Shown piece after piece: positions 1 to 64,000 of a stretch of DNA of 64,000 bases. Made by a program: the position numbers and the translations under genes. The notes beneath the pieces were generated by a model, which ran no database searches, was not told the DNA's origin, and worked only from the letters and a program-made list of their open reading frames with translations. Each line of letters starts with the position of its first letter. Position 1 is the stretch's first letter. The stretch comes from Parabacteroides goldsteinii (lineage in GTDB: Bacteria > Bacteroidota > Bacteroidia > Bacteroidales > Tannerellaceae), in the NCBI RefSeq assembly GCF_015550595.1, contig NZ_JADNBB010000018.1:1-64000 (forward strand), written 5' to 3'.

Positions 1-1
1 T

Positions 2-70
2 GGATACCTCACGCCAAACGAAAAATTTAAACAAATTATTAATCAGAATTCTGTTGCATTTGCAAGTTGA
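2..70 (+). pseudogene. C-terminal end of an IS30-family-like transposase (cut by window edge)
   Basis: Frame 2 is open from the window edge and gives 22 residues (GYLTPNEKFKQ, then an end in SVAFAS) before a TGA at 68-70. This resembles the last residues of IS30-type transposases of Bacteroides, whose C-termini carry an LTPxEKF-like stretch. The bulk of the gene lies outside the window, so I cannot tell whether the copy is intact. It matters because a second IS element lies 130 bases away, which marks this edge as mobile DNA. The assignment rests on recalled family resemblance of a very short tail. Confidence 0.45.
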
Positions 71-151
71 ATTCAGCATGTATCTCTTTGTTACAGGATG
101 CGTAATTACAGATTTAGAAATGGCAGGTTTCTAATCTATAAATTCAATGAT

Positions 152-188
152 AAAAAGTGGGTGAAATACGTTTCTCTCACTTTTTTTA
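152..188 (+). terminator. Rho-independent terminator after the IS30-like remnant
   Basis: AAAAAGTG at 152-159 pairs with CACTTTTT at 178-185, with a GAAA/TTTC inner stem and a short loop, followed by a T-run. It fits as the end of rightward transcription from the partial transposase. Confidence 0.6.
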
Positions 189-193
189 TGTTT

Positions 194-203
194 ATTCAAA
201 AAT
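194..203. repeat. Left target-site duplication of the IS4-type element
   Basis: ATTCAAAAAT, identical to 1635-1644 on the other side of the element. Confidence 0.85.
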
Positions 204-243
204 TATTGGTGTCCGATAAAAAATAAATATAACACAAATATTG

Positions 244-283
244 GGCTCGAGCACTTTACTCCAGTGTTCGAGCCTGTTTTTTT
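244..283 (+). terminator. Hairpin terminator inside left end of the IS
   Basis: GGCTCGAGCAC at 244-254 pairs with GTGTTCGAGCC at 264-274 (one mismatch), followed by TGTTTTTTT. The T-run is on the plus strand, so it would stop rightward transcription entering the element against the transposase gene. Confidence 0.6.
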
Positions 284-299
284 ATATTCCAAGCCCCCA

Positions 300-1529
300 T
301 TAATCAAAAAGTGTAAGTTCTGGCGGTGATTTTTCTGCCATTTTAAGCATTTCTTCCCATTCTTTTTCAGGATTGTTAAACAGGCTAAAGAAATCAGCAT
401 AATACATAAGTGTTATTCTCATCATTGTTGCTAATCCGGAAAAACTCCATGCTCTTGTTAATCTTCTTTGAAGAACCATTAATATAAGATTTGCTATAAG
501 AGTAACCCATATCTGTATCTTTATTGCATTAGCACTCTCTCCATAGAAATATTTTAAAGGAAAATTCTGCTTTATCTGTTTAAAAAGCAACTCAATCTCC
601 CATCTTTGTCTATATATAGCAATAATTTCATCAGGATCTGACTCCAGATCATTGGTAAGAAGAGATATCAGTTTGTACTTCTTTGAGTCTACATAGGTTA
701 TAATACGTGCATTATGAATAATTGACTCATCATCTTTTAGTTGTTTGGTAAAAGTAACTTGTTGTATACGTATCTCCATCAGACCTTCCGTATTCTGATA
801 CATCATATCGCTGTTAATGGAGTATCTCAATGATTTCTTCATTTTAGTTACATATATAACTCCATTCTGTGTAAGCTGTTCAAATTTCTGGTAATCAATA
901 TACGCTCTATCGATTGCGATAATATCTCCTTTATTAAGTGTGGAAGGTTTTAGCATAAAAGAATCGTTAGTTGCCGCAGATGTAAATTGTATATCAGAAG
1001 GCACACCTTCATTTGCGTGAATAACAGTATGAACTTTAATACCGCCTTTCTTTTTCCCAATCTTAGGGTGTCTGCCTACACCCTTAAACAGAAGGTTTGA
1101 AAAAAGTGTAATGGTAGTAGAATCGATTATTTGAAGTTGATGCATCCATTTGGGTACTTTATTTCTCCGGCTGTCCGATGAAAGAATATTGCGGTAATGT
1201 AGATATATGTCTCGATATATAGCTTCAAAAATATGCTCTGGACGTCGCTTATTGGCATCTGCTAAGGTACTTCGACCAATTTTAAAGCTGATGCCTAAAT
1301 GTGAGAGTTTATGTGTCTCAGCAAGCAATGATGTGGTTATTTCTCGCAATGAGTCAAAGCGCATTATTACAGCATAGAGCATTACTATAAGGTGAATCCA
1401 GACATTGAAACATTTTACATACCGTTCTCCACCATGTTCTTTACTGATTTGAAGAATTTTTTGCTTATCAAGTAATTTTATGACTTGAGAAAATAGCGGC
1501 TGTCCGATAAAGTGTGTACTTTTACTCAT
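300..1529 (-). CDS. IS4-family transposase
   Basis: A 409-residue DDE transposase catalysing cut-and-paste movement of the surrounding element. The catalytic acidic residues are visible: D in IIDSTTITL, D in IAIDRAYIDY, and E in the YRQRWEIELLFKQIKQ stretch, which matches the Y-(2)-R-(3)-E-(6)-K signature of the IS4 group. Length is normal for the family and the frame is uninterrupted. It reads leftward; its ATG at 1529 is about 100 bases inside the right terminal repeat, leaving room for its promoter. Hairpins at 244-283 and 1564-1600 flank the gene and should insulate it from read-through. Confidence 0.93.
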   Translation of the reverse strand: MSKSTHFIGQPLFSQVIKLLDKQKILQISKEHGGERYVKCFNVWIHLIVMLYAVIMRFDSLREITTSLLAETHKLSHLGISFKIGRSTLADANKRRPEHIFEAIYRDIYLHYRNILSSDSRRNKVPKWMHQLQIIDSTTITLFSNLLFKGVGRHPKIGKKKGGIKVHTVIHANEGVPSDIQFTSAATNDSFMLKPSTLNKGDIIAIDRAYIDYQKFEQLTQNGVIYVTKMKKSLRYSINSDMMYQNTEGLMEIRIQQVTFTKQLKDDESIIHNARIITYVDSKKYKLISLLTNDLESDPDEIIAIYRQRWEIELLFKQIKQNFPLKYFYGESANAIKIQIWVTLIANLILMVLQRRLTRAWSFSGLATMMRITLMYYADFFSLFNNPEKEWEEMLKMAEKSPPELTLFD

Positions 1530-1563
1530 GGTTAAACTTTTGGTCGCAACTTAAAGATAACCT

Positions 1564-1600
1564 AAAAGGGCTGAATCTTACAAATAGAATCAGCCCTTTT
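1564..1600. terminator. Symmetric hairpin at right end of the IS
   Basis: AAAAGGGCTGA at 1564-1574 pairs perfectly with TCAGCCCTTTT at 1590-1600. Both strands end in T-rich sequence, so it may act in either direction, either shielding the transposase start or stopping outward transcription. Confidence 0.6.
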
Positions 1601-1634
1601 CTTATACGTAAAAAAAGTTTTATCGGACACCAAT

Positions 1635-1644
1635 ATTCAAAAAT
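1635..1644. repeat. Right target-site duplication of the IS4-type element
   Basis: ATTCAAAAAT, identical to 194-203. It lies 12 bases left of the WYL promoter palindrome at 1657. Confidence 0.85.
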
Positions 1645-1656
1645 AATAAATTTCTG

Positions 1657-1690
1657 TGCAGAATGGCTGCATAGTCAAATCATACCTTTG
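1657..1690 (+). promoter_or_regulatory. WYL-gene promoter with palindromic operator (copy 1)
   Basis: TGCAG (1657-1661), AATGG, CTGCA (1667-1671) form a 5-bp-arm inverted repeat. Eleven bases later comes a Bacteroidota -7 box, TACCTTTG (1683-1690), 27 bases before the ATG at 1718. No good TTTG -33 element is present; the palindrome sits where one would be. The same arrangement precedes the genes at 4214 and 4951, so it is probably a regulator binding site. The WYL protein encoded next to it is the obvious candidate regulator (inference). Confidence 0.65.
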
Positions 1691-1717
1691 CATCGTAACA
1701 TTTAAACGACAAAGGAT

Positions 1718-2752
1718 ATGCCTACAAATAAGAACGCAGCAATTAGATATCAAGCCCTCGATCGATGCTTGAGCAACTGGTCAAGAAGGTTCTATATAGA
1801 AGACCTTGTTGAAGCATGTAATGAAGCCTTGTATATCTATAATGGAGAAACGAAAGAAAATGGCGGTGTAAAGAAACGCCAGGTTCAACAAGACATGATA
1901 TTTCTCGAAAGTGAGGAAGGTTATAGAATGATGATTGATGGCATTAGAGATGGACATCGAAAATACTATCGTTACCATCACCGTGGTGATTCTATAAAGA
2001 ATCAGCCTATCAACCAGGAGGAACTAGATTTAATTCATGATGCTTTATTGCTACTGAAACGCTTTCAAGGTGTACCCCACTTCGATTGGATGGACGATGT
2101 AGAAAGACGATTATACACAACAAGTCAGTTGGGCGATAACACAAGGTCTGTTGTGACATTCCAGTCAAATCCATACCTCAAGGGTATGAAAAGCTACTAC
2201 AAGCCTTTATTTGATGCAATAGTCAATAAAAGGGTATTAAATATAGAATATCAACCATTCGGGAAAGAACCACGTTCTATAACCATTTCCCCATATCATC
2301 TGAAGCAATACAACAATCGCTGGTTTTTAATAGGCAAACAATCTGACTACAGTAAGCAATTGGCAAACATTGCTATAGACAGAATAGAAGGACTGAAAGA
2401 AACAACCATAACATATGAACCACTCAATGCAGACTTCGATTTTGAAGAATATTATTCCGATGTAGTTGGAGTTTCTGTAAACGATAGTCCGGTAGAGGAA
2501 GTCGTTCTTCACCTTAAAGATAGTGTTATGGGATATATCATTACCAAGCCTTTGCATGAATCACAATGTACCATCCCCAAACAGTTGGAAAATGGCGACT
2601 GGGAGATAACTTTAAAAGTGAAGGATAACTACGAATTGCGTTCTTTACTTAGATCCTTTGGTGAGCAGATAGAAGTAATTAGTCCTTCATCATTGAGAGA
2701 AAAGATGAAGGAATCAGCAGCCAGACTGAATGAAATATATTCCAAAAAATAA
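1718..2752 (+). CDS. WYL-domain transcriptional regulator
   Basis: A 344-residue cytoplasmic DNA-binding regulator. Residues 1-75 look like the winged-helix N-terminus of WYL proteins. The WYL domain follows from about residue 160, with the core YHLKQYNNRWFLIG and an IAIDRIEGL segment, and a C-terminal WCX-like region (FGEQIEVISP). WYL proteins sense a ligand, often nucleic acid, and commonly control phage-defence or DNA-damage genes. The start at 1718 is supported by AAAGGA seven bases upstream and the -7 box at 1683-1690. The IS insertion just upstream has not touched the palindrome. I infer that it regulates itself and the genes at 4214 and 4951. Confidence 0.9.
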   Translation: MPTNKNAAIRYQALDRCLSNWSRRFYIEDLVEACNEALYIYNGETKENGGVKKRQVQQDMIFLESEEGYRMMIDGIRDGHRKYYRYHHRGDSIKNQPINQEELDLIHDALLLLKRFQGVPHFDWMDDVERRLYTTSQLGDNTRSVVTFQSNPYLKGMKSYYKPLFDAIVNKRVLNIEYQPFGKEPRSITISPYHLKQYNNRWFLIGKQSDYSKQLANIAIDRIEGLKETTITYEPLNADFDFEEYYSDVVGVSVNDSPVEEVVLHLKDSVMGYIITKPLHESQCTIPKQLENGDWEITLKVKDNYELRSLLRSFGEQIEVISPSSLREKMKESAARLNEIYSKK

Positions 2753-2809
2753 TTTTTTACATGTATTTAAGAACTATAGGTGAGTAACTAATATTTAAAT
2801 CCATAAAAT

Positions 2810-4129
2810 ATGAAAGAGTTAACATGTCCCAAATGTGGTAGTATTTTTACCGTAGACGAAGCTGATTATGCTAGTATTGTTAATCAAGTCAAAAATGCCG
2901 AATTTAAGGAGGAGGTAGAACACAGACTCTCAGAATTGCATCAGCAAGCCATTGCTGAACAAAAAGCAGAAGTCTTGAAAGCAGAGCAAAAACTCCAGAA
3001 TGAGTTATCATCTCAAAAGCTGCAACTTAGTAAGAAAGAAACAGAAATAGCAACGTTGAACGAGAAATTGAATGGCATCGCTCAATCAAAGCAATTGGAA
3101 TATAAGGTTGAACTGGAACAGAAAGAAAGAGAGATTCTAGAGTTAAAATCTCAGATTGAAAGAAATGATGACAAACTGAAAATAGCTATTTCCGAGGAAC
3201 AGGGAAAAGCTCAGCAGAACCTTCATTCAAAAGACACAGAAATTTCGGAATTGAAGAGCCAGATAAACTCACAGAAAAATGAGGCTACCATCAGAGAAAC
3301 GAATCTGAAAGATGGTTATGAGTTGCAGCTTAAGCAAAAACAAGAGATGGTAGACTATTACAAAGACTTGAAGACAAAAATGTCCACAAAGATGGTAGGC
3401 GAAACTCTTGAGATACATTGCAATACAGAATTTAACCGTATACGACCAATGTTTCCTAATGCTTATTTTGAAAAGGACAATGACGCTTCCTGTGGTAGCA
3501 AGGGTGATTTTATCTTTAGAGATTCGGAAGAAGGGACAGAGTATCTGTCTATAATGTTCGAAATGAAAAACGAAATGGATGAAACCGCTACCAAGCATAA
3601 GAATGAAGACTTCTTGAAGAAACTTGACGAAGATCGTCGTTCAAAGAATTGCGAATATGCAGTCCTTGTATCATTACTGGAACCTGATAGCGAATTGTAC
3701 AATACCGGAATTGTTGATATGTCTCATCGATATCCGAAGATGTATATAATCCGACCACAGTTCTTCATTCCTCTAATCACATTATTGGTTCAAACGTCAA
3801 AGAAGAGTTTGGAATACAAAAAAGCTTTAATGGAAGCTCAAAGTCAGTCTGTTGATATAACTAATTTTGAAAGTCAATTAAATGACTTTAAGGATAAGTT
3901 TTCCAATAATTATCGTTTGGCTAGTGAGAAATTCCAGACAGCTATTGCTGAGATTGACAAATCAATAGATCACTTACAGAAAATTAAAAGTGCATTACTC
4001 GGTTCTGAGAATAATCTAAGACTGGCAAATGACAAAGCAGACAACCTGACCATAAAGAGACTTACTCGTGGAAATCCGACAATGAAAGCTAAGTTTGACG
4101 AACTGCATAGCGAAACGGATAATGATTAG
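2810..4129 (+). CDS. DUF2130 family protein (nuclease-like fold, zinc-ribbon and coiled coil)
   Basis: A 439-residue protein. The N-terminus has CPKCG at residues 6-10 within a ribbon-like start. A long charged helical region (about residues 30-190) should form a coiled coil. The DUF2130 domain follows from about residue 195, with KGDFIFRD and FEMKNE: an acidic residue then E-x-K, which fits a PD-(D/E)xK restriction-endonuclease-like core. Biochemical function is not known to me. The gap from the WYL gene is 57 bases with no own operator copy, so the two are probably cotranscribed. Nuclease activity is inference. Confidence 0.85.
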
Positions 4130-4150
4130 AGAAGGAAATATGGCTAGCAA

Positions 4151-4184
4151 TGCATATAGGCTGCATTGTTGGCCAATATCTTCG
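4151..4184 (+). promoter_or_regulatory. Promoter with WYL-type operator (copy 2)
   Basis: TGCAT-ATAGG-CTGCA at 4151-4165, then exactly 11 bases, then TATCTTCG at 4177-4184, one base off the TAnnTTTG consensus. The left arm differs by one base from copies 1 and 3. It is 30 bases before the ATG at 4214. Confidence 0.6.
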
Positions 4185-4213
4185 TATCATATTAACAATT
4201 AAAACTTATCATT

Positions 4214-4810
4214 ATGGCAAAGAAAGTAAAAGAGATACAGATATCTACACTTGAGGGACGTTTCAAAAAGCTTCATGATGCTGCCAATTTTGCGGAAGAA
4301 AATTGTAGAGCTATAGCTTTTCATGTTGATGAATTAAACCATTTCGATTTATTAGAAGAGCAAATCCAAATTATTGACCGTCTCAAAGTTGATATTGAAG
4401 AATGGTGCAATAAGTTTGTCCGTTTGGCAGAACAAATGCAAGATATTGAATCTCAATATTGGGACTGCATGACAGAAGACAAAACAAAATGTATACTTAT
4501 TGAAGATGTACCTACTTATAGTAAATCTGAAATACCAAATATATTCCAGATGACAGAAAAGCTATTCGAAATAGGTTATTATTCTATGGATGGCAGCACT
4601 GTTCAAAATCATCAATTTAGTAAAGAAACTATATTATTGAATATCAAAGAACTTTGTTCGAATACCTCTTTTTGCTTGAAAGCATTAGCGAATGCAAAAT
4701 ACGATGGGGTTTGGAAACCTGTAGAACAAACCATATCTGATATTTTCGATTCTGAACCTACTGGTTCTGTTTATTCATTATTAGAGATGTCGGGTATCGC
4801 AGATGATTAA
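4214..4810 (+). CDS. Hypothetical protein of the WYL locus
   Basis: A 198-residue acidic, mostly helical cytoplasmic protein with no signal peptide or membrane segment. I do not recognise the family. The first 90 residues (LEGRFKKLHDAANFAEEN onward, heptad-like) could form helices. It has its own promoter with the shared palindrome, so it is probably in the same regulon as the WYL gene. A role with the DUF2130 protein is possible but rests only on position. Confidence 0.7.
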   Translation: MAKKVKEIQISTLEGRFKKLHDAANFAEENCRAIAFHVDELNHFDLLEEQIQIIDRLKVDIEEWCNKFVRLAEQMQDIESQYWDCMTEDKTKCILIEDVPTYSKSEIPNIFQMTEKLFEIGYYSMDGSTVQNHQFSKETILLNIKELCSNTSFCLKALANAKYDGVWKPVEQTISDIFDSEPTGSVYSLLEMSGIADD

Positions 4811-4877
4811 ATCGTGATAGCAATATCATAAGGCAATCGTAATATAGATTTAATAGAATACCATTTTCTGTTATAAA

Positions 4878-4911
4878 TGCAGAAAGGCTGCATTGTCTCT
4901 CTATACTTTTG
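4878..4911 (+). promoter_or_regulatory. Promoter with WYL-type operator (copy 3)
   Basis: TGCAG-AAAGG-CTGCA at 4878-4892, 11 bases, then TACTTTTG at 4904-4911. Arms are identical to copy 1 and the spacing is the same in all three. It lies 39 bases before the ATG at 4951. Confidence 0.65.
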
Positions 4912-4950
4912 CAGCATGATAGTTAGAATACAATTCAAATAAATAAAGAC

Positions 4951-5529
4951 ATGAAGAAATTATTAATGTGTGTGACGCTGATTTGTTCAGCTTGTATGGT
5001 ATCGAATGCTCAGAATACTTCTGGCAAATGTTATCGTGGTTTTGTTGATGCCGGCTATGATGTAGGCATCGGTGATTATGACTTTGGTCGTTTCGTGATT
5101 AACACAACTCATGGCTATCAGTTCAACCCGTATATTTTCCTTGGCGCAGGTACAGGTTTGCACTTTATGTCAAAGTATGAAACGAAGAATATGGATATTC
5201 CATTGGATATTAGAGAAAGCAAAGTCGATATTCCTGTCTATGCGAATGCCCATGTAAACTTTACTAAAGGCAAGATAGCTCCATTCGTAGATGGGAAGGC
5301 AGGAACTTTCGTCACCAATAATGGCGGTATATTTTGGAATATCTCTGCCGGATGCAGAATATCTACCAACGAGAAACAAGCTGTAAATATCGCTATTGGT
5401 TACGCATCAGAAAAGTTGGAGTTTGAGACATTCAATAAATTCAACAGCTCACATGATATGAGCTACACTCGCAAGCCAAGAGCATTGGATACAGAATGCG
5501 TAACATTAAGGGTTGGGTATGAATTTTAA
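4951..5529 (+). CDS. Small outer-membrane beta-barrel protein
   Basis: A 192-residue protein with a signal peptide (MKKLLMCVTLICSACMVSNA, cleavage before QNT) and alternating amphipathic strands rich in Gly and aromatics, ending in a C-terminal aromatic (RVGYEF), as expected of an 8-strand outer-membrane barrel. NPYIFLGAGTGLHF and VNIAIGYA are typical strands of the family. Function is unknown. It heads a probable operon with the lipoprotein at 5555 (25-base gap) and the membrane protein at 6241, under operator copy 3. An envelope module under WYL control is unusual. Confidence 0.75.
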   Translation: MKKLLMCVTLICSACMVSNAQNTSGKCYRGFVDAGYDVGIGDYDFGRFVINTTHGYQFNPYIFLGAGTGLHFMSKYETKNMDIPLDIRESKVDIPVYANAHVNFTKGKIAPFVDGKAGTFVTNNGGIFWNISAGCRISTNEKQAVNIAIGYASEKLEFETFNKFNSSHDMSYTRKPRALDTECVTLRVGYEF

Positions 5530-5554
5530 TCATTAACTTATAAATATAAATCTT

Positions 5555-6232
5555 ATGAGAAACTTTATCAAGTTGGCATCTTTGCCATCAATCAAAAAAC
5601 AATTATTTGTAATCCCTTTCATGGGTTTGCTCCTATCTTCTTGCGGAATGATGCAAAATTATATGGCATCTTATTCAGTAGGTCTTTCATCCGTTGAAAG
5701 TCCTGCAAATGCAAAGCAACAGTTCGGAGAGACAAAAGTCGTTGACTTTAAAGATGGAGAGGTTAACAAGTATCGCTATGAGGACGACTATATAGAGATA
5801 GTATGGTTCGTTAGCTCTAAACAGTTTAATTTTGAACTAAAGAACAAGACTACCCATTCAATGAAAATAAATTGGGATGATATAAGTTTTGTTGATATTA
5901 ATGGTAAAACAGGACGTGTAATGCATTCAGGTGTAAAATATACAGACCGTAATAATAGTCAGCCGTCCAGTACCATTCCTAGAGGAGCTAGTCTATCCGA
6001 TATCCTTTTGCCTACCGATAACGTATCTTTCATTTCAGGACAATATGGGGGTTGGAGAGAATCTAATCTTATTCCATCATTCTATAAGACTCAGGAATTA
6101 TTGAATGCAGGTGCACCAAGTTTTGTTGGTAAAAAAATGACAATTCTTATGCCTATTATCATTGAGAGCGTTCAGAATGACTATACGTTTGAGTTTAATG
6201 TGGACGAATGGATTAACAATAAGAATAAATAA
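5555..6232 (+). CDS. Lipoprotein, unknown function
   Basis: A 225-residue protein with an unusually long N-terminal region before the lipobox: a basic stretch, then FVIPFMGLLLSSC, with Cys at residue 30. A start at the internal Met before GLLLSSC would leave too short a signal. The mature part is beta-rich; FELKNKTTHSMKINWDDISFVD recalls immunoglobulin-like periplasmic domains. I do not recognise the family. Eight bases separate its stop from the next gene, so they are cotranscribed. Confidence 0.7.
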   Translation: MRNFIKLASLPSIKKQLFVIPFMGLLLSSCGMMQNYMASYSVGLSSVESPANAKQQFGETKVVDFKDGEVNKYRYEDDYIEIVWFVSSKQFNFELKNKTTHSMKINWDDISFVDINGKTGRVMHSGVKYTDRNNSQPSSTIPRGASLSDILLPTDNVSFISGQYGGWRESNLIPSFYKTQELLNAGAPSFVGKKMTILMPIIIESVQNDYTFEFNVDEWINNKNK

Positions 6233-6240
6233 TAATTGAT

Positions 6241-6636
6241 ATGGCTAATACTGTTCGTTCCATTTTCCTCGTGATTGCAGGAATTGCATCAATTGGACTT
6301 AGTATCCATTGTTTTAATATGAATGAGGGAGAATACTGTTCTGATTCCATGTATGGTGGTGATGCATATACAGGTATGCAAAATGCAAGTGCCACGGCAG
6401 CAAGAAATGTCAAGACACTCTCTAAAATTGTAAAATCCGGCTTCGGCTCAACTCTGCTTGTATGTGGATTAACGTTGATTGCATTTAGCATTAAAGGCAA
6501 GAAGGAAGAGAAAGATAATTTCTCAACATTCGCCGAATCTACGATTGTGAATAATAACGAAACTGCTGCTGTCGAAGAACAGGAAGAGGTTTCTATTAAT
6601 AATGAGCAACCTCAAAATGAGGAAACAAAAGCATAA
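6241..6636 (+). CDS. Small two-helix inner-membrane protein
   Basis: A 131-residue protein with predicted membrane helices at about residues 5-21 (SIFLVIAGIASIGLSIHCF) and 70-85 (TLLVCGLTLIAFSI). A short exposed loop lies between, and an acidic, Gln/Glu/Asn-rich tail of about 45 residues follows. It resembles small DUF3185-like membrane proteins in layout, but I cannot assign a family. It is the last gene of the 4951-6636 unit. Confidence 0.7.
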   Translation: MANTVRSIFLVIAGIASIGLSIHCFNMNEGEYCSDSMYGGDAYTGMQNASATAARNVKTLSKIVKSGFGSTLLVCGLTLIAFSIKGKKEEKDNFSTFAESTIVNNNETAAVEEQEEVSINNEQPQNEETKA

Positions 6637-6718
6637 TAAGCAATAAATAAATGAATGTGAGAGGGACATTGAGGACAACACTTATATTCCTTTCTTTTTA
6701 CTACCTAAAAAATAAATC

Positions 6719-7552
6719 ATGAATACTTTTAGACTTTATATCGCATTATTACTATCAGTCATTATCTTTTCAGGATGTTCCAATGATGATGACCCAGCAG
6801 TTGATAACGGTGCCCAAAACGCCCAGATTACAATAACAGAATATCAATGGAAATTTGGTGAGGTTTCGACTATCGGAGATTTATACGAACAGTACACGTA
6901 TGATTCAAAAGACAATCTTATTAAAAAGGAAACCAATCATTACTATAATTCTACTATTGGTAGGATTCCAAACTATTACACTTTCAAGTATGATGAACAA
7001 AATCATCTTATTGAAAGAAGTGATTACTCTTTTTATACATTGGACAATAAATACAAATACACGTTCAATTCCATTGATTCAATAGCTACTATGGAGGAAT
7101 ACACAAAAGAAGGTACATTATCTGAATCATGGATTTATACATATGACAGTCAACGTAGATTAATACAAGCGAAACAAACTTATGATTTAATTATCCCTTA
7201 TGTAGATGATTACTCTTATAATGGTAATGATGTTACTGTAGTAAGACATAGGGTTGACACTGGAGAATTATTCGGAACTACTCTGTTTGAATATGATGAC
7301 CATCGCAATCTTTTAAAAAAGACATGGACTAATGGGAAGACTGGGAAACAAGATCTAGAGGTTTATAACGAATATTCATATAATTCACAAGGTAAAATCA
7401 GCAAAGCAACAATACATGGATATTATAATAAAAATGATTTGACTTATAAAGAATATACATACAATTCTGATGGAACGATTCAAAGAATTCATGTATCATA
7501 CTCATTTAAAACTGACCAATCAAATTTGGATTATACATATTCAAAAATATAG
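6719..7552 (+). CDS. Lipoprotein with YD-type repeats
   Basis: A 277-residue lipoprotein: signal ending in IIFSGC (Cys 20), an Asp-rich linker (SNDDDPAVDNG), then at least five repeats of the pattern YxYDxxxxLxxK (YTYDSKDNLIKK, FKYDEQNHLIER, YTYDSQRRLIQA, FEYDDHRNLLKK, YSYNSQGKISKA, YTYNSDGTIQRI). Such repeats form beta-solenoid or shell-like folds in RHS and DUF4595-type Bacteroides surface proteins. No operator copy or -7 match is obvious in the 82-base gap before it. Function is unknown; surface exposure is probable from the acidic residues after Cys. Confidence 0.75.
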   Translation: MNTFRLYIALLLSVIIFSGCSNDDDPAVDNGAQNAQITITEYQWKFGEVSTIGDLYEQYTYDSKDNLIKKETNHYYNSTIGRIPNYYTFKYDEQNHLIERSDYSFYTLDNKYKYTFNSIDSIATMEEYTKEGTLSESWIYTYDSQRRLIQAKQTYDLIIPYVDDYSYNGNDVTVVRHRVDTGELFGTTLFEYDDHRNLLKKTWTNGKTGKQDLEVYNEYSYNSQGKISKATIHGYYNKNDLTYKEYTYNSDGTIQRIHVSYSFKTDQSNLDYTYSKI

Positions 7553-7647
7553 TACTAATCATTGTCATCCATGTTTCCAACTACAAATTATTCCCTGATA
7601 CTATCACATATATTAGTGTATTACGCCAATATATAAGCGAAAACCAC

Positions 7648-7655
7648 TATCTTTG
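7648..7655 (+). promoter_or_regulatory. -7 box for the small XRE gene
   Basis: TATCTTTG matches TAnnTTTG. It overlaps an alternative in-frame TTG codon at 7653, which argues for the ATG at 7677 as the start. TATATT / AATATA inverted arms lie at about 7610-7634, a possible autoregulatory site. Confidence 0.55.
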
Positions 7656-7676
7656 CAGTTGTTCAAACATAAAACT

Positions 7677-7883
7677 ATGAAACCAGCAAATCGCTTAAAA
7701 ATTGTACTTGCAGAAAAATGTAAAACCAATAAATGGTTATCAGAGACAATAAAGAAAGATCAAACAACCGTTTCCAAGTGGTGTACTAATAAGGCTCAAC
7801 CAAGCATTGAGGTCCTGTATGTGATAGCAGATGCTCTTGATGCAGACGTTAGAGAGTTACTGGTGTCTAATAAATCTAACTAG
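7677..7883 (+). CDS. Small XRE-family (Cro/CI-type) regulator
   Basis: A 68-residue protein made almost entirely of one helix-turn-helix domain: NRLKIVLAEKCKTNKWLSETI, then the recognition-helix region QTTVSKWCTNKAQPSIEVLYVIADALDADVRELL. This matches the standard XRE fold and length. The earlier TTG would lie inside the -7 box, so I use the ATG. Such one-domain regulators often control their own operon; the 98-residue gene 50 bases downstream is the likely partner. Confidence 0.85.
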   Translation: MKPANRLKIVLAEKCKTNKWLSETIKKDQTTVSKWCTNKAQPSIEVLYVIADALDADVRELLVSNKSN

Positions 7884-7933
7884 AGTATATATTAGTACAT
7901 CAATAAAGTAATCAATTGAATAAATAATAAAGC

Positions 7934-8230
7934 ATGAAGTCAGAATCACAATTATTACTGAAGATACACGGAGAAGGTGACTTTATCGAAATATATCAGA
8001 ATAGAGACGTTTATATATTTCATTCAGATGAAACTGCATTAAAGGAATTTCTTTCAGATGAAGATGCAGAAGATATAAAGTTTGAGAAGTACGAAAGTTT
8101 CTCTTCGCTTGAAGCGGCTTTATTAAGGATTAATATAGAAGCATTGAGAAGAGGCATAATAACTTATATTAATCCCGACAATGAATTCGTTATTAAATTG
8201 CTTATTCATCAGCGAGTAAAAGACTTGTAA
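7934..8230 (+). CDS. Hypothetical 98-residue protein
   Basis: A small acidic soluble protein (LLKIHGEGDFIEIYQNRDVYIFH at the N-terminus). I do not recognise a family. The 50-base gap after the XRE gene and shared orientation suggest cotranscription, and the pair could be a regulator-effector unit. Coding appears real because the start has a plausible Shine-Dalgarno region (AATAATAAAGC) and the frame is undisturbed. Confidence 0.55.
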   Translation: MKSESQLLLKIHGEGDFIEIYQNRDVYIFHSDETALKEFLSDEDAEDIKFEKYESFSSLEAALLRINIEALRRGIITYINPDNEFVIKLLIHQRVKDL

Positions 8231-8248
8231 ATCATTAAGGAAAATAAT

Positions 8249-8311
8249 ATGAAGACAACTGAGGCTAAATATAGCAAAACGCCCAATGGAGATGTAAAGT
8301 CCGTTTCTTAG
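8249..8311 (+). pseudogene. Truncated ORF at a recombination junction
   Basis: ATG at 8249 preceded by AAGGAAAAT; 20 codons (MKTTEAKYSKTPNGDVKSVS) then TAG. The start signals look genuine and follow the previous gene by 18 bases, but the product is too short. Sequence character changes directly afterwards, suggesting the rest of the gene was replaced by other DNA. Confidence 0.4.
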
Positions 8312-8713
8312 AACCAAGAGCATACATGTTAATTGATCTGCCTGGTTGCATAATCTAAACTGTGTCAACGTTATTTCTTAACTAAAACGCTTCGCTCGGG
8401 GAACGCCTTAGCCGCAAGGGGCGGGAGCACCCGTCCCGACGAGCGATAAAATTACATTATCTTAAATCGCCATACCTTGTGCCAGTATGGTCTCACGTTT
8501 CTTTACTGTCTTAGGTTGGAATGAGCCATCATGTTCACTGGCGTTACATCTGTTATTTTGCCATATTGAGTTTGAACCTGTTTACTCATCTTGCCACTAC
8601 GATGGTTACTCCTCTCACGCTCTGCAAATTTAAAAATCCAACACTCATTAATAAAAATATATGTTCGGTTTTTATTTTGTGTGTACTAACAATAAAACAG
8701 CTTTCATTTACAA
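8312..8713. other. Non-coding junction with GC-rich structured segment and possible gene tail
   Basis: About 400 bases without a convincing complete gene. At 8393-8445 a GC-rich island in AT-rich DNA folds as CGCTCG (8393-8398) with CGAGCG (8440-8445), enclosing CGGG-AGCA-CCCG (8422-8433). On the minus strand 8503-8640 reads open and protein-like (AERERSNHRSGKMSKQVQTQ) down to a stop at 8503-8505, with no start. Another frame of the same strand is also open, so coding is doubtful. It looks like the decayed end of a mobile element. Confidence 0.4.
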
Positions 8714-10393
8714 CTATAATTCAATAATATCAATCGGAAGTTTTTGTAATATTAGCTTAGATTCTTCACTTATACTTTCCACATTTATAAACAAACTATT
8801 CTTAGCTCTACTCATCCCAACATAATATACTCTATCTGTTGAATTATTAGATAAATCCGGTGAACTTAGTACTTTAATATCAGCTGGTTCATTAATAATC
8901 AGCAATATATTATCATATTCCTCACCCTTAGCTTTATGTATTGTCTTATGCATTGCTTGACAATCGGAAACCTTCATGCTTAATGCCATTTCTAAATAAG
9001 AATGCGAAAGATAAAAATCTTTTATCCTTCCCTTTTTAAGTAAGGTTAGTTTTTGATTTATATTGTGTTTAACAAATTCATAGAAATCATATAGACTACC
9101 ATCTTTATATTCATTTCTGTGATTTAATAACATTCGCAAAACAGATATGGTATGCTCACGATTATTATCCAGCAGGTCTAGATGGAACCATGCTTCTTTA
9201 AAATCATTGTTAAAAGCATATTCAACAGCCTTAAGATAAATTTTAATTTCAGTAGCCCTCTGAAAATCCGAATCAAAATCCGAATCAATAAGGCCTTTTA
9301 TATTTACGTCTGCTTCAGTTTTATATTTCAAAGAATTAGCAATAATGTTCGGGAAAGCTAGCGAATGGACATCATCAGTACAACTTATTTCGATAGCTTT
9401 TTGATACGCATTAAGTTTGTCCCCTACTAAAAAAATAGGTTTTATCCCAGAAGTTGTACCAATAGGAGTTTGGACAAAGTCAGTTCGTATACAATTAAGC
9501 AAGTTTACAATCTCCGGGCTACTTCTTCTATTTCCATGGATCTCATAATCTATTTGCCCCTGAACAGTAAAGGAGTCAAAGTTTGCAACTGAAGCTCCAA
9601 TGAAATCATATATTGTTTGTGCTTTATCACCAACGACACCTATTTTTACACCATATTGAGCTAATGATTTAATGAAATCCATGATAGTAGGTATAGTATC
9701 CTGAAATTCGTCTACAAAAAAATATGGGTACCTTGCTGCTAATATTCTATATATATATGGATGCTGCTTTAAGATTTCTATTGCTAGATATAGTACATCA
9801 TCATATGATAAAATGCCTTTTCCCCATTTCAACTCAACAAATTTATCATAAGCAAGCTGGGGTACAGAATATTTAGTTTCATGTCCATACTTATCTTCGT
9901 TTTTTATTAGATATCTTGGTGTAAACTTGATTGTATTTCCTGCTCTAGAACGCCACGTGCATTTTATTAAACCTTTAACGAGTGAATTTGGATTTACCCA
10001 CAAAGCCTTTATATCTCCTATTATTATATTTGCGAAAGCTTTTGTTTGAAATGGTTCTGAAGGAGAAACCCTTAAATTATTTATATCAATACCCCATTTT
10101 TCCGCATCTATATAAAGGAAAGGTTTTACAACTTGATTATATAGAAAACTGTGTATCGTACAAACGTCGACTAGAGAGTTGTCGTTTGGTATTCTTTCTA
10201 AAATAGTTTCTACACCAACATTTGTATACGATATACATGCTATCTTTCTTGATATTCCCAAAGATCTTCCATGAGCAAGAACGTTCTTTATATGAAGGGA
10301 AAGCCAATGAGTTTTCCCAGCCCCAGGACCTGCAGAAACTTTAAATGAAGATTCCGTTGGAATTAAAGTATCCGAATTTATTGTAATAGCCAT
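8714..10393 (-). CDS. gajB: UvrD/Rep-type superfamily 1 helicase, GajB-like (Gabija defence)
   Basis: A 559-residue SF1 helicase. Motifs in order: Walker A SAGPGAGKT (residues 20-28), motif Ia region ISYTN, Walker B VDEFQDT (227-233), GDKAQTIYDFIGA (motif III), NRRSSPEIV (motif IV), TIHKAKGEEYDNI (motif V) and VYYVGMSRAKN (motif VI). In Gabija, GajB senses DNA ends or nucleotide depletion and supports GajA nuclease in blocking phage. It overlaps the 3' end of the OLD-family gene by 16 bases, so translation is probably coupled. Somewhat longer than the described GajB of about 500 residues. A housekeeping helicase is less likely given this partner. Confidence 0.82.
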   Translation of the reverse strand: MAITINSDTLIPTESSFKVSAGPGAGKTHWLSLHIKNVLAHGRSLGISRKIACISYTNVGVETILERIPNDNSLVDVCTIHSFLYNQVVKPFLYIDAEKWGIDINNLRVSPSEPFQTKAFANIIIGDIKALWVNPNSLVKGLIKCTWRSRAGNTIKFTPRYLIKNEDKYGHETKYSVPQLAYDKFVELKWGKGILSYDDVLYLAIEILKQHPYIYRILAARYPYFFVDEFQDTIPTIMDFIKSLAQYGVKIGVVGDKAQTIYDFIGASVANFDSFTVQGQIDYEIHGNRRSSPEIVNLLNCIRTDFVQTPIGTTSGIKPIFLVGDKLNAYQKAIEISCTDDVHSLAFPNIIANSLKYKTEADVNIKGLIDSDFDSDFQRATEIKIYLKAVEYAFNNDFKEAWFHLDLLDNNREHTISVLRMLLNHRNEYKDGSLYDFYEFVKHNINQKLTLLKKGRIKDFYLSHSYLEMALSMKVSDCQAMHKTIHKAKGEEYDNILLIINEPADIKVLSSPDLSNNSTDRVYYVGMSRAKNSLFINVESISEESKLILQKLPIDIIEL

Positions 10394-12399
10394 TGAAGTG
10401 CATCGATAATATATTGCGGAACTACAAATTCTTCTTTAGTTGGATCGGAATTTTCCTTATAATAATTTTCTTCTAACGCCACACTAAGTGCTAACGCATT
10501 TTCTCCTTTACTTACAGAATTCAAATAACGAGCAGCTATCAGACCTTTCATTTTTTGGTCATTATCCCAACTCGTATTCAAATCTAAGGCTTCTTTTAAA
10601 GCAGTATTCTTTTTAGAGTCTCTTAGTCGTTCCTTCATTTGTTCTAATGTCGACAGATCCATCAGGTCTTTTAATTCATCAGCATTATTCATTTCTGCGA
10701 CCACTATTAATTTACATCTCGAATTTGCAAATGCCATATCATATTCTAAAGTTTTTCCAATCGAAATATCTTGACGAAAATATCTTATCGTTGGATGTGA
10801 TGAATATTTTTGCAATTCTGCTTCTGCATTACATGAATACTTAATATTCGGATAGATTCCATATTCAAATGGATAACATGCTTCGCCTTCACAGCATGGA
10901 TCTGTATCTGTTATGCATGCGACTTTTTTACTAATGTTATAGCCGTTATTATCAAACATTTTGAGAAAATGATGAAAATAACGACCTCCCATATTTACTA
11001 TTAGTACATGATCTTTTACTAAATCATACCCAAGGTATTTTGCAAACGTAGGTATTAACAACTTTTCCGCTATACCTTCAACAAATATAAGCTTTTCAGC
11101 AAAAAACATATCTGAACGTGTTGCATCTAGAAATCTCTGAACATATGCTTTTGAAGCAATATCATCATCTGAATTACTGTATTTAGTCCGAGGGTATCCT
11201 ATTCCATGAGAACCATATCCCTCATAATTTAAAGAAATCAAGCAGTCCAATGAGACTGCTGACACAATCTCTGGTGAATGAGTTGTAACAATTATTTGAT
11301 TAACATTATGTTTGGATCTATTACTGTTTAGGAAATTCAAAAATTGATATTGCATAGCTGGATGCAAGTGAGCTTCAGGTTCTTCTATTGCTAAAAGTGA
11401 ATATAATTTGGCTTGTCTCTTCATATAATTTCCGTCAGCAGAAGCCTGCATTTTTGCAAGTAATAACGACATATAAATTAGATTGTTATAACCTAAGCCA
11501 TTATTAGCAGCTGGTATTTCTACCCCTGTTTCATGCCTTATAATAAGTTTCAATACTGCCAATAGTTCCGATTCTGATAAAATTCCCTGAAAATCCGGCT
11601 CTACATTTCCAAAAGAAGCTCCAGTATCATTAGCATAATCAAGCAAGATTTTTTTTCCACTTTCAAGCCTATCTAATAAGAATTTCATAAGTGGTTTTGC
11701 TTGCTCTTTAAAAGCTTTTTGATTGCTTCGTAATTCTTCTTTAATTTGGTCCTCCTCCTTATCTTTGGACATTTTTATATCATAATCAATAAAAAAATTA
11801 AGGACATCACGCAACATTGGATTATATCCCATAAACATATTACGGCCTACATCACGCAAAGCATCAAGGAATTGGAAATCACATTTTTCAAATAGTTTAT
11901 TCAAGTTTTCTTTAGAGGCAGCACGATTACCACCCCACCTAAATGAGTCGTAAAAGCGAGAATATTCATTTCTAATTACATTCCATATTTCTTGATGGTT
12001 TTCTAGAGATTTGACATCTTGTATGTAATTTTCCTCTTGTTCTGAAGAAAGGGAAAATTGAAAATTTATTAATGCCTGATATGGTTTATTAAATTTCACG
12101 ATACAGCCACCCAAAAGACCAATTTCTTCGGACGTATCAGGCTCTTCTTCTGATTGTGATACTACTAATGAGATTTTTATTATTGGTGAATGTGCTTTCA
12201 ATATAGTAACATCAGTTTCACAAAACATGTCATCAATAGTGATATGATAAGTATTATTAAGAGCTAAAGAAATAGCTTTCAGTAAATTGCTTTTTCCTGA
12301 GTTATTAGCACCAATTATCATATTAATACCATCATGAAATGGTATTTCCGCATTTTTATAACTTCTATATCCTTGTATCAAAATTTTTGAGATAAACAT
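10378..12399 (-). CDS. gajA: OLD-family ATPase-TOPRIM nuclease, GajA-like (Gabija defence)
   Basis: A 673-residue protein with an ABC-type ATPase domain and a TOPRIM domain. Walker A is GANNSGKS (30-37), Walker B LLAIEEPEAHLHP (336-348), and the H-loop is TTHSPE (about 373-378). TOPRIM residues follow: FVEGIAE (E442) and ITDTDP (DTD 498-500). GajA is a nucleotide-regulated DNA nickase of the Gabija anti-phage system. About 95 residues longer than the best-known GajA, mainly in the C-terminal part, so it is a divergent member or a related OLD-helicase pair. First gene of the two-gene unit; 88 bases separate it from rloB. Confidence 0.85.
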   Translation of the reverse strand: MFISKILIQGYRSYKNAEIPFHDGINMIIGANNSGKSNLLKAISLALNNTYHITIDDMFCETDVTILKAHSPIIKISLVVSQSEEEPDTSEEIGLLGGCIVKFNKPYQALINFQFSLSSEQEENYIQDVKSLENHQEIWNVIRNEYSRFYDSFRWGGNRAASKENLNKLFEKCDFQFLDALRDVGRNMFMGYNPMLRDVLNFFIDYDIKMSKDKEEDQIKEELRSNQKAFKEQAKPLMKFLLDRLESGKKILLDYANDTGASFGNVEPDFQGILSESELLAVLKLIIRHETGVEIPAANNGLGYNNLIYMSLLLAKMQASADGNYMKRQAKLYSLLAIEEPEAHLHPAMQYQFLNFLNSNRSKHNVNQIIVTTHSPEIVSAVSLDCLISLNYEGYGSHGIGYPRTKYSNSDDDIASKAYVQRFLDATRSDMFFAEKLIFVEGIAEKLLIPTFAKYLGYDLVKDHVLIVNMGGRYFHHFLKMFDNNGYNISKKVACITDTDPCCEGEACYPFEYGIYPNIKYSCNAEAELQKYSSHPTIRYFRQDISIGKTLEYDMAFANSRCKLIVVAEMNNADELKDLMDLSTLEQMKERLRDSKKNTALKEALDLNTSWDNDQKMKGLIAARYLNSVSKGENALALSVALEENYYKENSDPTKEEFVVPQYIIDALQWLLQ

Positions 12400-12487
12400 C
12401 TTGGCATTTTTAGTATGTTGTTATTCGTTAAATGATAAAAATTATTAAGAAACCAATTATGACCTATGTAAACCGATGGAACAAATT

Positions 12488-13093
12488 TTACATATTCTTT
12501 AATTCATGGATTAATAGGCTTAATTCGGAATAAGAATGGTCTCGCATTCCTGCATTCTTTTCCTTCATTGACTGCTCAGCATTCGCAATAGCATTATCAA
12601 GACTTCCACCATGCTTTTCAAAGTAAGCATGAAGACCTTTACACTTAACGAAAAAGTCTATAGTCTTACGATAATCGCAAAATTGATTCAAATCTTTCAA
12701 AAGAGAATCCTGATCAGAGTACATACGAGACGTGTACTTGAAATAATAAAGGAAGAAAAGTTCTGTGCAACGATGGGTCTCAAAGAACTTGACCTGACAA
12801 TTAATACCTTTCTTTGGCTTTACAATAGGGTTCTCGTATTTCTTCTTCAATCGAACATATTGAGTACGCTCAGGTTCTTCATCTTTTGTGTCCATATCAA
12901 TCACACAGAATATGTAATCATATCCCATAGAGATTCCATCTGCTATTTTCAGCTCCAGTTCTTTTATACTCGTGTGTTTCGGATAATCCGGTTTAATTGT
13001 TAAACCCTTAAACACATCATTAAGAGACTTGAAGTAGAAAAATTCCGTTGGACCTTCACCCAAAATCAATGTTGTCTTATGCAACCTACCCAT
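12488..13093 (-). CDS. rloB: RloB-domain protein (AbiL/RloAB defence)
   Basis: A 201-residue RloB-like protein with a TOPRIM-type pattern: LILGEGPTEFFYF near the N-terminus and YIFCVIDMDTKDE (acidic pair) around residue 65-75, consistent with metal-dependent phosphoryl chemistry. The start at 13093 is preferred over one six codons earlier because GGAGG lies six bases before it. It begins one base after the rloA stop, so the two are coupled. RloA-RloB pairs occur in restriction-modification loci and as AbiL-type abortive-infection systems. Confidence 0.82.
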   Translation of the reverse strand: MGRLHKTTLILGEGPTEFFYFKSLNDVFKGLTIKPDYPKHTSIKELELKIADGISMGYDYIFCVIDMDTKDEEPERTQYVRLKKKYENPIVKPKKGINCQVKFFETHRCTELFFLYYFKYTSRMYSDQDSLLKDLNQFCDYRKTIDFFVKCKGLHAYFEKHGGSLDNAIANAEQSMKEKNAGMRDHSYSELSLLIHELKNM

Positions 13094-13094
13094 A

Positions 13095-14381
13095 TTAATC
13101 CTCCATATCAATAAAAATGCTACCTAGTTCAGGTTTAGCACCAAGTCTTCCAATGCGATAGGAATTATACAGAGAAAGATTCTTATGAAGTCCAAACGAA
13201 TCTCCACGAGCATATTCGGACGAAGCTGTTTCTTTGTTTTTTTCAACGAACCATACCACGCCACGGTTTTCATTGATAAGATCCTGAGAAAGCAATGCTG
13301 TCTCTTGACTGGTAATAATAAGTTGTGACTTGTCAGAATTGAAGAGAAATACATTCAGATAATAGAACAACAAATCATAATGAAGGTCTTCACCAAGTTC
13401 GTCCAAATAGTAGACATGAGAACCGGTAACCATATCATACAAGGTATTAAGAATACGGACATACTTCATTGTCCCTTTAGACTGAAGCCTTAGTGGAATT
13501 TCAAAAGTTCCATTCTTTGAATGATTCAAAAAAGTAATAGACTCAACAGTTGTCTTTAATAGAGCCTCTTTCATGTTATCAGGTATGTTCTCCTGCTTGA
13601 TTCGCTCTCTGAACTCTTGAGAAACAGTTCGGTCTTCAATCGTAGGCTTATATTCAACAATGTTCAAGTCTGCTTTACAAAGCATCTGATTAAAGAATTT
13701 GCGTTTCTTGTTGTCAGCATAAGCTTCGTTCAAAATATCCACAATACCTTTTTCTTTTTCCCCATCTCCATCAACATCATGACAATTGGACATAATCCAA
13801 TTGCTTAATATATTAAAAGGCTCTATATCTTCCTTAAAAGCCGCTTTATTACAAACGGAAAGTACGCTATGATTATTGAGCGTATTCTCCCTTATACTAT
13901 CTTGTGTTTTGATTTGTAGTTTAAGGCTCGGACCAAATTTAATATCAGCCTGAACCTTGTCTTCTACAAAAGTACGTTCATAGAACAATGACTTGGCTTT
14001 CTTGGGATAATAATTCAGAATTTCTTTGAGTATATAGTTCCCATTGAAAGTTACATCATAATCATATCTTATACCTTCAGCAAAAAATGAAACATGCATT
14101 TCTGTTGGCTTATCCGATGTCAAAGCAAAAGGAATGTACCCTAATATTTTTTTTGTGGCATTTGACTTAGGCATAACCATTAAACGAAATACTTCATTCA
14201 TGGCAATGAGCATATTTGATTTTCCTGAAGCATTAGAGCCATACAGGATAGCCAATTTGTATAAGAATACGTCTTCTGCAACTTCAGAAACAAGTTCAGA
14301 AGCAGGTCCTTTAGCAACAAAACTCAGTTCTTGTTTGTCGCCTATTGACAGGTAGTTCTTAACCCAAAAATCTCTAATCAT
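13095..14381 (-). CDS. rloA: RloA/AbiLi-type AAA ATPase
   Basis: A 428-residue ATPase of the AAA_15/AAA_21 type: FWVKNYLSIGDKQELSF at the N-terminus, Walker A LYGSNASGKSNML (48-55 core), LQSKGTMKYVRILNTL as ABC-like signature, Walker B VYYLDELGEDLH, then a TSQETALLS switch region. Together with RloB it forms a two-gene defence unit in which the ATPase is thought to gate the effector. A -7 box (TACCTTTG) lies 39 bases upstream. No restriction-modification genes are present here, unlike the original Rlo loci. Confidence 0.85.
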   Translation of the reverse strand: MIRDFWVKNYLSIGDKQELSFVAKGPASELVSEVAEDVFLYKLAILYGSNASGKSNMLIAMNEVFRLMVMPKSNATKKILGYIPFALTSDKPTEMHVSFFAEGIRYDYDVTFNGNYILKEILNYYPKKAKSLFYERTFVEDKVQADIKFGPSLKLQIKTQDSIRENTLNNHSVLSVCNKAAFKEDIEPFNILSNWIMSNCHDVDGDGEKEKGIVDILNEAYADNKKRKFFNQMLCKADLNIVEYKPTIEDRTVSQEFRERIKQENIPDNMKEALLKTTVESITFLNHSKNGTFEIPLRLQSKGTMKYVRILNTLYDMVTGSHVYYLDELGEDLHYDLLFYYLNVFLFNSDKSQLIITSQETALLSQDLINENRGVVWFVEKNKETASSEYARGDSFGLHKNLSLYNSYRIGRLGAKPELGSIFIDMED

Positions 14382-14419
14382 ATTGATGTCATATTTAAGA
14401 TGGTAATTTCTCTATGCTG

Positions 14420-14427
14420 CAAAGGTA
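14420..14427 (-). promoter_or_regulatory. -7 box for the rloA-rloB unit
   Basis: On the minus strand this reads TACCTTTG, a full match to TAnnTTTG, 39 bases before the rloA ATG. No clear -33 TTTG is visible. Confidence 0.6.
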
Positions 14428-14707
14428 CATAATTTATTTAGAATAAAAGAAGAATATCTGTTATTATGGTAATATTTCTCCGTTTTTAAGTGATTTATAT
14501 CAATTTTCAGATAAATATTATGCTATATTCGTAATAACACTACATATAACTATTAATCTTACTGGCATTATTCGGTTCACTGAAACACTTTACAAAGTAT
14601 GTTCGCATAATTAAATGGTCATAGACTTCAACCAATAAAAGAGGTATTTAGCTCAATATATAACATGCTATATTTTTGTTAAATATAGAACTAAAGTATT
14701 ATATATA

Positions 14708-14753
14708 TGTACAAAGATACTACAATCAGAAATCTTTGTAGTACCTATGTACA
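14708..14753. promoter_or_regulatory. 46-bp nested palindrome upstream of the AbiE remnant
   Basis: TGTACA (14708-14713 and 14748-14753) and TACTACAA / TTGTAGTA (14718-14725 and 14736-14743) share the same centre, 14730.5. TATCTTTG on the minus strand lies at 14712-14719. AbiEi antitoxins are known to repress their operon by binding inverted repeats, so this is the probable operator of the AbiE pair. Confidence 0.55.
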
Positions 14754-14771
14754 GTGTAATAAAATCAATAC

Positions 14772-15336
14772 ATGAAAAAGGATTCACATAACAACCAATT
14801 TCTAACTTCAACAGAAGCAAGGCCGTGGAGCATATTACAAGATGCTTGACGAAGCTCGTGAAGGTAACATGGTGTGTATACGTCGTGGTGTATATGCCAA
14901 AGCTGATCAATTGGCAGATGCAATGATAGACCTAAACCTTGTAGTTCCAAACGGAACACTTTGTTACTTTTCTGCATGGAACGTTCATGAATTGACGACA
15001 TCTCTACCTCAATCCTATCATGTAGCTGTCAAAAGGGGGCGAAAAATAGTTCTGCCCACTTATCCATTAATCGAGCTTCATCATATAACAGATGGCCTGT
15101 TTGAAATTGGATTGGAAGAAAGACTGGTATCAAACTATAAGATTAGAATTTACGATGTTGAACGTTGCGTTTGCGATGCAGTAAAATATCGCAATAAAAT
15201 CGGACAAGATGTATGTGTTGAAATCGTCAAGAATTATCTATCTCGCCCGACAAGAGATATATCAAAACTGATGGACTATGCAAATAAACTAAGAGTCCTA
15301 TCAATCATTAAAAAATATTTGGAAATACAACTATGA
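14772..15336 (+). pseudogene. AbiEi-family type IV antitoxin, frameshifted near the N-terminus
   Basis: The open frame from 14842 (164 residues) starts abruptly inside the winged-helix domain (MLDEAREGNMVCIRRGVYAK). The missing N-terminus is in another frame: ATG at 14772 gives MKKDSHNNQFLTSTEAR, and joining it near 14815-14825 would restore GRGAYYKMLDEA. A one-base loss there is the simplest explanation. The rest matches AbiEi: a wing RRGVYA and the C-terminal SYHVAVKRGRK, IYDVERCVCDAVKYRNKIG. A shortened protein starting at 14842 could still be made. Antitoxins of this family neutralise AbiEii nucleotidyltransferases and repress the operon. Confidence 0.7.
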
Positions 15337-15406
15337 GTAAAATTGTAAAAAACATATATAGAAAGTCAGACCATCAAGATGATTTACTCGCTAGAAATCT
15401 GCATTG
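15332..15406 (+). pseudogene. Stub of the AbiEii toxin gene
   Basis: ATG at 15332 overlaps the antitoxin stop by ATGA, the classic layout of abiEi-abiEii. Only 24 codons (MSKIVKNIYRKSDHQDD, then LLARNLH) precede TGA, against about 300 in a working toxin. The gene has lost nearly all of its coding sequence, so the system cannot be active as toxin-antitoxin. Confidence 0.55.
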
Positions 15407-15505
15407 ACTAGATGACCAAACTATATTAAACATCAATCAATATTTCAACCAAGAAAAAAAGATTCAGCAAAATTACGGTCTCCAGCATAAACAAATTAAG
15501 TTTAT

Positions 15506-15554
15506 AAGTTTAAGTTTACATCATGATATATACATGAATATTAAACTTAAACCT
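15506..15554. repeat. Inverted-repeat unit A (13-bp arms, 23-base loop)
   Basis: AAGTTTAAGTTTA (15506-15518) faces TAAACTTAAACCT (15542-15554); one mismatch. Unit B at 15600-15648 has identical arms and arm spacing but an unrelated loop. Confidence 0.7.
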
Positions 15555-15599
15555 AACCCTGCATTCATTTCATCAGTCTTGATATTTTTATCTGAGTAC

Positions 15600-15648
15600 A
15601 AGTTTAAGTTTACCTTATATGTATATAAGAAGAAATAAACTTAAACCT
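15600..15648. repeat. Inverted-repeat unit B (same arms as unit A)
   Basis: AAGTTTAAGTTTA (15600-15612) faces TAAACTTAAACCT (15636-15648). Offset between arms is 36 bases in both units and the two units are 94 bases apart. Arms conserved while loops differ suggests protein binding or processing at the arms. Confidence 0.7.
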
Positions 15649-16120
15649 AAACTCGAAGAGTTATTCAGCACCATCCAATAATACGCTATCCTGGGATATA
15701 TTTAAATTCACATAAAACATTCACTTCACTTTCCACGGAAGAATGTACTGAATATATTTCTAAAAATTTCAGCGTATGTTATTCTCAATCACAAATTCTT
15801 TTTCTCTTGGTTGAAAAAATTCTTCCACCATTACCACCATTTAAAAGTCGTAAGATGTGATTTTAGTCAATTTGCGAACTTGTATCAATAAAAACAAGTA
15901 TCTTTGAACTATATTTGAGTTGAACTCCAAAACCATCGTTCAAATTCGAGATAAGAGGCGGTTTATTCCTAAATATATTGGGAGAGATAACCAATCGGAA
16001 TTCACGAATGTTTGACATTGAAACGAGCCAAACCAATTAGTAGTATTTAAGGTTATTTTTAAGGAAAGTCGTATACAAATAACGTTAATAACGTTAAAGT
16101 TAAAGGCTGATTAAGAAAAT
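15649..16120. other. Non-coding leader-like region with candidate promoter
   Basis: No gene found. TATCTTTG at 15899-15906 is a full -7 match, preceded by ACTTGT / ACAAGT inverted arms (15878-15883, 15894-15899) and a TTTG at 15871. Two copies of the palindromic octamer TAACGTTA lie at 16080-16087 and 16089-16096 just before the small ORF at 16121. A transcript from 15915 would have an untranslated leader of about 200 bases. Confidence 0.4.
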
Positions 16121-16222
16121 ATGGAAACAAAAAATACAGACCGCAACAAATTGAGTATCAGTATATTAGCAGTGATTTTTACTTTGGCTCAAATTTCATT
16201 CCTATTATATGTAACTAATTGA
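16121..16222 (+). CDS. Possible 33-residue single-span membrane peptide
   Basis: ATG at 16121, polar start (METKNTDRNK) then one hydrophobic helix (SILAVIFTLAQISFLLYV) and TGA at 16220. An A-rich region (TTAAGAAAAT) precedes it. Length, charge layout and membrane segment resemble small toxic or regulatory peptides, but the ORF could also be chance. Confidence 0.35.
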   Translation: METKNTDRNKLSISILAVIFTLAQISFLLYVTN

Positions 16223-16395
16223 CTAGCTGATTTCTGCAACTTTCTGTATCGGCAAATAGTTTTGAAAAATGAACATAATCTAACTAACAGAGAATAAAAA
16301 AACAACATTTAGACTAATCATCAGTAATGATGTTTGCAGCGAAAATAAAAGATTAATATCACACTAGTTATTCAAATTATAAATTCTATTCAAAA

Positions 16396-17103
16396 ATGAA
16401 CGCAACGTTTTATAAAATAGAAGAGATCTTCAAGATGCATGAAGCCAAAAACACAATATTAAAAAAGGTTATGTGGAGAATATATCTATATATGGGACTA
16501 ACAGTCCTTCTCGAATTTGTCATAATGTATTTATTATGGATATGCAATAACGAACAAGCTATTATTATTATAGTATTAGTACCATTCATATTCTTAACCT
16601 CTCTTTTTTTATGCGATATCAATAGATATGCAAAAAAGGAATTGAGACTAAAAGGAATAACAGTCAATGATGGTTTTTTTAAACTCTGGCCAAGTAATGA
16701 ATATAGAGAGAAGAAAGAAAAAGATATTTTTAAGGAGATAGAGAAGCTGTTTCCCACTAAGAAGAAATTAAAAAAAGAAGCCTTTCTGGATAAATATTCA
16801 AAGCTATTCAAGAAGCAATCTTCACAAAAACCACTTATTACCCTATTAAAGTCTATTGGTGGTTTATACAGCTTATTTATTATTCCTTTTTGGAGTCATT
16901 TTCTTGATATTTTCATGTATAAAGGTACTAATTGGAATAATCTGAAATTTGCCTCAGGAATTCTCATTTTAATATTATTAACGATACTATTCTATTCATC
17001 CCTAAGTCAAACGACCAAAGGCCTCCTTTTTAGAAAACAGGAAAGATGGAAATACATTTCTGAGGAATTAGAGAACTATTATCAACAGTTGAAAGATATG
17101 TAA
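16396..17103 (+). CDS. Hypothetical membrane protein, four predicted helices
   Basis: A 235-residue protein. Hydrophobic segments at about residues 31-48, 53-73, 155-172 and 183-205 are arranged as two pairs around a central basic cytoplasmic region (EKKEKDIFKEIEKLFPTKKKLKK). It has no family I recognise. Strong AT bias and isolation between the AbiE remnant and the VapE gene suggest acquired DNA. A perfect 12-bp hairpin downstream (17231-17272) may end its transcript. Layout recalls two-pair membrane effectors of defence loci, but nothing else supports that. Confidence 0.6.
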   Translation: MNATFYKIEEIFKMHEAKNTILKKVMWRIYLYMGLTVLLEFVIMYLLWICNNEQAIIIIVLVPFIFLTSLFLCDINRYAKKELRLKGITVNDGFFKLWPSNEYREKKEKDIFKEIEKLFPTKKKLKKEAFLDKYSKLFKKQSSQKPLITLLKSIGGLYSLFIIPFWSHFLDIFMYKGTNWNNLKFASGILILILLTILFYSSLSQTTKGLLFRKQERWKYISEELENYYQQLKDM

Positions 17104-17230
17104 GTATTCGGTAAATAGTAATCATAATAAACCGTAATGCGTGTTCTTCCTTCACTCCTTTCCTGCTAATCCGGATGTAAAATAAGACAAATCACCTTTC
17201 AACAATAAACAACTACAAACCAGTCAGATA

Positions 17231-17272
17231 CACTGAAGTTCCATCCATTTCAGGGCAAAAGGAACTTCAGTG
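17231..17272. terminator. Perfect 12-bp hairpin between convergent genes
   Basis: CACTGAAGTTCC (17231-17242) pairs with GGAACTTCAGTG (17261-17272). It lies between the rightward gene ending at 17103 and the leftward gene ending at 17287 and may serve both. The T-run is weak. Confidence 0.5.
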
Positions 17273-17286
17273 CATTATCTATTTCT

Positions 17287-18516
17287 TCAAACTTGTACCG
17301 GCACCACAAAATAACAATTTCCATACGCCCGATGCTTGGGAACAAGTCCCATTCCTGAAAGTTTGAAGCTCAGTTGCTTCGCCGTTATTCCCCGCAAAGC
17401 GGACGGATTGAAACGGTGCATAAAAGCAAATATCTCCGAAGCTGTCATCCAATGGCCTTTCTCACCTGGAGAAGGTTGATGGAAACAAGTACGGAATACA
17501 TCTTCCAAAGGCGACTGACAATAATACCGTTTATTACGACACTGCAAAACAGCCTCTTCCTCCGATGTCAAAAAATCAGGTTCACCTGCCAGATACTCCG
17601 ATTTGAGTTGCGCATATAACTGTTCATACTCTATCGGTTCAGTGGAAATAGGAGACTCTACCTCTACACAAAGGAAACGACGGCTTCCTGTAGCATCGGT
17701 CAGGAACTGGCGGGAATTAGTTGTACCGATAAAGGAGGCCAGACGCGCTTCGTTCACCCACCCCAATCGTTTTCCCCGGTAGATAGGAATAGAGAGCATC
17801 TGCAACAGATTTTTCAAACTTGCTTGTTGCTTCTCTCCAATACGGTCGAACTCGTCCAGATTAATGAGTCCCGCTTTTACCAGTTTACGTTCCGGATTAG
17901 CACCGGACGTCAATGGCAGGCTGTCCAGGTAGTAATTCTTCAATGTATCAGGAAGCAACTGCCGGCAAAAAGTACTTTTTCCATAACCCTGTACCGCACT
18001 GATCAGAACAGGAGTCAATACATTGGCATGCGACCGCTCGCATCCCATCCACTGCGAAACCATTGCCCTGAGCCAGCAACGCCCCCCTTTCAACCACATC
18101 TCTTCAGCAGAGACACGAAGTAGCAAAGACGTTACCCGATCCACTCCATCCCATCCCGGCAATTCATCCATATACAGGTGAAACGGATTATACGACTGCA
18201 CTTTATCGGAAAGAATCATCATCTGTACATCGCCCCGAAAAAAAGAGATGCCTTTTAAGCGAGCATCCACAATCATCCCGTTAATCGCCCGTTCGTCCAC
18301 AGGAAGGAAAGGTTGACCGACAGCACCTTTTCTCCGATATTCGGTCATACCGTCCAACAGGTTGTAACGAAAGTCAAAACGTTCGTTCAGAAAACTACGC
18401 AGATCCTTCGTCATTCCCACAATCCAGCGAGACTTGGGTGAACGTGAATCCGCATGGGAAACAGACAGGAAACGTCGAACAGCCTGCTTCATCCGGTTAA
18501 TCAACTTGTAAATCAT
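17287..18516 (-). CDS. VapE/VirE-type ATPase with DUF3874 C-terminus
   Basis: A 409-residue primase-helicase-like protein. Residues 1-130 are a helical N-terminal region; Walker A is SAVQGYGKSTFCRQLL (about 185-200), Walker B-like LINLDEFDRI, and FIGTTNSRQFLTDATGSRRF is characteristic of virulence-associated protein E. The C-terminal part matches DUF3874 (LEDVFRTCF, then HWMTASEIFAFM). Such genes are common in Bacteroides chromosomes beside an HU-like gene, probably relics of mobile replication modules. A -7 box TATATTTG lies on the minus strand at 18552-18559. It diverges from the HU-like gene across the 23-bp palindrome array. Confidence 0.87.
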   Translation of the reverse strand: MIYKLINRMKQAVRRFLSVSHADSRSPKSRWIVGMTKDLRSFLNERFDFRYNLLDGMTEYRRKGAVGQPFLPVDERAINGMIVDARLKGISFFRGDVQMMILSDKVQSYNPFHLYMDELPGWDGVDRVTSLLLRVSAEEMWLKGGRCWLRAMVSQWMGCERSHANVLTPVLISAVQGYGKSTFCRQLLPDTLKNYYLDSLPLTSGANPERKLVKAGLINLDEFDRIGEKQQASLKNLLQMLSIPIYRGKRLGWVNEARLASFIGTTNSRQFLTDATGSRRFLCVEVESPISTEPIEYEQLYAQLKSEYLAGEPDFLTSEEEAVLQCRNKRYYCQSPLEDVFRTCFHQPSPGEKGHWMTASEIFAFMHRFNPSALRGITAKQLSFKLSGMGLVPKHRAYGNCYFVVPVQV

Positions 18517-18551
18517 ATCAGTAAATTTTAGATGTTAATAAGAATGAAGTA

Positions 18552-18559
18552 CAAATATA
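18552..18559 (-). promoter_or_regulatory. -7 box for the VapE-like gene
   Basis: Minus strand TATATTTG, full TAnnTTTG match, 36 bases before the start codon. Confidence 0.5.
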
Positions 18560-18663
18560 TACGTATAAACACCCGTTTTACAAATATAGAATCGCTTGTT
18601 TTTCAACAATCTGATCTAATAAAAAAGATAGCAGAAAGTATTGTTTTACTGCTATATTACTCG

Positions 18664-18671
18664 TATTTTTG
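18664..18671 (+). promoter_or_regulatory. -7 box candidate upstream of the palindrome array
   Basis: TATTTTTG matches TAnnTTTG. Transcription starting here would run through all four palindromes before the HU-like gene at 18853. Confidence 0.4.
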
Positions 18672-18690
18672 TAAGGAGTTCTTTCTTGAA

Positions 18691-18772
18691 TCACAATATG
18701 AGCGATAGCTACGTCACATTATGTGATGAAGCTACTTCACAACATGTGACAAAAGTTCGTCATAATATATGA
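18691..18772. repeat. Four 13-bp palindromes at an exact 23-bp period
   Basis: Units start at 18691 (TCACAATATGAGC, degenerate right half), 18714 (TCACATTATGTGA), 18737 (TCACAACATGTGA) and 18760 (TCATAATATATGA). Each is 23 bases after the previous. Three fit TCA-N7-TGA with inner dyad symmetry; the first has a shifted TGA. A 23-bp step is close to two DNA turns, so bound dimers would line up on one face, as in iteron or operator arrays. Confidence 0.8.
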
Positions 18773-18852
18773 TTCAAAAAACAACTCACCAGTTAAGTAT
18801 TAGTAATAAAGCTGGAAAACATTAGTTTGTTTCCACCTAACCAACAGATCCC

Positions 18853-19491
18853 ATGAGTGCACTTTATGACTTCTTCCCTACTCCCCAGCCTAAAGGTTCC
18901 AACAAAACGAGATATCATGCACGACTTGTTATAAAATCACGGATAACCACCGAGATGATGATCGAACAGATAGCCGATCGGTGTAGCCTGTCGACCGGTG
19001 ACCTGGCAGCTGCTTTTGTTGAATTTGCACATACACTGGAACGTGAAATACACAAAGGGAACAGCGTACAACTAAAAGGGGTAGGCACATTCCGCGGCAG
19101 TGCCAAATCGCCGGCCGTACGTTCGCCCAAAGAAATACGAGCCGAAAATATCCACTTCGGAGGAATCGTTTTTACTCCGGACAAAGCGTTGGAAGATTCA
19201 CTCAAAGGAATGCCTTTTCAAAGGGTAGCACATACCCACCGCTCTAAGACAATCAGCGAGATCGAGATCGACGGTAAGCTGGCCGATTATTTTCAGGATC
19301 ATGCTTATATCACGACGATAGACATGTGCGTTCTATGCGGACTACGAAAATCGACAGCCCTGCGCAGACTACAAACACGTGTAAAAGAAGGACGCCTCAC
19401 ACATCCGGGATACAGCAAAGCTCCCTTTTACTATCCTGTACCTGGATATTTCCGGGTAAGCCAGCATACCGAACGGGGAACTTCAGTATAA
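18853..19491 (+). CDS. HU-family-like DNA-binding protein with C-terminal extension
   Basis: A 212-residue protein. Residues 20-125 match the Bacteroidota HU-like domain (ARLVIKSRITTEMMIEQIA; NSVQLKGVGTFRGSAKSP; ENIHFGGIVFTP). A further 80 residues form a probable helix-turn-helix (FQDHAYITTIDMCVLCGLRKSTALRRL) and wing. HU-like proteins bind and bend DNA; this two-domain form is a nucleoid-type regulator found near VapE/DUF3874 genes. It starts 80 bases after the palindrome array and is a candidate binder of it. Confidence 0.85.
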   Translation: MSALYDFFPTPQPKGSNKTRYHARLVIKSRITTEMMIEQIADRCSLSTGDLAAAFVEFAHTLEREIHKGNSVQLKGVGTFRGSAKSPAVRSPKEIRAENIHFGGIVFTPDKALEDSLKGMPFQRVAHTHRSKTISEIEIDGKLADYFQDHAYITTIDMCVLCGLRKSTALRRLQTRVKEGRLTHPGYSKAPFYYPVPGYFRVSQHTERGTSV

Positions 19492-19590
19492 CAAGCTAAA
19501 CAACAAATCTATATCTCCAAATAATGATTTATGAAGATATAGAAAAAAATATATAAACATAGTAAAAACAGATTATAATAAATAACAATC

Positions 19591-20319
19591 ATGGCAGATA
19601 ACTATCTGGAAAAGAAATACGAAGAATACCAATCCAGAAAAAATGCCGGAACAAAAACCGGCTACGGTATAAAAAAGAAAAATACGCTCCACAAAACCAG
19701 AAGAGTTTTTGTAACGGACGGAACCGGAGAGCTCGGCAAAGTGATAGTAAAATCATTCCGCATGGCAGGTAACCGGGTCGCTTTTTGCGGCACGGATGAA
19801 GAAGCCGGCCTATTAATGGCTGAAAAGACCGGCACGACTTTCCATCATGCAGATATCAACGACAAGATCTCCCTGGATAACTGCCTGCAACATATTCTGG
19901 AGGATTGGGGCGACTTGGATATACTGATCAATATAGGTACCTGTCAGACTAATCCGATCACGGAAACCAGCATGGAAGATTTCGAACAACTTCTTTCCGC
20001 CAATCTATTATCAGCCTTCATCACGTCACGCCGCCTGGTCTTACATCGCCGCTCGCAAAGCGAAGTGAATCCGTACGGAAGAATTATAAATCTATCGGAA
20101 ACCAATGTCACAACCGGAGGCATCCTTTCATTAACCTCCACTCTGGCCGCTTCACTTGCGGAATGGCATATAACAGTCAATTCTGTTACTGCAACCGGGA
20201 TACCGGAATTTGCAGAAGATGTAGCCCGTATGTGCCTGTTCCTCTGTCAGGAAGAAAATGAATTGATTAATGGAGAAAACATAACAATTGGCGGAGGTCT
20301 ATCGAAAAGAATATATTGA
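19591..20319 (+). CDS. SDR-fold protein without catalytic residues
   Basis: A 242-residue short-chain dehydrogenase relative. The nucleotide-binding loop is degenerate (TDGTGELGK where TGxxxGxG is usual). NIG replaces NAG at the core, and RIINLSETN keeps the strand and Ser region. The YxxxK helix is missing: about a dozen residues are deleted between GGILSLTST and LAASLAEWHITVNSV. The C-terminus still has an LINGENITIGGG end like FabG-type reductases. It begins with a 35-residue polar extension (YEEYQSRKNAGTK). A catalytically dead scaffold or regulator is more likely than a reductase. Confidence 0.75.
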   Translation: MADNYLEKKYEEYQSRKNAGTKTGYGIKKKNTLHKTRRVFVTDGTGELGKVIVKSFRMAGNRVAFCGTDEEAGLLMAEKTGTTFHHADINDKISLDNCLQHILEDWGDLDILINIGTCQTNPITETSMEDFEQLLSANLLSAFITSRRLVLHRRSQSEVNPYGRIINLSETNVTTGGILSLTSTLAASLAEWHITVNSVTATGIPEFAEDVARMCLFLCQEENELINGENITIGGGLSKRIY

Positions 20320-20377
20320 ATTGATTATCTTTATACCCAAATAAAAGAGACCTGTCATAAACTAAAAGAAAAAGAAT

Positions 20378-21055
20378 ATGAAAATTAAAACACTAATAGC
20401 AGTCCTACTGATCGGCGGTTCACTCTTCTTCAGCAGTTGCGGTAGCTACAAAGCCAGTAGAGACGCCATCCTGAAAATAGAAAAAGGGATGAGTAAAAGA
20501 GAGATAACCAACCTGCTCGGTAATCCGGATTACCGTCGTTTCGACCATGAATATGAACAATGGGAATTTATAAAAGTGGATCCTCTCTATGGTACCCGAA
20601 CTATTATTTTAGTTGACTTTCTGGACGACAGGGTGACCAACATGGATTCATTCAACGGAGGAGATGTTACCCAGACTCCCGCACCTCCCGTTGCCGTCTA
20701 TCCACCGAATGATATTGAATACGACAGGCCCCGCCCTCCTTACAACAACCATATGCGACCCGGCAGGATAATAAACGACAGAGACTTTCAGCAACTATAC
20801 AATACAGTCAAATCGAAACCGTTTAAAGACGATCAGCTGGAATTACTGGTCGTAGGGGTTGCCGACCGGTATTTCTCTTGCCAGCAATGCATAAGACTGA
20901 TGTCTATCTATACATTCGACGACGACAAACTAAAAGTATTGGATATTGTAGCTCCCCGGATAGCCGACCCGGAGAACTATGAGGATATTGTCCGTTCGTT
21001 GAGTTTCCTGTCAAGTCAGGATAAAGTACGCAAAATGTTTTCGGGATCACGGTGA
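20378..21055 (+). CDS. Lipoprotein with SmpA/OmlA-like and DUF4476 domains
   Basis: A 225-residue protein: lipoprotein signal (IGGSLFFSSC, Cys 21), then an SmpA/OmlA-like segment (ILKIEKGMSKREITNLLGNPDYRR, with the MSKxEVxxLLGxP pattern), a Pro-rich linker (APPVAVYPPN), and a DUF4476-like C-terminus (FQQLYNTVKSKPFKDDQLELL). SmpA/BamE-like domains often assist outer-membrane assembly; DUF4476 is of unknown role and common in Bacteroidota. It abuts the pseudouridine synthase. Confidence 0.75.
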   Translation: MKIKTLIAVLLIGGSLFFSSCGSYKASRDAILKIEKGMSKREITNLLGNPDYRRFDHEYEQWEFIKVDPLYGTRTIILVDFLDDRVTNMDSFNGGDVTQTPAPPVAVYPPNDIEYDRPRPPYNNHMRPGRIINDRDFQQLYNTVKSKPFKDDQLELLVVGVADRYFSCQQCIRLMSIYTFDDDKLKVLDIVAPRIADPENYEDIVRSLSFLSSQDKVRKMFSGSR

Positions 21056-21060
21056 TAAAA

Positions 21061-22686
21061 ATGGATAAGTTTCATTTTTTCAGTCATCCAGTATCCCACA
21101 TACCACTACCGGAACAATTTACATTTCCGTTTCATTATACCCCTCATCCCTTGTCGGTAGTGGCTGCAGAAGAGGTGCAGGCTTATCTTTTGTCAAGAAA
21201 AGACTGGGAGAGCGACTTGCAACAAGGGAAAATGTTCGGTGTACTGATCGTACAGACCGCGACAGGAGAACTGGGTTTCCTGGCCGCATTCTCCGGTATA
21301 CTGGCCGGCAAAAACCTGCACAGCTATTTCGTTCCCCCGATCTACGATCTGCAACAACCGCAAGGTTTCTTCCGGATCGAAGAAGACCAAATTTCCGCAA
21401 TCAACGCCCGGATCAGGCAGCTTCAGACAGATAAGGAATATACCGCCTGCAAGGAGCAACTGGCGGAAACAAGCCGTCAGGCCGAACAAAGCCTCAGCGA
21501 AGCAAAAGAGCAACTGAAAGTCGCTCAAAAAAATCGTGAAATCAAACGGCAGGCTAATCCGGATGCAGCAGAACTTGCTGCCATGGTTCGCGAAAGCCAG
21601 TTTCAAAAAGCGGAACTAAAGCGGTTAAAGCAGCAATGGAACGAACGAATTGAGACTTTACATTCCGAGGTAAAAACACTCGAAGCAACGATCGAACAAC
21701 TGAAAGCAGAGCGCAAGACGCGCTCGGCCGCCTTACAACAACAACTGTTCGAACAGTTCCGGATACTGAATGCTAAGGGAGATGTGAAAGATCTATGTGA
21801 ACTATTCAATGAAACGGAACAAAAAACGCCTCCTGCCGGAGCAGGAGAATGCGCTGCTCCCAAACTCCTGCAATATGCTTACCTGCACCAGCTGAAGCCA
21901 CTTGCTATGGCCGAATTCTGGTGGGGCGATTCCCCGAAGATGGAAATCCGCCGTCACGGTTATTATTATCCGGCTTGCAAAGGGAAATGCGAGCCAATAT
22001 TAAAACATATGTTGCAGGGGTTGAACGTAGAAGCAAACCCGCTGTCTGTAAACAACCACAAAGAGGCTGAACCGGAAATCTTACTGGAAGACGAATGGCT
22101 ATTGGTAATCAATAAACCGGCCGGGATGCTATCTGTCCCCGGAAAAATGGATACAGACTCTGTTTATAGGTGGTTAACCATCCGTTATCCGGATGCAACA
22201 GGCCCGATGATCGTACACCGGCTGGATATGGCAACTTCCGGCTTGCTTCTTATAGCAAAAACAAAAGCCATCCACCAGAACCTACAGGCACAGTTCAAGA
22301 ACCGCACGGTAAAGAAACGGTATATCGCCTTACTAGACGGACCGGTCGCATCCGACCAGGGAACCATCGACCTTCCGTTATGCCTGGATCCGGAGGATCG
22401 TCCCCGTCAGATTGTAAACGAAGAATACGGAAAGCCTGCTATAACAAGTTACCAGGTTCTGGAACGCAACCTCCATTATACACGTATCGCTTTCTATCCC
22501 CTCACCGGCCGGACACACCAACTACGTGTACACGCCGCTCATCCAAAAGGTTTGAATGCTCCCATTATCGGTGATGAATTATATGGAAAGAAGGACGATC
22601 GGCTGTACTTGCATGCCGAATACCTGGAATTCAGGCATCCTATTACAGGAGAAGTGGTTTGCGTGGGAAAAAAGGCTGATTTTTAG
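21061..22686 (+). CDS. RluA-family rRNA/tRNA pseudouridine synthase with long N-terminal extension
   Basis: 541 residues from the ATG at 21061 (a GTG at 21052 overlaps the previous stop and is less likely). The catalytic domain is the last 220 residues: LLVINKPAGMLSVPG, IVHRLDMATSGLLLIAKT with the catalytic Asp, then LTGRTHQLRVH. It isomerises uridine to pseudouridine in structured RNA. The first 320 residues carry a coiled coil (about 115-225, SQFQKAELKRLKQQWNERIE) and a segment with YYYPACKGKCEPILKHML, possibly metal or RNA binding. The target RNA cannot be told from sequence. Confidence 0.88.
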   Translation: MDKFHFFSHPVSHIPLPEQFTFPFHYTPHPLSVVAAEEVQAYLLSRKDWESDLQQGKMFGVLIVQTATGELGFLAAFSGILAGKNLHSYFVPPIYDLQQPQGFFRIEEDQISAINARIRQLQTDKEYTACKEQLAETSRQAEQSLSEAKEQLKVAQKNREIKRQANPDAAELAAMVRESQFQKAELKRLKQQWNERIETLHSEVKTLEATIEQLKAERKTRSAALQQQLFEQFRILNAKGDVKDLCELFNETEQKTPPAGAGECAAPKLLQYAYLHQLKPLAMAEFWWGDSPKMEIRRHGYYYPACKGKCEPILKHMLQGLNVEANPLSVNNHKEAEPEILLEDEWLLVINKPAGMLSVPGKMDTDSVYRWLTIRYPDATGPMIVHRLDMATSGLLLIAKTKAIHQNLQAQFKNRTVKKRYIALLDGPVASDQGTIDLPLCLDPEDRPRQIVNEEYGKPAITSYQVLERNLHYTRIAFYPLTGRTHQLRVHAAHPKGLNAPIIGDELYGKKDDRLYLHAEYLEFRHPITGEVVCVGKKADF

Positions 22687-22725
22687 TGAACAATAAAACT
22701 CTATGTATATCAAACAGACTGAAGT

Positions 22726-23646
22726 ATGATAAAAAAACAAACAAAATACGAATTGGCTACCGAGGCGGATTACGATGAACTGCTGCAGGTTTGGGAAGCC
22801 TCCGTTCGTAGCTCTCATCATTTCCTGACCGAAGAGGATATACAATATTATAAGCCCCTGATACGGAACGAGTATTTCCGGGCTGTCGAACTTTACCTGA
22901 TAAGAGATGAACAAAACGGACATATTGCAGCGTTCATGGGACTGAGCGACGAGTTGATCGAAATGCTTTTCGTTCACCCTTCACAACAGGGCAAAGGTTA
23001 TGGCAGGTTGTTTATAGAATATGCTCTCCGGGAAAAGAACATCCGGAAAGTAGATGTTAACGAGCAAAACGAGCAGGCATCACATTTCTACCTGAGCAGA
23101 GGTTTCGAGGTGATCTCACGGGATGCCACAGACGGCGAGGGAAAACCATATCCGATCCTTCATATGCAAATGAAACCGATCCGGATAAGAAAAGCAGACA
23201 CAGAAGATCTGGCAACACTACACCATGTATTCGAAAAAAGCGTACGCAACACCTGCTGCAAGGATTATTCCCCGGAGCAGATCGATGCATGGATAAACCG
23301 TGCCGACTCGGCCCGTTGGCAGGAACTCTTTCATAGCGAACTGCATTTCTTCCTTGCAGAAGATACCGAAACCTTCCAGACAGCAGGTTTCACGTCTGTC
23401 GATACACAAGGCTATCTGCATAGCATGTTTGTTCATCCCCGATTCCAGCAAAAAGGGATAGCTACATTATTACTTCAATTAGCGGAAGAATTTGTCAAAT
23501 ATCATCATGCCCCTTCACTATTTGCAGAAGTTAGCCTTACCGCGCGTCCATTTTTTGAAAAACACGGATTCTTTGTAGAAGAGCAACAAACAGTAACAGT
23601 GAGTGGCATTGATATGATCAACTTTGTTATGCGGAAAAACTATTAA
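22726..23646 (+). CDS. Tandem double GNAT acetyltransferase
   Basis: A 306-residue fusion of two GNAT domains. Domain 1 (1-150) has the acetyl-CoA loop EMLFVHPSQQGKGYGRLF and FYLSRGFEV. Domain 2 (152-306) has HSMFVHPRFQQKGIATLLLQ and FFEKHGFFVEEQQTV. Domain 1 resembles YjaB-type N-acetyltransferases. Each transfers acetyl from acetyl-CoA to an amine; substrates are unknown. It is followed by a hairpin shared with tRNA-His. Confidence 0.88.
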   Translation: MIKKQTKYELATEADYDELLQVWEASVRSSHHFLTEEDIQYYKPLIRNEYFRAVELYLIRDEQNGHIAAFMGLSDELIEMLFVHPSQQGKGYGRLFIEYALREKNIRKVDVNEQNEQASHFYLSRGFEVISRDATDGEGKPYPILHMQMKPIRIRKADTEDLATLHHVFEKSVRNTCCKDYSPEQIDAWINRADSARWQELFHSELHFFLAEDTETFQTAGFTSVDTQGYLHSMFVHPRFQQKGIATLLLQLAEEFVKYHHAPSLFAEVSLTARPFFEKHGFFVEEQQTVTVSGIDMINFVMRKNY

Positions 23647-23653
23647 AACAAAA

Positions 23654-23681
23654 AAAGTCACTCCCAAAAAGGAATGACTTT
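23654..23681. terminator. Bidirectional terminator between GNAT gene and tRNA-His
   Basis: AAAGTCACTCC (23654-23664) faces GGAATGACTTT (23671-23681), with T-runs on both sides. It serves the rightward GNAT gene and the leftward tRNA. Confidence 0.7.
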
Positions 23682-23693
23682 CTTTGTTTTACG

Positions 23694-23766
23694 GGTGGAA
23701 GACGGGATTCGAACCCGCGACACCCTGAACCACAATCAGGTGCTCTACCACTGAACTACAACCACC
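23694..23766 (-). tRNA. tRNA-His (GTG)
   Basis: The minus strand folds as a tRNA with anticodon GTG in CTGATT-GTG-GTTCAG, a T-arm GCGGG-TTCGAAT-CCCGT and a D-arm TTCAGTGGTAGAGCA. A G at 23766 pairs with C at 23694, the extra G-1 that marks histidine tRNAs. Two U-U oppositions appear in the acceptor stem (positions 5:68 and 6:67). Confidence 0.93.
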
Positions 23767-23793
23767 ATGTATATCTCTTTTTCTAAGACGCTG

Positions 23794-23824
23794 CAAAGAT
23801 AGCTGTATTTTTTTACTCTGCAAA
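23794..23824 (-). promoter_or_regulatory. Promoter of tRNA-His
   Basis: On the minus strand TTTG (23821-23824), 19 bases, TATCTTTG (23794-23801): an exact match to the Bacteroidota housekeeping promoter. It is 28 bases from the tRNA 5' end. Confidence 0.75.
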
Positions 23825-23850
23825 CTTTTTGGCAAAAATATGCAGAATAT

Positions 23851-24747
23851 TTACTTATAAATTGCTTTTTTGCCAGCCAGCAGGGTATTACGCATCAATG
23901 AAATGATTGTCATAGGCCCTACACCACCCGGTACAGGTGTTATGTAAGAGCATTTTGGTGCCACTTCATCAAACTTCACATCCCCTGTCAACTTGTAACC
24001 GCTTTTAGTCACGCTACTCGGCATACGGGTAGTGCCGACATCGACAATAACAGCGCCTTCCTTCACCATATCAGCTTTCAGGAATTCAGGAACTCCTAAA
24101 GCGACAATGATGATATCGGCACTCAAACACATTTCTTTCAGATTGTTCGAGCGGCTGTGGCAAACCGTTACCGTACAGTTGCCCGGATAAGCTTTCTGCA
24201 TCATCAAGGTAGCCATCGGCTTTCCGACGATATTGCTGCGTCCCAGAACCACGCAATGTTTACCACTGGTTTCTATTTCGTAACGTTTCAGCAATTCCAG
24301 AATACCTGCCGGTGTGGCAGATACAAAACAAGGAAGACCGATCGACATACGTCCTACATTGATCGGATGAAAGCCGTCAACATCTTTACGGTAATCGATC
24401 GCCTCAATAATCTTTTGCTCTGAGATATGTTTCGGAAGAGGAAGCTGTACGATAAAGCCATCCACGTCCGGATCGTTATTCAGTTCGTCAACACGACGAA
24501 GCAACTCTTCTTCGGTCACGTCGTCCTCGTAACGAATCAGTGTCGATTTGAAACCGATCTCTTCACAAGTCTTTACTTTACTGGCCACATAGGTTTCACT
24601 ACCTCCATCATGACCCACCAGAATGGCAGCCAAGTGAGGGATCTTACCGCCTGCCGCTTTGATCCGGGCGACTTCTTCTGCCATCTCTTTCTTCATTTGA
24701 GCAGAAACAGCTTTTCCGTCCAGTAATTGATAATGATTGTCTTCCAT
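23851..24747 (-). CDS. folD: Bifunctional methylenetetrahydrofolate dehydrogenase/cyclohydrolase
   Basis: A 298-residue cytoplasmic enzyme interconverting 5,10-methylene-THF and 10-formyl-THF with NADP. Signatures: [20 protein letters not shown] with the active-site Yxxx[28 protein letters not shown] for the nucleotide-binding site, and [15 protein letters not shown] near the C-terminus. Normal length. It follows ffh by 18 bases and is probably cotranscribed with it. Confidence 0.97.
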
Positions 24748-24765
24748 AATATGTCTCTTTAATGT

Positions 24766-26091
24766 TTATCTTTTCAACGAAGGAAATTTCTTACTTCCCG
24801 GTTTAGCTGCAGTAAGCATACGCATCATCTTACGGGTTTCATCAAACTGTTTGATCAGCTTATTCACTTCCTGCACAGTCGTACCGCTACCTTTTGCGAT
24901 ACGCGTACGGCGTGTGCCGTTCAGAATAGCCGGATTAGTACGTTCGGCCGGAGTCATCGAGTAAATGATCGCTTCAATGCTCTTGAAAGCATTGTCGTCG
25001 ATATCGATATCCTTCAATGCCTTACCGACACCCGGAATCATGGATGCCAATTCTTTCAGGTTACCCATCTTCTTGATTTGCTGGATCTGGGCTATGAAGT
25101 CGTTGAAGTCAAACTGGTTCTTGGCGATCTTCTTCTGAAGGCGTTTAGCCTCTTCTTCATCATATTGTTCCTGGGCACGTTCAACCAACGAAACGATATC
25201 ACCCATACCGAGGATACGGTCGGCCATACGTTCGGGGTGGAAGATATCGAGGGCATCCATCTTTTCACCGGTTCCGACAAACTTGATCGGCTTGTCTACC
25301 ACCGTACGGATAGAAAGAGCGGCACCACCACGGGTATCACCATCCAACTTAGTCAGGACAACACCATCGAAATCCAGACGTTCGTTAAATTCTTTAGCTG
25401 TATTAACGGCGTCCTGTCCGGTCATAGAGTCTACAACGAACAAGATTTCGTCAGGCTGGATAGCGCTCTTGATTGCAGCGATCTCATTCATCATCTGCTC
25501 GTCGATAGCCAGACGACCGGCGGTATCGACAATCACCACGTCGTTACCTTTGGCACGAGCTTCGCGGATAGCGTTCATTGCGATCTCTACCGGATTCTTA
25601 TTTTCCAGCTCCATATAAACAGGTACACCAACCTGTTCACCTACAACACGCAACTGTTCGATAGCGGCCGGACGATAAACGTCACAAGCAGCCAATAACG
25701 GCTTCTTATTCTTTTTCGTCTTCAGCAGGTTAGCCAATTTCCCGGAGAAAGTAGTTTTACCCGATCCTTGCAGCCCCGACATAAGGATCACCGCAGGCGA
25801 ACCTTTCAGATCGATATCGATAGCTGTACCACCCATCAGGCTGGCCAGCTCGTCGTGTACGATCTTTACCATCAACTGACTGGGCTTCACGGAGGTAAGC
25901 ACATTCTGTCCCAGCGCTTTTTCTTTTACCGTATCGGTAAACGATTTGGCTACTTTATAGTTAACGTCGGCATCAAGCAATGCTTTACGCACATCTTTCA
26001 GTGTTTCAGCCACATTGATCTCGGTGATCTTGCCTTCACCTTTCAACAGTTTAAACGACCTGTCTAACCTTTCGCTTAAATTTTCAAACAT
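24766..26091 (-). CDS. ffh: Signal recognition particle GTPase Ffh
   Basis: A 441-residue SRP54 homologue targeting nascent membrane proteins to FtsY and SecYEG. N domain residues 1-85; G domain with GLQGSGKTTFSGKLA (G1), DTAGRLAIDE (G3) and TKLDGDTRGGAALS (G4). The M domain from about 300 (MGNLKELASMIPG; RRTRIAKGSGTTVQEVNKL) binds 4.5S RNA. The C-terminal tail is short. A -7 box TACCTTTG lies on the minus strand at 26144-26151. Confidence 0.97.
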   Translation of the reverse strand: MFENLSERLDRSFKLLKGEGKITEINVAETLKDVRKALLDADVNYKVAKSFTDTVKEKALGQNVLTSVKPSQLMVKIVHDELASLMGGTAIDIDLKGSPAVILMSGLQGSGKTTFSGKLANLLKTKKNKKPLLAACDVYRPAAIEQLRVVGEQVGVPVYMELENKNPVEIAMNAIREARAKGNDVVIVDTAGRLAIDEQMMNEIAAIKSAIQPDEILFVVDSMTGQDAVNTAKEFNERLDFDGVVLTKLDGDTRGGAALSIRTVVDKPIKFVGTGEKMDALDIFHPERMADRILGMGDIVSLVERAQEQYDEEEAKRLQKKIAKNQFDFNDFIAQIQQIKKMGNLKELASMIPGVGKALKDIDIDDNAFKSIEAIIYSMTPAERTNPAILNGTRRTRIAKGSGTTVQEVNKLIKQFDETRKMMRMLTAAKPGSKKFPSLKR

Positions 26092-26143
26092 AATTCGTAT
26101 GTATATTTATTTTTTTCTTTCTAATTTCTAATGTAATAGGGTG

Positions 26144-26151
26144 CAAAGGTA
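26144..26151 (-). promoter_or_regulatory. -7 box for ffh-folD
   Basis: Minus strand TACCTTTG, full consensus match, 53 bases before the ffh start. Confidence 0.6.
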
Positions 26152-26170
26152 AGAAAAAGGATGTAATCCT

Positions 26171-27493
26171 CTAAATCTTTTTATTCTGCCACGCCGCTTT
26201 TTTCAAATAAATTACACTAGCCAACAACAAACCGCTATAATAAATTACCTCGGTCAGGAAACAAATCGCCACCGGAAGACGTAAACGCATCCCTGCCACG
26301 TAGATAAACAACGTATAAAAGACAAGCGTCACTACCTCCATCGCAAAAGCAGAACGGGTATTCCCCGTACCCGTCACCCCGTTAAATACGATATTGGCAA
26401 CGGCTGCTATCAACAGGGCACCGGAAATAACGTAAAGAGAAGGGATAGACGCATGTACTAAAGAGGCATCATTCGTATAAATCGACAATATAGCCGATGG
26501 GAAAAGACAGGCGATAAAAACACTGACTGCTACGATACCTAATGATATACCGGCAATCTTGCGAATGATCGGGATAACCTGGTCTTTATGTCCGGCACCG
26601 ATACTATTACTCACAAAAGAATTGGTTGCCGTAGATAAAGAATTGACAGGTATCAGCAGGACGATATACACACTGCGGACAATATTGGCGATTGCCAGTT
26701 CCCGTTGCCCCAGATGTTCTACGGCTACGAAAAGCATAAAGTAAGTACTCAACGATATAAAATACTGTAACATCGTGAATATGGATATATCCAATACACG
26801 TCTCAACAATTTAACATCGAACGACCGGAATTGATTCAATGCATACTTCTTTATATCTACCGTCAAACGGGTATAAACCAAAAAGAAAACGATCGACACT
26901 CCCTCTGCTGCCACCGAGGCAATAGCCGCCCCTTTAATACCCATTTCGGGAAAACCTCCCTTCCCGAATATCAACAGATAGTCGAGCAACACATTGGTCA
27001 ACGCCATCACAATTGCATTCAAAGTCAGCACCTTCGTCCGGGTAATACCGATAAACAAAGCACGGAACATCACATTGATAAAAGAGAAAAAGAACCCGAA
27101 CACACGCCAGTCGAGAAACTCTTCCGTAGCTTGCAGGATCGTGTCGGAGGAGATCATTACCCCCATGATATCTTTGGCAAAGAAACGGGACAGGGTAAAC
27201 ATCACGGCCGCCAACGCCAAAAGGAAAAACACACCCTGGATCATGACCGGCCCTACATCACTGTACCTCCGTTCACCATTCCTGCGAGCCATCACGATCT
27301 GCGACCCAGTACTGAAACCGAAAGCGATCGTAAACACACAGATATAATAGAGACCTCCCATCGCCGAGGCCCCCAACTCAACTTCTCCTACCCTTCCCAG
27401 GAAAGCCGTATCGGTCACATTGATAATATTCTGTGCCAATAAGCTTAAGAAGATAGGGTAACTTACATTCCAGATTTGCTTATTTGTATACAT
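26171..27493 (-). CDS. MATE-family multidrug/organic cation exporter
   Basis: A 440-residue inner-membrane protein with about twelve helices in two homologous halves. The N-terminus IWNVSYPIFLSLLAQNIINVTDTAFLG is typical of DinF/NorM-like MATE proteins, as is FVSNSIGAG (AxxIGAG-like) in the second half. It exports drugs or metabolites using an ion gradient. Substrate is not predictable. It is separated from panD by a terminator at 27539-27560. Confidence 0.93.
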   Translation of the reverse strand: MYTNKQIWNVSYPIFLSLLAQNIINVTDTAFLGRVGEVELGASAMGGLYYICVFTIAFGFSTGSQIVMARRNGERRYSDVGPVMIQGVFFLLALAAVMFTLSRFFAKDIMGVMISSDTILQATEEFLDWRVFGFFFSFINVMFRALFIGITRTKVLTLNAIVMALTNVLLDYLLIFGKGGFPEMGIKGAAIASVAAEGVSIVFFLVYTRLTVDIKKYALNQFRSFDVKLLRRVLDISIFTMLQYFISLSTYFMLFVAVEHLGQRELAIANIVRSVYIVLLIPVNSLSTATNSFVSNSIGAGHKDQVIPIIRKIAGISLGIVAVSVFIACLFPSAILSIYTNDASLVHASIPSLYVISGALLIAAVANIVFNGVTGTGNTRSAFAMEVVTLVFYTLFIYVAGMRLRLPVAICFLTEVIYYSGLLLASVIYLKKAAWQNKKI

Positions 27494-27538
27494 ACTCTAT
27501 AAGTTAATTCCATAAGAAAACACAAAGTCACAAAAAAA

Positions 27539-27560
27539 GCCCACCGGCAAACCGGTGAGC
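27539..27560 (-). terminator. Terminator of panC-panD
   Basis: Arms GCCCACCGG (27539-27547) and CCGGTGAGC (27552-27560) around CAAA; on the minus strand it is followed by a run of seven T. It lies just past the panD stop. Confidence 0.75.
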
Positions 27561-27606
27561 TTCTTTATTGTTGTTTAAAAACATTCTAAATACTGCTACC
27601 GATGCT

Positions 27607-27957
27607 CTATATCAGTTTATTTGTTGCTGTATCCGGAAATACAACAGCCGGTTTAAATGTTTTGGCTTCTTCAAAGTCCATCATGGCATACGACATGATA
27701 ATGATGATATCGCCAGGCTGCGCTTTTCGGGCAGCTGCCCCATTCAGACAAATCACGCCTGATCCGCGTTCGCCTTTAATAATATACGTTTCAAAACGTT
27801 CACCGTTATTGTTGTTCACAATAGCTACCTTTTCATTAGGAATCAGGTTGGCGGCATCCAGCAAATCCGCATCGATAGTGATACTACCGATATAGTTCAG
27901 ATTGGCTTCCGTTACCGTCACCCGGTGAATCTTTGATTTAACTACCTCTATAAACAT
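27607..27957 (-). CDS. panD: Aspartate 1-decarboxylase precursor
   Basis: A 116-residue pyruvoyl enzyme making beta-alanine from aspartate for pantothenate. The self-cleavage site GS is in [17 protein letters not shown], giving the pyruvoyl Ser at residue 25. [29 protein letters not shown] is the conserved core. Length is normal. Second gene of the panC-panD operon, 26 bases after panC. Confidence 0.96.
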
Positions 27958-27983
27958 CGTTATTTGTATAATTTGATTACCAG

Positions 27984-28826
27984 CTATTTATATCTTATGT
28001 TATCAATCAACCGGACTTCACCACAATAAACGGTAATACAACCTACGGCATAATCAGTATCTGACCAGTCTTTGATCGACTCCATCGTGATTCCGTCTAC
28101 GATTTCATAATATTCCACACGCATAACAGGGTCGGCATTAATCGTATTCACAACATAATCAATCACCTCCTGCACACTTTTTCCGACTGCAAAGTTAGTA
28201 CTTTCTTTTAACGTACGTGCTATTAGCGGTGCTTTTTGACGTTGTTCGGGTGTCAGACGGACATTACGGCTGCTTAAAGCCAGCCCGTCTTCCTCGCGCA
28301 AAATCGGGCAGGCATTAATTTTTACCGGGATATTCAACTGTTTCACCATCGCACGAATCACAGCGATCTGCTGGAAATCTTTCTCCCCGAAATAAGCATT
28401 ATCGGGTTCTACGGCATAAAACAGTTTGCTTACGATCTGGGCAACCCCATTGAAGTGTCCCGGACGGCGTGCACCCTCCATCACGGCCGAAACCGTGCCA
28501 AAGTCGAAAGTGCGTGTATCCGGTTCGGGATACATCTCCGCTTCTGTCGGCGCAAATACATAATCGCAGCCGGCGGGTTCCAACAAGGCGCTGTCTTTAT
28601 CCAATGTCCGGGGATAGGTGGCAAGGTCATTTTTATCGTTAAACTGAGTCGGATTTACGAAGATGCTCACTACACATACATCGTTTTCTTCCACGCAACG
28701 CTTCACCAGGCTCAGATGTCCGTTGTGTAATGCCCCCATAGTAGGAACAAAGCCTATTTGCTTGTTATGCTGCCTCTCTTCGGCAAGATAACGTTTCAAT
28801 TCTTGAATGCTGTTTACTATTTTCAT
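27984..28826 (-). CDS. panC: Pantothenate synthetase
   Basis: A 280-residue enzyme joining pantoate and beta-alanine with ATP. Signatures: [17 protein letters not shown] (HIGH-like site), [44 protein letters not shown] and [10 protein letters not shown] (KMSKS equivalent). First gene of the unit with panD, whose product it uses. Confidence 0.97.
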
Positions 28827-28889
28827 CAGTTAGATGCTTATTGACGGTGCAAAGCAAATAAATAATTACCGTAAATGAAAGAAATTTAT

Positions 28890-28897
28890 TATCTTTG
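28890..28897 (+). promoter_or_regulatory. -7 box for the glycogen synthase-like gene
   Basis: TATCTTTG, full match. It lies inside the upstream extension of the open frame, showing that translation starts at the ATG at 28926, not at 28875. Confidence 0.65.
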
Positions 28898-28925
28898 TGC
28901 CGTCTTTATAAAACTAGTTTACAGA

Positions 28926-29744
28926 ATGGATGCAAAAAAAATCTTGTTTATAGCTCAAGAAATAACACCCTACCTTCCCGAATCTGAGATTGCAACAATA
29001 TGCAGAAACTTGCCGCAAGGCATTCAGGAGCGTGGTCGCGAAATCAGAACTTTCATGCCTAAATTCGGAAATATCAACGAGCGACGCAATCAGTTGCACG
29101 AAGTGATCCGCCTGTCAGGTATGAATCTTATTATTGATGATACAGACCACCCTCTGATCATAAAGGTAGCATCCATTCAGGCCGCACGCATGCAGGTTTA
29201 CTTCATTGATAATGAAGATTTCTTCCAGCGTAAGCACACTGTTTGCGATGAAAACGGGAATGAATACGAAGATAATGACGACCGTTCTATCTTCTATGTT
29301 CGTGGTGTATTGGAAACCGTAAAGAAACTACGGTGGATACCGGATGTAATTCATTGTCACGGATGGATATCTGCTTTGACAGCATTATATATAAAAAGAA
29401 TGTATGCAGACGATCCATGTCTTAAAAATGCAAAAATAGTCTATTCTATTTATAATGATGACTTTAAAACACCGTTTAGAAAAGAGTTTGCCAACAAACT
29501 GAAAACAGACGGAGCGAAAGAGGGCGACCTGAAAGGGATAAAAGCCGATACCAGTTTCGTCGGCTTGACTAAGCTGGCCATTGATTTTGCGGACGGTGTG
29601 ATACAAGGTAGTGAAACGATCAACCAGGATGTTCTGGACTATATTGCAACCAAAAAGGATACTCCGTTCCTTCCTTATCAGTCGCCGGAAACTTATATGG
29701 ATGCATTCAACGAATTTTACGATGTCGTATTAGATTCTAAATAA
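28926..29744 (+). CDS. Glycogen/starch synthase N-terminal-domain protein
   Basis: A 272-residue protein matching only the N-terminal Rossmann half of GT5 glycogen synthases: AKKILFIAQEITPYLPESEIA, GREIRTFMPKFGNINERR, VIHCHGWISALTALY. The C-terminal half with the ADP-glucose site is absent, and the protein ends soon after KADTSFVGLTKLAIDFADGVI. A lone domain of this kind is common in Bacteroidota beside a DUF4270 gene. Activity on its own is unlikely; it may be a regulator or subunit. The 12-base gap to the next gene indicates one transcript. Confidence 0.85.
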   Translation: MDAKKILFIAQEITPYLPESEIATICRNLPQGIQERGREIRTFMPKFGNINERRNQLHEVIRLSGMNLIIDDTDHPLIIKVASIQAARMQVYFIDNEDFFQRKHTVCDENGNEYEDNDDRSIFYVRGVLETVKKLRWIPDVIHCHGWISALTALYIKRMYADDPCLKNAKIVYSIYNDDFKTPFRKEFANKLKTDGAKEGDLKGIKADTSFVGLTKLAIDFADGVIQGSETINQDVLDYIATKKDTPFLPYQSPETYMDAFNEFYDVVLDSK

Positions 29745-29755
29745 GTGAGAGAAAA

Positions 29756-31129
29756 ATGATGAAGATCAAGCCTTTATTAATTGGCCTGGGCTTAGGAATA
29801 ACAATCCTGAGTGGGTGTAGTGATGATTTGAATCTGGTTGGCTCGACTATTCAGCCCGGCGGAGACAAAATGCCCGTATATGTAGATACTTTTCAGATGC
29901 AGGCGACAACCTTGCTGATGGATTCGGTATATGCAAGAACTACTAGTGGATTACTCGGCGAATTTTATGATCCGTTGTATGGTAATGTGAAATCTGATTA
30001 CATCTGTCAGTTCTACTGTCCGTCAGACTTCAAATTCCAAAAAGAACCTATCAACGGACAGATCGATTCGGTCGATTTTAAGATCATATATTATAGCGGA
30101 TCATGGGTTGGAGACTCGTTGACTCCCATGCGTGCCCAGATATATCAGGTCGACAAACAACTGGAAAGAGATTTCTACACAAACTTCGATCCGGCAGAAT
30201 ATTGTGACTTGCAGAATTCTTTGGGTATGCAGACGTATACGGCACATGACAACTCTATTCCTGATAGTGTTAGGAACGCAGTGGACTCAAGCGGTAGCCC
30301 GACATACGTTCCTACCGTAACAATTCGTATGCCGAGAGAATTCGGACAGAAGTTTTACGATGAAACAATCAATAATCCCGGTACATTCAGTAGCCAAGAG
30401 AACTTTAACAAGTTCTTCCCTGGTTTATATGTAACAAATACATACGGTAGCGGAAATATCTTGCAGATTAGCTATTCTTCCATTTCGATCTATTACAAAT
30501 ACAACTTGAAAGGAAGTCAGAATCAGGACTCAACCGCATATGCAAGTGAAACATTCAATGTAACGAAGGAAGTATTGCAGTTGAATCGATTTAAAAACAC
30601 CGACTTGACTGATTTATTGAAACCGAATGATTCAATCGCTTATCTGAAAACTCCGGCAGGTGTATATACCCAGTTGACTATTCCGGCTAAAGATATTGCT
30701 GAAAAGATTGGTGACCGTATAATCAACAACATTCCTTTGACAATAAAAGCGTTCCCCCAGGAAAACTGGCAATGGGCTTTAACCGCTCCGGCCAATTTAT
30801 TATTACTACCGAAAGACTCTTTGGCAACTTTCTTTGTCAATAACAAGATCGAAGATAAAAAAACGTCATTCCTTGCTTCTTATTCAAGCAGTGCTCGTTC
30901 TTATGGCTTTGACAATATATCAAATTTGATGCAGGAGCATATAAAGAATAATCCGGAAAAGGATATGGTTTTACTTCTTGTTCCAGTTGAACGTCTTTTA
31001 ACTCAGGCAGATTATTATGGCAACCAATATACGGCTGCTCTAAATAATTACTTACTTCCATCAGGTGTAAAATTGCTTAAGAACCAGGATGCTATGAAGA
31101 TTGTGGTTACAACAACCGACTATAAGTAG
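29756..31129 (+). CDS. DUF4270 lipoprotein
   Basis: A 457-residue lipoprotein: signal with LGITILSGC (Cys about 21), then SDDLNLVGSTIQPGGDK and a DUF4270 body, with TTSGLLGEFYDPLYGNVKSDY as the recognisable segment. It probably sits on the outer membrane; function is unknown. Start could be either of two adjacent ATG codons (29756 or 29759). It ends before a strong terminator. Confidence 0.88.
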   Translation: MMKIKPLLIGLGLGITILSGCSDDLNLVGSTIQPGGDKMPVYVDTFQMQATTLLMDSVYARTTSGLLGEFYDPLYGNVKSDYICQFYCPSDFKFQKEPINGQIDSVDFKIIYYSGSWVGDSLTPMRAQIYQVDKQLERDFYTNFDPAEYCDLQNSLGMQTYTAHDNSIPDSVRNAVDSSGSPTYVPTVTIRMPREFGQKFYDETINNPGTFSSQENFNKFFPGLYVTNTYGSGNILQISYSSISIYYKYNLKGSQNQDSTAYASETFNVTKEVLQLNRFKNTDLTDLLKPNDSIAYLKTPAGVYTQLTIPAKDIAEKIGDRIINNIPLTIKAFPQENWQWALTAPANLLLLPKDSLATFFVNNKIEDKKTSFLASYSSSARSYGFDNISNLMQEHIKNNPEKDMVLLLVPVERLLTQADYYGNQYTAALNNYLLPSGVKLLKNQDAMKIVVTTTDYK

Positions 31130-31151
31130 ATTTTTCAAATATTATAAATAT

Positions 31152-31192
31152 AAAGAAACGGGTAATTCTTAATTGAATTATCCGTTTCTTTT
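31152..31192. terminator. Strong bidirectional terminator
   Basis: AAAGAAACGGGTAATTC (31152-31168) pairs with GAATTATCCGTTTCTTT (31175-31191), one mismatch, with flanking A and T tracts. It separates the rightward DUF4270 gene from the leftward glycogen operon. Confidence 0.8.
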
Positions 31193-31210
31193 ATTTAGCA
31201 TCATATTCTA

Positions 31211-32512
31211 TTAGGCCTCTTTTTTCTTTGCAGCTTTCTTCTTCAGTTTTTCAAGTTCTTTCTGAAGACCTTCTATTTCTTCTCCCTGGTTCTTGATCGT
31301 AGTAAGCAAAGAGTTAAGCTCCTCATTTTCGATTGTTTCCGGGAACTGTCCATTTACGCGAACGATAAAGTCTGACAACACATTCATATAATTATTAAAT
31401 GCATCATAAGGATTATCATACGGGCTAAAGCCGCTTCCTCCGTGCTTAGTACTCATATAGAAGAAATGATCGCTACTTTGCAGATAGTTCCAGTCCTGTT
31501 TGATACGACGTTCCTCTACCAGGCGAACACGTTCACTGATACTATTAATCTTGCGGAATGCTTCCTGCTGCAGGACATTTCCTAACCAGGAACTACAATC
31601 TTTCTCTTCGTCAACCCATGACATAGGGTAAGGCACAGAGATTGCATCGACCGGTTTCAACAAGGCAAACACTTCTGACGGTGTAGAGAATCCGATTCCT
31701 TTCTCCGCCGCAAAACGAGGTAATGCTTTGAAGAAATCAAAGATCCCGGTTTCAGCCGGATTCAATGATCCTAATACCTCATAATTCATAAACAGATTGA
31801 TGATCTGTTCCGAATCCGGTGTTGCCGCAATCCAGGAAATATATTTATCGGCTGTCAGCGGATATTCATTCCAGTTATAGTTGTTGAAACGTAAAGATAG
31901 ATCTTCGCTGAAACGGTCGTTCTTAAGCAACAACTTCAACTGAGGCTGAACGCAGGAACTATACATATAGTTCGGACTCTTCCATCCAAGAATATGTTTT
32001 GCACCTTCCGTCAACATGCCTTTAAAGCCCATCTTATATACCACATCCGAAATATCATCCGAGTAAATCAATTCCGTATTACGGAATACCTTCGGTTTAA
32101 CTCCAAACAAATCATGGATCTTTTCCTTATGCTTCTTAACCTGATCTTCAAACTCCTCGATATTATCACCTAAAGAAGCCAAAGAGTGAGCATATGTTTC
32201 AGCCAGGAACTCAACATTGCCGGTAGCAGCCAGTTCCTTAAAACTATCGATCACTTCCGGAGAATAAATTTCCATCTGTTCCAAAGCAAGACCGGAAATA
32301 GAGAAGGCCACTTTAAATTTACCTCCACTCGTTTTGATCATTTCCAGGATAGCCTTATTGGCAGGCAGATAACAACGTTCGGCTATACGACGCATAATCT
32401 CTTCGTTCTGAAAATCATCATAGTAATAATGATCGTTACCGATATCGAAGAAACGGTATCTTTTCAGGCGGAATGGCTGATGTATCTGAAAATAAAAGCA
32501 GATCGTTTTCAT
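31211..32512 (-). CDS. GH57 alpha-amylase-type glycoside hydrolase
   Basis: A 433-residue cytoplasmic GH57 enzyme acting on alpha-1,4-glucan or transferring glucan. Family motifs: ICFYFQIHQPFR near the start, FLAETYAHSLASL, FRNTELIYSDDISDVVYKMG with the nucleophile Glu, and YEVLGSLNPAETGIFDFFKALP. The C-terminus is a Lys/Glu coiled coil (EEIEGLQKELEKLKKKAAKK). Last gene of the debranching enzyme-GT4-GH57 operon, 30 bases after the GT4 gene. Confidence 0.92.
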   Translation of the reverse strand: MKTICFYFQIHQPFRLKRYRFFDIGNDHYYYDDFQNEEIMRRIAERCYLPANKAILEMIKTSGGKFKVAFSISGLALEQMEIYSPEVIDSFKELAATGNVEFLAETYAHSLASLGDNIEEFEDQVKKHKEKIHDLFGVKPKVFRNTELIYSDDISDVVYKMGFKGMLTEGAKHILGWKSPNYMYSSCVQPQLKLLLKNDRFSEDLSLRFNNYNWNEYPLTADKYISWIAATPDSEQIINLFMNYEVLGSLNPAETGIFDFFKALPRFAAEKGIGFSTPSEVFALLKPVDAISVPYPMSWVDEEKDCSSWLGNVLQQEAFRKINSISERVRLVEERRIKQDWNYLQSSDHFFYMSTKHGGSGFSPYDNPYDAFNNYMNVLSDFIVRVNGQFPETIENEELNSLLTTIKNQGEEIEGLQKELEKLKKKAAKKKEA

Positions 32513-32542
32513 AATATAGTTGTTTTAATTTTTGTCTTGTCG

Positions 32543-33805
32543 TTATTTATTAATCACTTGTTCATAGATACGGCGAACTTTTTGTCCGGCATATTCCCAT
32601 TTAATATTATCTACCTCATTCTTTCCTTCCACTTTCAGGAATTCATGCATAGCCGGATAAGTAATGATCGAATACATAGCATCTGCCATGGCTTCAATAT
32701 CCCAGTAATCTACTTTTACAGCATAATTCAAGATTTCTGCACAACCGGACTGTTTAGAGATAATAGAAGGGACACCACACTGCATGGCTTCCAACGGAGA
32801 TATTCCAAAAGGCTCCGAAACAGATGGCATCACATACACATCACTCGCCTTCAGCACTTCGTATACCTGCTTTCCTTTCATAAACCCTGTGAAATGGAAA
32901 CGGTCGGAAATATTACGTTCTGCGGCCAAGCGGATCATCTTATCCATCATATCGCCGCTACCGGCCATTACAAAGCGGGTCTTAGGGGCTTTTGCCAATA
33001 CCTTGGCGGCTGCTTCCACAAAATATTCAGGTCCTTTCTGCATAGTGATACGCCCCAGGAAGGTGATTACTTTATCCTTTACCCCTTTTTTATCCTGTAT
33101 CGCCAGAATTTCAGGGCTCATAGGTTCTACGGCATTATGAACGGTCGTAACTTTAGCCGGATCCTGATGATATTTCTCAATCACCGTCTGGCGGGTCAGG
33201 TTACTTACCGTTATGATATGGTCGGCATTATCCATACCATTCTTTTCAATTGCGTAAACATCGGGGTTTACATTTCCACGGCTTCTGTCGTAGTCGGTTG
33301 CATGCACATGGATCACCAATGGTTTACCGCTTACATTCTTCGCATGGATACCGGCCGGATAAGTCAGCCAATCATGTGCATGAATCACATCATATTGTTC
33401 TGTACGGGCAATCACACCGGCTACGATCGAATAGTTATTGATCTCTTCCAGCAAATTATCCGGATAACGTCCGGAAAACTCCATACAACCAAGATCATTT
33501 ACCTGCCGATAAGAAAAGTCGGCATAGATGTGATCACGATAGTCATAATATTTCTGAGGATCCATAAACTTGGACAAGCGATTTTTCACATATTCCATGT
33601 CTACATCACGCCATACTATCGGGACATTACAAACTCCTATAATTTTCAGGAAACTCTGGTCTTCATCTCCCCAGGGTTTCGGAATACAAAAGGTTATATC
33701 CATATCCGGCTGCATAGCCATACCTCTTGTCAGGCCATAACTAGCCGTTCCTAATCCTCCCAGGATATGAGGAGGAAATTCCCATCCAAACATCAATGCT
33801 TTCAT
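32543..33805 (-). CDS. GT4-family glycosyltransferase (glycogen synthase-like)
   Basis: A 420-residue GT-B enzyme: MFGWEFPPHILGGLGTASYG (donor loop), VIHAHDWLTYPAG, ITFLGRITMQKGPEYFVEA, and VMPSVSEPFGISPLEAMQC with the E-x7-E motif. Between debranching enzyme and GH57, it most likely extends glucan chains in glycogen synthesis. 12 bases separate it from the debranching gene. Confidence 0.92.
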   Translation of the reverse strand: MKALMFGWEFPPHILGGLGTASYGLTRGMAMQPDMDITFCIPKPWGDEDQSFLKIIGVCNVPIVWRDVDMEYVKNRLSKFMDPQKYYDYRDHIYADFSYRQVNDLGCMEFSGRYPDNLLEEINNYSIVAGVIARTEQYDVIHAHDWLTYPAGIHAKNVSGKPLVIHVHATDYDRSRGNVNPDVYAIEKNGMDNADHIITVSNLTRQTVIEKYHQDPAKVTTVHNAVEPMSPEILAIQDKKGVKDKVITFLGRITMQKGPEYFVEAAAKVLAKAPKTRFVMAGSGDMMDKMIRLAAERNISDRFHFTGFMKGKQVYEVLKASDVYVMPSVSEPFGISPLEAMQCGVPSIISKQSGCAEILNYAVKVDYWDIEAMADAMYSIITYPAMHEFLKVEGKNEVDNIKWEYAGQKVRRIYEQVINK

Positions 33806-33817
33806 CTGGTACTCGTT

Positions 33818-35752
33818 TTATTCGGCGTTATACTTCTTCAATAAATCCACAACCCGGAGCATGGCAGCTACATTCATTGCAAACGAAATAGCACCGCGTC
33901 CGGTAAACGGCGGATTACCATCAAACAATTCAGGTATCGTACCAATACAATGCAATGACATTTCATCCTCCATACTTATCAACATACGTTCTGCAAAAGA
34001 GACACCGCTCTTTCCGAATACACGAAGATAGGCTTCCAGATAAGCTCCCAGCAACCACGGCCAGGCAGTACCTTGATGATAAGCCAGGTCGCGTTCATAC
34101 TGCGGACCAACATAGTAGGGTTTATAGCCTTCACTTTTCGGACTGAGCGAACGCAACCCTTTAGGTGTAAGCAATTCTTTTGTTACGATATCGACAACAC
34201 TGCGTTTCTGTATTCGCGTCAGTGGAGAATAAGGCAATGAAACGGCAAAAATCATATTGGGGCGTACGCTCCAGTCAACGATAGAACCATTCACCGAATC
34301 GAACAAGTAATTGTAACCATTCACAAAAGTTTCCTTAAACGATATATCCATTGCCTTGATCAGCTTGTCATATTTTTCAATCGGTGTTCCTCCCATCAGT
34401 TCCGTATAGAAACAGAGGGCATTATACCACAATGCGTTAAACTCTACAATATAACCGGAACGGGGCACAACTGGTTTACCGTTAATGGTGGAGTTCATCC
34501 AGGTAATTGCTTTATCGCGGCCATTGGCGAATACCAACCCGTTGTCCATCACCTTCATATCCGGATGTTTCTGACCGGATATAAATTCAAGTATCTCATT
34601 TATAAAACCGGCATAAAGTTCTTTTGCACGTTCCAGACTTGTGTCTTTAGCATACTGCTGGATGGCCCATATAGCCCATAAGAACACATCCGGTTCATCA
34701 ATCTCACGGATTACCGAATCCAGCCTATTCTCATTCATATAAGCTCTTGCTGCCGGCATAGCAGTATGCATAATCTTTTCGAAACGTACCGGATCATCGA
34801 TCGACAATGTACATCCCGGAAGTGCGACAAACAGATCGCGAGCTCTTACTTTGAACCAGGGATAACCTGCCAGCAGATAGGCATCGTCTTCTTTCGGACG
34901 GAAATAAAATTGCTGTGCAGAGTTTTTCAAACAGTTAAAGAAGCTGGTACGCGGCGTACGGGCATTTACCTCGTTTTCATACAAACTCTTCAAACGTGTT
35001 GTTGCCACCGGACCATCTCCGGCACTGAATATGATCGACTCACCTTTCTTGATCGGTATTTCAAAATAACCGGGAACATACAGGTCTTCTTTATAAGGAT
35101 AGCCTCTTTCCTGTTCTTTCGGATATTCTATTCCGTTATACCAATAAGGTTCATATACAAATTTCACTTTTTTATTGAACTGCATATATAGTTCGGGATA
35201 TCCGTGATACATGCAGGTCTTTATACCATTCGGCACTTCTGTGTAAGACTGGTTCACATTGCCATTTGCCTGTGTCAGCGATTTCACACTACGGAAAGCA
35301 AGGAAAGGACGGAAACGGAGCGTTGTTGCCGAATGAGCATCTTCAAGCGTATACTTGATCATAATCCGGTTTTCATACAAGGAGAATACTTTTTCTTTCG
35401 AAAAGATAACGCCACCAACCCGGTAAAGTGTACGTGGAACGGTGTCTGAACTATACTCGCGGATATATTTATGTCCTTTGGGACTGTAATTATCCCCCTG
35501 GTATTTATGTAAACCCAAGTTAAACTCAGCACCATGCTGAATGACAGTCTCATCCAGAGATGATAGTAAAACATGATTGTCATCGTCTATCTCAGGAACT
35601 GGCATAACGAGTAATCCGTGGTATTTTCGCGTATTACAATCAACAACAGTCGTACAATGATATGCCCCGGTCCTATTGGTTCGGAGCACCTCTCGAGTCA
35701 ACGATTCCTCCAGATTTATCATTACTGTCTTGTCAAATTTAAGATAACTCAT
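33818..35752 (-). CDS. Glycogen debranching enzyme (amylo-alpha-1,6-glucosidase)
   Basis: A 644-residue protein: N-terminal GDE_N-type beta domain (TREVLRTNRTGAYHCTTVVDCNTRKYHGLL) and a C-terminal (alpha/alpha)6 barrel of GH133 type (AGYPWFKVRARDLFVALPG; YNALCFYTELMG; YHQGTAWPWLLGAYLEAYL). It removes alpha-1,6 branches from glycogen. It leads the three-gene operon; TACTTTTG on the minus strand at 35808-35815 is its probable -7 box. Confidence 0.93.
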   Translation of the reverse strand: MSYLKFDKTVMINLEESLTREVLRTNRTGAYHCTTVVDCNTRKYHGLLVMPVPEIDDDNHVLLSSLDETVIQHGAEFNLGLHKYQGDNYSPKGHKYIREYSSDTVPRTLYRVGGVIFSKEKVFSLYENRIMIKYTLEDAHSATTLRFRPFLAFRSVKSLTQANGNVNQSYTEVPNGIKTCMYHGYPELYMQFNKKVKFVYEPYWYNGIEYPKEQERGYPYKEDLYVPGYFEIPIKKGESIIFSAGDGPVATTRLKSLYENEVNARTPRTSFFNCLKNSAQQFYFRPKEDDAYLLAGYPWFKVRARDLFVALPGCTLSIDDPVRFEKIMHTAMPAARAYMNENRLDSVIREIDEPDVFLWAIWAIQQYAKDTSLERAKELYAGFINEILEFISGQKHPDMKVMDNGLVFANGRDKAITWMNSTINGKPVVPRSGYIVEFNALWYNALCFYTELMGGTPIEKYDKLIKAMDISFKETFVNGYNYLFDSVNGSIVDWSVRPNMIFAVSLPYSPLTRIQKRSVVDIVTKELLTPKGLRSLSPKSEGYKPYYVGPQYERDLAYHQGTAWPWLLGAYLEAYLRVFGKSGVSFAERMLISMEDEMSLHCIGTIPELFDGNPPFTGRGAISFAMNVAAMLRVVDLLKKYNAE

Positions 35753-35807
35753 ATGTATTTGGTTTTAAGTTTATGCTTATATAATGAAAATGATACGATA
35801 TACTGAC

Positions 35808-35815
35808 CAAAAGTA
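35808..35815 (-). promoter_or_regulatory. -7 box for the glycogen operon
   Basis: Minus strand TACTTTTG, full TAnnTTTG match, 56 bases before the debranching-enzyme start. Confidence 0.55.
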
Positions 35816-36110
35816 TCACTTAAAAACTAAAAAAACAAATCAGCTTTCATATTTATTTAGAAACTGAGTTTTTTTATAACTCCGAAATGACTGATAAATA
35901 ATCTCTTAGAAAATTAGGGACTTCCATGAATGTGTTGTCAAACACATGAACAGTTGTTAAAATCTGAAAACTTTCCACTAATGCACAGGGAAATACCGGC
36001 AACAAAAACAGACTGCCGGAGGTTATAAAACAAAATCAGGAAGCAAATGGTAGCATTACCGTAATGTAATGCCATTTCTCTGCCGACAAAATTTGTTGCC
36101 GATAATTGTC

Positions 36111-36183
36111 GACAAGCCTGTTTATAATTATCGACAAGCTTGTTGACAATTATGAGCAAGCCTGTCGATAGTTATCGACAAGC
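36111..36183. repeat. 22-bp tandem repeats, three full copies and one partial
   Basis: Units start at 36111, 36133 and 36155, each 22 bases, beginning (G/A)(A/G)CAAGC(C/T)TGT and ending ATTAT(C/G) or GTTATC; a partial GACAAGC follows at 36177. A decayed unit may precede (from 36085). Many units contain internal TTGTC/GACAA symmetry. The remaining sequence of the 35,753-36,319 gap shows only a near-consensus -7 box CATCTTTG at 36249-36256 for the peptidase gene. Confidence 0.75.
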
Positions 36184-36319
36184 AATTACTTTGGTGACTA
36201 AAAAAATAAATATAAAGAGGAATTATTCAGTAACACAGGTATTTTTTCCATCTTTGTGCCGGAAAAGAAACCGGTTGCTTCCGGCTAAATTCACTATTTA
36301 AATATAATGTACAAGAAAT

Positions 36320-38395
36320 ATGACACAAACGACTCATAATCCGTTTTTCTTAAAATACAATACACCTTTTGGAACTCCGCCCTTTAACGAAATAAAAACC
36401 GAACATTACGAACCGGCTTTCGACGAAGGGATCAAACAACTCGACAACGAAGTACAGGCTATCGCTGAAAACGAGCAGCCTGCCACATTCGAAAATACGA
36501 TCGTTGCTTTGGAACGCAGCGGCAAGTTACTGAACAAAGTCAGTTCTGCCTTCTTCAATGTTTTGAATGCAGAAGCCGACGACGAGATGATGGAGATTTC
36601 ACAAAGGATATCCCCGAAACTGTCGGAAAGTTCCAACAATATCTTTCTGAATGAAAAGTTATTTTCACGGGTAAAAAGCATTTACGAACAAAAAGACCGG
36701 CTCAACCTGCCCACCGAAGATGCCAAACTGCTGGAAGAAACATTCGAATCGTTCTCGGTTCGTGGAGCCAATCTAAGTCCGGAAAACAAGGAAAAATATC
36801 GAACACTAAGCACAGACCTGAGTGTTCTTTCACTGACGTTCGACCAAAATGCGCTGAAAGATAAAAACAGATATGAATTACTGCTCACCGACGAGAAAGA
36901 CCTCGACGGTCTTCCCGAAAGCATACGTGAAGCCGCGGCTCACCGGGCAAAAGAAAAGGGGAAAGAAGGCTGGTTGTTCAACCTGACAGCTCCAAGCTAC
37001 GTTCCGTTCATGCGTTATGCTGCTTCCCGTTCTTTACGCGAAGCCATGTACAGGGAATATATGAGCATCGGTAATAAAGGAGATGAATACGACAATAAGG
37101 AAATTATCCGTCAAATCGTCAACATCCGGTTGGAGATTGCGCGGCTGATGGGCTACAACACCTATGCTGAATACTCACTCAAGCATACGATGGCTAAAAA
37201 ACCGGCAACCGTCTATAACCTGCTAAACCAATTGTTGGAAGCTTACAAACCGATAGCGATCAACGAATATAATGCCGTACAGGGGTTTGCGATGGGAAGT
37301 GAAAAAGAGAACATCACCGTCATGCCCTGGGACTGGAGTTATTATTCGGAGAAATTAAAAGATATCCGTTTCAATGTAAACGATGAAATGACACGTCCTT
37401 ATTTCAAACTGGAGAATGTCAAAAAAGGTGTTTTCGGACTTGCCACACAACTATATGGCATCACATTCAAAGAGAACAAAGAGATTCCGGTATATCATCC
37501 GGAAGTCGATGCTTACGAAGTGTATGATACCGATGGTAAATTCCTCTCCGTCCTTTACACCGATTTTCATCCGCGCGACGGAAAACAATCGGGCGCCTGG
37601 ATGAACAGTATAAAAGAACAGCATCACGAAGCCGATGGAACCGACAGCCGTCCGCAGATCATTATAGTTATGAACTTCACCCGTCCGACCGAAACGAAGC
37701 CATCTTTACTGACTTTCGATGAAGTAAACACCCTACTCCATGAATTCGGACATGCACTGCACGGAATGTTCGCCAAAGGGAAATACGCCAGCCTCTCCGG
37801 AACAAACGTATACCGCGACTTCGTGGAACTTCCCTCCCAGATCATGGAAAACTGGTTGACTGAAAAAGAATTTCTTGACCAGATAGCCGTACACTACGAA
37901 ACAGGAGAAAAAATACCGCAGGAACTTGTCAGCAAATTGATAGATGCTTCCAACTTCAATACTGGTTATTTCTGTTGCCGCCAGTTGAGCTTCGGAATGC
38001 TCGATATGGCCTGGCATACACAAACCGTCCCGTTCGAGGGGGATGTCATAGCATTTGAGAAACAAGCCTGGGCACGGACCGTAATCGTACCGGAAGTTTC
38101 CGGAACACTTATGAGCAGCAGTTTCGGACATATCTTCTCAGGAGGTTACTCTGCCGGATATTACGGATATAAATGGGCGGAGGTATTGGATGCCGATGCT
38201 TTTTCGGTTTTCAAAGCAAACGGAATATTCAATCAGGAAGTGGCCCGTTCATTCCGCGAAAACATCTTATCCAAAGGAGGTACGGAAGACCCGGCAGTAC
38301 TGTACGAACGCTTCCGGGGACAGGCACCCACGATCGATGCCCTGCTTGTCAGAAACGGCATCAAACAGGCTGAACCGAAAGGAAATAGCAATTGA
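36320..38395 (+). CDS. dcp: M3-family peptidyl-dipeptidase Dcp
   Basis: A 691-residue zinc metallopeptidase. The zinc motif HEFGHALHG is at about residue 474, with the distal Glu in the following ENWLTEKEFL helix. FSGGYSAGYYGYKWAEVL near the C-terminus is typical of Dcp. It cleaves dipeptides from peptide C-termini in the cytoplasm or periplasm; no signal peptide is seen here. Full length. Confidence 0.95.
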   Translation: MTQTTHNPFFLKYNTPFGTPPFNEIKTEHYEPAFDEGIKQLDNEVQAIAENEQPATFENTIVALERSGKLLNKVSSAFFNVLNAEADDEMMEISQRISPKLSESSNNIFLNEKLFSRVKSIYEQKDRLNLPTEDAKLLEETFESFSVRGANLSPENKEKYRTLSTDLSVLSLTFDQNALKDKNRYELLLTDEKDLDGLPESIREAAAHRAKEKGKEGWLFNLTAPSYVPFMRYAASRSLREAMYREYMSIGNKGDEYDNKEIIRQIVNIRLEIARLMGYNTYAEYSLKHTMAKKPATVYNLLNQLLEAYKPIAINEYNAVQGFAMGSEKENITVMPWDWSYYSEKLKDIRFNVNDEMTRPYFKLENVKKGVFGLATQLYGITFKENKEIPVYHPEVDAYEVYDTDGKFLSVLYTDFHPRDGKQSGAWMNSIKEQHHEADGTDSRPQIIIVMNFTRPTETKPSLLTFDEVNTLLHEFGHALHGMFAKGKYASLSGTNVYRDFVELPSQIMENWLTEKEFLDQIAVHYETGEKIPQELVSKLIDASNFNTGYFCCRQLSFGMLDMAWHTQTVPFEGDVIAFEKQAWARTVIVPEVSGTLMSSSFGHIFSGGYSAGYYGYKWAEVLDADAFSVFKANGIFNQEVARSFRENILSKGGTEDPAVLYERFRGQAPTIDALLVRNGIKQAEPKGNSN

Positions 38396-38437
38396 TATAA
38401 AAATAGCTAAACATACCATAGTTAAATCAATTATATT

Positions 38438-38445
38438 TACCTTTG
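38438..38445 (+). promoter_or_regulatory. -7 box for the deaminase gene
   Basis: TACCTTTG, full match, 34 bases before the ATG at 38480. Confidence 0.6.
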
Positions 38446-38479
38446 CTGGCTAAATAAACAAGGATAAATCAGGTAAACA

Positions 38480-38914
38480 ATGTGCGAAAAAACAGAGAAG
38501 CAATATGAATTAGATAAACGTTACTTGCGGATGGCCGCAGTCTGGGCGGAAAATTCGTATTGTAAACGACGTCAGGTCGGAGCACTGATAGTTAAGGACC
38601 AGATGATCATTTCCGATGGATACAACGGTACACCTGCCGGTTTTGAAAATATCTGTGAAGATGAAAACAACGTAACCAAACCCTACGTATTACATGCCGA
38701 GGCGAATGCGATAACAAAGGTTGCAGCATCTTCAAACAGCAGCAAAGGAGCTACGATCTACGTAACTTCGGCTCCCTGCATAGAGTGCGCCAAGCTGATC
38801 ATACAATCAGGAATCAAACGTGTTGTATATTCCGAAAAGTACCGGATGGAAGACGGCTGTAATTTATTACAGCGGGCCGGTATTAATATAGAATACATTG
38901 ATATAAACGAATAA
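38480..38914 (+). CDS. dCMP deaminase
   Basis: A 144-residue zinc deaminase converting dCMP to dUMP for thymidylate synthesis. Zinc ligands and catalytic Glu are in HAEANAI and SAPCIECAKLII; NGTPAGFENICED is typical of the deoxycytidylate deaminase branch (ComEB-like). It precedes the protease gene by 12 bases and likely shares a transcript. Confidence 0.93.
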   Translation: MCEKTEKQYELDKRYLRMAAVWAENSYCKRRQVGALIVKDQMIISDGYNGTPAGFENICEDENNVTKPYVLHAEANAITKVAASSNSSKGATIYVTSAPCIECAKLIIQSGIKRVVYSEKYRMEDGCNLLQRAGINIEYIDINE

Positions 38915-38926
38915 ATATACGTTTTT

Positions 38927-40648
38927 ATGGACAAGAACAGAAGGCTGACCATCTGGTTGCCTGTAATTATTGCAGCAAGTATCGCTCTCGGTATCTTTAT
39001 CGGGAACCATTATCTTTCTCTTACACAAAACGGCAAACGCCGGATGTTTTCCAGCGGCAATAAAATAAATGCCATACTCGATATTATCGACGAACAATAT
39101 GTCGATACTGTCAATATGGGCAAACTGGTGGAAGGAACCATTCCCAAAATATTCAGCGAGTTGGATCCTCACTCCGTTTATATATCTGCTGAAGATGCAT
39201 CCATCGTGAATGAGGATCTGGAAGGTTCGTTCAGTGGTATCGGCGTATCCTTCAATATGCAGACGGACACGATCCTTGTGATCAGCGTAATATCCGGAGG
39301 CCCGGCAGAAAAAGCGGGACTGCTTCCGTTCGACCGCATCATTACGATAAACGACTCGATTTATTCCGGTAACAGTACCAGCCAGGCAAAGATCATGCGC
39401 ACATTACGGGGGGCAAAGAACAGCACCGTCAAGCTGGGTGTAAAACGTGGTGACACACCCGACCTGCTTTACTTCGATGTGACACGTGGCGACGTTCCGG
39501 TCAACTCCGTCGATGTATCTTACGAGGTCAGCAAAGGAGTGGGATATATCAAAGTCAGCAAATTCGGACGAACTACATATAACGAATTCATCACGGCGAT
39601 TGCCAAGTTGAAAGAAGCGGGATGTAATTCATTCGTCATCGACCTGCGTGGAAATACCGGTGGATATATGGATGCAGCGATCAACATGGTCAACGAGTTT
39701 ATGCCGGAAGGAAGACTGATCGTTTACACCGAAGGAAAAGCTTTCCCGCGTAACGATGTCTATACAAACGGAACCGGAACCTGTAAGGAAGCTCCGATCG
39801 TTGTTCTGACAGACGAATTCTCGGCTTCCGCCAGCGAAATCTTCTCAGGTGCGATCCAGGATAACGACCGCGGACTGATTGTTGGCCGCCGTACCTACGG
39901 AAAAGGATTGGTTCAATCGCCAATCAAGCTGAGTGACGGTTCGGAAATCCGCCTGACAATTGCCCGCTATTATACACCTTCGGGACGAAGCATCCAGAAG
40001 GATTATAAGATGGGAGACTCTGCAGATTATGATCAGGATCTCTATAACCGTTTCATCCATGGTGAATTCGACTCTGCAGACAGTATCAAGAATACGCATA
40101 CGGAAAAATACCATACGATGATAGGTAGAACCGTATACGGTGGTGGTGGCATTATGCCGGATATCTTCATCCCGCGTGACACCAGTGGCATTACGACTTA
40201 CTTTTCAAGTATTGTAAACAGTGGAACACTTTACCTGTATGCACTCGAATATTCAGATAAGAACCGTGAAAAGTTATCTTCTTTCACTACTTATCAGGAT
40301 TTGTACAAATACCTGCAGTCGCAGCCTCTGCTTTACGACTTCACAAACTTTGCAGCATCCAAAGGTATTAAGAAACGTCCAACCCTGATCAATATCTCAG
40401 GTAAGCTGATCGAAAACCAGCTGCAGGCATATATTGTACGGAACTTCTTCGACGAAGCCGGATTCTATCCGATTTTCCTGAAAGACGATCCAACCTTATT
40501 ACGTGCCATCCAGATTATAAATGAAGGAAAATCCGTTCCTACAATAGACAAAGAGAATGCAAACAAAGGAATTGCAGATAGCCAAACAACAGCTTCGAAA
40601 AGATATAGCCTTACTAAAGAAATCGTACGGGAAGACTATATTGCTTGA
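38927..40648 (+). CDS. S41 C-terminal processing peptidase
   Basis: A 573-residue periplasmic serine protease anchored by one N-terminal helix (LPVIIAASIALGIFIGNHYL). A PDZ domain lies around residues 85-165 (GIGVSFNMQTDTILVISV; GGPAEKAGLLPFDRI). The catalytic dyad is Ser in DEFSASASEIFSG and Lys in RTYGKGLVQSP. It trims C-termini of envelope proteins. Its last 92 bases overlap the start of the next gene in another frame. Confidence 0.94.
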   Translation: MDKNRRLTIWLPVIIAASIALGIFIGNHYLSLTQNGKRRMFSSGNKINAILDIIDEQYVDTVNMGKLVEGTIPKIFSELDPHSVYISAEDASIVNEDLEGSFSGIGVSFNMQTDTILVISVISGGPAEKAGLLPFDRIITINDSIYSGNSTSQAKIMRTLRGAKNSTVKLGVKRGDTPDLLYFDVTRGDVPVNSVDVSYEVSKGVGYIKVSKFGRTTYNEFITAIAKLKEAGCNSFVIDLRGNTGGYMDAAINMVNEFMPEGRLIVYTEGKAFPRNDVYTNGTGTCKEAPIVVLTDEFSASASEIFSGAIQDNDRGLIVGRRTYGKGLVQSPIKLSDGSEIRLTIARYYTPSGRSIQKDYKMGDSADYDQDLYNRFIHGEFDSADSIKNTHTEKYHTMIGRTVYGGGGIMPDIFIPRDTSGITTYFSSIVNSGTLYLYALEYSDKNREKLSSFTTYQDLYKYLQSQPLLYDFTNFAASKGIKKRPTLINISGKLIENQLQAYIVRNFFDEAGFYPIFLKDDPTLLRAIQIINEGKSVPTIDKENANKGIADSQTTASKRYSLTKEIVREDYIA

Positions 40649-41126
40649 CTTTTCTGAAAAGATATTGAAGCGGCTGGAAGAGACTGAACTCTTCCGGCAA
40701 GCTTCTTGCATTGCTTTATATTACTCCATTCCCGGAGAAGTCCAGACGGAGGCTTTTCTTGAAAAATGGTTCGACAAAAAGCTGCTTCTTCTTCCGCTGA
40801 TAGTCGGCGACGACCTCCGTCTTTTGCCTTATAAAGGCAAAGACAGCCTGGCCCCCGGAGTCTTCGGCATTCCGGAACCCATAGACATAGAGACAACGGT
40901 TGCAGAATCGGATATAAACCTGATCATTGTACCTGGCGTAGCTTTCGATCGCCAATTGAATCGCATGGGGCGTGGAAAAGGATATTACGACCGGCTACTA
41001 TCGACAATGCAAGCACCTAAAATAGGTATTTGTTTCGATTTTCAAATGCAGGAGTCTGTTCCGGTCGAACCTTTCGACAAGAAAATGGATATGGTTATCA
41101 CTGAAAAAGAGATCATTACCGGATAA
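40557..41126 (+). CDS. 5-formyltetrahydrofolate cyclo-ligase
   Basis: A 189-residue enzyme converting 5-formyl-THF to 5,10-methenyl-THF with ATP. Motifs: AKQQLRKDIALLKKSY at the N-terminus, IALYYSIPGEVQTE, LPYKGKDSLAPGVFGIPEP, and GRGKGYYDRLLS with the ATP-binding Gly and Lys. The N-terminal helix with KxxLRK is family-typical, so the start at 40557 is preferred although it lies 92 bases inside the protease gene. It ends 11 bases inside the convergent DUF721 gene. Confidence 0.92.
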   Translation: MQTKELQIAKQQLRKDIALLKKSYGKTILLDFSEKILKRLEETELFRQASCIALYYSIPGEVQTEAFLEKWFDKKLLLLPLIVGDDLRLLPYKGKDSLAPGVFGIPEPIDIETTVAESDINLIIVPGVAFDRQLNRMGRGKGYYDRLLSTMQAPKIGICFDFQMQESVPVEPFDKKMDMVITEKEIITG

Positions 41127-41409
41127 CAATATCCTGAATAACTGTCGCTCCGGCATACTCATTCAAACTCTTCACCAACCGTTCGCGACATAAGGTCAAT
41201 TCGCTCCGCAGCACTGAAGATGTAAGCGATACATATAATATACGATCGCGTACATATATATTGCGGGTATATTGCATAACCATAGGACCTAACACTTCTT
41301 TCCAGGCACGTTCTACCCGAATTTCCAGGATTTTCTCATAAAGCTCTGTATTATCCTCGAAGAAATCTCTCAGGACTTCACCGATCGCTTGTGTATTTCT
41401 ACGCTTCAT
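41116..41409 (-). CDS. DUF721 (DciA-like) protein
   Basis: A 97-residue basic protein: RNTQAIGEVLRDFFED, then VERAWKEVLGPMVMQYTRNIYVRDRILYV, the DUF721 pattern. Proteins of this family include DciA, a loader of the replicative helicase, and fit beside recF. It overlaps the recF stop by 4 bases, so translation is coupled. Confidence 0.88.
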   Translation of the reverse strand: MKRRNTQAIGEVLRDFFEDNTELYEKILEIRVERAWKEVLGPMVMQYTRNIYVRDRILYVSLTSSVLRSELTLCRERLVKSLNEYAGATVIQDIVIR

Positions 41410-42509
41410 TTTGCATCCTCCATCGGTTGTACTTCTCCTTGCTCAACCCTGAACAAAGCATAATCGTGATTCATCGCCAACAAAATTTCATCCAGATATT
41501 TCCGGTTAGTATCGGTAATAAATATCTGGCCGAAGCTGTCGTTGCCCACCAGCTTGATGATCTCTGCCACACGTGCAGCATCCAGTTTATCGAAAATATC
41601 ATCCAGAAGCAAAATCGGAGTAGTCTGTCCTTTTTGAGCTAAAAAGGCAAACTGGGCAAGCTTCAAGGCTATCAGATAAGTTTTATTCTGCCCCTGTGAA
41701 CCAACGCGGCGAATCAAATGCTCGTTCAATGTCATTTCCAGTTCATCTTTATGGACACCATTGGATGTATAACCTAAAATACGATCACGTTCCCTGTTCG
41801 CAGCCAACAATTCCGGTAAGTCTTTCTCGGCCAGCTGAGAGATATAGCGCAAACCAACCATTTCCGAAGAGCGGCAGATCGTTTGATAATATTCATTGAA
41901 GATCGGGATAAAGCTTTCTACCAATAACCGGCGTTTTTCGAAAACCATTCGTCCATACATACCCAACTGCATCTCGAGCACTTCATAAAGCGAAGCATCC
42001 ATACTTTGATTCTTCAAGAGCATATTCCGTTGGAGCAAAGCCTTATTATATTGAATCAGGGCATGCAGATACTGTTTATCCTGTTGCGAAATGATCAGGT
42101 CCAGAAAACGGCGGCGCTCGTCACTTCCTCCCTGGATCAGATCCGAATCGGCAGGTGAAACCATCACCAAAGGCAACAAGCCGATATGCTCCGACAATTT
42201 ATCATATTCTTTCTTATTCCGTTTGAACTGCTTCCGCTGGCGGCGGCGGATCGCACAGAAAATCTCCTCCCCTCTTCCTTCATAATCATATTCACCCTGG
42301 ATCACACACATATCCTGATCATTGTTTATTATCTGACTATCAGGAGTATTTACATGACTTTTGCAAAACGAAAGATAATGGATAACATCCAGCAGGTTTG
42401 TCTTTCCCATCCCGTTATTTCCAAAGAAACAATTCATTTTGGGCGAAAAGGCAACTTCCGACTGAAGAATATTTTTATAATTAAGAATAGAAAGCTTTTT
42501 GAGTATCAT
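41406..42509 (-). CDS. recF: DNA replication and repair protein RecF
   Basis: A 367-residue ABC-type ATPase that loads RecA at gaps with RecO and RecR. Walker A FGNNGMGKTNLLDVI (30-37 core), signature SQGQNKTYLIALKLAQ, Walker B PILLLDDIFDKLDAAR. Full length. The minus-strand -7 box TAATTTTG lies at 42529-42536, about 20 bases before the start. Confidence 0.96.
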   Translation of the reverse strand: MILKKLSILNYKNILQSEVAFSPKMNCFFGNNGMGKTNLLDVIHYLSFCKSHVNTPDSQIINNDQDMCVIQGEYDYEGRGEEIFCAIRRRQRKQFKRNKKEYDKLSEHIGLLPLVMVSPADSDLIQGGSDERRRFLDLIISQQDKQYLHALIQYNKALLQRNMLLKNQSMDASLYEVLEMQLGMYGRMVFEKRRLLVESFIPIFNEYYQTICRSSEMVGLRYISQLAEKDLPELLAANRERDRILGYTSNGVHKDELEMTLNEHLIRRVGSQGQNKTYLIALKLAQFAFLAQKGQTTPILLLDDIFDKLDAARVAEIIKLVGNDSFGQIFITDTNRKYLDEILLAMNHDYALFRVEQGEVQPMEDAK

Positions 42510-42528
42510 CTGTACCGTATTAATCGTA

Positions 42529-42536
42529 CAAAATTA
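42529..42536 (-). promoter_or_regulatory. -7 box for recF-DUF721
   Basis: Minus strand TAATTTTG, full match to TAnnTTTG. A divergent rightward box lies at 42579-42586. Confidence 0.55.
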
Positions 42537-42578
42537 AAAAATATACTTCTAAGTATAGATTATATCAGTAAAAAAAAC

Positions 42579-42586
42579 TACTTTTG
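42579..42586 (+). promoter_or_regulatory. -7 box for the TPR gene
   Basis: TACTTTTG, full match, 60 bases before the ATG at 42646. Confidence 0.55.
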
Positions 42587-42645
42587 CGCTTTGAATTGCC
42601 ATTGGCATAAAATCAGGATAAAATAATAAATAACTATAACACATT

Positions 42646-43329
42646 ATGGCTACTAAGGAAAAAAACACCAACACGGAGTTAGAAGTAGAAGAAATTGTTT
42701 CGAAGTCGGAGCAGTTTATTGAAAACAATTCAAAAAAGATCATTTACGGAATTATAGCTATCGCACTCGTTGTTGGAGCTGTTTTGGGAATTAAACACGG
42801 TTATATGATTCCTCAGCAAAAGAAAGCAGCCGCTGCTATATTTAAAGGAGAACAATATTTTGCCAAAGATTCTTTCGCGTTGGCATTGAACGGCAATGGT
42901 GCAGACTATGAAGGTTTCGAAGGTATCATCGACCAATATGGAAGCACAGCATCCGGAAACCTGGCTAAAGCTTATGCAGGTATCTGCTATTTCAAAATGG
43001 GTGAAACAGAAAAAGCTCTTGACAAACTGAAATCATTCAGCGGAGACGACAACATGATTTCTCCGGCTATCATCGGTCTGATCGGTGACTGTTATGTAAA
43101 CATGGGTAACATCAAAGAAGGCATCAGCTATTTTGAAAAAGCTGCCAAGAAAGCAGACAACGAAGTAATCAGCCCGGTTTACCTAAAGAAAGCGGGTATC
43201 GCTTACGAAAACCAGAAACAGTATAGCGATGCAGTTAAAGCATACACTACTATCAAGGAAAAATATTTCAACTCAATGGAAGCTGCCGATATCGACAAGT
43301 ATATCGCTCGCGCTTCTGCTGCTAAATAA
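42646..43329 (+). CDS. Tetratricopeptide protein with one membrane anchor (YfgM-like)
   Basis: A 227-residue protein: cytoplasmic polar start (residues 1-30), one helix (IIYGIIAIALVVGAVLGI, about 33-50), then periplasmic TPR units (GNLAKAYAGICYFKMGETEKALDKL; IGDCYVNMGNIKEGISYFEKAAKKA; AGIAYENQKQYSDAVKAY). Layout matches YfgM/tol-pal type chaperone-like proteins. It precedes ribH, separated by a hairpin. Confidence 0.88.
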   Translation: MATKEKNTNTELEVEEIVSKSEQFIENNSKKIIYGIIAIALVVGAVLGIKHGYMIPQQKKAAAAIFKGEQYFAKDSFALALNGNGADYEGFEGIIDQYGSTASGNLAKAYAGICYFKMGETEKALDKLKSFSGDDNMISPAIIGLIGDCYVNMGNIKEGISYFEKAAKKADNEVISPVYLKKAGIAYENQKQYSDAVKAYTTIKEKYFNSMEAADIDKYIARASAAK

Positions 43330-43353
43330 TATAATTCATACGATATAAACTAT

Positions 43354-43395
43354 AAAAGAGGATGTCCCATCAAAAAAGGCATCCTTTTATTTTTT
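43354..43395 (+). terminator. Terminator or attenuator between TPR gene and ribH
   Basis: AAAAGAGGATGTC and GGCATCCTTTT pair with one bulge and a GU pair, followed by ATTTTTT. It lies 13 bases before the ribH start, so some read-through is needed unless ribH has its own promoter. Confidence 0.55.
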
Positions 43396-43407
43396 AAATA
43401 CAAAGTT

Positions 43408-43890
43408 ATGGCTACAGCTTATCAAAACTTATCAGACTACGACTTCAACAGCGTACCGGATGGTTCAGAAATGACCTTCGGAATTGTAGTAGCAGAGTGG
43501 AACAAGCACATCACAGAAAAATTGCTGGAAGGTGCATGCAACACACTGGAAAAACATGGTGTCAAACCGGAAAACATATACGTAAAACGTGTTCCGGGTA
43601 GCTTCGAACTGACTTTCGGTGCAAAACGTATGGCGGAAACAAAAGATGTGAATGCTGTTATCGTTTTAGGATGCGTCGTAAGAGGTGATACTCCCCATTT
43701 TGATTATGTTTGTTCAGGCGTTACACAAGGTATCACCGAACTGAATTTAATGTATGATATTCCATTCATTTTCGGATTGTTAACTACCGACAACATGCAA
43801 CAATCGGAGGATCGTGCAGGTGGTAAGTACGGAAATAAAGGGGATGAAGCCGCAGTAACTGCACTAAAAATGATACATTTTTCTGAGTAA
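43408..43890 (+). CDS. ribH: 6,7-dimethyl-8-ribityllumazine synthase
   Basis: A 160-residue enzyme for the penultimate step of riboflavin synthesis. Signatures: [54 protein letters not shown] with the catalytic His, and [21 protein letters not shown]. Full length. Confidence 0.97.
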
Positions 43891-43894
43891 ACGC

Positions 43895-43924
43895 TTGCAG
43901 GTTTCAAAAATAATCGTACCTTTG
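43895..43924 (+). promoter_or_regulatory. Promoter of the tRNA-Tyr/tRNA-Gly unit
   Basis: TTG (43895-43897), 19 bases, TACCTTTG (43917-43924): full consensus, 21 bases before tRNA-Tyr. Confidence 0.7.
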
Positions 43925-43945
43925 CACTGCAATTGAAAATAATAG

Positions 43946-44028
43946 GGGCAGTTACCAGAGTGGCCAAATGGGGCTGACTGTAACTCAGCTGTCTTTCGAC
44001 TTCGGTGGTTCGAATCCATCACTGCCCA
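43946..44028 (+). tRNA. tRNA-Tyr (GTA)
   Basis: An 83-base class II tRNA: acceptor GGGCAGT / ACTGCCC with discriminator A, anticodon GTA in CTGACT-GTA-ACTCAG, a long variable arm and T-loop TTCGAAT. CCA is not encoded. Confidence 0.95.
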
Positions 44029-44054
44029 CTAACTTTTCAAAAGCAATTAAAATT

Positions 44055-44127
44055 GCGGAAGTAGCTCAGTTGATAGAGCATTAGCCTTCCAAGCTGAGGG
44101 TCGCGGGTTTGAGCCCCGTCTTCCGCT
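44055..44127 (+). tRNA. tRNA-Gly (TCC)
   Basis: A 73-base tRNA: acceptor GCGGAAG / CTTCCGC, discriminator T, anticodon TCC in TTAGCCT-TCC-AAGCTGA, T-loop TTTGAGC. It is 26 bases after tRNA-Tyr. Confidence 0.95.
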
Positions 44128-44134
44128 CTCAAGA

Positions 44135-44166
44135 AAAGGATAATCGAAAGGTTATCCTTTTTTTGT
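44135..44166 (+). terminator. Terminator after the tRNA pair
   Basis: AAAGGATAA (44135-44143) pairs with TTATCCTTT (44152-44160), then TTTTT. Confidence 0.8.
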
Positions 44167-44270
44167 ATATAAAAGTCCCGACTTTCACAAGCCGGGATTT
44201 TCTTGATTTAACTAACCTTAAGACATACGTGAACAAAAATAAGTTGATCAACCATCATCAAAACGCAAAC

Positions 44271-44410
44271 CTTTTCATAGGCTCCACTTTCTTAGAAAAG
44301 GTAGTCCGACAAACGTCTTTATCAGACTACCTGAAAGAAGAATCGATTCTTCTTTCTTTCTTCATAGATAAGGTATGCCTATCTATTTAAGATGGGTCAT
44401 GCCATCTTTT
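44271..44410 (+). ncRNA. Candidate structured RNA: run of five hairpins
   Basis: Consecutive stems: CTTTTC/GAAAAG (44271-44300), AGGTAGTC/GACTACCT (44299-44332), a perfect 24-bp palindrome (44333-44356), ATAGATA..GG/CC..TATCTAT (44364-44386), and GATGG/CCATC (44391-44406) followed by TTTTT, which looks like a terminator. No ORF is convincing here. Transcription is inferred only; no full TAnnTTTG box was found before it. Confidence 0.4.
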
Positions 44411-44551
44411 TCGCTTCATCTATTTCTCTGATGCAAATGAAGAACAAAAAAAGACATCCACCAAAGAAAAACAAAGCATGCAAGCGACAAAACCGATTCA
44501 CCGATAAGACAAAATCATTTTTGTCCGTTCCTGAACGATTTACTGGCCGAA

Positions 44552-45019
44552 TCAGGCTTTCTTTAACCCGTTACGACGACGGTATTCACTTGGAGTCATA
44601 TTATACACTACTTTGAAATTACGCACGAATGTTCGGGAATTATTAAAGCAGGCTTCTGATGCTACAACTTCAATCAACTTGTTAGAGGGGTCCAACAACA
44701 AAGTAGATGCATAAATAACACGTTGTCTATTTATGTATCCATGAAAAGCCACATCATCTTTTAGCCGAAGAATTTTATTCAATGACTTCTTTCTGACATC
44801 GCATTGACGAACAATTATATTTACATTTATATCTTTATCCAGAAAATGCTTTTCTGTCACCACATATCGATGAATCTTATTATATATTTCTAAATATTCT
44901 GTATTATCTGAAGGTTCAGTTATTTTATATTGTGGTATATGCCAGTTCAATATTACTACAAAAAAAAGGTTATCTGAGACTTCAATCCCCCTAAAACGAA
45001 ATTCAATCTTTTCATTCAT
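44552..45019 (-). CDS. Short AraC-type regulator
   Basis: A 155-residue protein whose C-terminal 100 residues are an AraC HTH domain: KSLNKILRLKDDVAFHGYINRQRV for the first unit and VVASEACFNNSRTFVRNFKVVYNMTPSEYRRRN for the second, ending in the classic P-x-x-Y-R signature. The N-terminal 50 residues are too short for a usual ligand domain, so it may respond only to level or partner. The 249 bases after its start (45020-45268) are AT-rich; TAACTTTG at 45229-45236 is the -7 box of the XRE-cupin gene. Confidence 0.85.
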   Translation of the reverse strand: MNEKIEFRFRGIEVSDNLFFVVILNWHIPQYKITEPSDNTEYLEIYNKIHRYVVTEKHFLDKDINVNIIVRQCDVRKKSLNKILRLKDDVAFHGYINRQRVIYASTLLLDPSNKLIEVVASEACFNNSRTFVRNFKVVYNMTPSEYRRRNGLKKA

Positions 45020-45228
45020 ACGTTCACTATATTAATCAGAAAATATTAAGGGCAGACCCAGTATAGCTTATAGCAAACACTATATATTAATATTAGATTT
45101 AGAGTCAGCAATAATAAATTCATACCCTGTACTTAAAACAAATATAATATTTAACATTTATATTTCCAAAGAAAATATCTAAATAACATTCTATTCTACA
45201 TTTCCATAGTCATTTTGCTTTTTATTTA

Positions 45229-45236
45229 TAACTTTG
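45229..45236 (+). promoter_or_regulatory. -7 box for the XRE-cupin/acyl-CoA ligase operon
   Basis: TAACTTTG, full match, 33 bases before the ATG at 45269. Confidence 0.6.
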
Positions 45237-45268
45237 GGGCAACATAAATATAATAATAATCCACGGAG

Positions 45269-45823
45269 ATGAACGAACAGATAAAACAAATAGCAGAACG
45301 ACTGGCAGGACTTCGGGATGCCCTGGAAATCAGTCCCGAAGAAATGGCTAAGGTTTGCAACCTGACCACCGAGCAATACTTGCTCATGGAAAGTGGCACA
45401 GTAGATATTTCAGTAAGTATATTACACCAGATATCACAAGCCTACGGAGTAGAACTCACAACCTTGATGTTTGGCGACGAACCAAAAATGAGTGCTTATT
45501 TTATCACGCGTAAAGGCAAAGGTATTACCGTGGAGCGCACAAAAGCCTACAAATATCAATCGCTGGCTGCCGGATTTGCAGGACGTAAAGCTGATCCGTT
45601 CATGGTTACCGTTCATCCCAAACCGGAAGAAGAGCCTATCTATCTGAACTCACATCCGGGACAGGAATACAACCTTGTATTAAAAGGCCGCATGCTCCTT
45701 CAGATCAATAACAAGGAACTGATCCTCGAAGAAGGCGACAGTATATATTTCAACTCTGAGCTGCCACACGGCATGAAAGCTCTGGACGGAGAAAAGGTCA
45801 GTTTTCTGGCTATAATACTTTAA
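45269..45823 (+). CDS. XRE-cupin transcriptional regulator
   Basis: A 184-residue regulator. Residues 8-62 are an XRE HTH ([21 protein letters not shown]). Residues 105-184 are a cupin with [41 protein letters not shown] (metal and ligand pocket). It directly precedes the acyl-CoA ligase by 16 bases, so it probably senses a carboxylate or acyl-CoA related to that enzyme. Confidence 0.9.
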
Positions 45824-45839
45824 AACGAATAATTTAATT

Positions 45840-47495
45840 ATGTTAGAAAGATTCTTAGATCAGACGACTTTCACGTCGCAGGAAGATTTTATCAATAACT
45901 TCAAAATAAAAGTTCCGGAAAATTTCAACTTCGGATATGACGTAGTAGATGCATGGGCTGCAGAAGAACCCGACAAAAAGGCATTATGCTGGACCAACGA
46001 TCAGGGCCAACATATCGACTTCACATTTGCCGAACTGAAAAAGTACACCGATCAGACAGCCTCTTATTTCCAGTCACTGGGTATTGGCCACGGCGATATG
46101 GTCATGCTGATACTGAAACGTCGTTATGAGTTTTGGTTCTCTATTATTGCATTACACAAACTCGGAGCAGTCGTTATCCCGGCAACTCACTTGTTAACAA
46201 AGAAAGATATTGTCTATCGCAATAACGCAGCCGATATAAAAATGATCGTTTGTGCCGGCGAAGATATCATCACCAAACATATTATCGATGCACTGCCGGA
46301 GTCTCCGACTATTGAGAAATTAGTCTCCGTAGGTCCGGAAATACCGGAAGGTTTCGAAGATTTCCATCAAGGGATCGAGAATGCTGCACCTTTCGTTCGC
46401 CCGTCTCATCCGAACAGCAATGATGACATTTCATTGATGTATTTTACATCCGGAACGACTGGTAATCCCAAAATGGTGGCACACGATTTCACTTATCCGC
46501 TGGGACATATCGTAACCGGCAGTTTCTGGCACAACCTGCATCGTGACAGCCTTCATCTGACTATCGCCGATACCGGTTGGGGAAAAGCTGTTTGGGGAAA
46601 ACTATACGGACAATGGATTGCCGGAGCAACCGTATTCGTTTACGATCATGAGAAGTTCACCCCTGCTGATATGTTGCAGATGATCCAGGATTACAAGATC
46701 ACCTCTTTGTGTGCACCTCCAACTATCTTTCGCTTCCTGATCCGCGAAGACATGACGAAGTACGATCTTTCATCCCTGCAATACTGCACAATTGCCGGTG
46801 AAGCACTGAACCCTGCCGTATTCGAAGCATTCTATAAACTGACAGGCATCAAATTGATGGAAGGATTCGGCCAGACGGAAACGACACTGACAGTTGCTAC
46901 GTTCCCATGGATGGAACCGAAACCAGGTTCTATGGGTGTACCTAACCCACAATATGATGTAGATCTGATCCGTCCGGACGGAAGTCGCGCAGAAGACGGA
47001 GAGCAAGGACAAATCGTTATCCATACGACCAAAGGCAAACCGATCGGTCTGTTCAAAGAATATTATCGCGATGCCGAACTGACTCACGAAGCCTGGCATG
47101 ACGGTATGTATTATACAGGTGACGTTGCCTGGCGTGATGAAGACGGCTATCTGTGGTTTGTCGGTCGTGCCGACGATGTGATCAAAAGCTCCGGTTACCG
47201 CATCGGACCGTTCGAAGTGGAAAGCGCACTGATGACACACCCGGCTGTTGTCGAATGTGCAATCACAGGTGTACCTGACGAAATTCGCGGACAAGTGGTA
47301 AAAGCAACAATTGTACTTGCGAAAGATTACAAGGATAAAGCAGGCGAAGCATTGATCAAAGAATTGCAGGATCATGTTAAGCGTGTTACAGCTCCATATA
47401 AATATCCCCGTGTAGTTGAATTTGTCGAAGAATTGCCTAAAACCATCAGCGGAAAGATCCGTCGTGTGGAAATCAGGGATAAAGATAAGAAATAG
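45840..47495 (+). CDS. Acyl-CoA synthetase, medium-chain (MACS) type
   Basis: A 551-residue ANL-family ligase activating a carboxylic acid to acyl-AMP then acyl-CoA. Motifs: [13 protein letters not shown] (P-loop), [29 protein letters not shown], and [14 protein letters not shown] with the catalytic Lys. Resemblance is to acetyl/butyryl-CoA or MACS enzymes. The substrate is not predictable; the cupin regulator gene beside it suggests substrate induction. Confidence 0.92.
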
Positions 47496-47509
47496 AAGAT
47501 TACACGAAA

Positions 47510-48595
47510 ATGACATATCAGTTTACACGGATAGCAGTAAAAATAGGAAGTAACGTACTGACAAGAAAAGACGGCTCCCTCGATGTCACCCGCATGTCGG
47601 CATTAGTCGATCAGGTTGCGGAATTGCATCGACACGGGGTAGAAGTGGTTTTGATCTCTTCCGGAGCAGTAGCCTCCGGAAGAAGCGAGGTGAAACCCGG
47701 AAAGAAACTCGATGCCGTCTCTGCCCGCCAACTCTATTCAGCGGTAGGACAGGCCAAATTGATCAACCGTTACTTCGAGTTATTCCGCGAACATAAGATC
47801 GCTTGCGGCCAGGTTCTCACGACAAAGGAGAACTTCGGTAGCCGCACGCATTACCTCAACCAGAAACATTGCATGGAGGTAATGCTCGACAATAAGGTGA
47901 TACCCATTGTAAACGAAAACGATACCATATCCGTTACAGAACTGATGTTTACTGATAATGACGAGTTGTCCGGCATGATCGCTACTATGATGGGAATGGA
48001 TGCACTTATTATCCTGAGTAATATCGACGGTATCTATAATGGTAATCCGGCTGATCCGGCAGCAACGGTCATCCGGGAGATTGACGGTGGCAAACAGGAT
48101 CTTTCAGAATATGTACAGACAAGCAAATCCTCTTTCGGACGTGGCGGCATGCTCACCAAATGTACTATTGCACAGAAAGTAGCTGATGAAGGTATCACCG
48201 TGATCATTGCAAACGGCAAGAAGGAAAATATCCTGCCTGCGTTACTGGCCAAAGGTAGTCAGACTGTATGTACACGTTTTATACCGGCAGCCAAACCTGT
48301 CAGCAGTGTTAAGAAATGGATCGCTCACTCCGAAGGTTTTGCCAAAGGAGAGATACATATCAATCAGGGAACAGAAGAGGCCCTGACCGGCAGTAAAGCC
48401 ACCAGCCTGTTACTGGTAGGTGTCACCGCTATCATCGGAGACTTCGAGAAGAATGATATTGTAAAGATCATCAATGAAGCAGGCGTACAGATCGGTGTCG
48501 GGTGTGCCGGATACGATAGCCGGGAAGCTACCGGTCTGATCGGTCAACGAGATTTGAAACCGCTTGTTCATTACGATTACTTATATCTGGATTAA
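47510..48595 (+). CDS. proB: Glutamate 5-kinase
   Basis: A 361-residue enzyme phosphorylating glutamate in proline synthesis: VKIGSNVLTRKDGSLD, VLISSGAVASGRSEV, VNENDTISVTELMFTDNDELSG, GRGGMLTKCTIAQ. The C-terminal part (WIAHSEGFAKGEIHINQGTEEAL) is the PUA domain. It follows the ligase by 14 bases and precedes proA by 9. Confidence 0.97.
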   Translation: MTYQFTRIAVKIGSNVLTRKDGSLDVTRMSALVDQVAELHRHGVEVVLISSGAVASGRSEVKPGKKLDAVSARQLYSAVGQAKLINRYFELFREHKIACGQVLTTKENFGSRTHYLNQKHCMEVMLDNKVIPIVNENDTISVTELMFTDNDELSGMIATMMGMDALIILSNIDGIYNGNPADPAATVIREIDGGKQDLSEYVQTSKSSFGRGGMLTKCTIAQKVADEGITVIIANGKKENILPALLAKGSQTVCTRFIPAAKPVSSVKKWIAHSEGFAKGEIHINQGTEEALTGSKATSLLLVGVTAIIGDFEKNDIVKIINEAGVQIGVGCAGYDSREATGLIGQRDLKPLVHYDYLYLD

Positions 48596-48604
48596 ATAAA
48601 AGAC

Positions 48605-49852
48605 ATGGCAATCAATCATCTATTAAAGCAAGGCGTTACCGCATCCCGCCAACTTATCACGTTAAGCGACGAGGCGATAAACCGTATACTGACCGAAACA
48701 GCAGACGAGCTGATGAACAGGCAAGCGGAAGTTCTTGCTGCCAACGAGAAAGACCTGGCCCGTATGGACCCGGCCAATCCCAAATATGATCGTTTGAAAC
48801 TGACAACCGATCGTCTGGCCGGTATTGCCGGAGACATGCGGAATGTAGCCTCGCTCCCCTCCCCGCTCGGCAAAGTGATCAGTGAAGCCACCCGCCCGAA
48901 CGGCATGGTGATCCGTAAAGTATCAGTACCATTCGGAGTGATAGGAGTTATCTACGAAGCACGTCCGAATGTGACTTTCGATGTATTCTCTTTATGTTTC
49001 AAAAGTGCAAACGCCTGTGTACTAAAGGGAGGTTCGGATGCCGACGACTCCAATCGTGCACTGGTGACTATCATTCATGCCGTATTGGAACGCCACGGTA
49101 TCGACCCGGCCGTTTGTACTTTATTACCTCCCGAACGGGAAGCGACAACGGAACTGTTGAATGCCGTCGGCCTGGTAGACCTTATCATTCCCCGCGGCAG
49201 TAGTTCGCTGATCAACTTCGTGCGCGACAATGCCCGCGTGCCGGTTATCGAGACAGGCGCCGGTATCTGCCATACCTATTTTGACAAGGACGGGGACAAA
49301 GAAAAGGGACAGGCCATCGTGAACAACGCCAAGACCCGCCGGGTAAGCGTTTGCAATGCATTGGATTGTCTGATCATCCATCAGGAACGGCTCGATGATC
49401 TTCCTTTTATCTGCGATAAACTGAAAGAGAGCAATGTCACGATCTATGCGGATGAGCAGGCTTTCACCGCTTTGTCGGGACAATATCCGTCAGCACTGCT
49501 GCAACCTGCCAACGAAAACAGCTTCGGCACCGAGTTCCTCGACTACAAGATGAGTATCCGTACCGTAGCATCGCTCGAAGAAGCACTGGAACATATAGCC
49601 CGTTACAGTTCAAGGCATAGTGAAAGTATCGTCAGCGAGTCATCCGAAGCTATCCGCCTGTTCCAGCAACAGGTAGATGCAGCCTGTGTCTATGCCAACG
49701 TATCGACCGCTTTCACCGACGGGGCACAGTTCGGTTTCGGGGCAGAGATCGGCATCAGTACACAAAAGTTACATGCCCGCGGACCGATGGCTTTACCGGA
49801 ACTGACGACTTATAAATACATTATCGAAGGAAACGGGCAAATACGAAAATAA
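48605..49852 (+). CDS. proA: Gamma-glutamyl phosphate reductase
   Basis: A 415-residue aldehyde-dehydrogenase-like enzyme reducing glutamyl phosphate: [53 protein letters not shown], and [13 protein letters not shown] with the catalytic Cys. Full length; operon with proB. Confidence 0.97.
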
Positions 49853-49856
49853 TACC

Positions 49857-49864
49857 TATTTTTG
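49857..49864 (+). promoter_or_regulatory. -7 box for argF'
   Basis: TATTTTTG, full match, 22 bases before the ATG at 49887; it begins right after proA. Confidence 0.6.
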
Positions 49865-49886
49865 TATCCATCATTAAATTAATAAT

Positions 49887-50840
49887 ATGAGACATTTCAC
49901 TTGTGTACAGGATTTAGGCGACCTGAAACAGGCGCTTAACGAAGCTTTCGAAATCAAGAAAGACCGCTTTCAGTTCACAGAACTTGGCAAGAACAAGACG
50001 CTGTTAATGATATTCTTCAACTCCAGCCTGCGTACGCGCCTCTCTACCCAGAAGGCTGCGATGAACCTGGGGATGAACACGATGGTTCTCGACGTGAACC
50101 AGGGTGCATGGAAGCTGGAAACCGAACGCGGTGTCATCATGGATGGCGACAAACCGGAACACCTGCTGGAAGCGATTCCGGTCATGGGTTGTTACTGCGA
50201 CATCATCGGTGTACGTTCTTTCGCCCGCTTCGAAAACAAGGAAGACGATTACAACGAAAAGATCATCTCTGAATTTATCAAATACTCCGGTCGCCCGGTA
50301 TTCAGTATGGAAGCGGCTACCCGCCATCCGCTGCAAAGTTTTGCCGACCTGATCACGATCGAGGAATATAAGAAAACAGCCCGTCCGAAAGTGGTTATGA
50401 CCTGGGCTCCGCATCCGAAATCTCTTCCGCAGGCAGTACCCAACAGTTTTGCCGAATGGATGAATGCGACGGATTATGAATTTGTGATTACCCACCCGGA
50501 GGGCTACGAACTGGATCCTAAATTCGTAGGCAATGCCCGTGTGGAATACGATCAAAAGAAAGCTTTCGAAGGTGCAGACTTTATCTATGCCAAAAACTGG
50601 GCCGCTTATACCGATCCTAACTACGGCCAGGTATTAAGCAAAGATCGCGCCTGGACTGTCGATACGGAAAAGATGGCGTTGACCAACAACGCTTATTTCA
50701 TGCACTGTCTCCCGGTCCGCCGTAACATGATCGTTACCGACGACGTAATCGAAAGCCCGCAAAGCATCGTGATCCCGGAAGCCGCCAATCGCGAAATTTC
50801 GGCACAGACAGTACTGAAAAAGATATTGATGGGATTATAG
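49887..50840 (+). CDS. argF': N-succinylornithine carbamoyltransferase
   Basis: A 317-residue transcarbamylase of arginine synthesis. FFNSSLRTRLSTQKA is the carbamoyl-phosphate loop (SxRT). Residue 90 is Pro in GDKPEHLLE, the residue reported in Bacteroides fragilis to select N-succinylornithine, where acetylornithine enzymes have Glu. ATRHPLQSFADLITIEEY and FMHCLPVRRNMIVTDDV complete the match. I therefore call it a SOTCase rather than an ordinary ornithine enzyme. Confidence 0.93.
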   Translation: MRHFTCVQDLGDLKQALNEAFEIKKDRFQFTELGKNKTLLMIFFNSSLRTRLSTQKAAMNLGMNTMVLDVNQGAWKLETERGVIMDGDKPEHLLEAIPVMGCYCDIIGVRSFARFENKEDDYNEKIISEFIKYSGRPVFSMEAATRHPLQSFADLITIEEYKKTARPKVVMTWAPHPKSLPQAVPNSFAEWMNATDYEFVITHPEGYELDPKFVGNARVEYDQKKAFEGADFIYAKNWAAYTDPNYGQVLSKDRAWTVDTEKMALTNNAYFMHCLPVRRNMIVTDDVIESPQSIVIPEAANREISAQTVLKKILMGL

Positions 50841-50875
50841 TGTCTAGGGTTTTACCAGAATTATTTTCAATATTA

Positions 50876-51406
50876 ACTATCATACTATCATAAATCGCAG
50901 CAAACATCACATATTCAGGGTATTATATTATGATAGTTGTCATTTCGAACTATCATTCATCCATCATGGAACTATCATAGCCCTGGATAAAAACGAGTCA
51001 TATACTACCTTTTTTCACTAAGTATATCACTAAAGATCAAAAAGATAAGAAATAAAGACGTTTTACACCCGGGTCTCGATGGCCTCGACACCTGGGTGTG
51101 AGCAACGTCGGGACCCGGGTGTAAAACCGGTCAAAACGGGCATGTCGGCAAATAAAAGTAAGCACTTCCACTAAATAAAGCCACAGCTTTCCGAAAAAAG
51201 GTAGGCAGAAAACGATTAAATTGAGCGATACCTACCGGTTACAGCCCCTTTTAACGGATAAAACAGTTCTATTTTCACTCAAAAAAGAGGTAAATGTAAT
51301 TTTATGATAGTTCTATGATGGATGAATGATAGTTCAAAACGTCAACTATCATAATCACATCCATTGATATACAAGTCAACCAGACAATTTATGATAGTAT
51401 GATAGT
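50876..51406. repeat. 531-bp hyphenated palindrome with two arm pairs
   Basis: Outer arms, 20 bp, perfect: 50876-50895 (ACTATCATACTATCATAAAT) and 51387-51406. Inner arms, 52 bp, nearly perfect: 50928-50979 and 51303-51354, sharing GAACTATCATTCATCCATCA. Both pairs have centre 51141 and both gaps between outer and inner arm are 32 bases, though those gap sequences differ. No gene was found inside and no clear target duplication outside. Confidence 0.8.
51060..51127. repeat. GC-rich 16-bp-arm hairpin inside the palindrome
   Basis: GTTTTACACCCGGGTC (51060-51075) faces GACCCGGGTGTAAAAC (51112-51127), perfect. A related CCTGGGTGT lies between them near 51091. Its centre (51093.5) is not that of the large palindrome. 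Confidence 0.75.
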
Positions 51407-51556
51407 ATATTTCAAATTATTTCAATAGAATAAGAAACACTTAAAGTAAGAACTACTACCGTACTTCCATAAACCTCTTTATTATGATGCCTTACCTTCA
51501 AACTTATCCGTTTATGAATTGTTTTATAAGAAAAGTGATTCATAAAACAGAACATC

Positions 51557-52834
51557 ATGGGCTTCAACATTGCAAAAACAGATAAGAAACGGGTTGTCAT
51601 TATTGGTGGTGGTTTTGGGGGATTAAAACTGGCCAATAAACTGAAAGGAAGCAACTTCCAGGTAGTCTTGATAGACAAGAACAATTTCCATCAGTTCCCG
51701 CCCTTATTGTATCAGGTAGCATCATCCGGTCTGGAACCGGGATCAATCATATTTCCTTTCCGAAAGATATTTCAGAAACAGAAAGACTTCTACTTCCGAA
51801 TGGCAGAAGTGAAAGCCGTTATCGCCGAACGGAACCTGATCGAGACATCGATCGGTGAACTGAGCTACGACTACCTGGTGATAGCCTCCGGTACCATCAC
51901 CAACTTCTTCGGCAATAAGACTATTGAAGAAAAAGCATTACCGATGAAAACGATCCAGGAAGCTCTCGAACTAAGGAACACCTTGCTTTCCAATTTCGAA
52001 AAAGCAACAATCTGTACCGACCCGGAAGAAAAACAAGCACTGATGAATGTGGTTATCGTTGGTGGTGGAGCCACTGGCGTAGAGGTAGCCGGAGTACTGG
52101 CTGAAATGAAAAGATTTGTTATGCCGAAAGATTATCCGGACCTGAAACAGCCGGATATGAATATCTATTTGATAGAAGGTTCTCCCAGGCTACTCGGAGT
52201 TATGTCTACCGAAGCATCCGAGAATGCAGAGAAATTCCTGAAAGAGATGGGCGTAAACATCATACTGAATAAACGGGTAACAGACTATCAGGATGGGAAA
52301 GTCATACTGGACGACAACTCCACTATCACAACCCAAACCCTCGTTTGGGTCAGTGGGGTAACCGCCACGCATTTTGATCATATCGATAAAGAAGCATTGA
52401 ACCGGGGTGGTCGGATCACAGTCAATGAATTTAACCAGATGCCAGGGATGACAAACGTATTTGCTATCGGCGATGTTTGTTTCCAGACAGAAGAAGAATA
52501 CCCGAACGGTCATCCGCAAGTAGCCCAAGTGGCTATCCAGCAGGGAAATTTGCTTGCAGATAACCTCAAACGCCTGGAATCGGGGAAGACATTGAAAGCC
52601 TTCCATTACATAAATCTCGGAACACTGGCTACCGTAGGACGCAACAAAGCTGTCGCCGATCTGAAAAAGCTGAAGTTACAAGGATTCATTGCCTGGATGG
52701 TATGGATGCTGGTTCATTTACGTTCTATCCTGGGGATCAAGAATAAACTGATGGTACTGATAGAATGGGTATGGAGCTACTTTACTTACGATCAGTCTAT
52801 TCGCCTGATACTTTATATACCCAAAAAGAAATAA
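51557..52834 (+). CDS. Type II NADH dehydrogenase (NDH-2)
   Basis: A 425-residue FAD flavoprotein passing electrons from NADH to quinone without proton pumping. FAD motif VVIIGGGFGGLKLANKL (residues 14-30), NADH motif VVIVGGGATGVEVAGVLAEM (about 165), VFAIGDVCFQ, and a C-terminal amphipathic membrane-binding region (FIAWMVWMLVHLRSILGIKN). Its last 22 bases overlap the convergent outer-membrane gene. Confidence 0.93.
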   Translation: MGFNIAKTDKKRVVIIGGGFGGLKLANKLKGSNFQVVLIDKNNFHQFPPLLYQVASSGLEPGSIIFPFRKIFQKQKDFYFRMAEVKAVIAERNLIETSIGELSYDYLVIASGTITNFFGNKTIEEKALPMKTIQEALELRNTLLSNFEKATICTDPEEKQALMNVVIVGGGATGVEVAGVLAEMKRFVMPKDYPDLKQPDMNIYLIEGSPRLLGVMSTEASENAEKFLKEMGVNIILNKRVTDYQDGKVILDDNSTITTQTLVWVSGVTATHFDHIDKEALNRGGRITVNEFNQMPGMTNVFAIGDVCFQTEEEYPNGHPQVAQVAIQQGNLLADNLKRLESGKTLKAFHYINLGTLATVGRNKAVADLKKLKLQGFIAWMVWMLVHLRSILGIKNKLMVLIEWVWSYFTYDQSIRLILYIPKKK

Positions 52835-54876
52835 GTAAGCGTCAACCATGTAACCCGTGCATCCCGATTACGGATTTGCTCCATATGCATTTTACTCGTA
52901 TCGATAATCGTTGTCTCCTCCAGACCGTCGAAGATATTATTGATACTTAAGTTAGCACGCAATTTACGGTTCATAAAATACTGTGAGAGTCCGGCATTCA
53001 CACTGCTGTGGCTCTTTATTTTTCCCTGCGGTGTCAATTGGTCCGAAATAAAGAAGCCATCCAACTGAAACTCGGTGGTCGGTGTTATGGCAATGCTTAT
53101 ACTCCCCTTCCAATCCGTGCAAACCATCGATTTCTTTTCATCATAGCCGACCGTACGCCCGTCGATCTCATCTTTATAGACATTTCCGGAAAAGCCGATA
53201 TTCAATATACGGATAGGATTCCAGTTGCCGGACAGTTCAAAACCTAGTGCCTGACTATGACCAATATTTGTCTTTTGCCAGATCGATTCCTCGTTCATTA
53301 TTTCCATTATACGGTTCGACTTATTCCGGTAATAAAGAGCCGGGGTAAAACGGAAAGACTTTGTAACCAACGAGTAAGACAATTCTAACGAATGAATAAA
53401 CTCATCTTTCAAATCCGGATTACCCTGTGTCAGATGAGTAGGGTCGCCATACTGAATAAATGGATTCAGGTCAGCGCCATAAGGACGGATCACACGTTGC
53501 AGATAACTCAAAGACAGGTTCCCATTCTTATTTGTTTCCAAAGAAAACGTCACTCTTGGATAAACATGGAAACGAGTAGAACTCTTCTCTTCAAATTTTT
53601 GAGCATTTACTTCACCCTGTACCCCCACTTCGGCAGATAAGCGATCCCAATGTTTATCCACAGAGGCATAAAGCAAATGTGTATTACGATTAAAAGAATA
53701 ATCATACGATTTGTTTGCTACCGGAGCCCAGACACCGGTCTCCATATCTATATCATTCGTTTCCGTATAATATTTCTCGTCTTTAATACGTCCGATATAG
53801 CCGGCTTTAAAATACCAGTCGTCCGCAAACAACTTACTGAAGGCAGCCGACAGATAATAATTATGTTTGTCCTGATTGATAAACATATTATCTTTCTTCA
53901 AAATGACTCCTGTACCCGGTTTCTCATTCTCGTAATAATTATCCTCATCGTATCCAAAGTCGTTATAGTTGAAAGTAACCGTCAACCGATCCAACGGATT
54001 AGCGAACTGGTGATTCCAACGAGCTTCCACAGTATAGGCGTCCTGCCGCTGATCATTATAGCGGTGGCGAGTCATCTGGTTCTTTACACTGCCATCGGGG
54101 TTCAATACTTTATTATTTATACCACCATACCGGCTGTAATCCATCAGATGATACAATCCATATACCGTCAGCAAATCGGCGGAAGTCAAATCATACCCTA
54201 CACTCAGGTCGGCCAGATGAACATCCGGACGGGCAGCCGCATTGTTATTCATGATCGTTGTCCCTGTTTCCGTCTTTGTTGTCTTATCGAACGAACGTTT
54301 ACGATATTCCTTACGATAGTTATACTTACCTACGATATGAAATTTACCCGGATGCAGATTCACGATAGCTCCGGCATTATACCGTTCCTGCAAACCCGCC
54401 CCCAGCGTAACAGTCAATGGTGAATCATCCTTCGTGTAAGAGGCAGAAGACAAGTTCAGTAATCCGGCATCCCCGTCAGGCACCAAAGAGATATCCGGCA
54501 AGGCAGACATAGAAATATGATTAAAAAACAGAGCTGGCAACTGGATAAGTACATCACCGCTATATTCTTCCAACAACCCGTAAGGAATCCCATTAATAAG
54601 CATTCCCGCTTTAGCAGAACCACGATATGTTATCCCTCCTTCAATATCCGTAACTAAGGAAGGCATCTGGCGAAAAGCTTCCGACACCGTATTGCTCACA
54701 CTACTCAGGTTATTTTCAACCTGCAGGCGTTTTACCTCTCCACCACTAAGTCCGGTAAAGCGTTTACCCTGTATTTCAACATTCTGCAACGACAAGTTCA
54801 TATCAACCGGAGTCTGTGCGCCGATAGTATGACTTAATAATACCAGTGTAGGAAAAATGAGTAGATTTCTTTTCAT
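52813..54876 (-). CDS. TonB-receptor-like outer-membrane beta-barrel protein
   Basis: A 687-residue protein: signal peptide (cleaved after HTIGAQ), plug-like domain (residues 25-140, VSEAFRQMPSLVTDIEGGITYRG, NGIPYGLLEE) and a C-terminal barrel with the family end FDGLEETTI and LTLTYFFLGI. The carboxypeptidase-like N-terminal domain of SusC is missing. It fits the PF14905 outer-membrane barrel family. No SusD partner is nearby and no TonB box was recognised with confidence. Confidence 0.87.
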   Translation of the reverse strand: MKRNLLIFPTLVLLSHTIGAQTPVDMNLSLQNVEIQGKRFTGLSGGEVKRLQVENNLSSVSNTVSEAFRQMPSLVTDIEGGITYRGSAKAGMLINGIPYGLLEEYSGDVLIQLPALFFNHISMSALPDISLVPDGDAGLLNLSSASYTKDDSPLTVTLGAGLQERYNAGAIVNLHPGKFHIVGKYNYRKEYRKRSFDKTTKTETGTTIMNNNAAARPDVHLADLSVGYDLTSADLLTVYGLYHLMDYSRYGGINNKVLNPDGSVKNQMTRHRYNDQRQDAYTVEARWNHQFANPLDRLTVTFNYNDFGYDEDNYYENEKPGTGVILKKDNMFINQDKHNYYLSAAFSKLFADDWYFKAGYIGRIKDEKYYTETNDIDMETGVWAPVANKSYDYSFNRNTHLLYASVDKHWDRLSAEVGVQGEVNAQKFEEKSSTRFHVYPRVTFSLETNKNGNLSLSYLQRVIRPYGADLNPFIQYGDPTHLTQGNPDLKDEFIHSLELSYSLVTKSFRFTPALYYRNKSNRIMEIMNEESIWQKTNIGHSQALGFELSGNWNPIRILNIGFSGNVYKDEIDGRTVGYDEKKSMVCTDWKGSISIAITPTTEFQLDGFFISDQLTPQGKIKSHSSVNAGLSQYFMNRKLRANLSINNIFDGLEETTIIDTSKMHMEQIRNRDARVTWLTLTYFFLGI

Positions 54877-54901
54877 ATATTATACCGTTATAAACAAAAA
54901 A

Positions 54902-54927
54902 AGTCTGTATGTGTAAGCATACAGACT
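54902..54927 (-). terminator. Terminator of the acidic micro-lipoprotein
   Basis: AGTCTGTATG (54902-54911) pairs perfectly with CATACAGACT (54918-54927); a T-run follows on the minus strand. Confidence 0.8.
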
Positions 54928-54951
54928 GTCCTTTTAACTGATTACTGAATA

Positions 54952-55173
54952 TTATTCAGCAGGAGCAGCTTCTGTTTCAGTAGCAACAGCAGTTGAATCA
55001 CCTTCAGCAGAAACAACTTCTTCTGTTACAGTTTCTTCTTCAACAACTGCAGGAGTTTCTTCTACAGTAGTTTCTGTTTCAGCAACTTCAGCATTTGATT
55101 CTGCAGATTTGTTACCACATGATGTGAAAGAAACGGCTGCAACAAGAGCAGCAAATGCAACTAACTTTTTCAT
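54952..55173 (-). CDS. Acidic low-complexity micro-lipoprotein
   Basis: A 73-residue protein: lipoprotein signal ending in AVSFTSC (Cys 19), then 54 residues almost entirely Glu, Ala, Val and Thr (EVAETETTVEETPAVVEEET). No folded domain. It has its own promoter (TACATTTG on the minus strand at 55224-55231) and a strong terminator, so it is a monocistronic, probably abundant product. It could act as an envelope spacer or cation buffer; that is inference. Confidence 0.8.
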   Translation of the reverse strand: MKKLVAFAALVAAVSFTSCGNKSAESNAEVAETETTVEETPAVVEEETVTEEVVSAEGDSTAVATETEAAPAE

Positions 55174-55223
55174 TTTGTCTTTAATTTAAACGGTCTATAA
55201 TGTCTTCTTGTTGTAAAACGATG

Positions 55224-55231
55224 CAAATGTA
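55224..55231 (-). promoter_or_regulatory. -7 box for the micro-lipoprotein
   Basis: Minus strand TACATTTG, full match, 51 bases before the ATG. Confidence 0.6.
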
Positions 55232-55328
55232 TGTATTAATTATACATGTTGTACAACATAAGACGCTTTTTTTTCAACTATTTTTCATACAAAACTTAAT
55301 CGGCTGTTAATCAACACATAAATATTTA

Positions 55329-56993
55329 TCAATAGTTACTATATAAATATCTTTTGATACTCTTCTTCGGAGTTTTCTCAAACTCTGTCGGATATAATTG
55401 TATTTCCGAAACAACTTCGTAGGAGGCCAACTGCTTATTCAACTCGATCCGGTTCTGCTCCATTATGACCGGCAAGTCGGTATGTGAGATACCTGTACCG
55501 TCGACCGTATCATAATCCGGATAGACTAAAGCCACCAATTTACCGTTTTTCTCGATAACGATACTTTCCATAACAAAAGGTAGGTTGTTTATCTTCGACT
55601 CGATCTCTTCCGGATAAATATTCTGTCCGCTTGCCCCCAGGATCATTGTCTTGCTACGGCCACGGATAAAGATACGGTTATCGTGGTCGATCGTCCCCAA
55701 GTCGCCGGTATGAAGCCAGCCGTCTTCGGTAAAAACATTTTTAGTTGCTTCTTCATTCTTATAATATCCTTTCATCACGTTCTCGCCACGAACCTGAATC
55801 TCTCCTACCTTATTATACGGATCATCAGAATCAATACGTACCTCCATAATACCTTTTAGTATCTGTCCACAAGAACCAAGTACATATTCGCGATTATTGT
55901 CATAACTGATTAACGGTCCGCATTCCGTCATACCGTAACCGATCGTAAACGGGAACTTGATTTTATACAGAAAATCACTCACTTCCTGGTTCATGGCAGC
56001 CCCACCGACAATCACTTCGCGGAAACGTCCCCCCATAGCATCCACCAGATGTTTACGGATCTGCGCATAAATACGGGAATCCAGCAAAGGGATATTCAAA
56101 GCCAACTTCATCGTCGTCTTACTCAACTGGGGAAGGATCATCTTCTTATAGATCTTTTCCAGAATCAGTGGAACAGTCAGGATAAGGTTCGGTTTCACTT
56201 CTTCAAATGCTTTCAGCAAGATCTTCGGAGAAGGTACTTTCCCTAACATATAGACATGTGCTCCGACAGCCATCGGCACCAGGAAATTGAAGGCACAACT
56301 ATAAGCATGAGCCAACGGCAAGAAACATAATTCACGGTCACCACGGAACAATAGGTCCAGCGTTTTCGCATAAGTAACATTCCCCGCCAAGTTGTTACCG
56401 GTCAGCATTACGCCTTTACTGAAACCGGTCGTACCGGAAGTATAGTTCAGCAGGACAACCTTGTCGTTATCCAGTTCGGCATATTTGATATCGTTCTTGG
56501 AAAACCCGTTCGGATACTTCTCTGCCATCTTTTCATCCATCGACTTCATCAATTTCTGAATACTCTCACCATCACGCTGATGCAGGCAACGAAAATCGGA
56601 AAGAGAGAATACACCGCGTATCTCTTCGATTTTATCTTCTTCCAACGAATCCCAGATACGGTCGCTGACAAACAGGAATACCGACTCGGAATGGTTGATA
56701 ATATGATGCACATCATTCGGATTGAAATCCTGCAGGATCGGCACTATGATGGCACCATAAGTTACAGCCGCCATATAGACAATACACCAACGGGCACTGT
56801 CTTTCCCGATCAGGGCAATCTTATCCCCCCGACGTATCTGGCATTCCTCAAACAGGATATGGATGCGTGCAATCTCTTTTGCTACATCTTCAAAAGTAAA
56901 AGTAACATTCTTGCTGTAATCTGTTAAGGCGGGTAACGACCAGTTTTCCTTGAAACTGTTTTCGTACATCTTAATGAAGTTCTCTTGTATCAT
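55329..56993 (-). CDS. Long-chain fatty acid-CoA ligase
   Basis: 554 residues from the ATG at 56993. The frame extends 18 codons further upstream, but a -7 box (TATTTTTG, minus strand, 57017-57024) lies within that extension, so the later start is right. Motifs: LLNYTSGTTGFSKGVML, GYGMTECGPLISY, WLHTGDLGTIDHDNRIFIRGR and a C-terminal PKKSIKRYLY. It activates fatty acids at the membrane for lipid use. Confidence 0.92.
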   Translation of the reverse strand: MIQENFIKMYENSFKENWSLPALTDYSKNVTFTFEDVAKEIARIHILFEECQIRRGDKIALIGKDSARWCIVYMAAVTYGAIIVPILQDFNPNDVHHIINHSESVFLFVSDRIWDSLEEDKIEEIRGVFSLSDFRCLHQRDGESIQKLMKSMDEKMAEKYPNGFSKNDIKYAELDNDKVVLLNYTSGTTGFSKGVMLTGNNLAGNVTYAKTLDLLFRGDRELCFLPLAHAYSCAFNFLVPMAVGAHVYMLGKVPSPKILLKAFEEVKPNLILTVPLILEKIYKKMILPQLSKTTMKLALNIPLLDSRIYAQIRKHLVDAMGGRFREVIVGGAAMNQEVSDFLYKIKFPFTIGYGMTECGPLISYDNNREYVLGSCGQILKGIMEVRIDSDDPYNKVGEIQVRGENVMKGYYKNEEATKNVFTEDGWLHTGDLGTIDHDNRIFIRGRSKTMILGASGQNIYPEEIESKINNLPFVMESIVIEKNGKLVALVYPDYDTVDGTGISHTDLPVIMEQNRIELNKQLASYEVVSEIQLYPTEFEKTPKKSIKRYLYSNY

Positions 56994-57016
56994 AGTACAG
57001 ATGCTTAAATTTCGTG

Positions 57017-57024
57017 CAAAAATA
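57017..57024 (-). promoter_or_regulatory. -7 box for the fatty acid-CoA ligase
   Basis: Minus strand TATTTTTG, full match; decides the start codon at 56993. Confidence 0.6.
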
Positions 57025-57101
57025 CAGACTATCCGGCAGATACACAACAGCTAAAGAGAGTTTAACCCTTAGGCGATCCGATTGAACCGTTGCTTTATTT
57101 T

Positions 57102-58259
57102 TTATTTCTTATACTTTACCAACATAATCACCGGATTGGCTTCTTCATCCAATGTTGCCGCAATCTCTTTCAGTTCACCTTTCAGTTGTCCTTTTCCATA
57201 AGCTTCTACAAGGTCGGGGGCCTGCAAAGACTGGCAGATCGCAATTTCGGAGTTACGGGGTTTAAAGAGGAATGAGATTTGCTTCTTATTGGTAAAATCA
57301 CCATTGTACATGGTAAATAGAGAGAGAGTCTTTTCCTGTTTGTCATACAACAAATCGGTACCAGGAAATCCCTTAAACGTCTTGTAGTCGAGTTCTTTCT
57401 TCATGGTACGCATGAAATAATAGCGATCGGTGATTACAGTTGGAAAAAGAAAGACTTCTGTTTCCATAGAATTGATAGAGGGGGTCCGTACAATAACAGG
57501 ATACATATTGCCGTCTGACAAGTAGTTGTACAACGTATCGGATGAGGTATTCACAAGCATCCAATCACCTTGGTTGGGAAACACCATGTGAAATTCAGGC
57601 ATTACCGTCAATTCATCCTTTCTAACTACCGGTGTTTTATACTCTTTAAAAGGAATCCGGATTTCATGAGCAACACTTCCGTCCTGCTTGGAAACAAGCA
57701 AATGACATGCCTGTTCATCTTCTTTCGGTGTCGAATACTTCTTATAACAAATCAAATGATCGCTATCATAATTGAAGATATCGTCATAATAGCCGGTATC
57801 CGCATACTTGAAACTTCTTTTATAGTTTCCGGATAGATCATACACCGATATTTTTCTTGCGGAATAGTCTGAGACAAACATTTCATTATTATCCTCATCC
57901 AATATAATAGAGTAAATCCCTGAATATTCCTCGGCACCTTGCCCAAAGCGGTTTATCTTTTTTATCCCTTTACCTGTCGTCCTGTCAAAAACAAAAATAT
58001 TCCCATCCCGCCAATTTCTTACCAACACAATATTCTTACCAATGGCTTCCACAACACCTTGCGTAATAAATTCATCGGTGGTTTCCAACGGAATGTATTC
58101 CACATCCATAAAGTCCTGAAGGATCAGCTCCTTCTCGGGATAATTTGCACTAACGTCGACTGTAATGAGCTCATTATTCTTCTTTCCGGATTGTTGACAT
58201 CCCATAAATCCAACTATTGCAAGGAAGATAATTGCCAGGTTTGCATTTAATTTTTTCAT
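57102..58259 (-). CDS. 6-bladed beta-propeller lipoprotein
   Basis: A 385-residue lipoprotein: signal with IVGFMGC (Cys 21), then the family start VEYIPLETTDEFITQG and propeller blades (NIFVFDRTTGKGIKKINRFGQG; EMFVSDYSARKISVYDLSGNYKRSF). Such proteins are often encoded near transport genes in Bacteroides; role unknown. The 58,260-58,484 gap holds a perfect 14-bp palindrome ATTTCGTACGAAAT at 58313-58326, a possible regulatory site. Confidence 0.87.
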   Translation of the reverse strand: MKKLNANLAIIFLAIVGFMGCQQSGKKNNELITVDVSANYPEKELILQDFMDVEYIPLETTDEFITQGVVEAIGKNIVLVRNWRDGNIFVFDRTTGKGIKKINRFGQGAEEYSGIYSIILDEDNNEMFVSDYSARKISVYDLSGNYKRSFKYADTGYYDDIFNYDSDHLICYKKYSTPKEDEQACHLLVSKQDGSVAHEIRIPFKEYKTPVVRKDELTVMPEFHMVFPNQGDWMLVNTSSDTLYNYLSDGNMYPVIVRTPSINSMETEVFLFPTVITDRYYFMRTMKKELDYKTFKGFPGTDLLYDKQEKTLSLFTMYNGDFTNKKQISFLFKPRNSEIAICQSLQAPDLVEAYGKGQLKGELKEIAATLDEEANPVIMLVKYKK

Positions 58260-58479
58260 TTCTTCTTATTGTTATGAATACTGTGCTGCTAATGTTCGTG
58301 TACCATACGAATATTTCGTACGAAATGTACGTACTATTCGATACACAAACAACTTAATTCATCCCACACCCGCAACCTTTAACAATATTTATTGATATTC
58401 CGGGCAGAAGTATGACGTACCTTGATAAAGTTTCCTGTCCCTTAACAAGAGCAGGAAACTTTATCCGGATATTTTTCGC

Positions 58480-58487
58480 TAAATTTG
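58480..58487 (+). promoter_or_regulatory. -7 box for mtaB
   Basis: TAAATTTG, full match; it overlaps an in-frame TTG at 58485, so translation most likely starts at the ATG at 58506. Confidence 0.6.
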
Positions 58488-58505
58488 CGCGATAATTCAA
58501 TCGCA

Positions 58506-59834
58506 ATGATAGACAAAACCGTATTTGAAAATAAAATAGCTGCTTATTATACCTTGGGCTGTAAGCTTAATTTCGCTGAGACCTCTACCATCGGCAAGGT
58601 ACTGGCAGAACAAGGCGTACGCAAAGCCCGTGCGGGTGAGAAAGCAGATATATGTGTTGTAAATACCTGTTCCGTCACAGAACTGGCCGATAAGAAATGT
58701 CGCCAGGCTATCCGACGGATCAATAAGCAACATCCGGGAGCCTTTATTGTAGTGACCGGTTGCTATGCACAGCTCAAGCCGGAAGAGGTATCCCATATCG
58801 AAGGGGTCGACCTGGTGTTGGGCGCAGAACAAAAGCTGGATATATTAATGTATCTGGACGACCTGAAAAAGAAAGAAGAGGGAGGCGCCGTCATCGCCTC
58901 CGAAAGTAAAGATATACGTACCTTCTCCCCTTCCTGCTCGGCAGACGACCGTACACGCCATTTCCTGAAAGTACAGGACGGATGCGATTACTACTGCACG
59001 TATTGTACCATTCCTTTCGCCCGTGGACGAAGCCGCAACGGTACCATCGCCAGTATGGTGGAACAGGCACAGGAGGTAGCCCGCAAAGGTGGCAAAGAGA
59101 TTGTACTGACAGGGGTGAATATCGGCGATTTCGGTAAGTCTACCGGTGAAACCTTTAGCGACCTGATCCATGCACTCGACGAAGTGGAAGGTATCGTACG
59201 TTACCGTATCTCTTCCATCGAACCGAATCTGATCACAGACGAGGCGATCGACTTTGTAGCATCCAGCAAACGGTTCGCCCCTCACTTCCATATCCCTTTG
59301 CAGAGTGGTAGCGATGATGTATTGAAACTGATGCGCCGCCGTTACGACACCGATCTTTTCCGTCATAAGATCGAAAAGATCAAAGAGATCATGCCGCATG
59401 CCTTTATCGGTGTGGATGTGATCGTCGGGACCCGTGGAGAGACAGACGAGTTTTTCGAAGATGCCCGTCGCTTTATCGACAGTCTGGATATAAGCCAGCT
59501 GCATGTGTTCAGCTACTCCGAACGTCCGGGAACACAGGCTTTAAAGATTGCCCATTCGGTTGACCCGAAAATAAAACATGCCCGTAGCCAGCAACTATTG
59601 GATATCTCCGACAAGAAACTGCATGCCTTCTACGACGCCCATATCGGCAGCCAGGCGGAAGTCCTTTTCGAACATACCCGCAAAGACGGCCGGATGCACG
59701 GCTTCACAGAGAACTATATTAAAGTAGAGATACCTTACGACCATTCGCTGGTGAACGAAACCCGACGGGTAACGCTGACCGGATGGAATGAAGACCGTAC
59801 GGCACTGAATTGTGAATTAGTAATCGCCGGTTGA
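58506..59834 (+). CDS. mtaB: tRNA (t6A37) methylthiotransferase MtaB
   Basis: A 442-residue radical-SAM enzyme adding methylthio to t6A37 of tRNA. UPF0004 domain first (YTLGCKLNFAETSTIGK, CVVNTCSVT, VTGCYAQ with cluster cysteines), then the radical-SAM CxxxCxxC in DGCDYYCTYCTIP, then a TRAM domain at the C-terminus. The TLGCKxN pattern separates MtaB from MiaB and RimO. It is followed within 1 base by the acyltransferase gene. Confidence 0.93.
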   Translation: MIDKTVFENKIAAYYTLGCKLNFAETSTIGKVLAEQGVRKARAGEKADICVVNTCSVTELADKKCRQAIRRINKQHPGAFIVVTGCYAQLKPEEVSHIEGVDLVLGAEQKLDILMYLDDLKKKEEGGAVIASESKDIRTFSPSCSADDRTRHFLKVQDGCDYYCTYCTIPFARGRSRNGTIASMVEQAQEVARKGGKEIVLTGVNIGDFGKSTGETFSDLIHALDEVEGIVRYRISSIEPNLITDEAIDFVASSKRFAPHFHIPLQSGSDDVLKLMRRRYDTDLFRHKIEKIKEIMPHAFIGVDVIVGTRGETDEFFEDARRFIDSLDISQLHVFSYSERPGTQALKIAHSVDPKIKHARSQQLLDISDKKLHAFYDAHIGSQAEVLFEHTRKDGRMHGFTENYIKVEIPYDHSLVNETRRVTLTGWNEDRTALNCELVIAG

Positions 59835-59835
59835 T

Positions 59836-60726
59836 ATGTGGAATAAAATTCAATATGGATTGATCTTTGCATGGGCCAAGCTGCATGCATTTTTACCGAT
59901 GCCGGTATTATATGTCCTGTCCGATATCCTGTACGTTCTTATATACAGGGTAATCCGTTACAGGTTACGCGTCGTACGCCGGAATATGGAGGCTTCCTTC
60001 CCCGATAAATCAGAGATAGAGTTGCGAAGGCTGGAGAAAGCTTTCTATCATCATTTCGCCGACTACATTGTCGAGACGATCAAGCTGGCTCATATCTCTC
60101 CCGAGGAAGTATTGCGCCGCGCCCACATCAAGAATCCGGAAGTGGCCACCCGGTTACAGGCAGAAGGACAAAAGACAGTCATGATGCTGATGGGCCATTA
60201 TGGCAACTGGGAATGGTTCAGTGCCTCCAGCCTGGTATACACAGATTCCAAACTCTGGCAAATCTACCGTCCGCTGAACAACAAGGCTGTCGACCGTCTG
60301 TTCATCTACCTGCGTACCCGCTTCGGATCATACGGGATGAAGAAGAACGACACGGTACGCGACATGATGACACTGAAGAGAGAAGGCAGTAATAATATCG
60401 TGATCTTCATTGCCGACCAGACGCCGAGCAAAGGCAACCTGCATTACTGGACCAACTTCCTCAATCAGGACACCGCCATATTGAACGGCGCCGAACGTAT
60501 TGCCCGCAAACTTGACCTCCCGGTTATCTTCCTGGATGTACAGAAAGTGAAGCGCGGTTATTACACGGTAGAAATGAAGCTAATGACAGCTCATGCCAAA
60601 CAGACAGCCGAAAACGAGATCACCGAATCGTACGCCCGTATGACGGAAAAGATGATCCTGCGTAACCCGGCTTACTGGCTCTGGACTCACAAACGTTGGA
60701 AATACAAGAGAGAAGATGCACAATAA
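59836..60726 (+). CDS. LpxL/HtrB-type lipid A acyltransferase
   Basis: A 296-residue inner-membrane acyltransferase with one N-terminal hydrophobic region. The H-x4-E catalytic motif is GHYGNWEWF near residue 118; FIADQTPSKGNLHYWTNFLNQDTAI is also typical. It adds a secondary acyl chain to lipid A or acts on a related lipid. It overlaps the next gene by 11 bases. Confidence 0.9.
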   Translation: MWNKIQYGLIFAWAKLHAFLPMPVLYVLSDILYVLIYRVIRYRLRVVRRNMEASFPDKSEIELRRLEKAFYHHFADYIVETIKLAHISPEEVLRRAHIKNPEVATRLQAEGQKTVMMLMGHYGNWEWFSASSLVYTDSKLWQIYRPLNNKAVDRLFIYLRTRFGSYGMKKNDTVRDMMTLKREGSNNIVIFIADQTPSKGNLHYWTNFLNQDTAILNGAERIARKLDLPVIFLDVQKVKRGYYTVEMKLMTAHAKQTAENEITESYARMTEKMILRNPAYWLWTHKRWKYKREDAQ

Positions 60727-61750
60727 TACTAAGAAAATAGCCGTCGTTATCCTCAACTGGAACGGGAAAAAGCTAATGGAAGAATTCCTTCCGTCGGTAA
60801 TCGCTCATAGTCCGGAAGAACTGGCTGAAGTAGTCGTTGCCGATAACGGTTCTACGGATGCATCCACCGATATGCTGGAAGATAAATTCCCGTCCGTACG
60901 GATTATCCAACTGGATAAGAACTATGGATTTGCAGAAGGCTACAACCAGGCCCTCGAACAGATCGATAATAAGTATACCGTTCTTCTCAACAGCGATGTA
61001 GAAGTTACGCCCGGCTGGCTCGATGCCCCTCTGGCTGCTCTCGAAGCCGATCCGACAATAGTTGCCGCCCAACCTAAAATCAGGGCACAACGCAACAAAG
61101 CGTATTTCGAATATGCCGGAGCTGCCGGCGGTTATATGGACATCTACGGATATCCTTATTGCCGGGGTCGTGTGTTGCATGTAGTAGAAAAAGATGAAGG
61201 GCAATACGACACACAGGCGGATATCCTTTGGGCTACCGGAGCCTGTCTGTTTATTCGTACTGCTATCTATAAAGAAGTCGGCGGACTCGATGCCGGTTTC
61301 TTCGCCCATCAGGAAGAGATCGATATGTGCTGGCGACTACGTTCGCGGGGCTACCGCCTGGTATGTACGCCCCAGTCTGTCGTCTACCACGTCGGCGGTG
61401 CGACTCTGAATGTAGAGAGCCCCCGCAAAACGTTCCTCAACTTCCGTAATAACCTGTTGATGCTTTATAAGAACCTCCCGGAAAAAAACTTGAAGCATGT
61501 AATGCGTGCGCGTTTCTGGCTCGACTACATTGCTGCGACCAAATTCCTATTATGCGGCCACTACACTAATGCCAAAGCTGTTTACGAAGCCCGCAAAGCC
61601 TTCTTCGAGATGAAACCGGAATATGCAATCAAAAGAAAGGAGAATCTGGCTAAGACAACACTTGCCACTATTCCCGAATTGATGCATGGTAGTCTTATCC
61701 TGGCATTTTATTTAAAAGGGAAGAAAAGATATTCAGATATTAATAAATAA
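60716..61750 (+). CDS. GT2-family glycosyltransferase
   Basis: A 344-residue GT-A enzyme: VVILNWNGKKLMEEFLPSV, VVADNGSTDASTDML, VLLNSDVEVTPGWLDAPL (DxD-like) and DAGFFAHQEEIDMCWRLRSRG. Similar to rhamnosyltransferase-like enzymes. Overlap with the acyltransferase suggests a shared role in lipopolysaccharide or other surface glycolipid. Ends at a hairpin. Confidence 0.92.
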   Translation: MHNNTKKIAVVILNWNGKKLMEEFLPSVIAHSPEELAEVVVADNGSTDASTDMLEDKFPSVRIIQLDKNYGFAEGYNQALEQIDNKYTVLLNSDVEVTPGWLDAPLAALEADPTIVAAQPKIRAQRNKAYFEYAGAAGGYMDIYGYPYCRGRVLHVVEKDEGQYDTQADILWATGACLFIRTAIYKEVGGLDAGFFAHQEEIDMCWRLRSRGYRLVCTPQSVVYHVGGATLNVESPRKTFLNFRNNLLMLYKNLPEKNLKHVMRARFWLDYIAATKFLLCGHYTNAKAVYEARKAFFEMKPEYAIKRKENLAKTTLATIPELMHGSLILAFYLKGKKRYSDINK

Positions 61751-61773
61751 CCGGAACAGATAATCTGTTCCGG
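61751..61773 (+). terminator. Terminator after the GT2 gene
   Basis: CCGGAACAGA (61751-61760) pairs perfectly with TCTGTTCCGG (61764-61773); only a short T-rich tail. Confidence 0.7.
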
Positions 61774-61836
61774 TTTGGTACAAGCTCTCATTCAAAACTA
61801 CTATATCATGGAACGGCCATACCACTATCTGAGTTT

Positions 61837-62115
61837 TCATTTCCGATTGATCGTTTCAAAAAGATATTTACCGACTCTGAAGCGAACTGTGGTACGCTCA
61901 TCGAGTATGAATGGGGCACCAGTCTTAGGGTTACGTACCGGACGGGCGGATTGTTTGCGGATATAAAAACGTCCGAAGCCTAAAAATGCAACATCTTCTT
62001 CACGCGCCAGGACTTCGGTAACGAGCGCAAAAAACTCTTCTACAAATTTGTGCGTTTCCGTAACCGGACGACCCGTACGCTCTGCTAATTCGGCAATAAA
62101 TTTTGTCTTGTTCAT
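61837..62115 (-). CDS. HU/IHF-family DNA-binding protein
   Basis: 92 residues from the ATG at 62115 (MNKTKFIAELAERTGRP), the normal HU length; an earlier in-frame start at 62160 would overlap the neighbouring gene and is rejected. Conserved FLGFGRFYIRKQSARPVRNPKTG forms the DNA-binding arm. It bends DNA as a dimer. Last in a leftward run with the surface genes. Confidence 0.93.
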   Translation of the reverse strand: MNKTKFIAELAERTGRPVTETHKFVEEFFALVTEVLAREEDVAFLGFGRFYIRKQSARPVRNPKTGAPFILDERTTVRFRVGKYLFETINRK

Positions 62116-62152
62116 AATGTTCTGTTTAATAAATTTCTGATTAGTTATTTGT

Positions 62153-62500
62153 TTATTCAATATCGATCTTTGAGGTCAAATGCAACTGTCGTTCCTCCCA
62201 CTCTGCAAAATCATCCCATTGGCGGCATATATTCAGAGGCGGGGTTATCCGGATACATTCGTCATCGGCAAGTGTACTGTACTTTTCCGAGAACAAACGC
62301 AAACGGTTATCAGGGATACGAATATAGACAAAAGACCCTGCTGCATCGGTGCAGCTCCAGTTGGCTGCAAGTTTGGGACAGAGCAGGGCGGCATAATAGG
62401 CCGAACGCCCGAAGGCAGTAAACCGGCCTTCCTGTAAATATAAAAAGATACTGTCTATGTTGATCCGTTCCTTTTCCAGAATGGTGTCTATCCGATTCAT
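62153..62500 (-). CDS. Hypothetical 115-residue protein
   Basis: Soluble and mixed alpha/beta, with no signal peptide and no family I recognise. FTAFGRSAYYAALLCPKL and LFSEKYSTLADDECIRITPP are its notable parts. It lies 19 bases after the stop of the upstream secreted-protein gene and 37 bases before HU, suggesting cotranscription. Confidence 0.6.
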   Translation of the reverse strand: MNRIDTILEKERINIDSIFLYLQEGRFTAFGRSAYYAALLCPKLAANWSCTDAAGSFVYIRIPDNRLRLFSEKYSTLADDECIRITPPLNICRQWDDFAEWEERQLHLTSKIDIE

Positions 62501-62519
62501 TTTATCTATCTTTCAGAGG

Positions 62520-63179
62520 TTAATAATCTCTTACACATCTGTATTTCGACGCTATGTTTTTTAATTGTGCACTTGACTGCGGTTTAGTGGTACTGAAATC
62601 AATATACCATGCCTGAGTCTCTGTATTCTCTGTCGAAGTCCAGTACTGACCGCTTAACTGACCAGCGGGATAAATAGCATTAATGCCATCCCGAAACAAC
62701 CACATCAGCATCATCTCCCGTTGAGTAGGCAAACGCCAACTCCCTTTAGGGAATTCTGTGGTGGAGTAATTTTTACATCCGCCTGTGAAGGAAGGGTCAA
62801 AACTCCCGTCCGGATTGAGGTTGGTATTATCGTTACCTTCTCCTCCATGAAAACCCATGGCTGCCGCCCAGAACCTGACACCCGCTTCTTCTGTCGGAGC
62901 AATGATAAAACGGAAAGGAACTTTATCGTTCACGCTGATATTATCTCCGTTACCTTTCGCAGCAGTATGTCGTATGGTTGCAGCGTCTTTCGAGAGTTTC
63001 ATGCCCAGTGGCCAGATGGCACTTTCAGGTATACCAGCGGAGTAAAAGACGGCATAATCTCTACCGGGATTGGCAGCGTTCGTCCCTTTCAGGTTCTCCT
63101 TTTTCAATTGCTGCCCAAAAACGGCGGAGACCGGAAGCAGGCATACCATGACAACAATTATAAAGAATTTTTGTATCAT
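62520..63179 (-). CDS. Secreted protein with DUF1566/FISUMP-like domain
   Basis: A 219-residue protein: signal peptide (VVMVCLLPVSAVFGQ), then a C-terminal-type fimbrillin-associated domain: FPKGSWRLPTQREMMLMW, YWTSTENTETQAWYIDF and the end KYRCVRDY. This pattern recurs at C-termini of fimbrillin-like and FISUMP proteins. It is probably an extracellular or surface-fibre-associated product, possibly part of the same locus as the next gene. Confidence 0.75.
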   Translation of the reverse strand: MIQKFFIIVVMVCLLPVSAVFGQQLKKENLKGTNAANPGRDYAVFYSAGIPESAIWPLGMKLSKDAATIRHTAAKGNGDNISVNDKVPFRFIIAPTEEAGVRFWAAAMGFHGGEGNDNTNLNPDGSFDPSFTGGCKNYSTTEFPKGSWRLPTQREMMLMWLFRDGINAIYPAGQLSGQYWTSTENTETQAWYIDFSTTKPQSSAQLKNIASKYRCVRDY

Positions 63180-63212
63180 AATGTTCTGTTTTTAAAGTTC
63201 TTGTCGATGTTT

Positions 63213-64000
63213 TCAGAATGTCGCTTCACCCGGCTTCAAATATTTGACACAACGCAGGTTGTAAGACTCGGTCGGTGATAAAGGCTCGCTTGCCCCCGTC
63301 CACACTTGTGTGCCCCATGCAGATGTACCGTTCGTTGTAGACGACCAGTAATAGGTATCAGGTAATGTTTTGAGCGTGTTCGATCCGACGACATAGATAC
63401 TGAGCGACTCACCATAAGAGGGCATGTACCAGACCATGTCGTCTATAGTCTGCGACATTGTACCATTCAGGCCGATACATTTTTGCATAGCTGTATATCC
63501 GGTTGCACTTCTTAGGTCCCAGGTATTTTGCCGCCCGTCCGTAAAGCTGTTAGCGGCAGGCATGCCGCTGCTACTCCACTGCACTCCTCCCGGGGAGTTC
63601 ACATCACTGACATAAACTTCAATCCGCTTCTCGTATCTCCAGGTGTCAGCCTCAGCAGAGGTGGAGGCTACGGAAGAACCATCGGCTTTATACATTTTGA
63701 GTTCCCCTCCGAAGTAGCCGGGAACGAATTTGATAACGCGCGAGTCGTCTCCACTTTCACCGGTTATCTTAATATCGTAAGTGTATGAATAGTTAGGCGA
63801 AATGCTATAATCGTCCGTAAAGTTACTCCCCAGATGGACCTGGTAAACCACAGAGCGGACAACCACGCCTCCCGCCACCTCTACTCCCACAATCTGGAGA
63901 AAGGTTCCATCCGAAGGAGCATTGGTTACCCGCCTCTCCGGTGTTGTAAACGGAACCGGCTGGTGAAGATTGACCGGTAAATATTGGTTATCAATGGTTA
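63213..64000 (-). CDS. DUF4906/fimbrillin-like surface protein (N-terminus beyond window)
   Basis: The frame is open through the right edge, so this is the C-terminal part of a longer protein; a GTG at 63890 is only an internal codon. Residues near the edge read DNQYLPVNLHQPVPFTTPERR, then VVYQVHLGSNFTDDYSISPNYSYTYDIKITG, a pattern typical of fimbrial accessory or tip proteins (DUF4906). The end YYWSSTTNGTSAWGTQVW and NLRCVKYL is again DUF1566-like. It begins the leftward surface-gene run. Confidence 0.75.
   Translation of the reverse strand, partial: TIDNQYLPVNLHQPVPFTTPERRVTNAPSDGTFLQIVGVEVAGGVVVRSVVYQVHLGSNFTDDYSISPNYSYTYDIKITGESGDDSRVIKFVPGYFGGELKMYKADGSSVASTSAEADTWRYEKRIEVYVSDVNSPGGVQWSSSGMPAANSFTDGRQNTWDLRSATGYTAMQKCIGLNGTMSQTIDDMVWYMPSYGESLSIYVVGSNTLKTLPDTYYWSSTTNGTSAWGTQVWTGASEPLSPTESYNLRCVKYLKPGEATF

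Follow-up and report, generated by a model that had tools for sequence, protein, structure and literature searches.

DriD of Caulobacter crescentus is a WYL activator of a DNA-damage response (PDB 8TP8, 9PFQ and 9PFV), and in the sections of its description considered here its site is a pseudo-palindrome with a 7-base spacer, which overlaps the -35 and lies at one fixed distance from the -10 (PMC12340889). PafBC, a mycobacterial WYL heterodimer acting by sigma adaptation, is likewise an activator, and according to the consulted part of its report inserts between the promoter and sigma domain 4, its promoter motif replacing the -35 contact (PMC11804915). A third WYL activator, SiwR of Mycobacterium smegmatis, has a palindrome between -35 and -10 before an adjacent operon, and the excerpt considered describes it at one local operon of DinB-like genes, not at defence genes (PMC10693628). 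BrxR (BREX) and CapW (CBASS) are WYL regulators with a winged helix and with palindromic or inverted-repeat sites at defence islands; in the portions of their reports drawn on here, both are repressors whose operators lie over or downstream of the -10 (PMC9122601, PMC9122588). The main texts of these last two papers contain no word beginning with 'bacteroid'.

Phased palindromes in the window

The locus compared with these systems lies in a window of 64 kb, the whole stretch of DNA that was analysed, and has the following features.

1638..1645, minus strand: -7-like box TATTTTTG phased to copy 1; an exact box of doubtful function
1657..1671, plus strand: candidate operator copy 1, TGCAGAATGGCTGCA, in front of the WYL gene (sequence match)
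1683..1690, plus strand: -7 box TACCTTTG, 11 bases downstream of copy 1
1718..2752, plus strand: WYL regulator, 344 aa, with predicted N-terminal winged helix and WYL and WCX domains (Pfam, model and structure matches)
2810..4129, plus strand: DUF2130 protein, 439 aa (Pfam, 1.4e-91)
4151..4165, plus strand: candidate operator copy 2, TGCATATAGGCTGCA (sequence match)
4177..4184, plus strand: -7-like box TATCTTCG, one mismatch to TAnnTTTG, 11 bases downstream of copy 2
4214..4810, plus strand: 198-aa protein, no family match
4878..4892, plus strand: candidate operator copy 3, TGCAGAAAGGCTGCA (sequence match)
4904..4911, plus strand: -7 box TACTTTTG, 11 bases downstream of copy 3
4951..5529, plus strand: 192-aa protein, first gene behind copy 3, with a signal-peptide-like start by eye and no family match
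5555..7552, plus strand: three more ORFs (225, 131 and 277 aa) downstream of the 192-aa gene

Sigma-70-type promoters of Bacteroidota carry a -7 element, TAnnTTTG, and a -33 element, TTTG. The original prediction described a palindrome, TGCAG-N5-CTGCA, separated by 11 bases from such a -7 box in three promoters. A motif scan confirmed it as exact at 1657-1671 and 4878-4892 and with one mismatch at 4151-4165, and with up to one mismatch it occurs 5 times in the 64 kb against 1.14 expected, a number reached by none of 100 shuffles. The conserved part, however, is TGCA-N7-TGCA only, which is perfect in all three copies, the inner G/C being variable; likewise the 11-base gap is exact in all three, placing the site centre 19 bp upstream of the -7 box, but the box at 4177 has one mismatch. 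The window holds no further phased copy, as the core followed by N11 and a box with at most one mismatch is found at the three copies and in the minus-strand reading of copy 1. The minus-strand box at 1638-1645 is partly built from the repeat adjoining an inserted transposon, and since this flank is interrupted by the transposon, the box is probably not a working promoter. Judging from spacing, the WYL and DUF2130 genes probably form an operon, and the orientation of the three ORFs at 5555..7552 suggests that they are possibly the remainder of the copy 3 transcript.

Distribution of the site among related loci

The WYL protein had been proposed as the nearest candidate regulator, and this proposal is supported by comparison of 80 WYL loci. 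They represent the best-scoring 80 among 391 proteins related to the window's WYL protein, and they are mutually related (a 100-base segment distinguishes 79 of them). Sequence up to 250 bp from the WYL gene contains 75 copies of TGCA-N7-TGCA, spread over 62 of the 80 loci; this amounts to 75 copies in 39 kb against 33 in the 744 kb elsewhere, and the design tops 160 tetramer-by-gap palindrome designs, the runner-up of which reaches 12 near WYL genes. Among 216 oriented cores, 46 have an exact box at offset 26, and no other offset between 15 and 60 has more than 2; when the spacer of the core was scanned, a spacer of 7 accounted for 46 cases and every other spacer for 0 or 1. Allowing one mismatch in the box, 70 of the 75 near cores have a phased box on either strand, and a phased core lies within 250 bp of the gene in 59 of the 80 loci; it is absent in 14, 3 of which have fewer than 70 bases of sequence on one side. 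At the loci of other WYL matches, outside the clade, any core was found in only 2 of 26, and a signal common to all WYL proteins is thus unsupported. A chance origin was rejected on the shuffles, the contrast between near and far sequence, the 160 alternative palindromes, and the offset and spacer scans. The link of the phased site to the WYL clade is well supported by these sequence comparisons, and the regulator very probably binds the site and controls anti-virus and DNA-repair genes; binding is predicted because the same site, at the same distance from the box, stands beside the same type of regulator in many related bacteria.

Within the genome (6.5 Mb), the occurrence expected to be non-random proved so for the palindrome with its box but not for the bare palindrome. 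TGCA-N7-TGCA-N11-TANNTTTG has 7 matches (none for the control), and 6 of these fall at three loci with a WYL gene of the clade; every clade WYL locus found in this genome, three in all, carries the phased site. Bare TGCAG-N5-CTGCA has 14 exact copies (reversed control 3), of which 10 lie outside the three WYL loci, so that the bare palindrome is non-specific and was rejected as a signal. The palindrome copies C4 and C7, whose fetched stretches have no phased box, were taken as chance.

The 30 proteins encoded downstream of sites that were searched against Pfam were picked by hand for variety, mostly from 58 first-ORF rows in which first ORFs were assigned by a simple rule, and 25 of them match N6 methylase, HsdR (restriction), RT, AAA, DUF2130, RmuC or HIRAN families. 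These genes, and a Gabija pair in the window 3.8 kb after copy 3, place the site next to phage-defence systems, as for regulators of the BrxR/CapW type.

The regulator and its nearest structures

The window WYL protein matches the Pfam families WYL (1.9e-11) and WCX (7.1e-13), both above cut-off, and thus has the WYL and WCX domains of PafBC, while its N-terminus gave no Pfam HTH match. In a structure model with a pTM of only 0.38, in which block confidence is 70-90 over residues 1-90 except for 64 at residues 41-50, helices 5-19, 27-42 and 53-64 and a two-strand wing form a predicted N-terminal winged helix. With this model, Foldseek returned DriD (3e-15, aligned over the full length), PafBC (2e-13), CapW (1e-8) and BrxR (2e-7), and a profile search gave 7e-8 to 2.8e-7 for DriD and PafBC and 0.005 or worse for BrxR and CapW. 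By model and profile, DriD and PafBC, both activators, are therefore the nearest solved structures, and the repressors BrxR and CapW rank below them.

DriD, the best fold match, also shares domain order and a similar length with the window protein, and as for activators of the DriD/PafBC type the site described here occupies the -35 region and keeps a constant distance to a -10-type box; the phased cores end 11 bases before the box, and do not overlap or follow it as BrxR/CapW-type operators do. Nevertheless, the half-sites are CGAC/GTCG in DriD and TGCA here, the phylum and the promoter code are others, and many targets here are defence genes in the same island. In addition, PafBC is described, in the part considered, as a heterodimer with a -26 motif, whereas the present site is symmetric and its reader presumably a homodimer. 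Residues R54, Q55 and D59 of the recognition helix are identical in 40 of 40. Of the two conserved WYL arginines on which PafBC depends for ssDNA (positions R201/R204 of PafC), the second is present in all 40, whereas the first, an Arg in DriD, is Ala in 37, Pro in 2 and Ser in 1. As the pair is incomplete, the protein was not classed as an ssDNA-sensing regulator of the DriD type, and with this half loss its signal may differ.

Proposed activation and its alternatives

We hypothesize, with a probability of roughly 0.57, that TGCA-N7-TGCA is the operator of a DriD/PafBC-like WYL regulator which activates defence promoters across Bacteroidota. The motif, its constant phase, the association with the WYL clade, the downstream genes, the -33 placement and the nearest folds were computed, and from them we infer binding, activation and a signal in the following manner. 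A WYL homodimer would read the two TGCA half-sites through its N-terminal winged helices; the WYL domain, loaded with a signal that is perhaps nucleic acid from infection or DNA damage, would allow the regulator to hold RNA polymerase at the promoters in the manner of DriD and PafBC; and this would activate the operon of the regulator itself (WYL-DUF2130) together with two other transcripts of the island.

The placement of the palindrome in the position of the -33 element was compared with 93 other boxes, which are generic and not mapped promoters. The proposed placement holds in that the palindrome covers the usual place of the TTG in other promoters of these loci, P-23 or P-22, where TTG is found at neither position in 25 motif promoters and at each in 10.8% of the 93 other boxes; but 20 of 104 sites have a TTG slightly nearer the box. 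Over P-24 to P-21 a TTG is present in 1 of 25 motif promoters against 25 of 93 other boxes (p 0.014), a contrast that is largely built in because the core sequence itself rules out TTG at P-24 and P-23. Positions P-22 to P-20 are free of this constraint, and there TTG occurs in 6 of 46 exact sites and, when one mismatch is allowed, in 20 of 104; with 15 of 93 among the other boxes, it is not clearly rarer at the sites. DriD promoters, in the part of their description considered, have poor -35 elements. A missing -33 was accordingly withdrawn as independent proof of activation, and this recount lowered our estimate for the activator from 0.62 to 0.57.

The same operator and the same WYL protein could instead serve repression, the dimer over the -33 region blocking polymerase until an infection signal arrives. 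A site in this region would be a plausible block, the TTG at P-21 or P-20, inside the spacer, in 20 of 104 phased sites could act as a -33, many of the targets are costly defence genes, and BrxR and CapW, WYL regulators of defence systems, repress in the excerpts considered (PMC9122601, PMC9122588), which counts against an activator. In the same excerpts, however, CapW sites overlap the -10 and the BrxR box lies downstream of it, while the present site keeps its spacing exact to the base at many loci; moreover, the nearest folds are those of activators, and the tandem sites of two loci (L072 and L115), each copy with its own box, count for activation. We therefore favour the activator moderately, and consider repression credible though clearly the less probable of the two. 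The genes behind copies 2 and 3, being without a family match, also count against the activator reading.

A search of 198 Bacteroidales genomes returned 39 phased matches against 3 for a reversed control, which has a different composition (ACGT) and may understate chance. By hand count, with the two readings of copy 1 counted apart, 18 of the 39 have a clade WYL gene within 10 kb and 21 do not, including C20:25258 of this genome. These distant matches, which include the C20 site and those around helicase genes in L121 and L125, would suit another, unlinked regulator, such as a global factor, which binds the palindrome and happens to control WYL-linked defence islands. Many of them may nevertheless be chance, a WYL gene can act at a distance, all three clade WYL loci found in this genome carry the site, and the clustering at one WYL clade, with any core in just 2 of 26 other WYL loci, is strong; we regard an unlinked regulator as unlikely. 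It is highly improbable that the palindrome, although an inverted repeat often closely behind the WYL stop codon, is an RNA or DNA structure (terminator, processing site or recombination site), since its distance to the downstream -7 box is constrained and, by eye, two 4-base arms make a weak hairpin and the window copies have no following T-run, on which grounds a terminator or hairpin was set aside.

Returning to the activator, we tentatively propose, at slightly under even odds, a defence promoter class specific to Bacteroidota, with a -7 box, TGCA-N7-TGCA 11 bases upstream in the place of the -33, and a DriD/PafBC-like WYL activator clade that drives it. If this is true, site and box would be a portable unit that recurs several times per island, in front of restriction-modification genes, retron-like RTs, ATPases, DUF2130 genes and helicases; unrelated defence genes would thereby be wired into one inducible response, and a search for the unit could reveal further defence genes, for example those behind copies 2 and 3. 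To our knowledge, the switching of anti-phage genes in Bacteroidota, abundant gut bacteria, is largely undescribed. A sequence rule of this kind would predict which promoters answer which regulator and would offer a way to approach DUF2130 and other genes without a name as possible defence genes. It could also bring the recruitment of polymerase by WYL proteins into a phylum with promoters unlike those of E. coli. Among the matches listed in a literature search (titles and abstract starts), none dealt with such a site.

Going by titles and the openings of abstracts, the papers listed for DUF2130 do not seem to concern its function. A DNA comparison with plasmids gave 38 records: those listed, 20 in number, are DUF2130 genes from Lactococcus and Bradyrhizobium, and the 18 outside the listing include one of Phocaeicola; in the Lactococcus plasmid that was fetched, no WYL gene is annotated beside DUF2130. 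NCBIfam gave no name for the WYL, DUF2130, 198-aa or 192-aa proteins, and a PDB search from single sequence gave no match. The 198-aa protein has no match in phages; in another locus, L038, an ORF that resembles it by eye comes after a phased site located behind the WYL gene.

The phased palindrome at the WYL locus

Scanning the complete 64 kb for the core TGCA-N7-TGCA followed, 11 bases on, by a TAnnTTTG-type -7 box with at most one mismatch returned three copies and the minus-strand reading of copy 1, with no other phased core in the window. The coordinates and the 11-base spacing of the original prediction proved correct in the window sequence, and the palindrome that it gave as TGCAG-N5-CTGCA is present, but its core leaves out the innermost base of each half, and with this trimming copy 2 becomes a perfect match. 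The plus-strand gene row after the transposon continues beyond the 192-aa protein into more ORFs.

Features of the WYL locus and its surroundings
204 bases at the window start: leading bases before the transposon
about 205-1634: IS4-type transposon (DDE_Tnp_1 plus DUF4372) with ends ATTGGTGTCCGATAAAA
300-1529: transposase, DDE_Tnp_1 (7.8e-28) with DUF4372 (Pfam)
1657: core copy 1, box TACCTTTG 11 bases on
1718-2752, plus: WYL protein, 344 aa
2810-4129, plus: DUF2130 protein
4151: core copy 2, box TATCTTCG 11 bases on
4214-4810, plus: 198-aa protein
4878: core copy 3, box TACTTTTG 11 bases on
4951-5529, plus: 192-aa protein
8714-12399, minus: Gabija pair (PADLOC: GajB 2.3e-179, GajA 1.4e-247)
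12488-14381, minus: small protein and AAA-ATPase-like protein, by eye presumably resembling an RloB/RloA-type pair

Copy 1 begins 22 bp to the right of the transposon end; ATTCAAAAAT stands on both flanks of the element, and its right-hand repeat overlaps a leftward box, TATTTTTG. The Gabija pair, which follows the WYL locus on the opposite strand and is not preceded by a phased operator in the 64-kb scan, suggests a defence island.

Recurrence of the putative operator beside WYL relatives

The best 80 of 391 WYL relatives from genome contigs were compared (identity over the best segment 40-81%; judging by their record titles, mostly Bacteroidales and Flavobacteriia, also Chitinophaga, Saprospiraceae and others). 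The 39 kb that lie no more than 250 bp from a WYL gene contain 75 cores, against 33 in 744 kb elsewhere, and 62 of the 80 loci carry one this close; among 160 palindrome designs (16 self-complementary tetramers with gaps of 3-12) TGCA with gap 7 ranked first with these 75, the runner-up reaching 12. An exact TAnnTTTG lies at offset 26 in 46 of 216 oriented cores and in at most 2 at every other offset, or in 104 when one mismatch is allowed (elsewhere mean 2.8, maximum 10). With the box held fixed, gap 7 gives 46 and the remaining gaps 0 or 1. When the box may differ by one base, 92 different phased cores are counted in 66/80 loci, 25 just upstream of the WYL gene, 45 just downstream and 22 farther off; 59 loci have one near the WYL gene, 22 have at least two, and 14 have none. 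At loci of WYL matches outside the clade any core was seen in only 2/26.

Random scatter across the genome, which the original prediction named as evidence against it, is not seen for palindrome plus box, as TGCA-N7-TGCA-N11-TANNTTTG gave 7 matches against 0 in the control; the bare TGCAG-N5-CTGCA has 14 copies in 6.5 Mb and 3 in the reversed control. Three of the seven are readings at the window locus, one lies on contig C5, two on C32 and one on C20. C5 and C32 carry the two further clade WYL genes detected in this genome (37% and 36% identity): the C5 site lies partly within the end of its WYL gene, with an HsdM-type methylase gene next, and on C32 one site points away from the WYL gene toward a SAVED-domain gene, a site with a one-mismatch box precedes an N6 methylase and another precedes a PDC-M33A-like protein. 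The latter two belong to one island (L119, G000:C32, 5157-10520) of N6 methylase-like, small and PDC-M33A-like proteins, phased sites preceding its first and third genes; the small protein is without a Pfam match. No recognised WYL gene lies in the 11 kb examined around the C20 site (L120, G000:C20, 5278-5292), which by eye stands amid integrase-like and primase-like ORFs.

Across 198 Bacteroidales genomes the phased pattern matched 39 times (reversed control 3), and by hand count 18 matches have a clade WYL gene no more than 10 kb away, far beyond chance by a rough binomial estimate. The other 21, a number of which look like chance, include a G168 site 15 kb from a WYL gene, three sites on one G063 contig that surround a PIF1-like helicase (PDC-M16A type), and the C20 site. 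PMC9122601 already places WYL regulators at defence islands; among the open-licence papers listed, judged by title and abstract opening, none deals with the operator of this clade or with Bacteroidota sites of WYL proteins. New would be the TGCA-N7-TGCA rule, the constant distance that it keeps to the Bacteroidota -7 box, and its return at several promoters and before different kinds of defence gene.

The regulator and its probable mode of action

A profile search of solved structures with the WYL protein placed DriD and PafBC on top (7e-8 to 2.8e-7), with BrxR and CapW at 0.005 or worse, and a single-sequence search of the same structures gave no match. The AlphaFold model (pLDDT 74, pTM 0.38, domain placement unsure) matched DriD (3e-15), PafBC (2e-13), CapW (1e-8) and BrxR (2e-7). 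R54, Q55 and D59, which lie in the predicted recognition helix, are invariant in 40/40 sequences, which fits a conserved half-site. According to PMC11804915, PafBC needs two arginines to bind ssDNA and inserts between the promoter and sigma domain 4; at these arginine positions the clade keeps the second in 40/40 and has Ala at the first in 37/40, and consequently an ssDNA signal is not assured.

The palindrome was expected to occupy the place of the -33 element, and this is borne out: TTG stands 23 bases before 10.8% of the 93 ordinary TAnnTTTG boxes of these loci and 22 bases before an equal share, and the palindrome takes this place. TTG at P-24 to P-21 (bases upstream of the box) occurs in 25/93 other boxes versus 1/25 motif promoters (p 0.014), a contrast weakened by the core itself ruling out TTG at P-24 and P-23. 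At the free P-22 to P-20 it is about equally common with a site (6/46 exact, 20/104 one-mismatch) and without (15/93), so these promoters need not lack a -33 element. DriD promoters, according to a preprint (PMC12340889), have two half-sites with a 7-base spacer that overlap -35 at one distance from -10, similar to the gap-7 core over the -33 place. Because the spacing is exact to the base, the fold is nearest to DriD and PafBC, and site and box recur as tandem units in L072 and L115, we hypothesize that the WYL regulator activates the phased promoters, with a probability of about 0.57, lowered from 0.62 by the recount at P-22 to P-20. Repression from the phased site is less likely: BrxR and CapW do repress, yet from sites on or behind -10, unlike the phased site.

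Genes behind the sites

Among 30 downstream proteins picked for variety, Pfam gave telling families in 25: 12 are N6 methylases from loci other than L119 (6 with HATPase_c above cut-off), and there are 3 DUF2130 proteins, 3 reverse transcriptases, 2 HsdR-type proteins, 2 AAA_15 ATPases, 2 HIRAN and 1 RmuC. Of the remaining five, one is a HAD hydrolase and four are without family. PADLOC, on the proteins run, recognised type I restriction, retron reverse transcriptases and defence-system ATPases, and made no assignment for DUF2130 or the 198-aa protein.

Reverse transcriptase genes stand behind phased operators in L060, L087, L095, L128 and L131 (Pfam or PADLOC) and, by eye, in L105, L110 and L112; they are retron-like wherever PADLOC was run, and the nearest relatives of the L095 enzyme are retron enzymes. 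Their ORFs start about 270-430 bases past the operator, a gap with room for a retron RNA, which the operator may drive.

PIF1-like helicases follow phased operators in L121 (Pfam; PADLOC PDC-M16A) and, by eye, in L125 and L128, and sbcCD does so in L123 (Pfam), a hint that the regulon includes genes for DNA repair. One of the 18 matches near clade WYL genes, in G215, precedes sbcD-sbcC, with the WYL gene 6.5 kb away.
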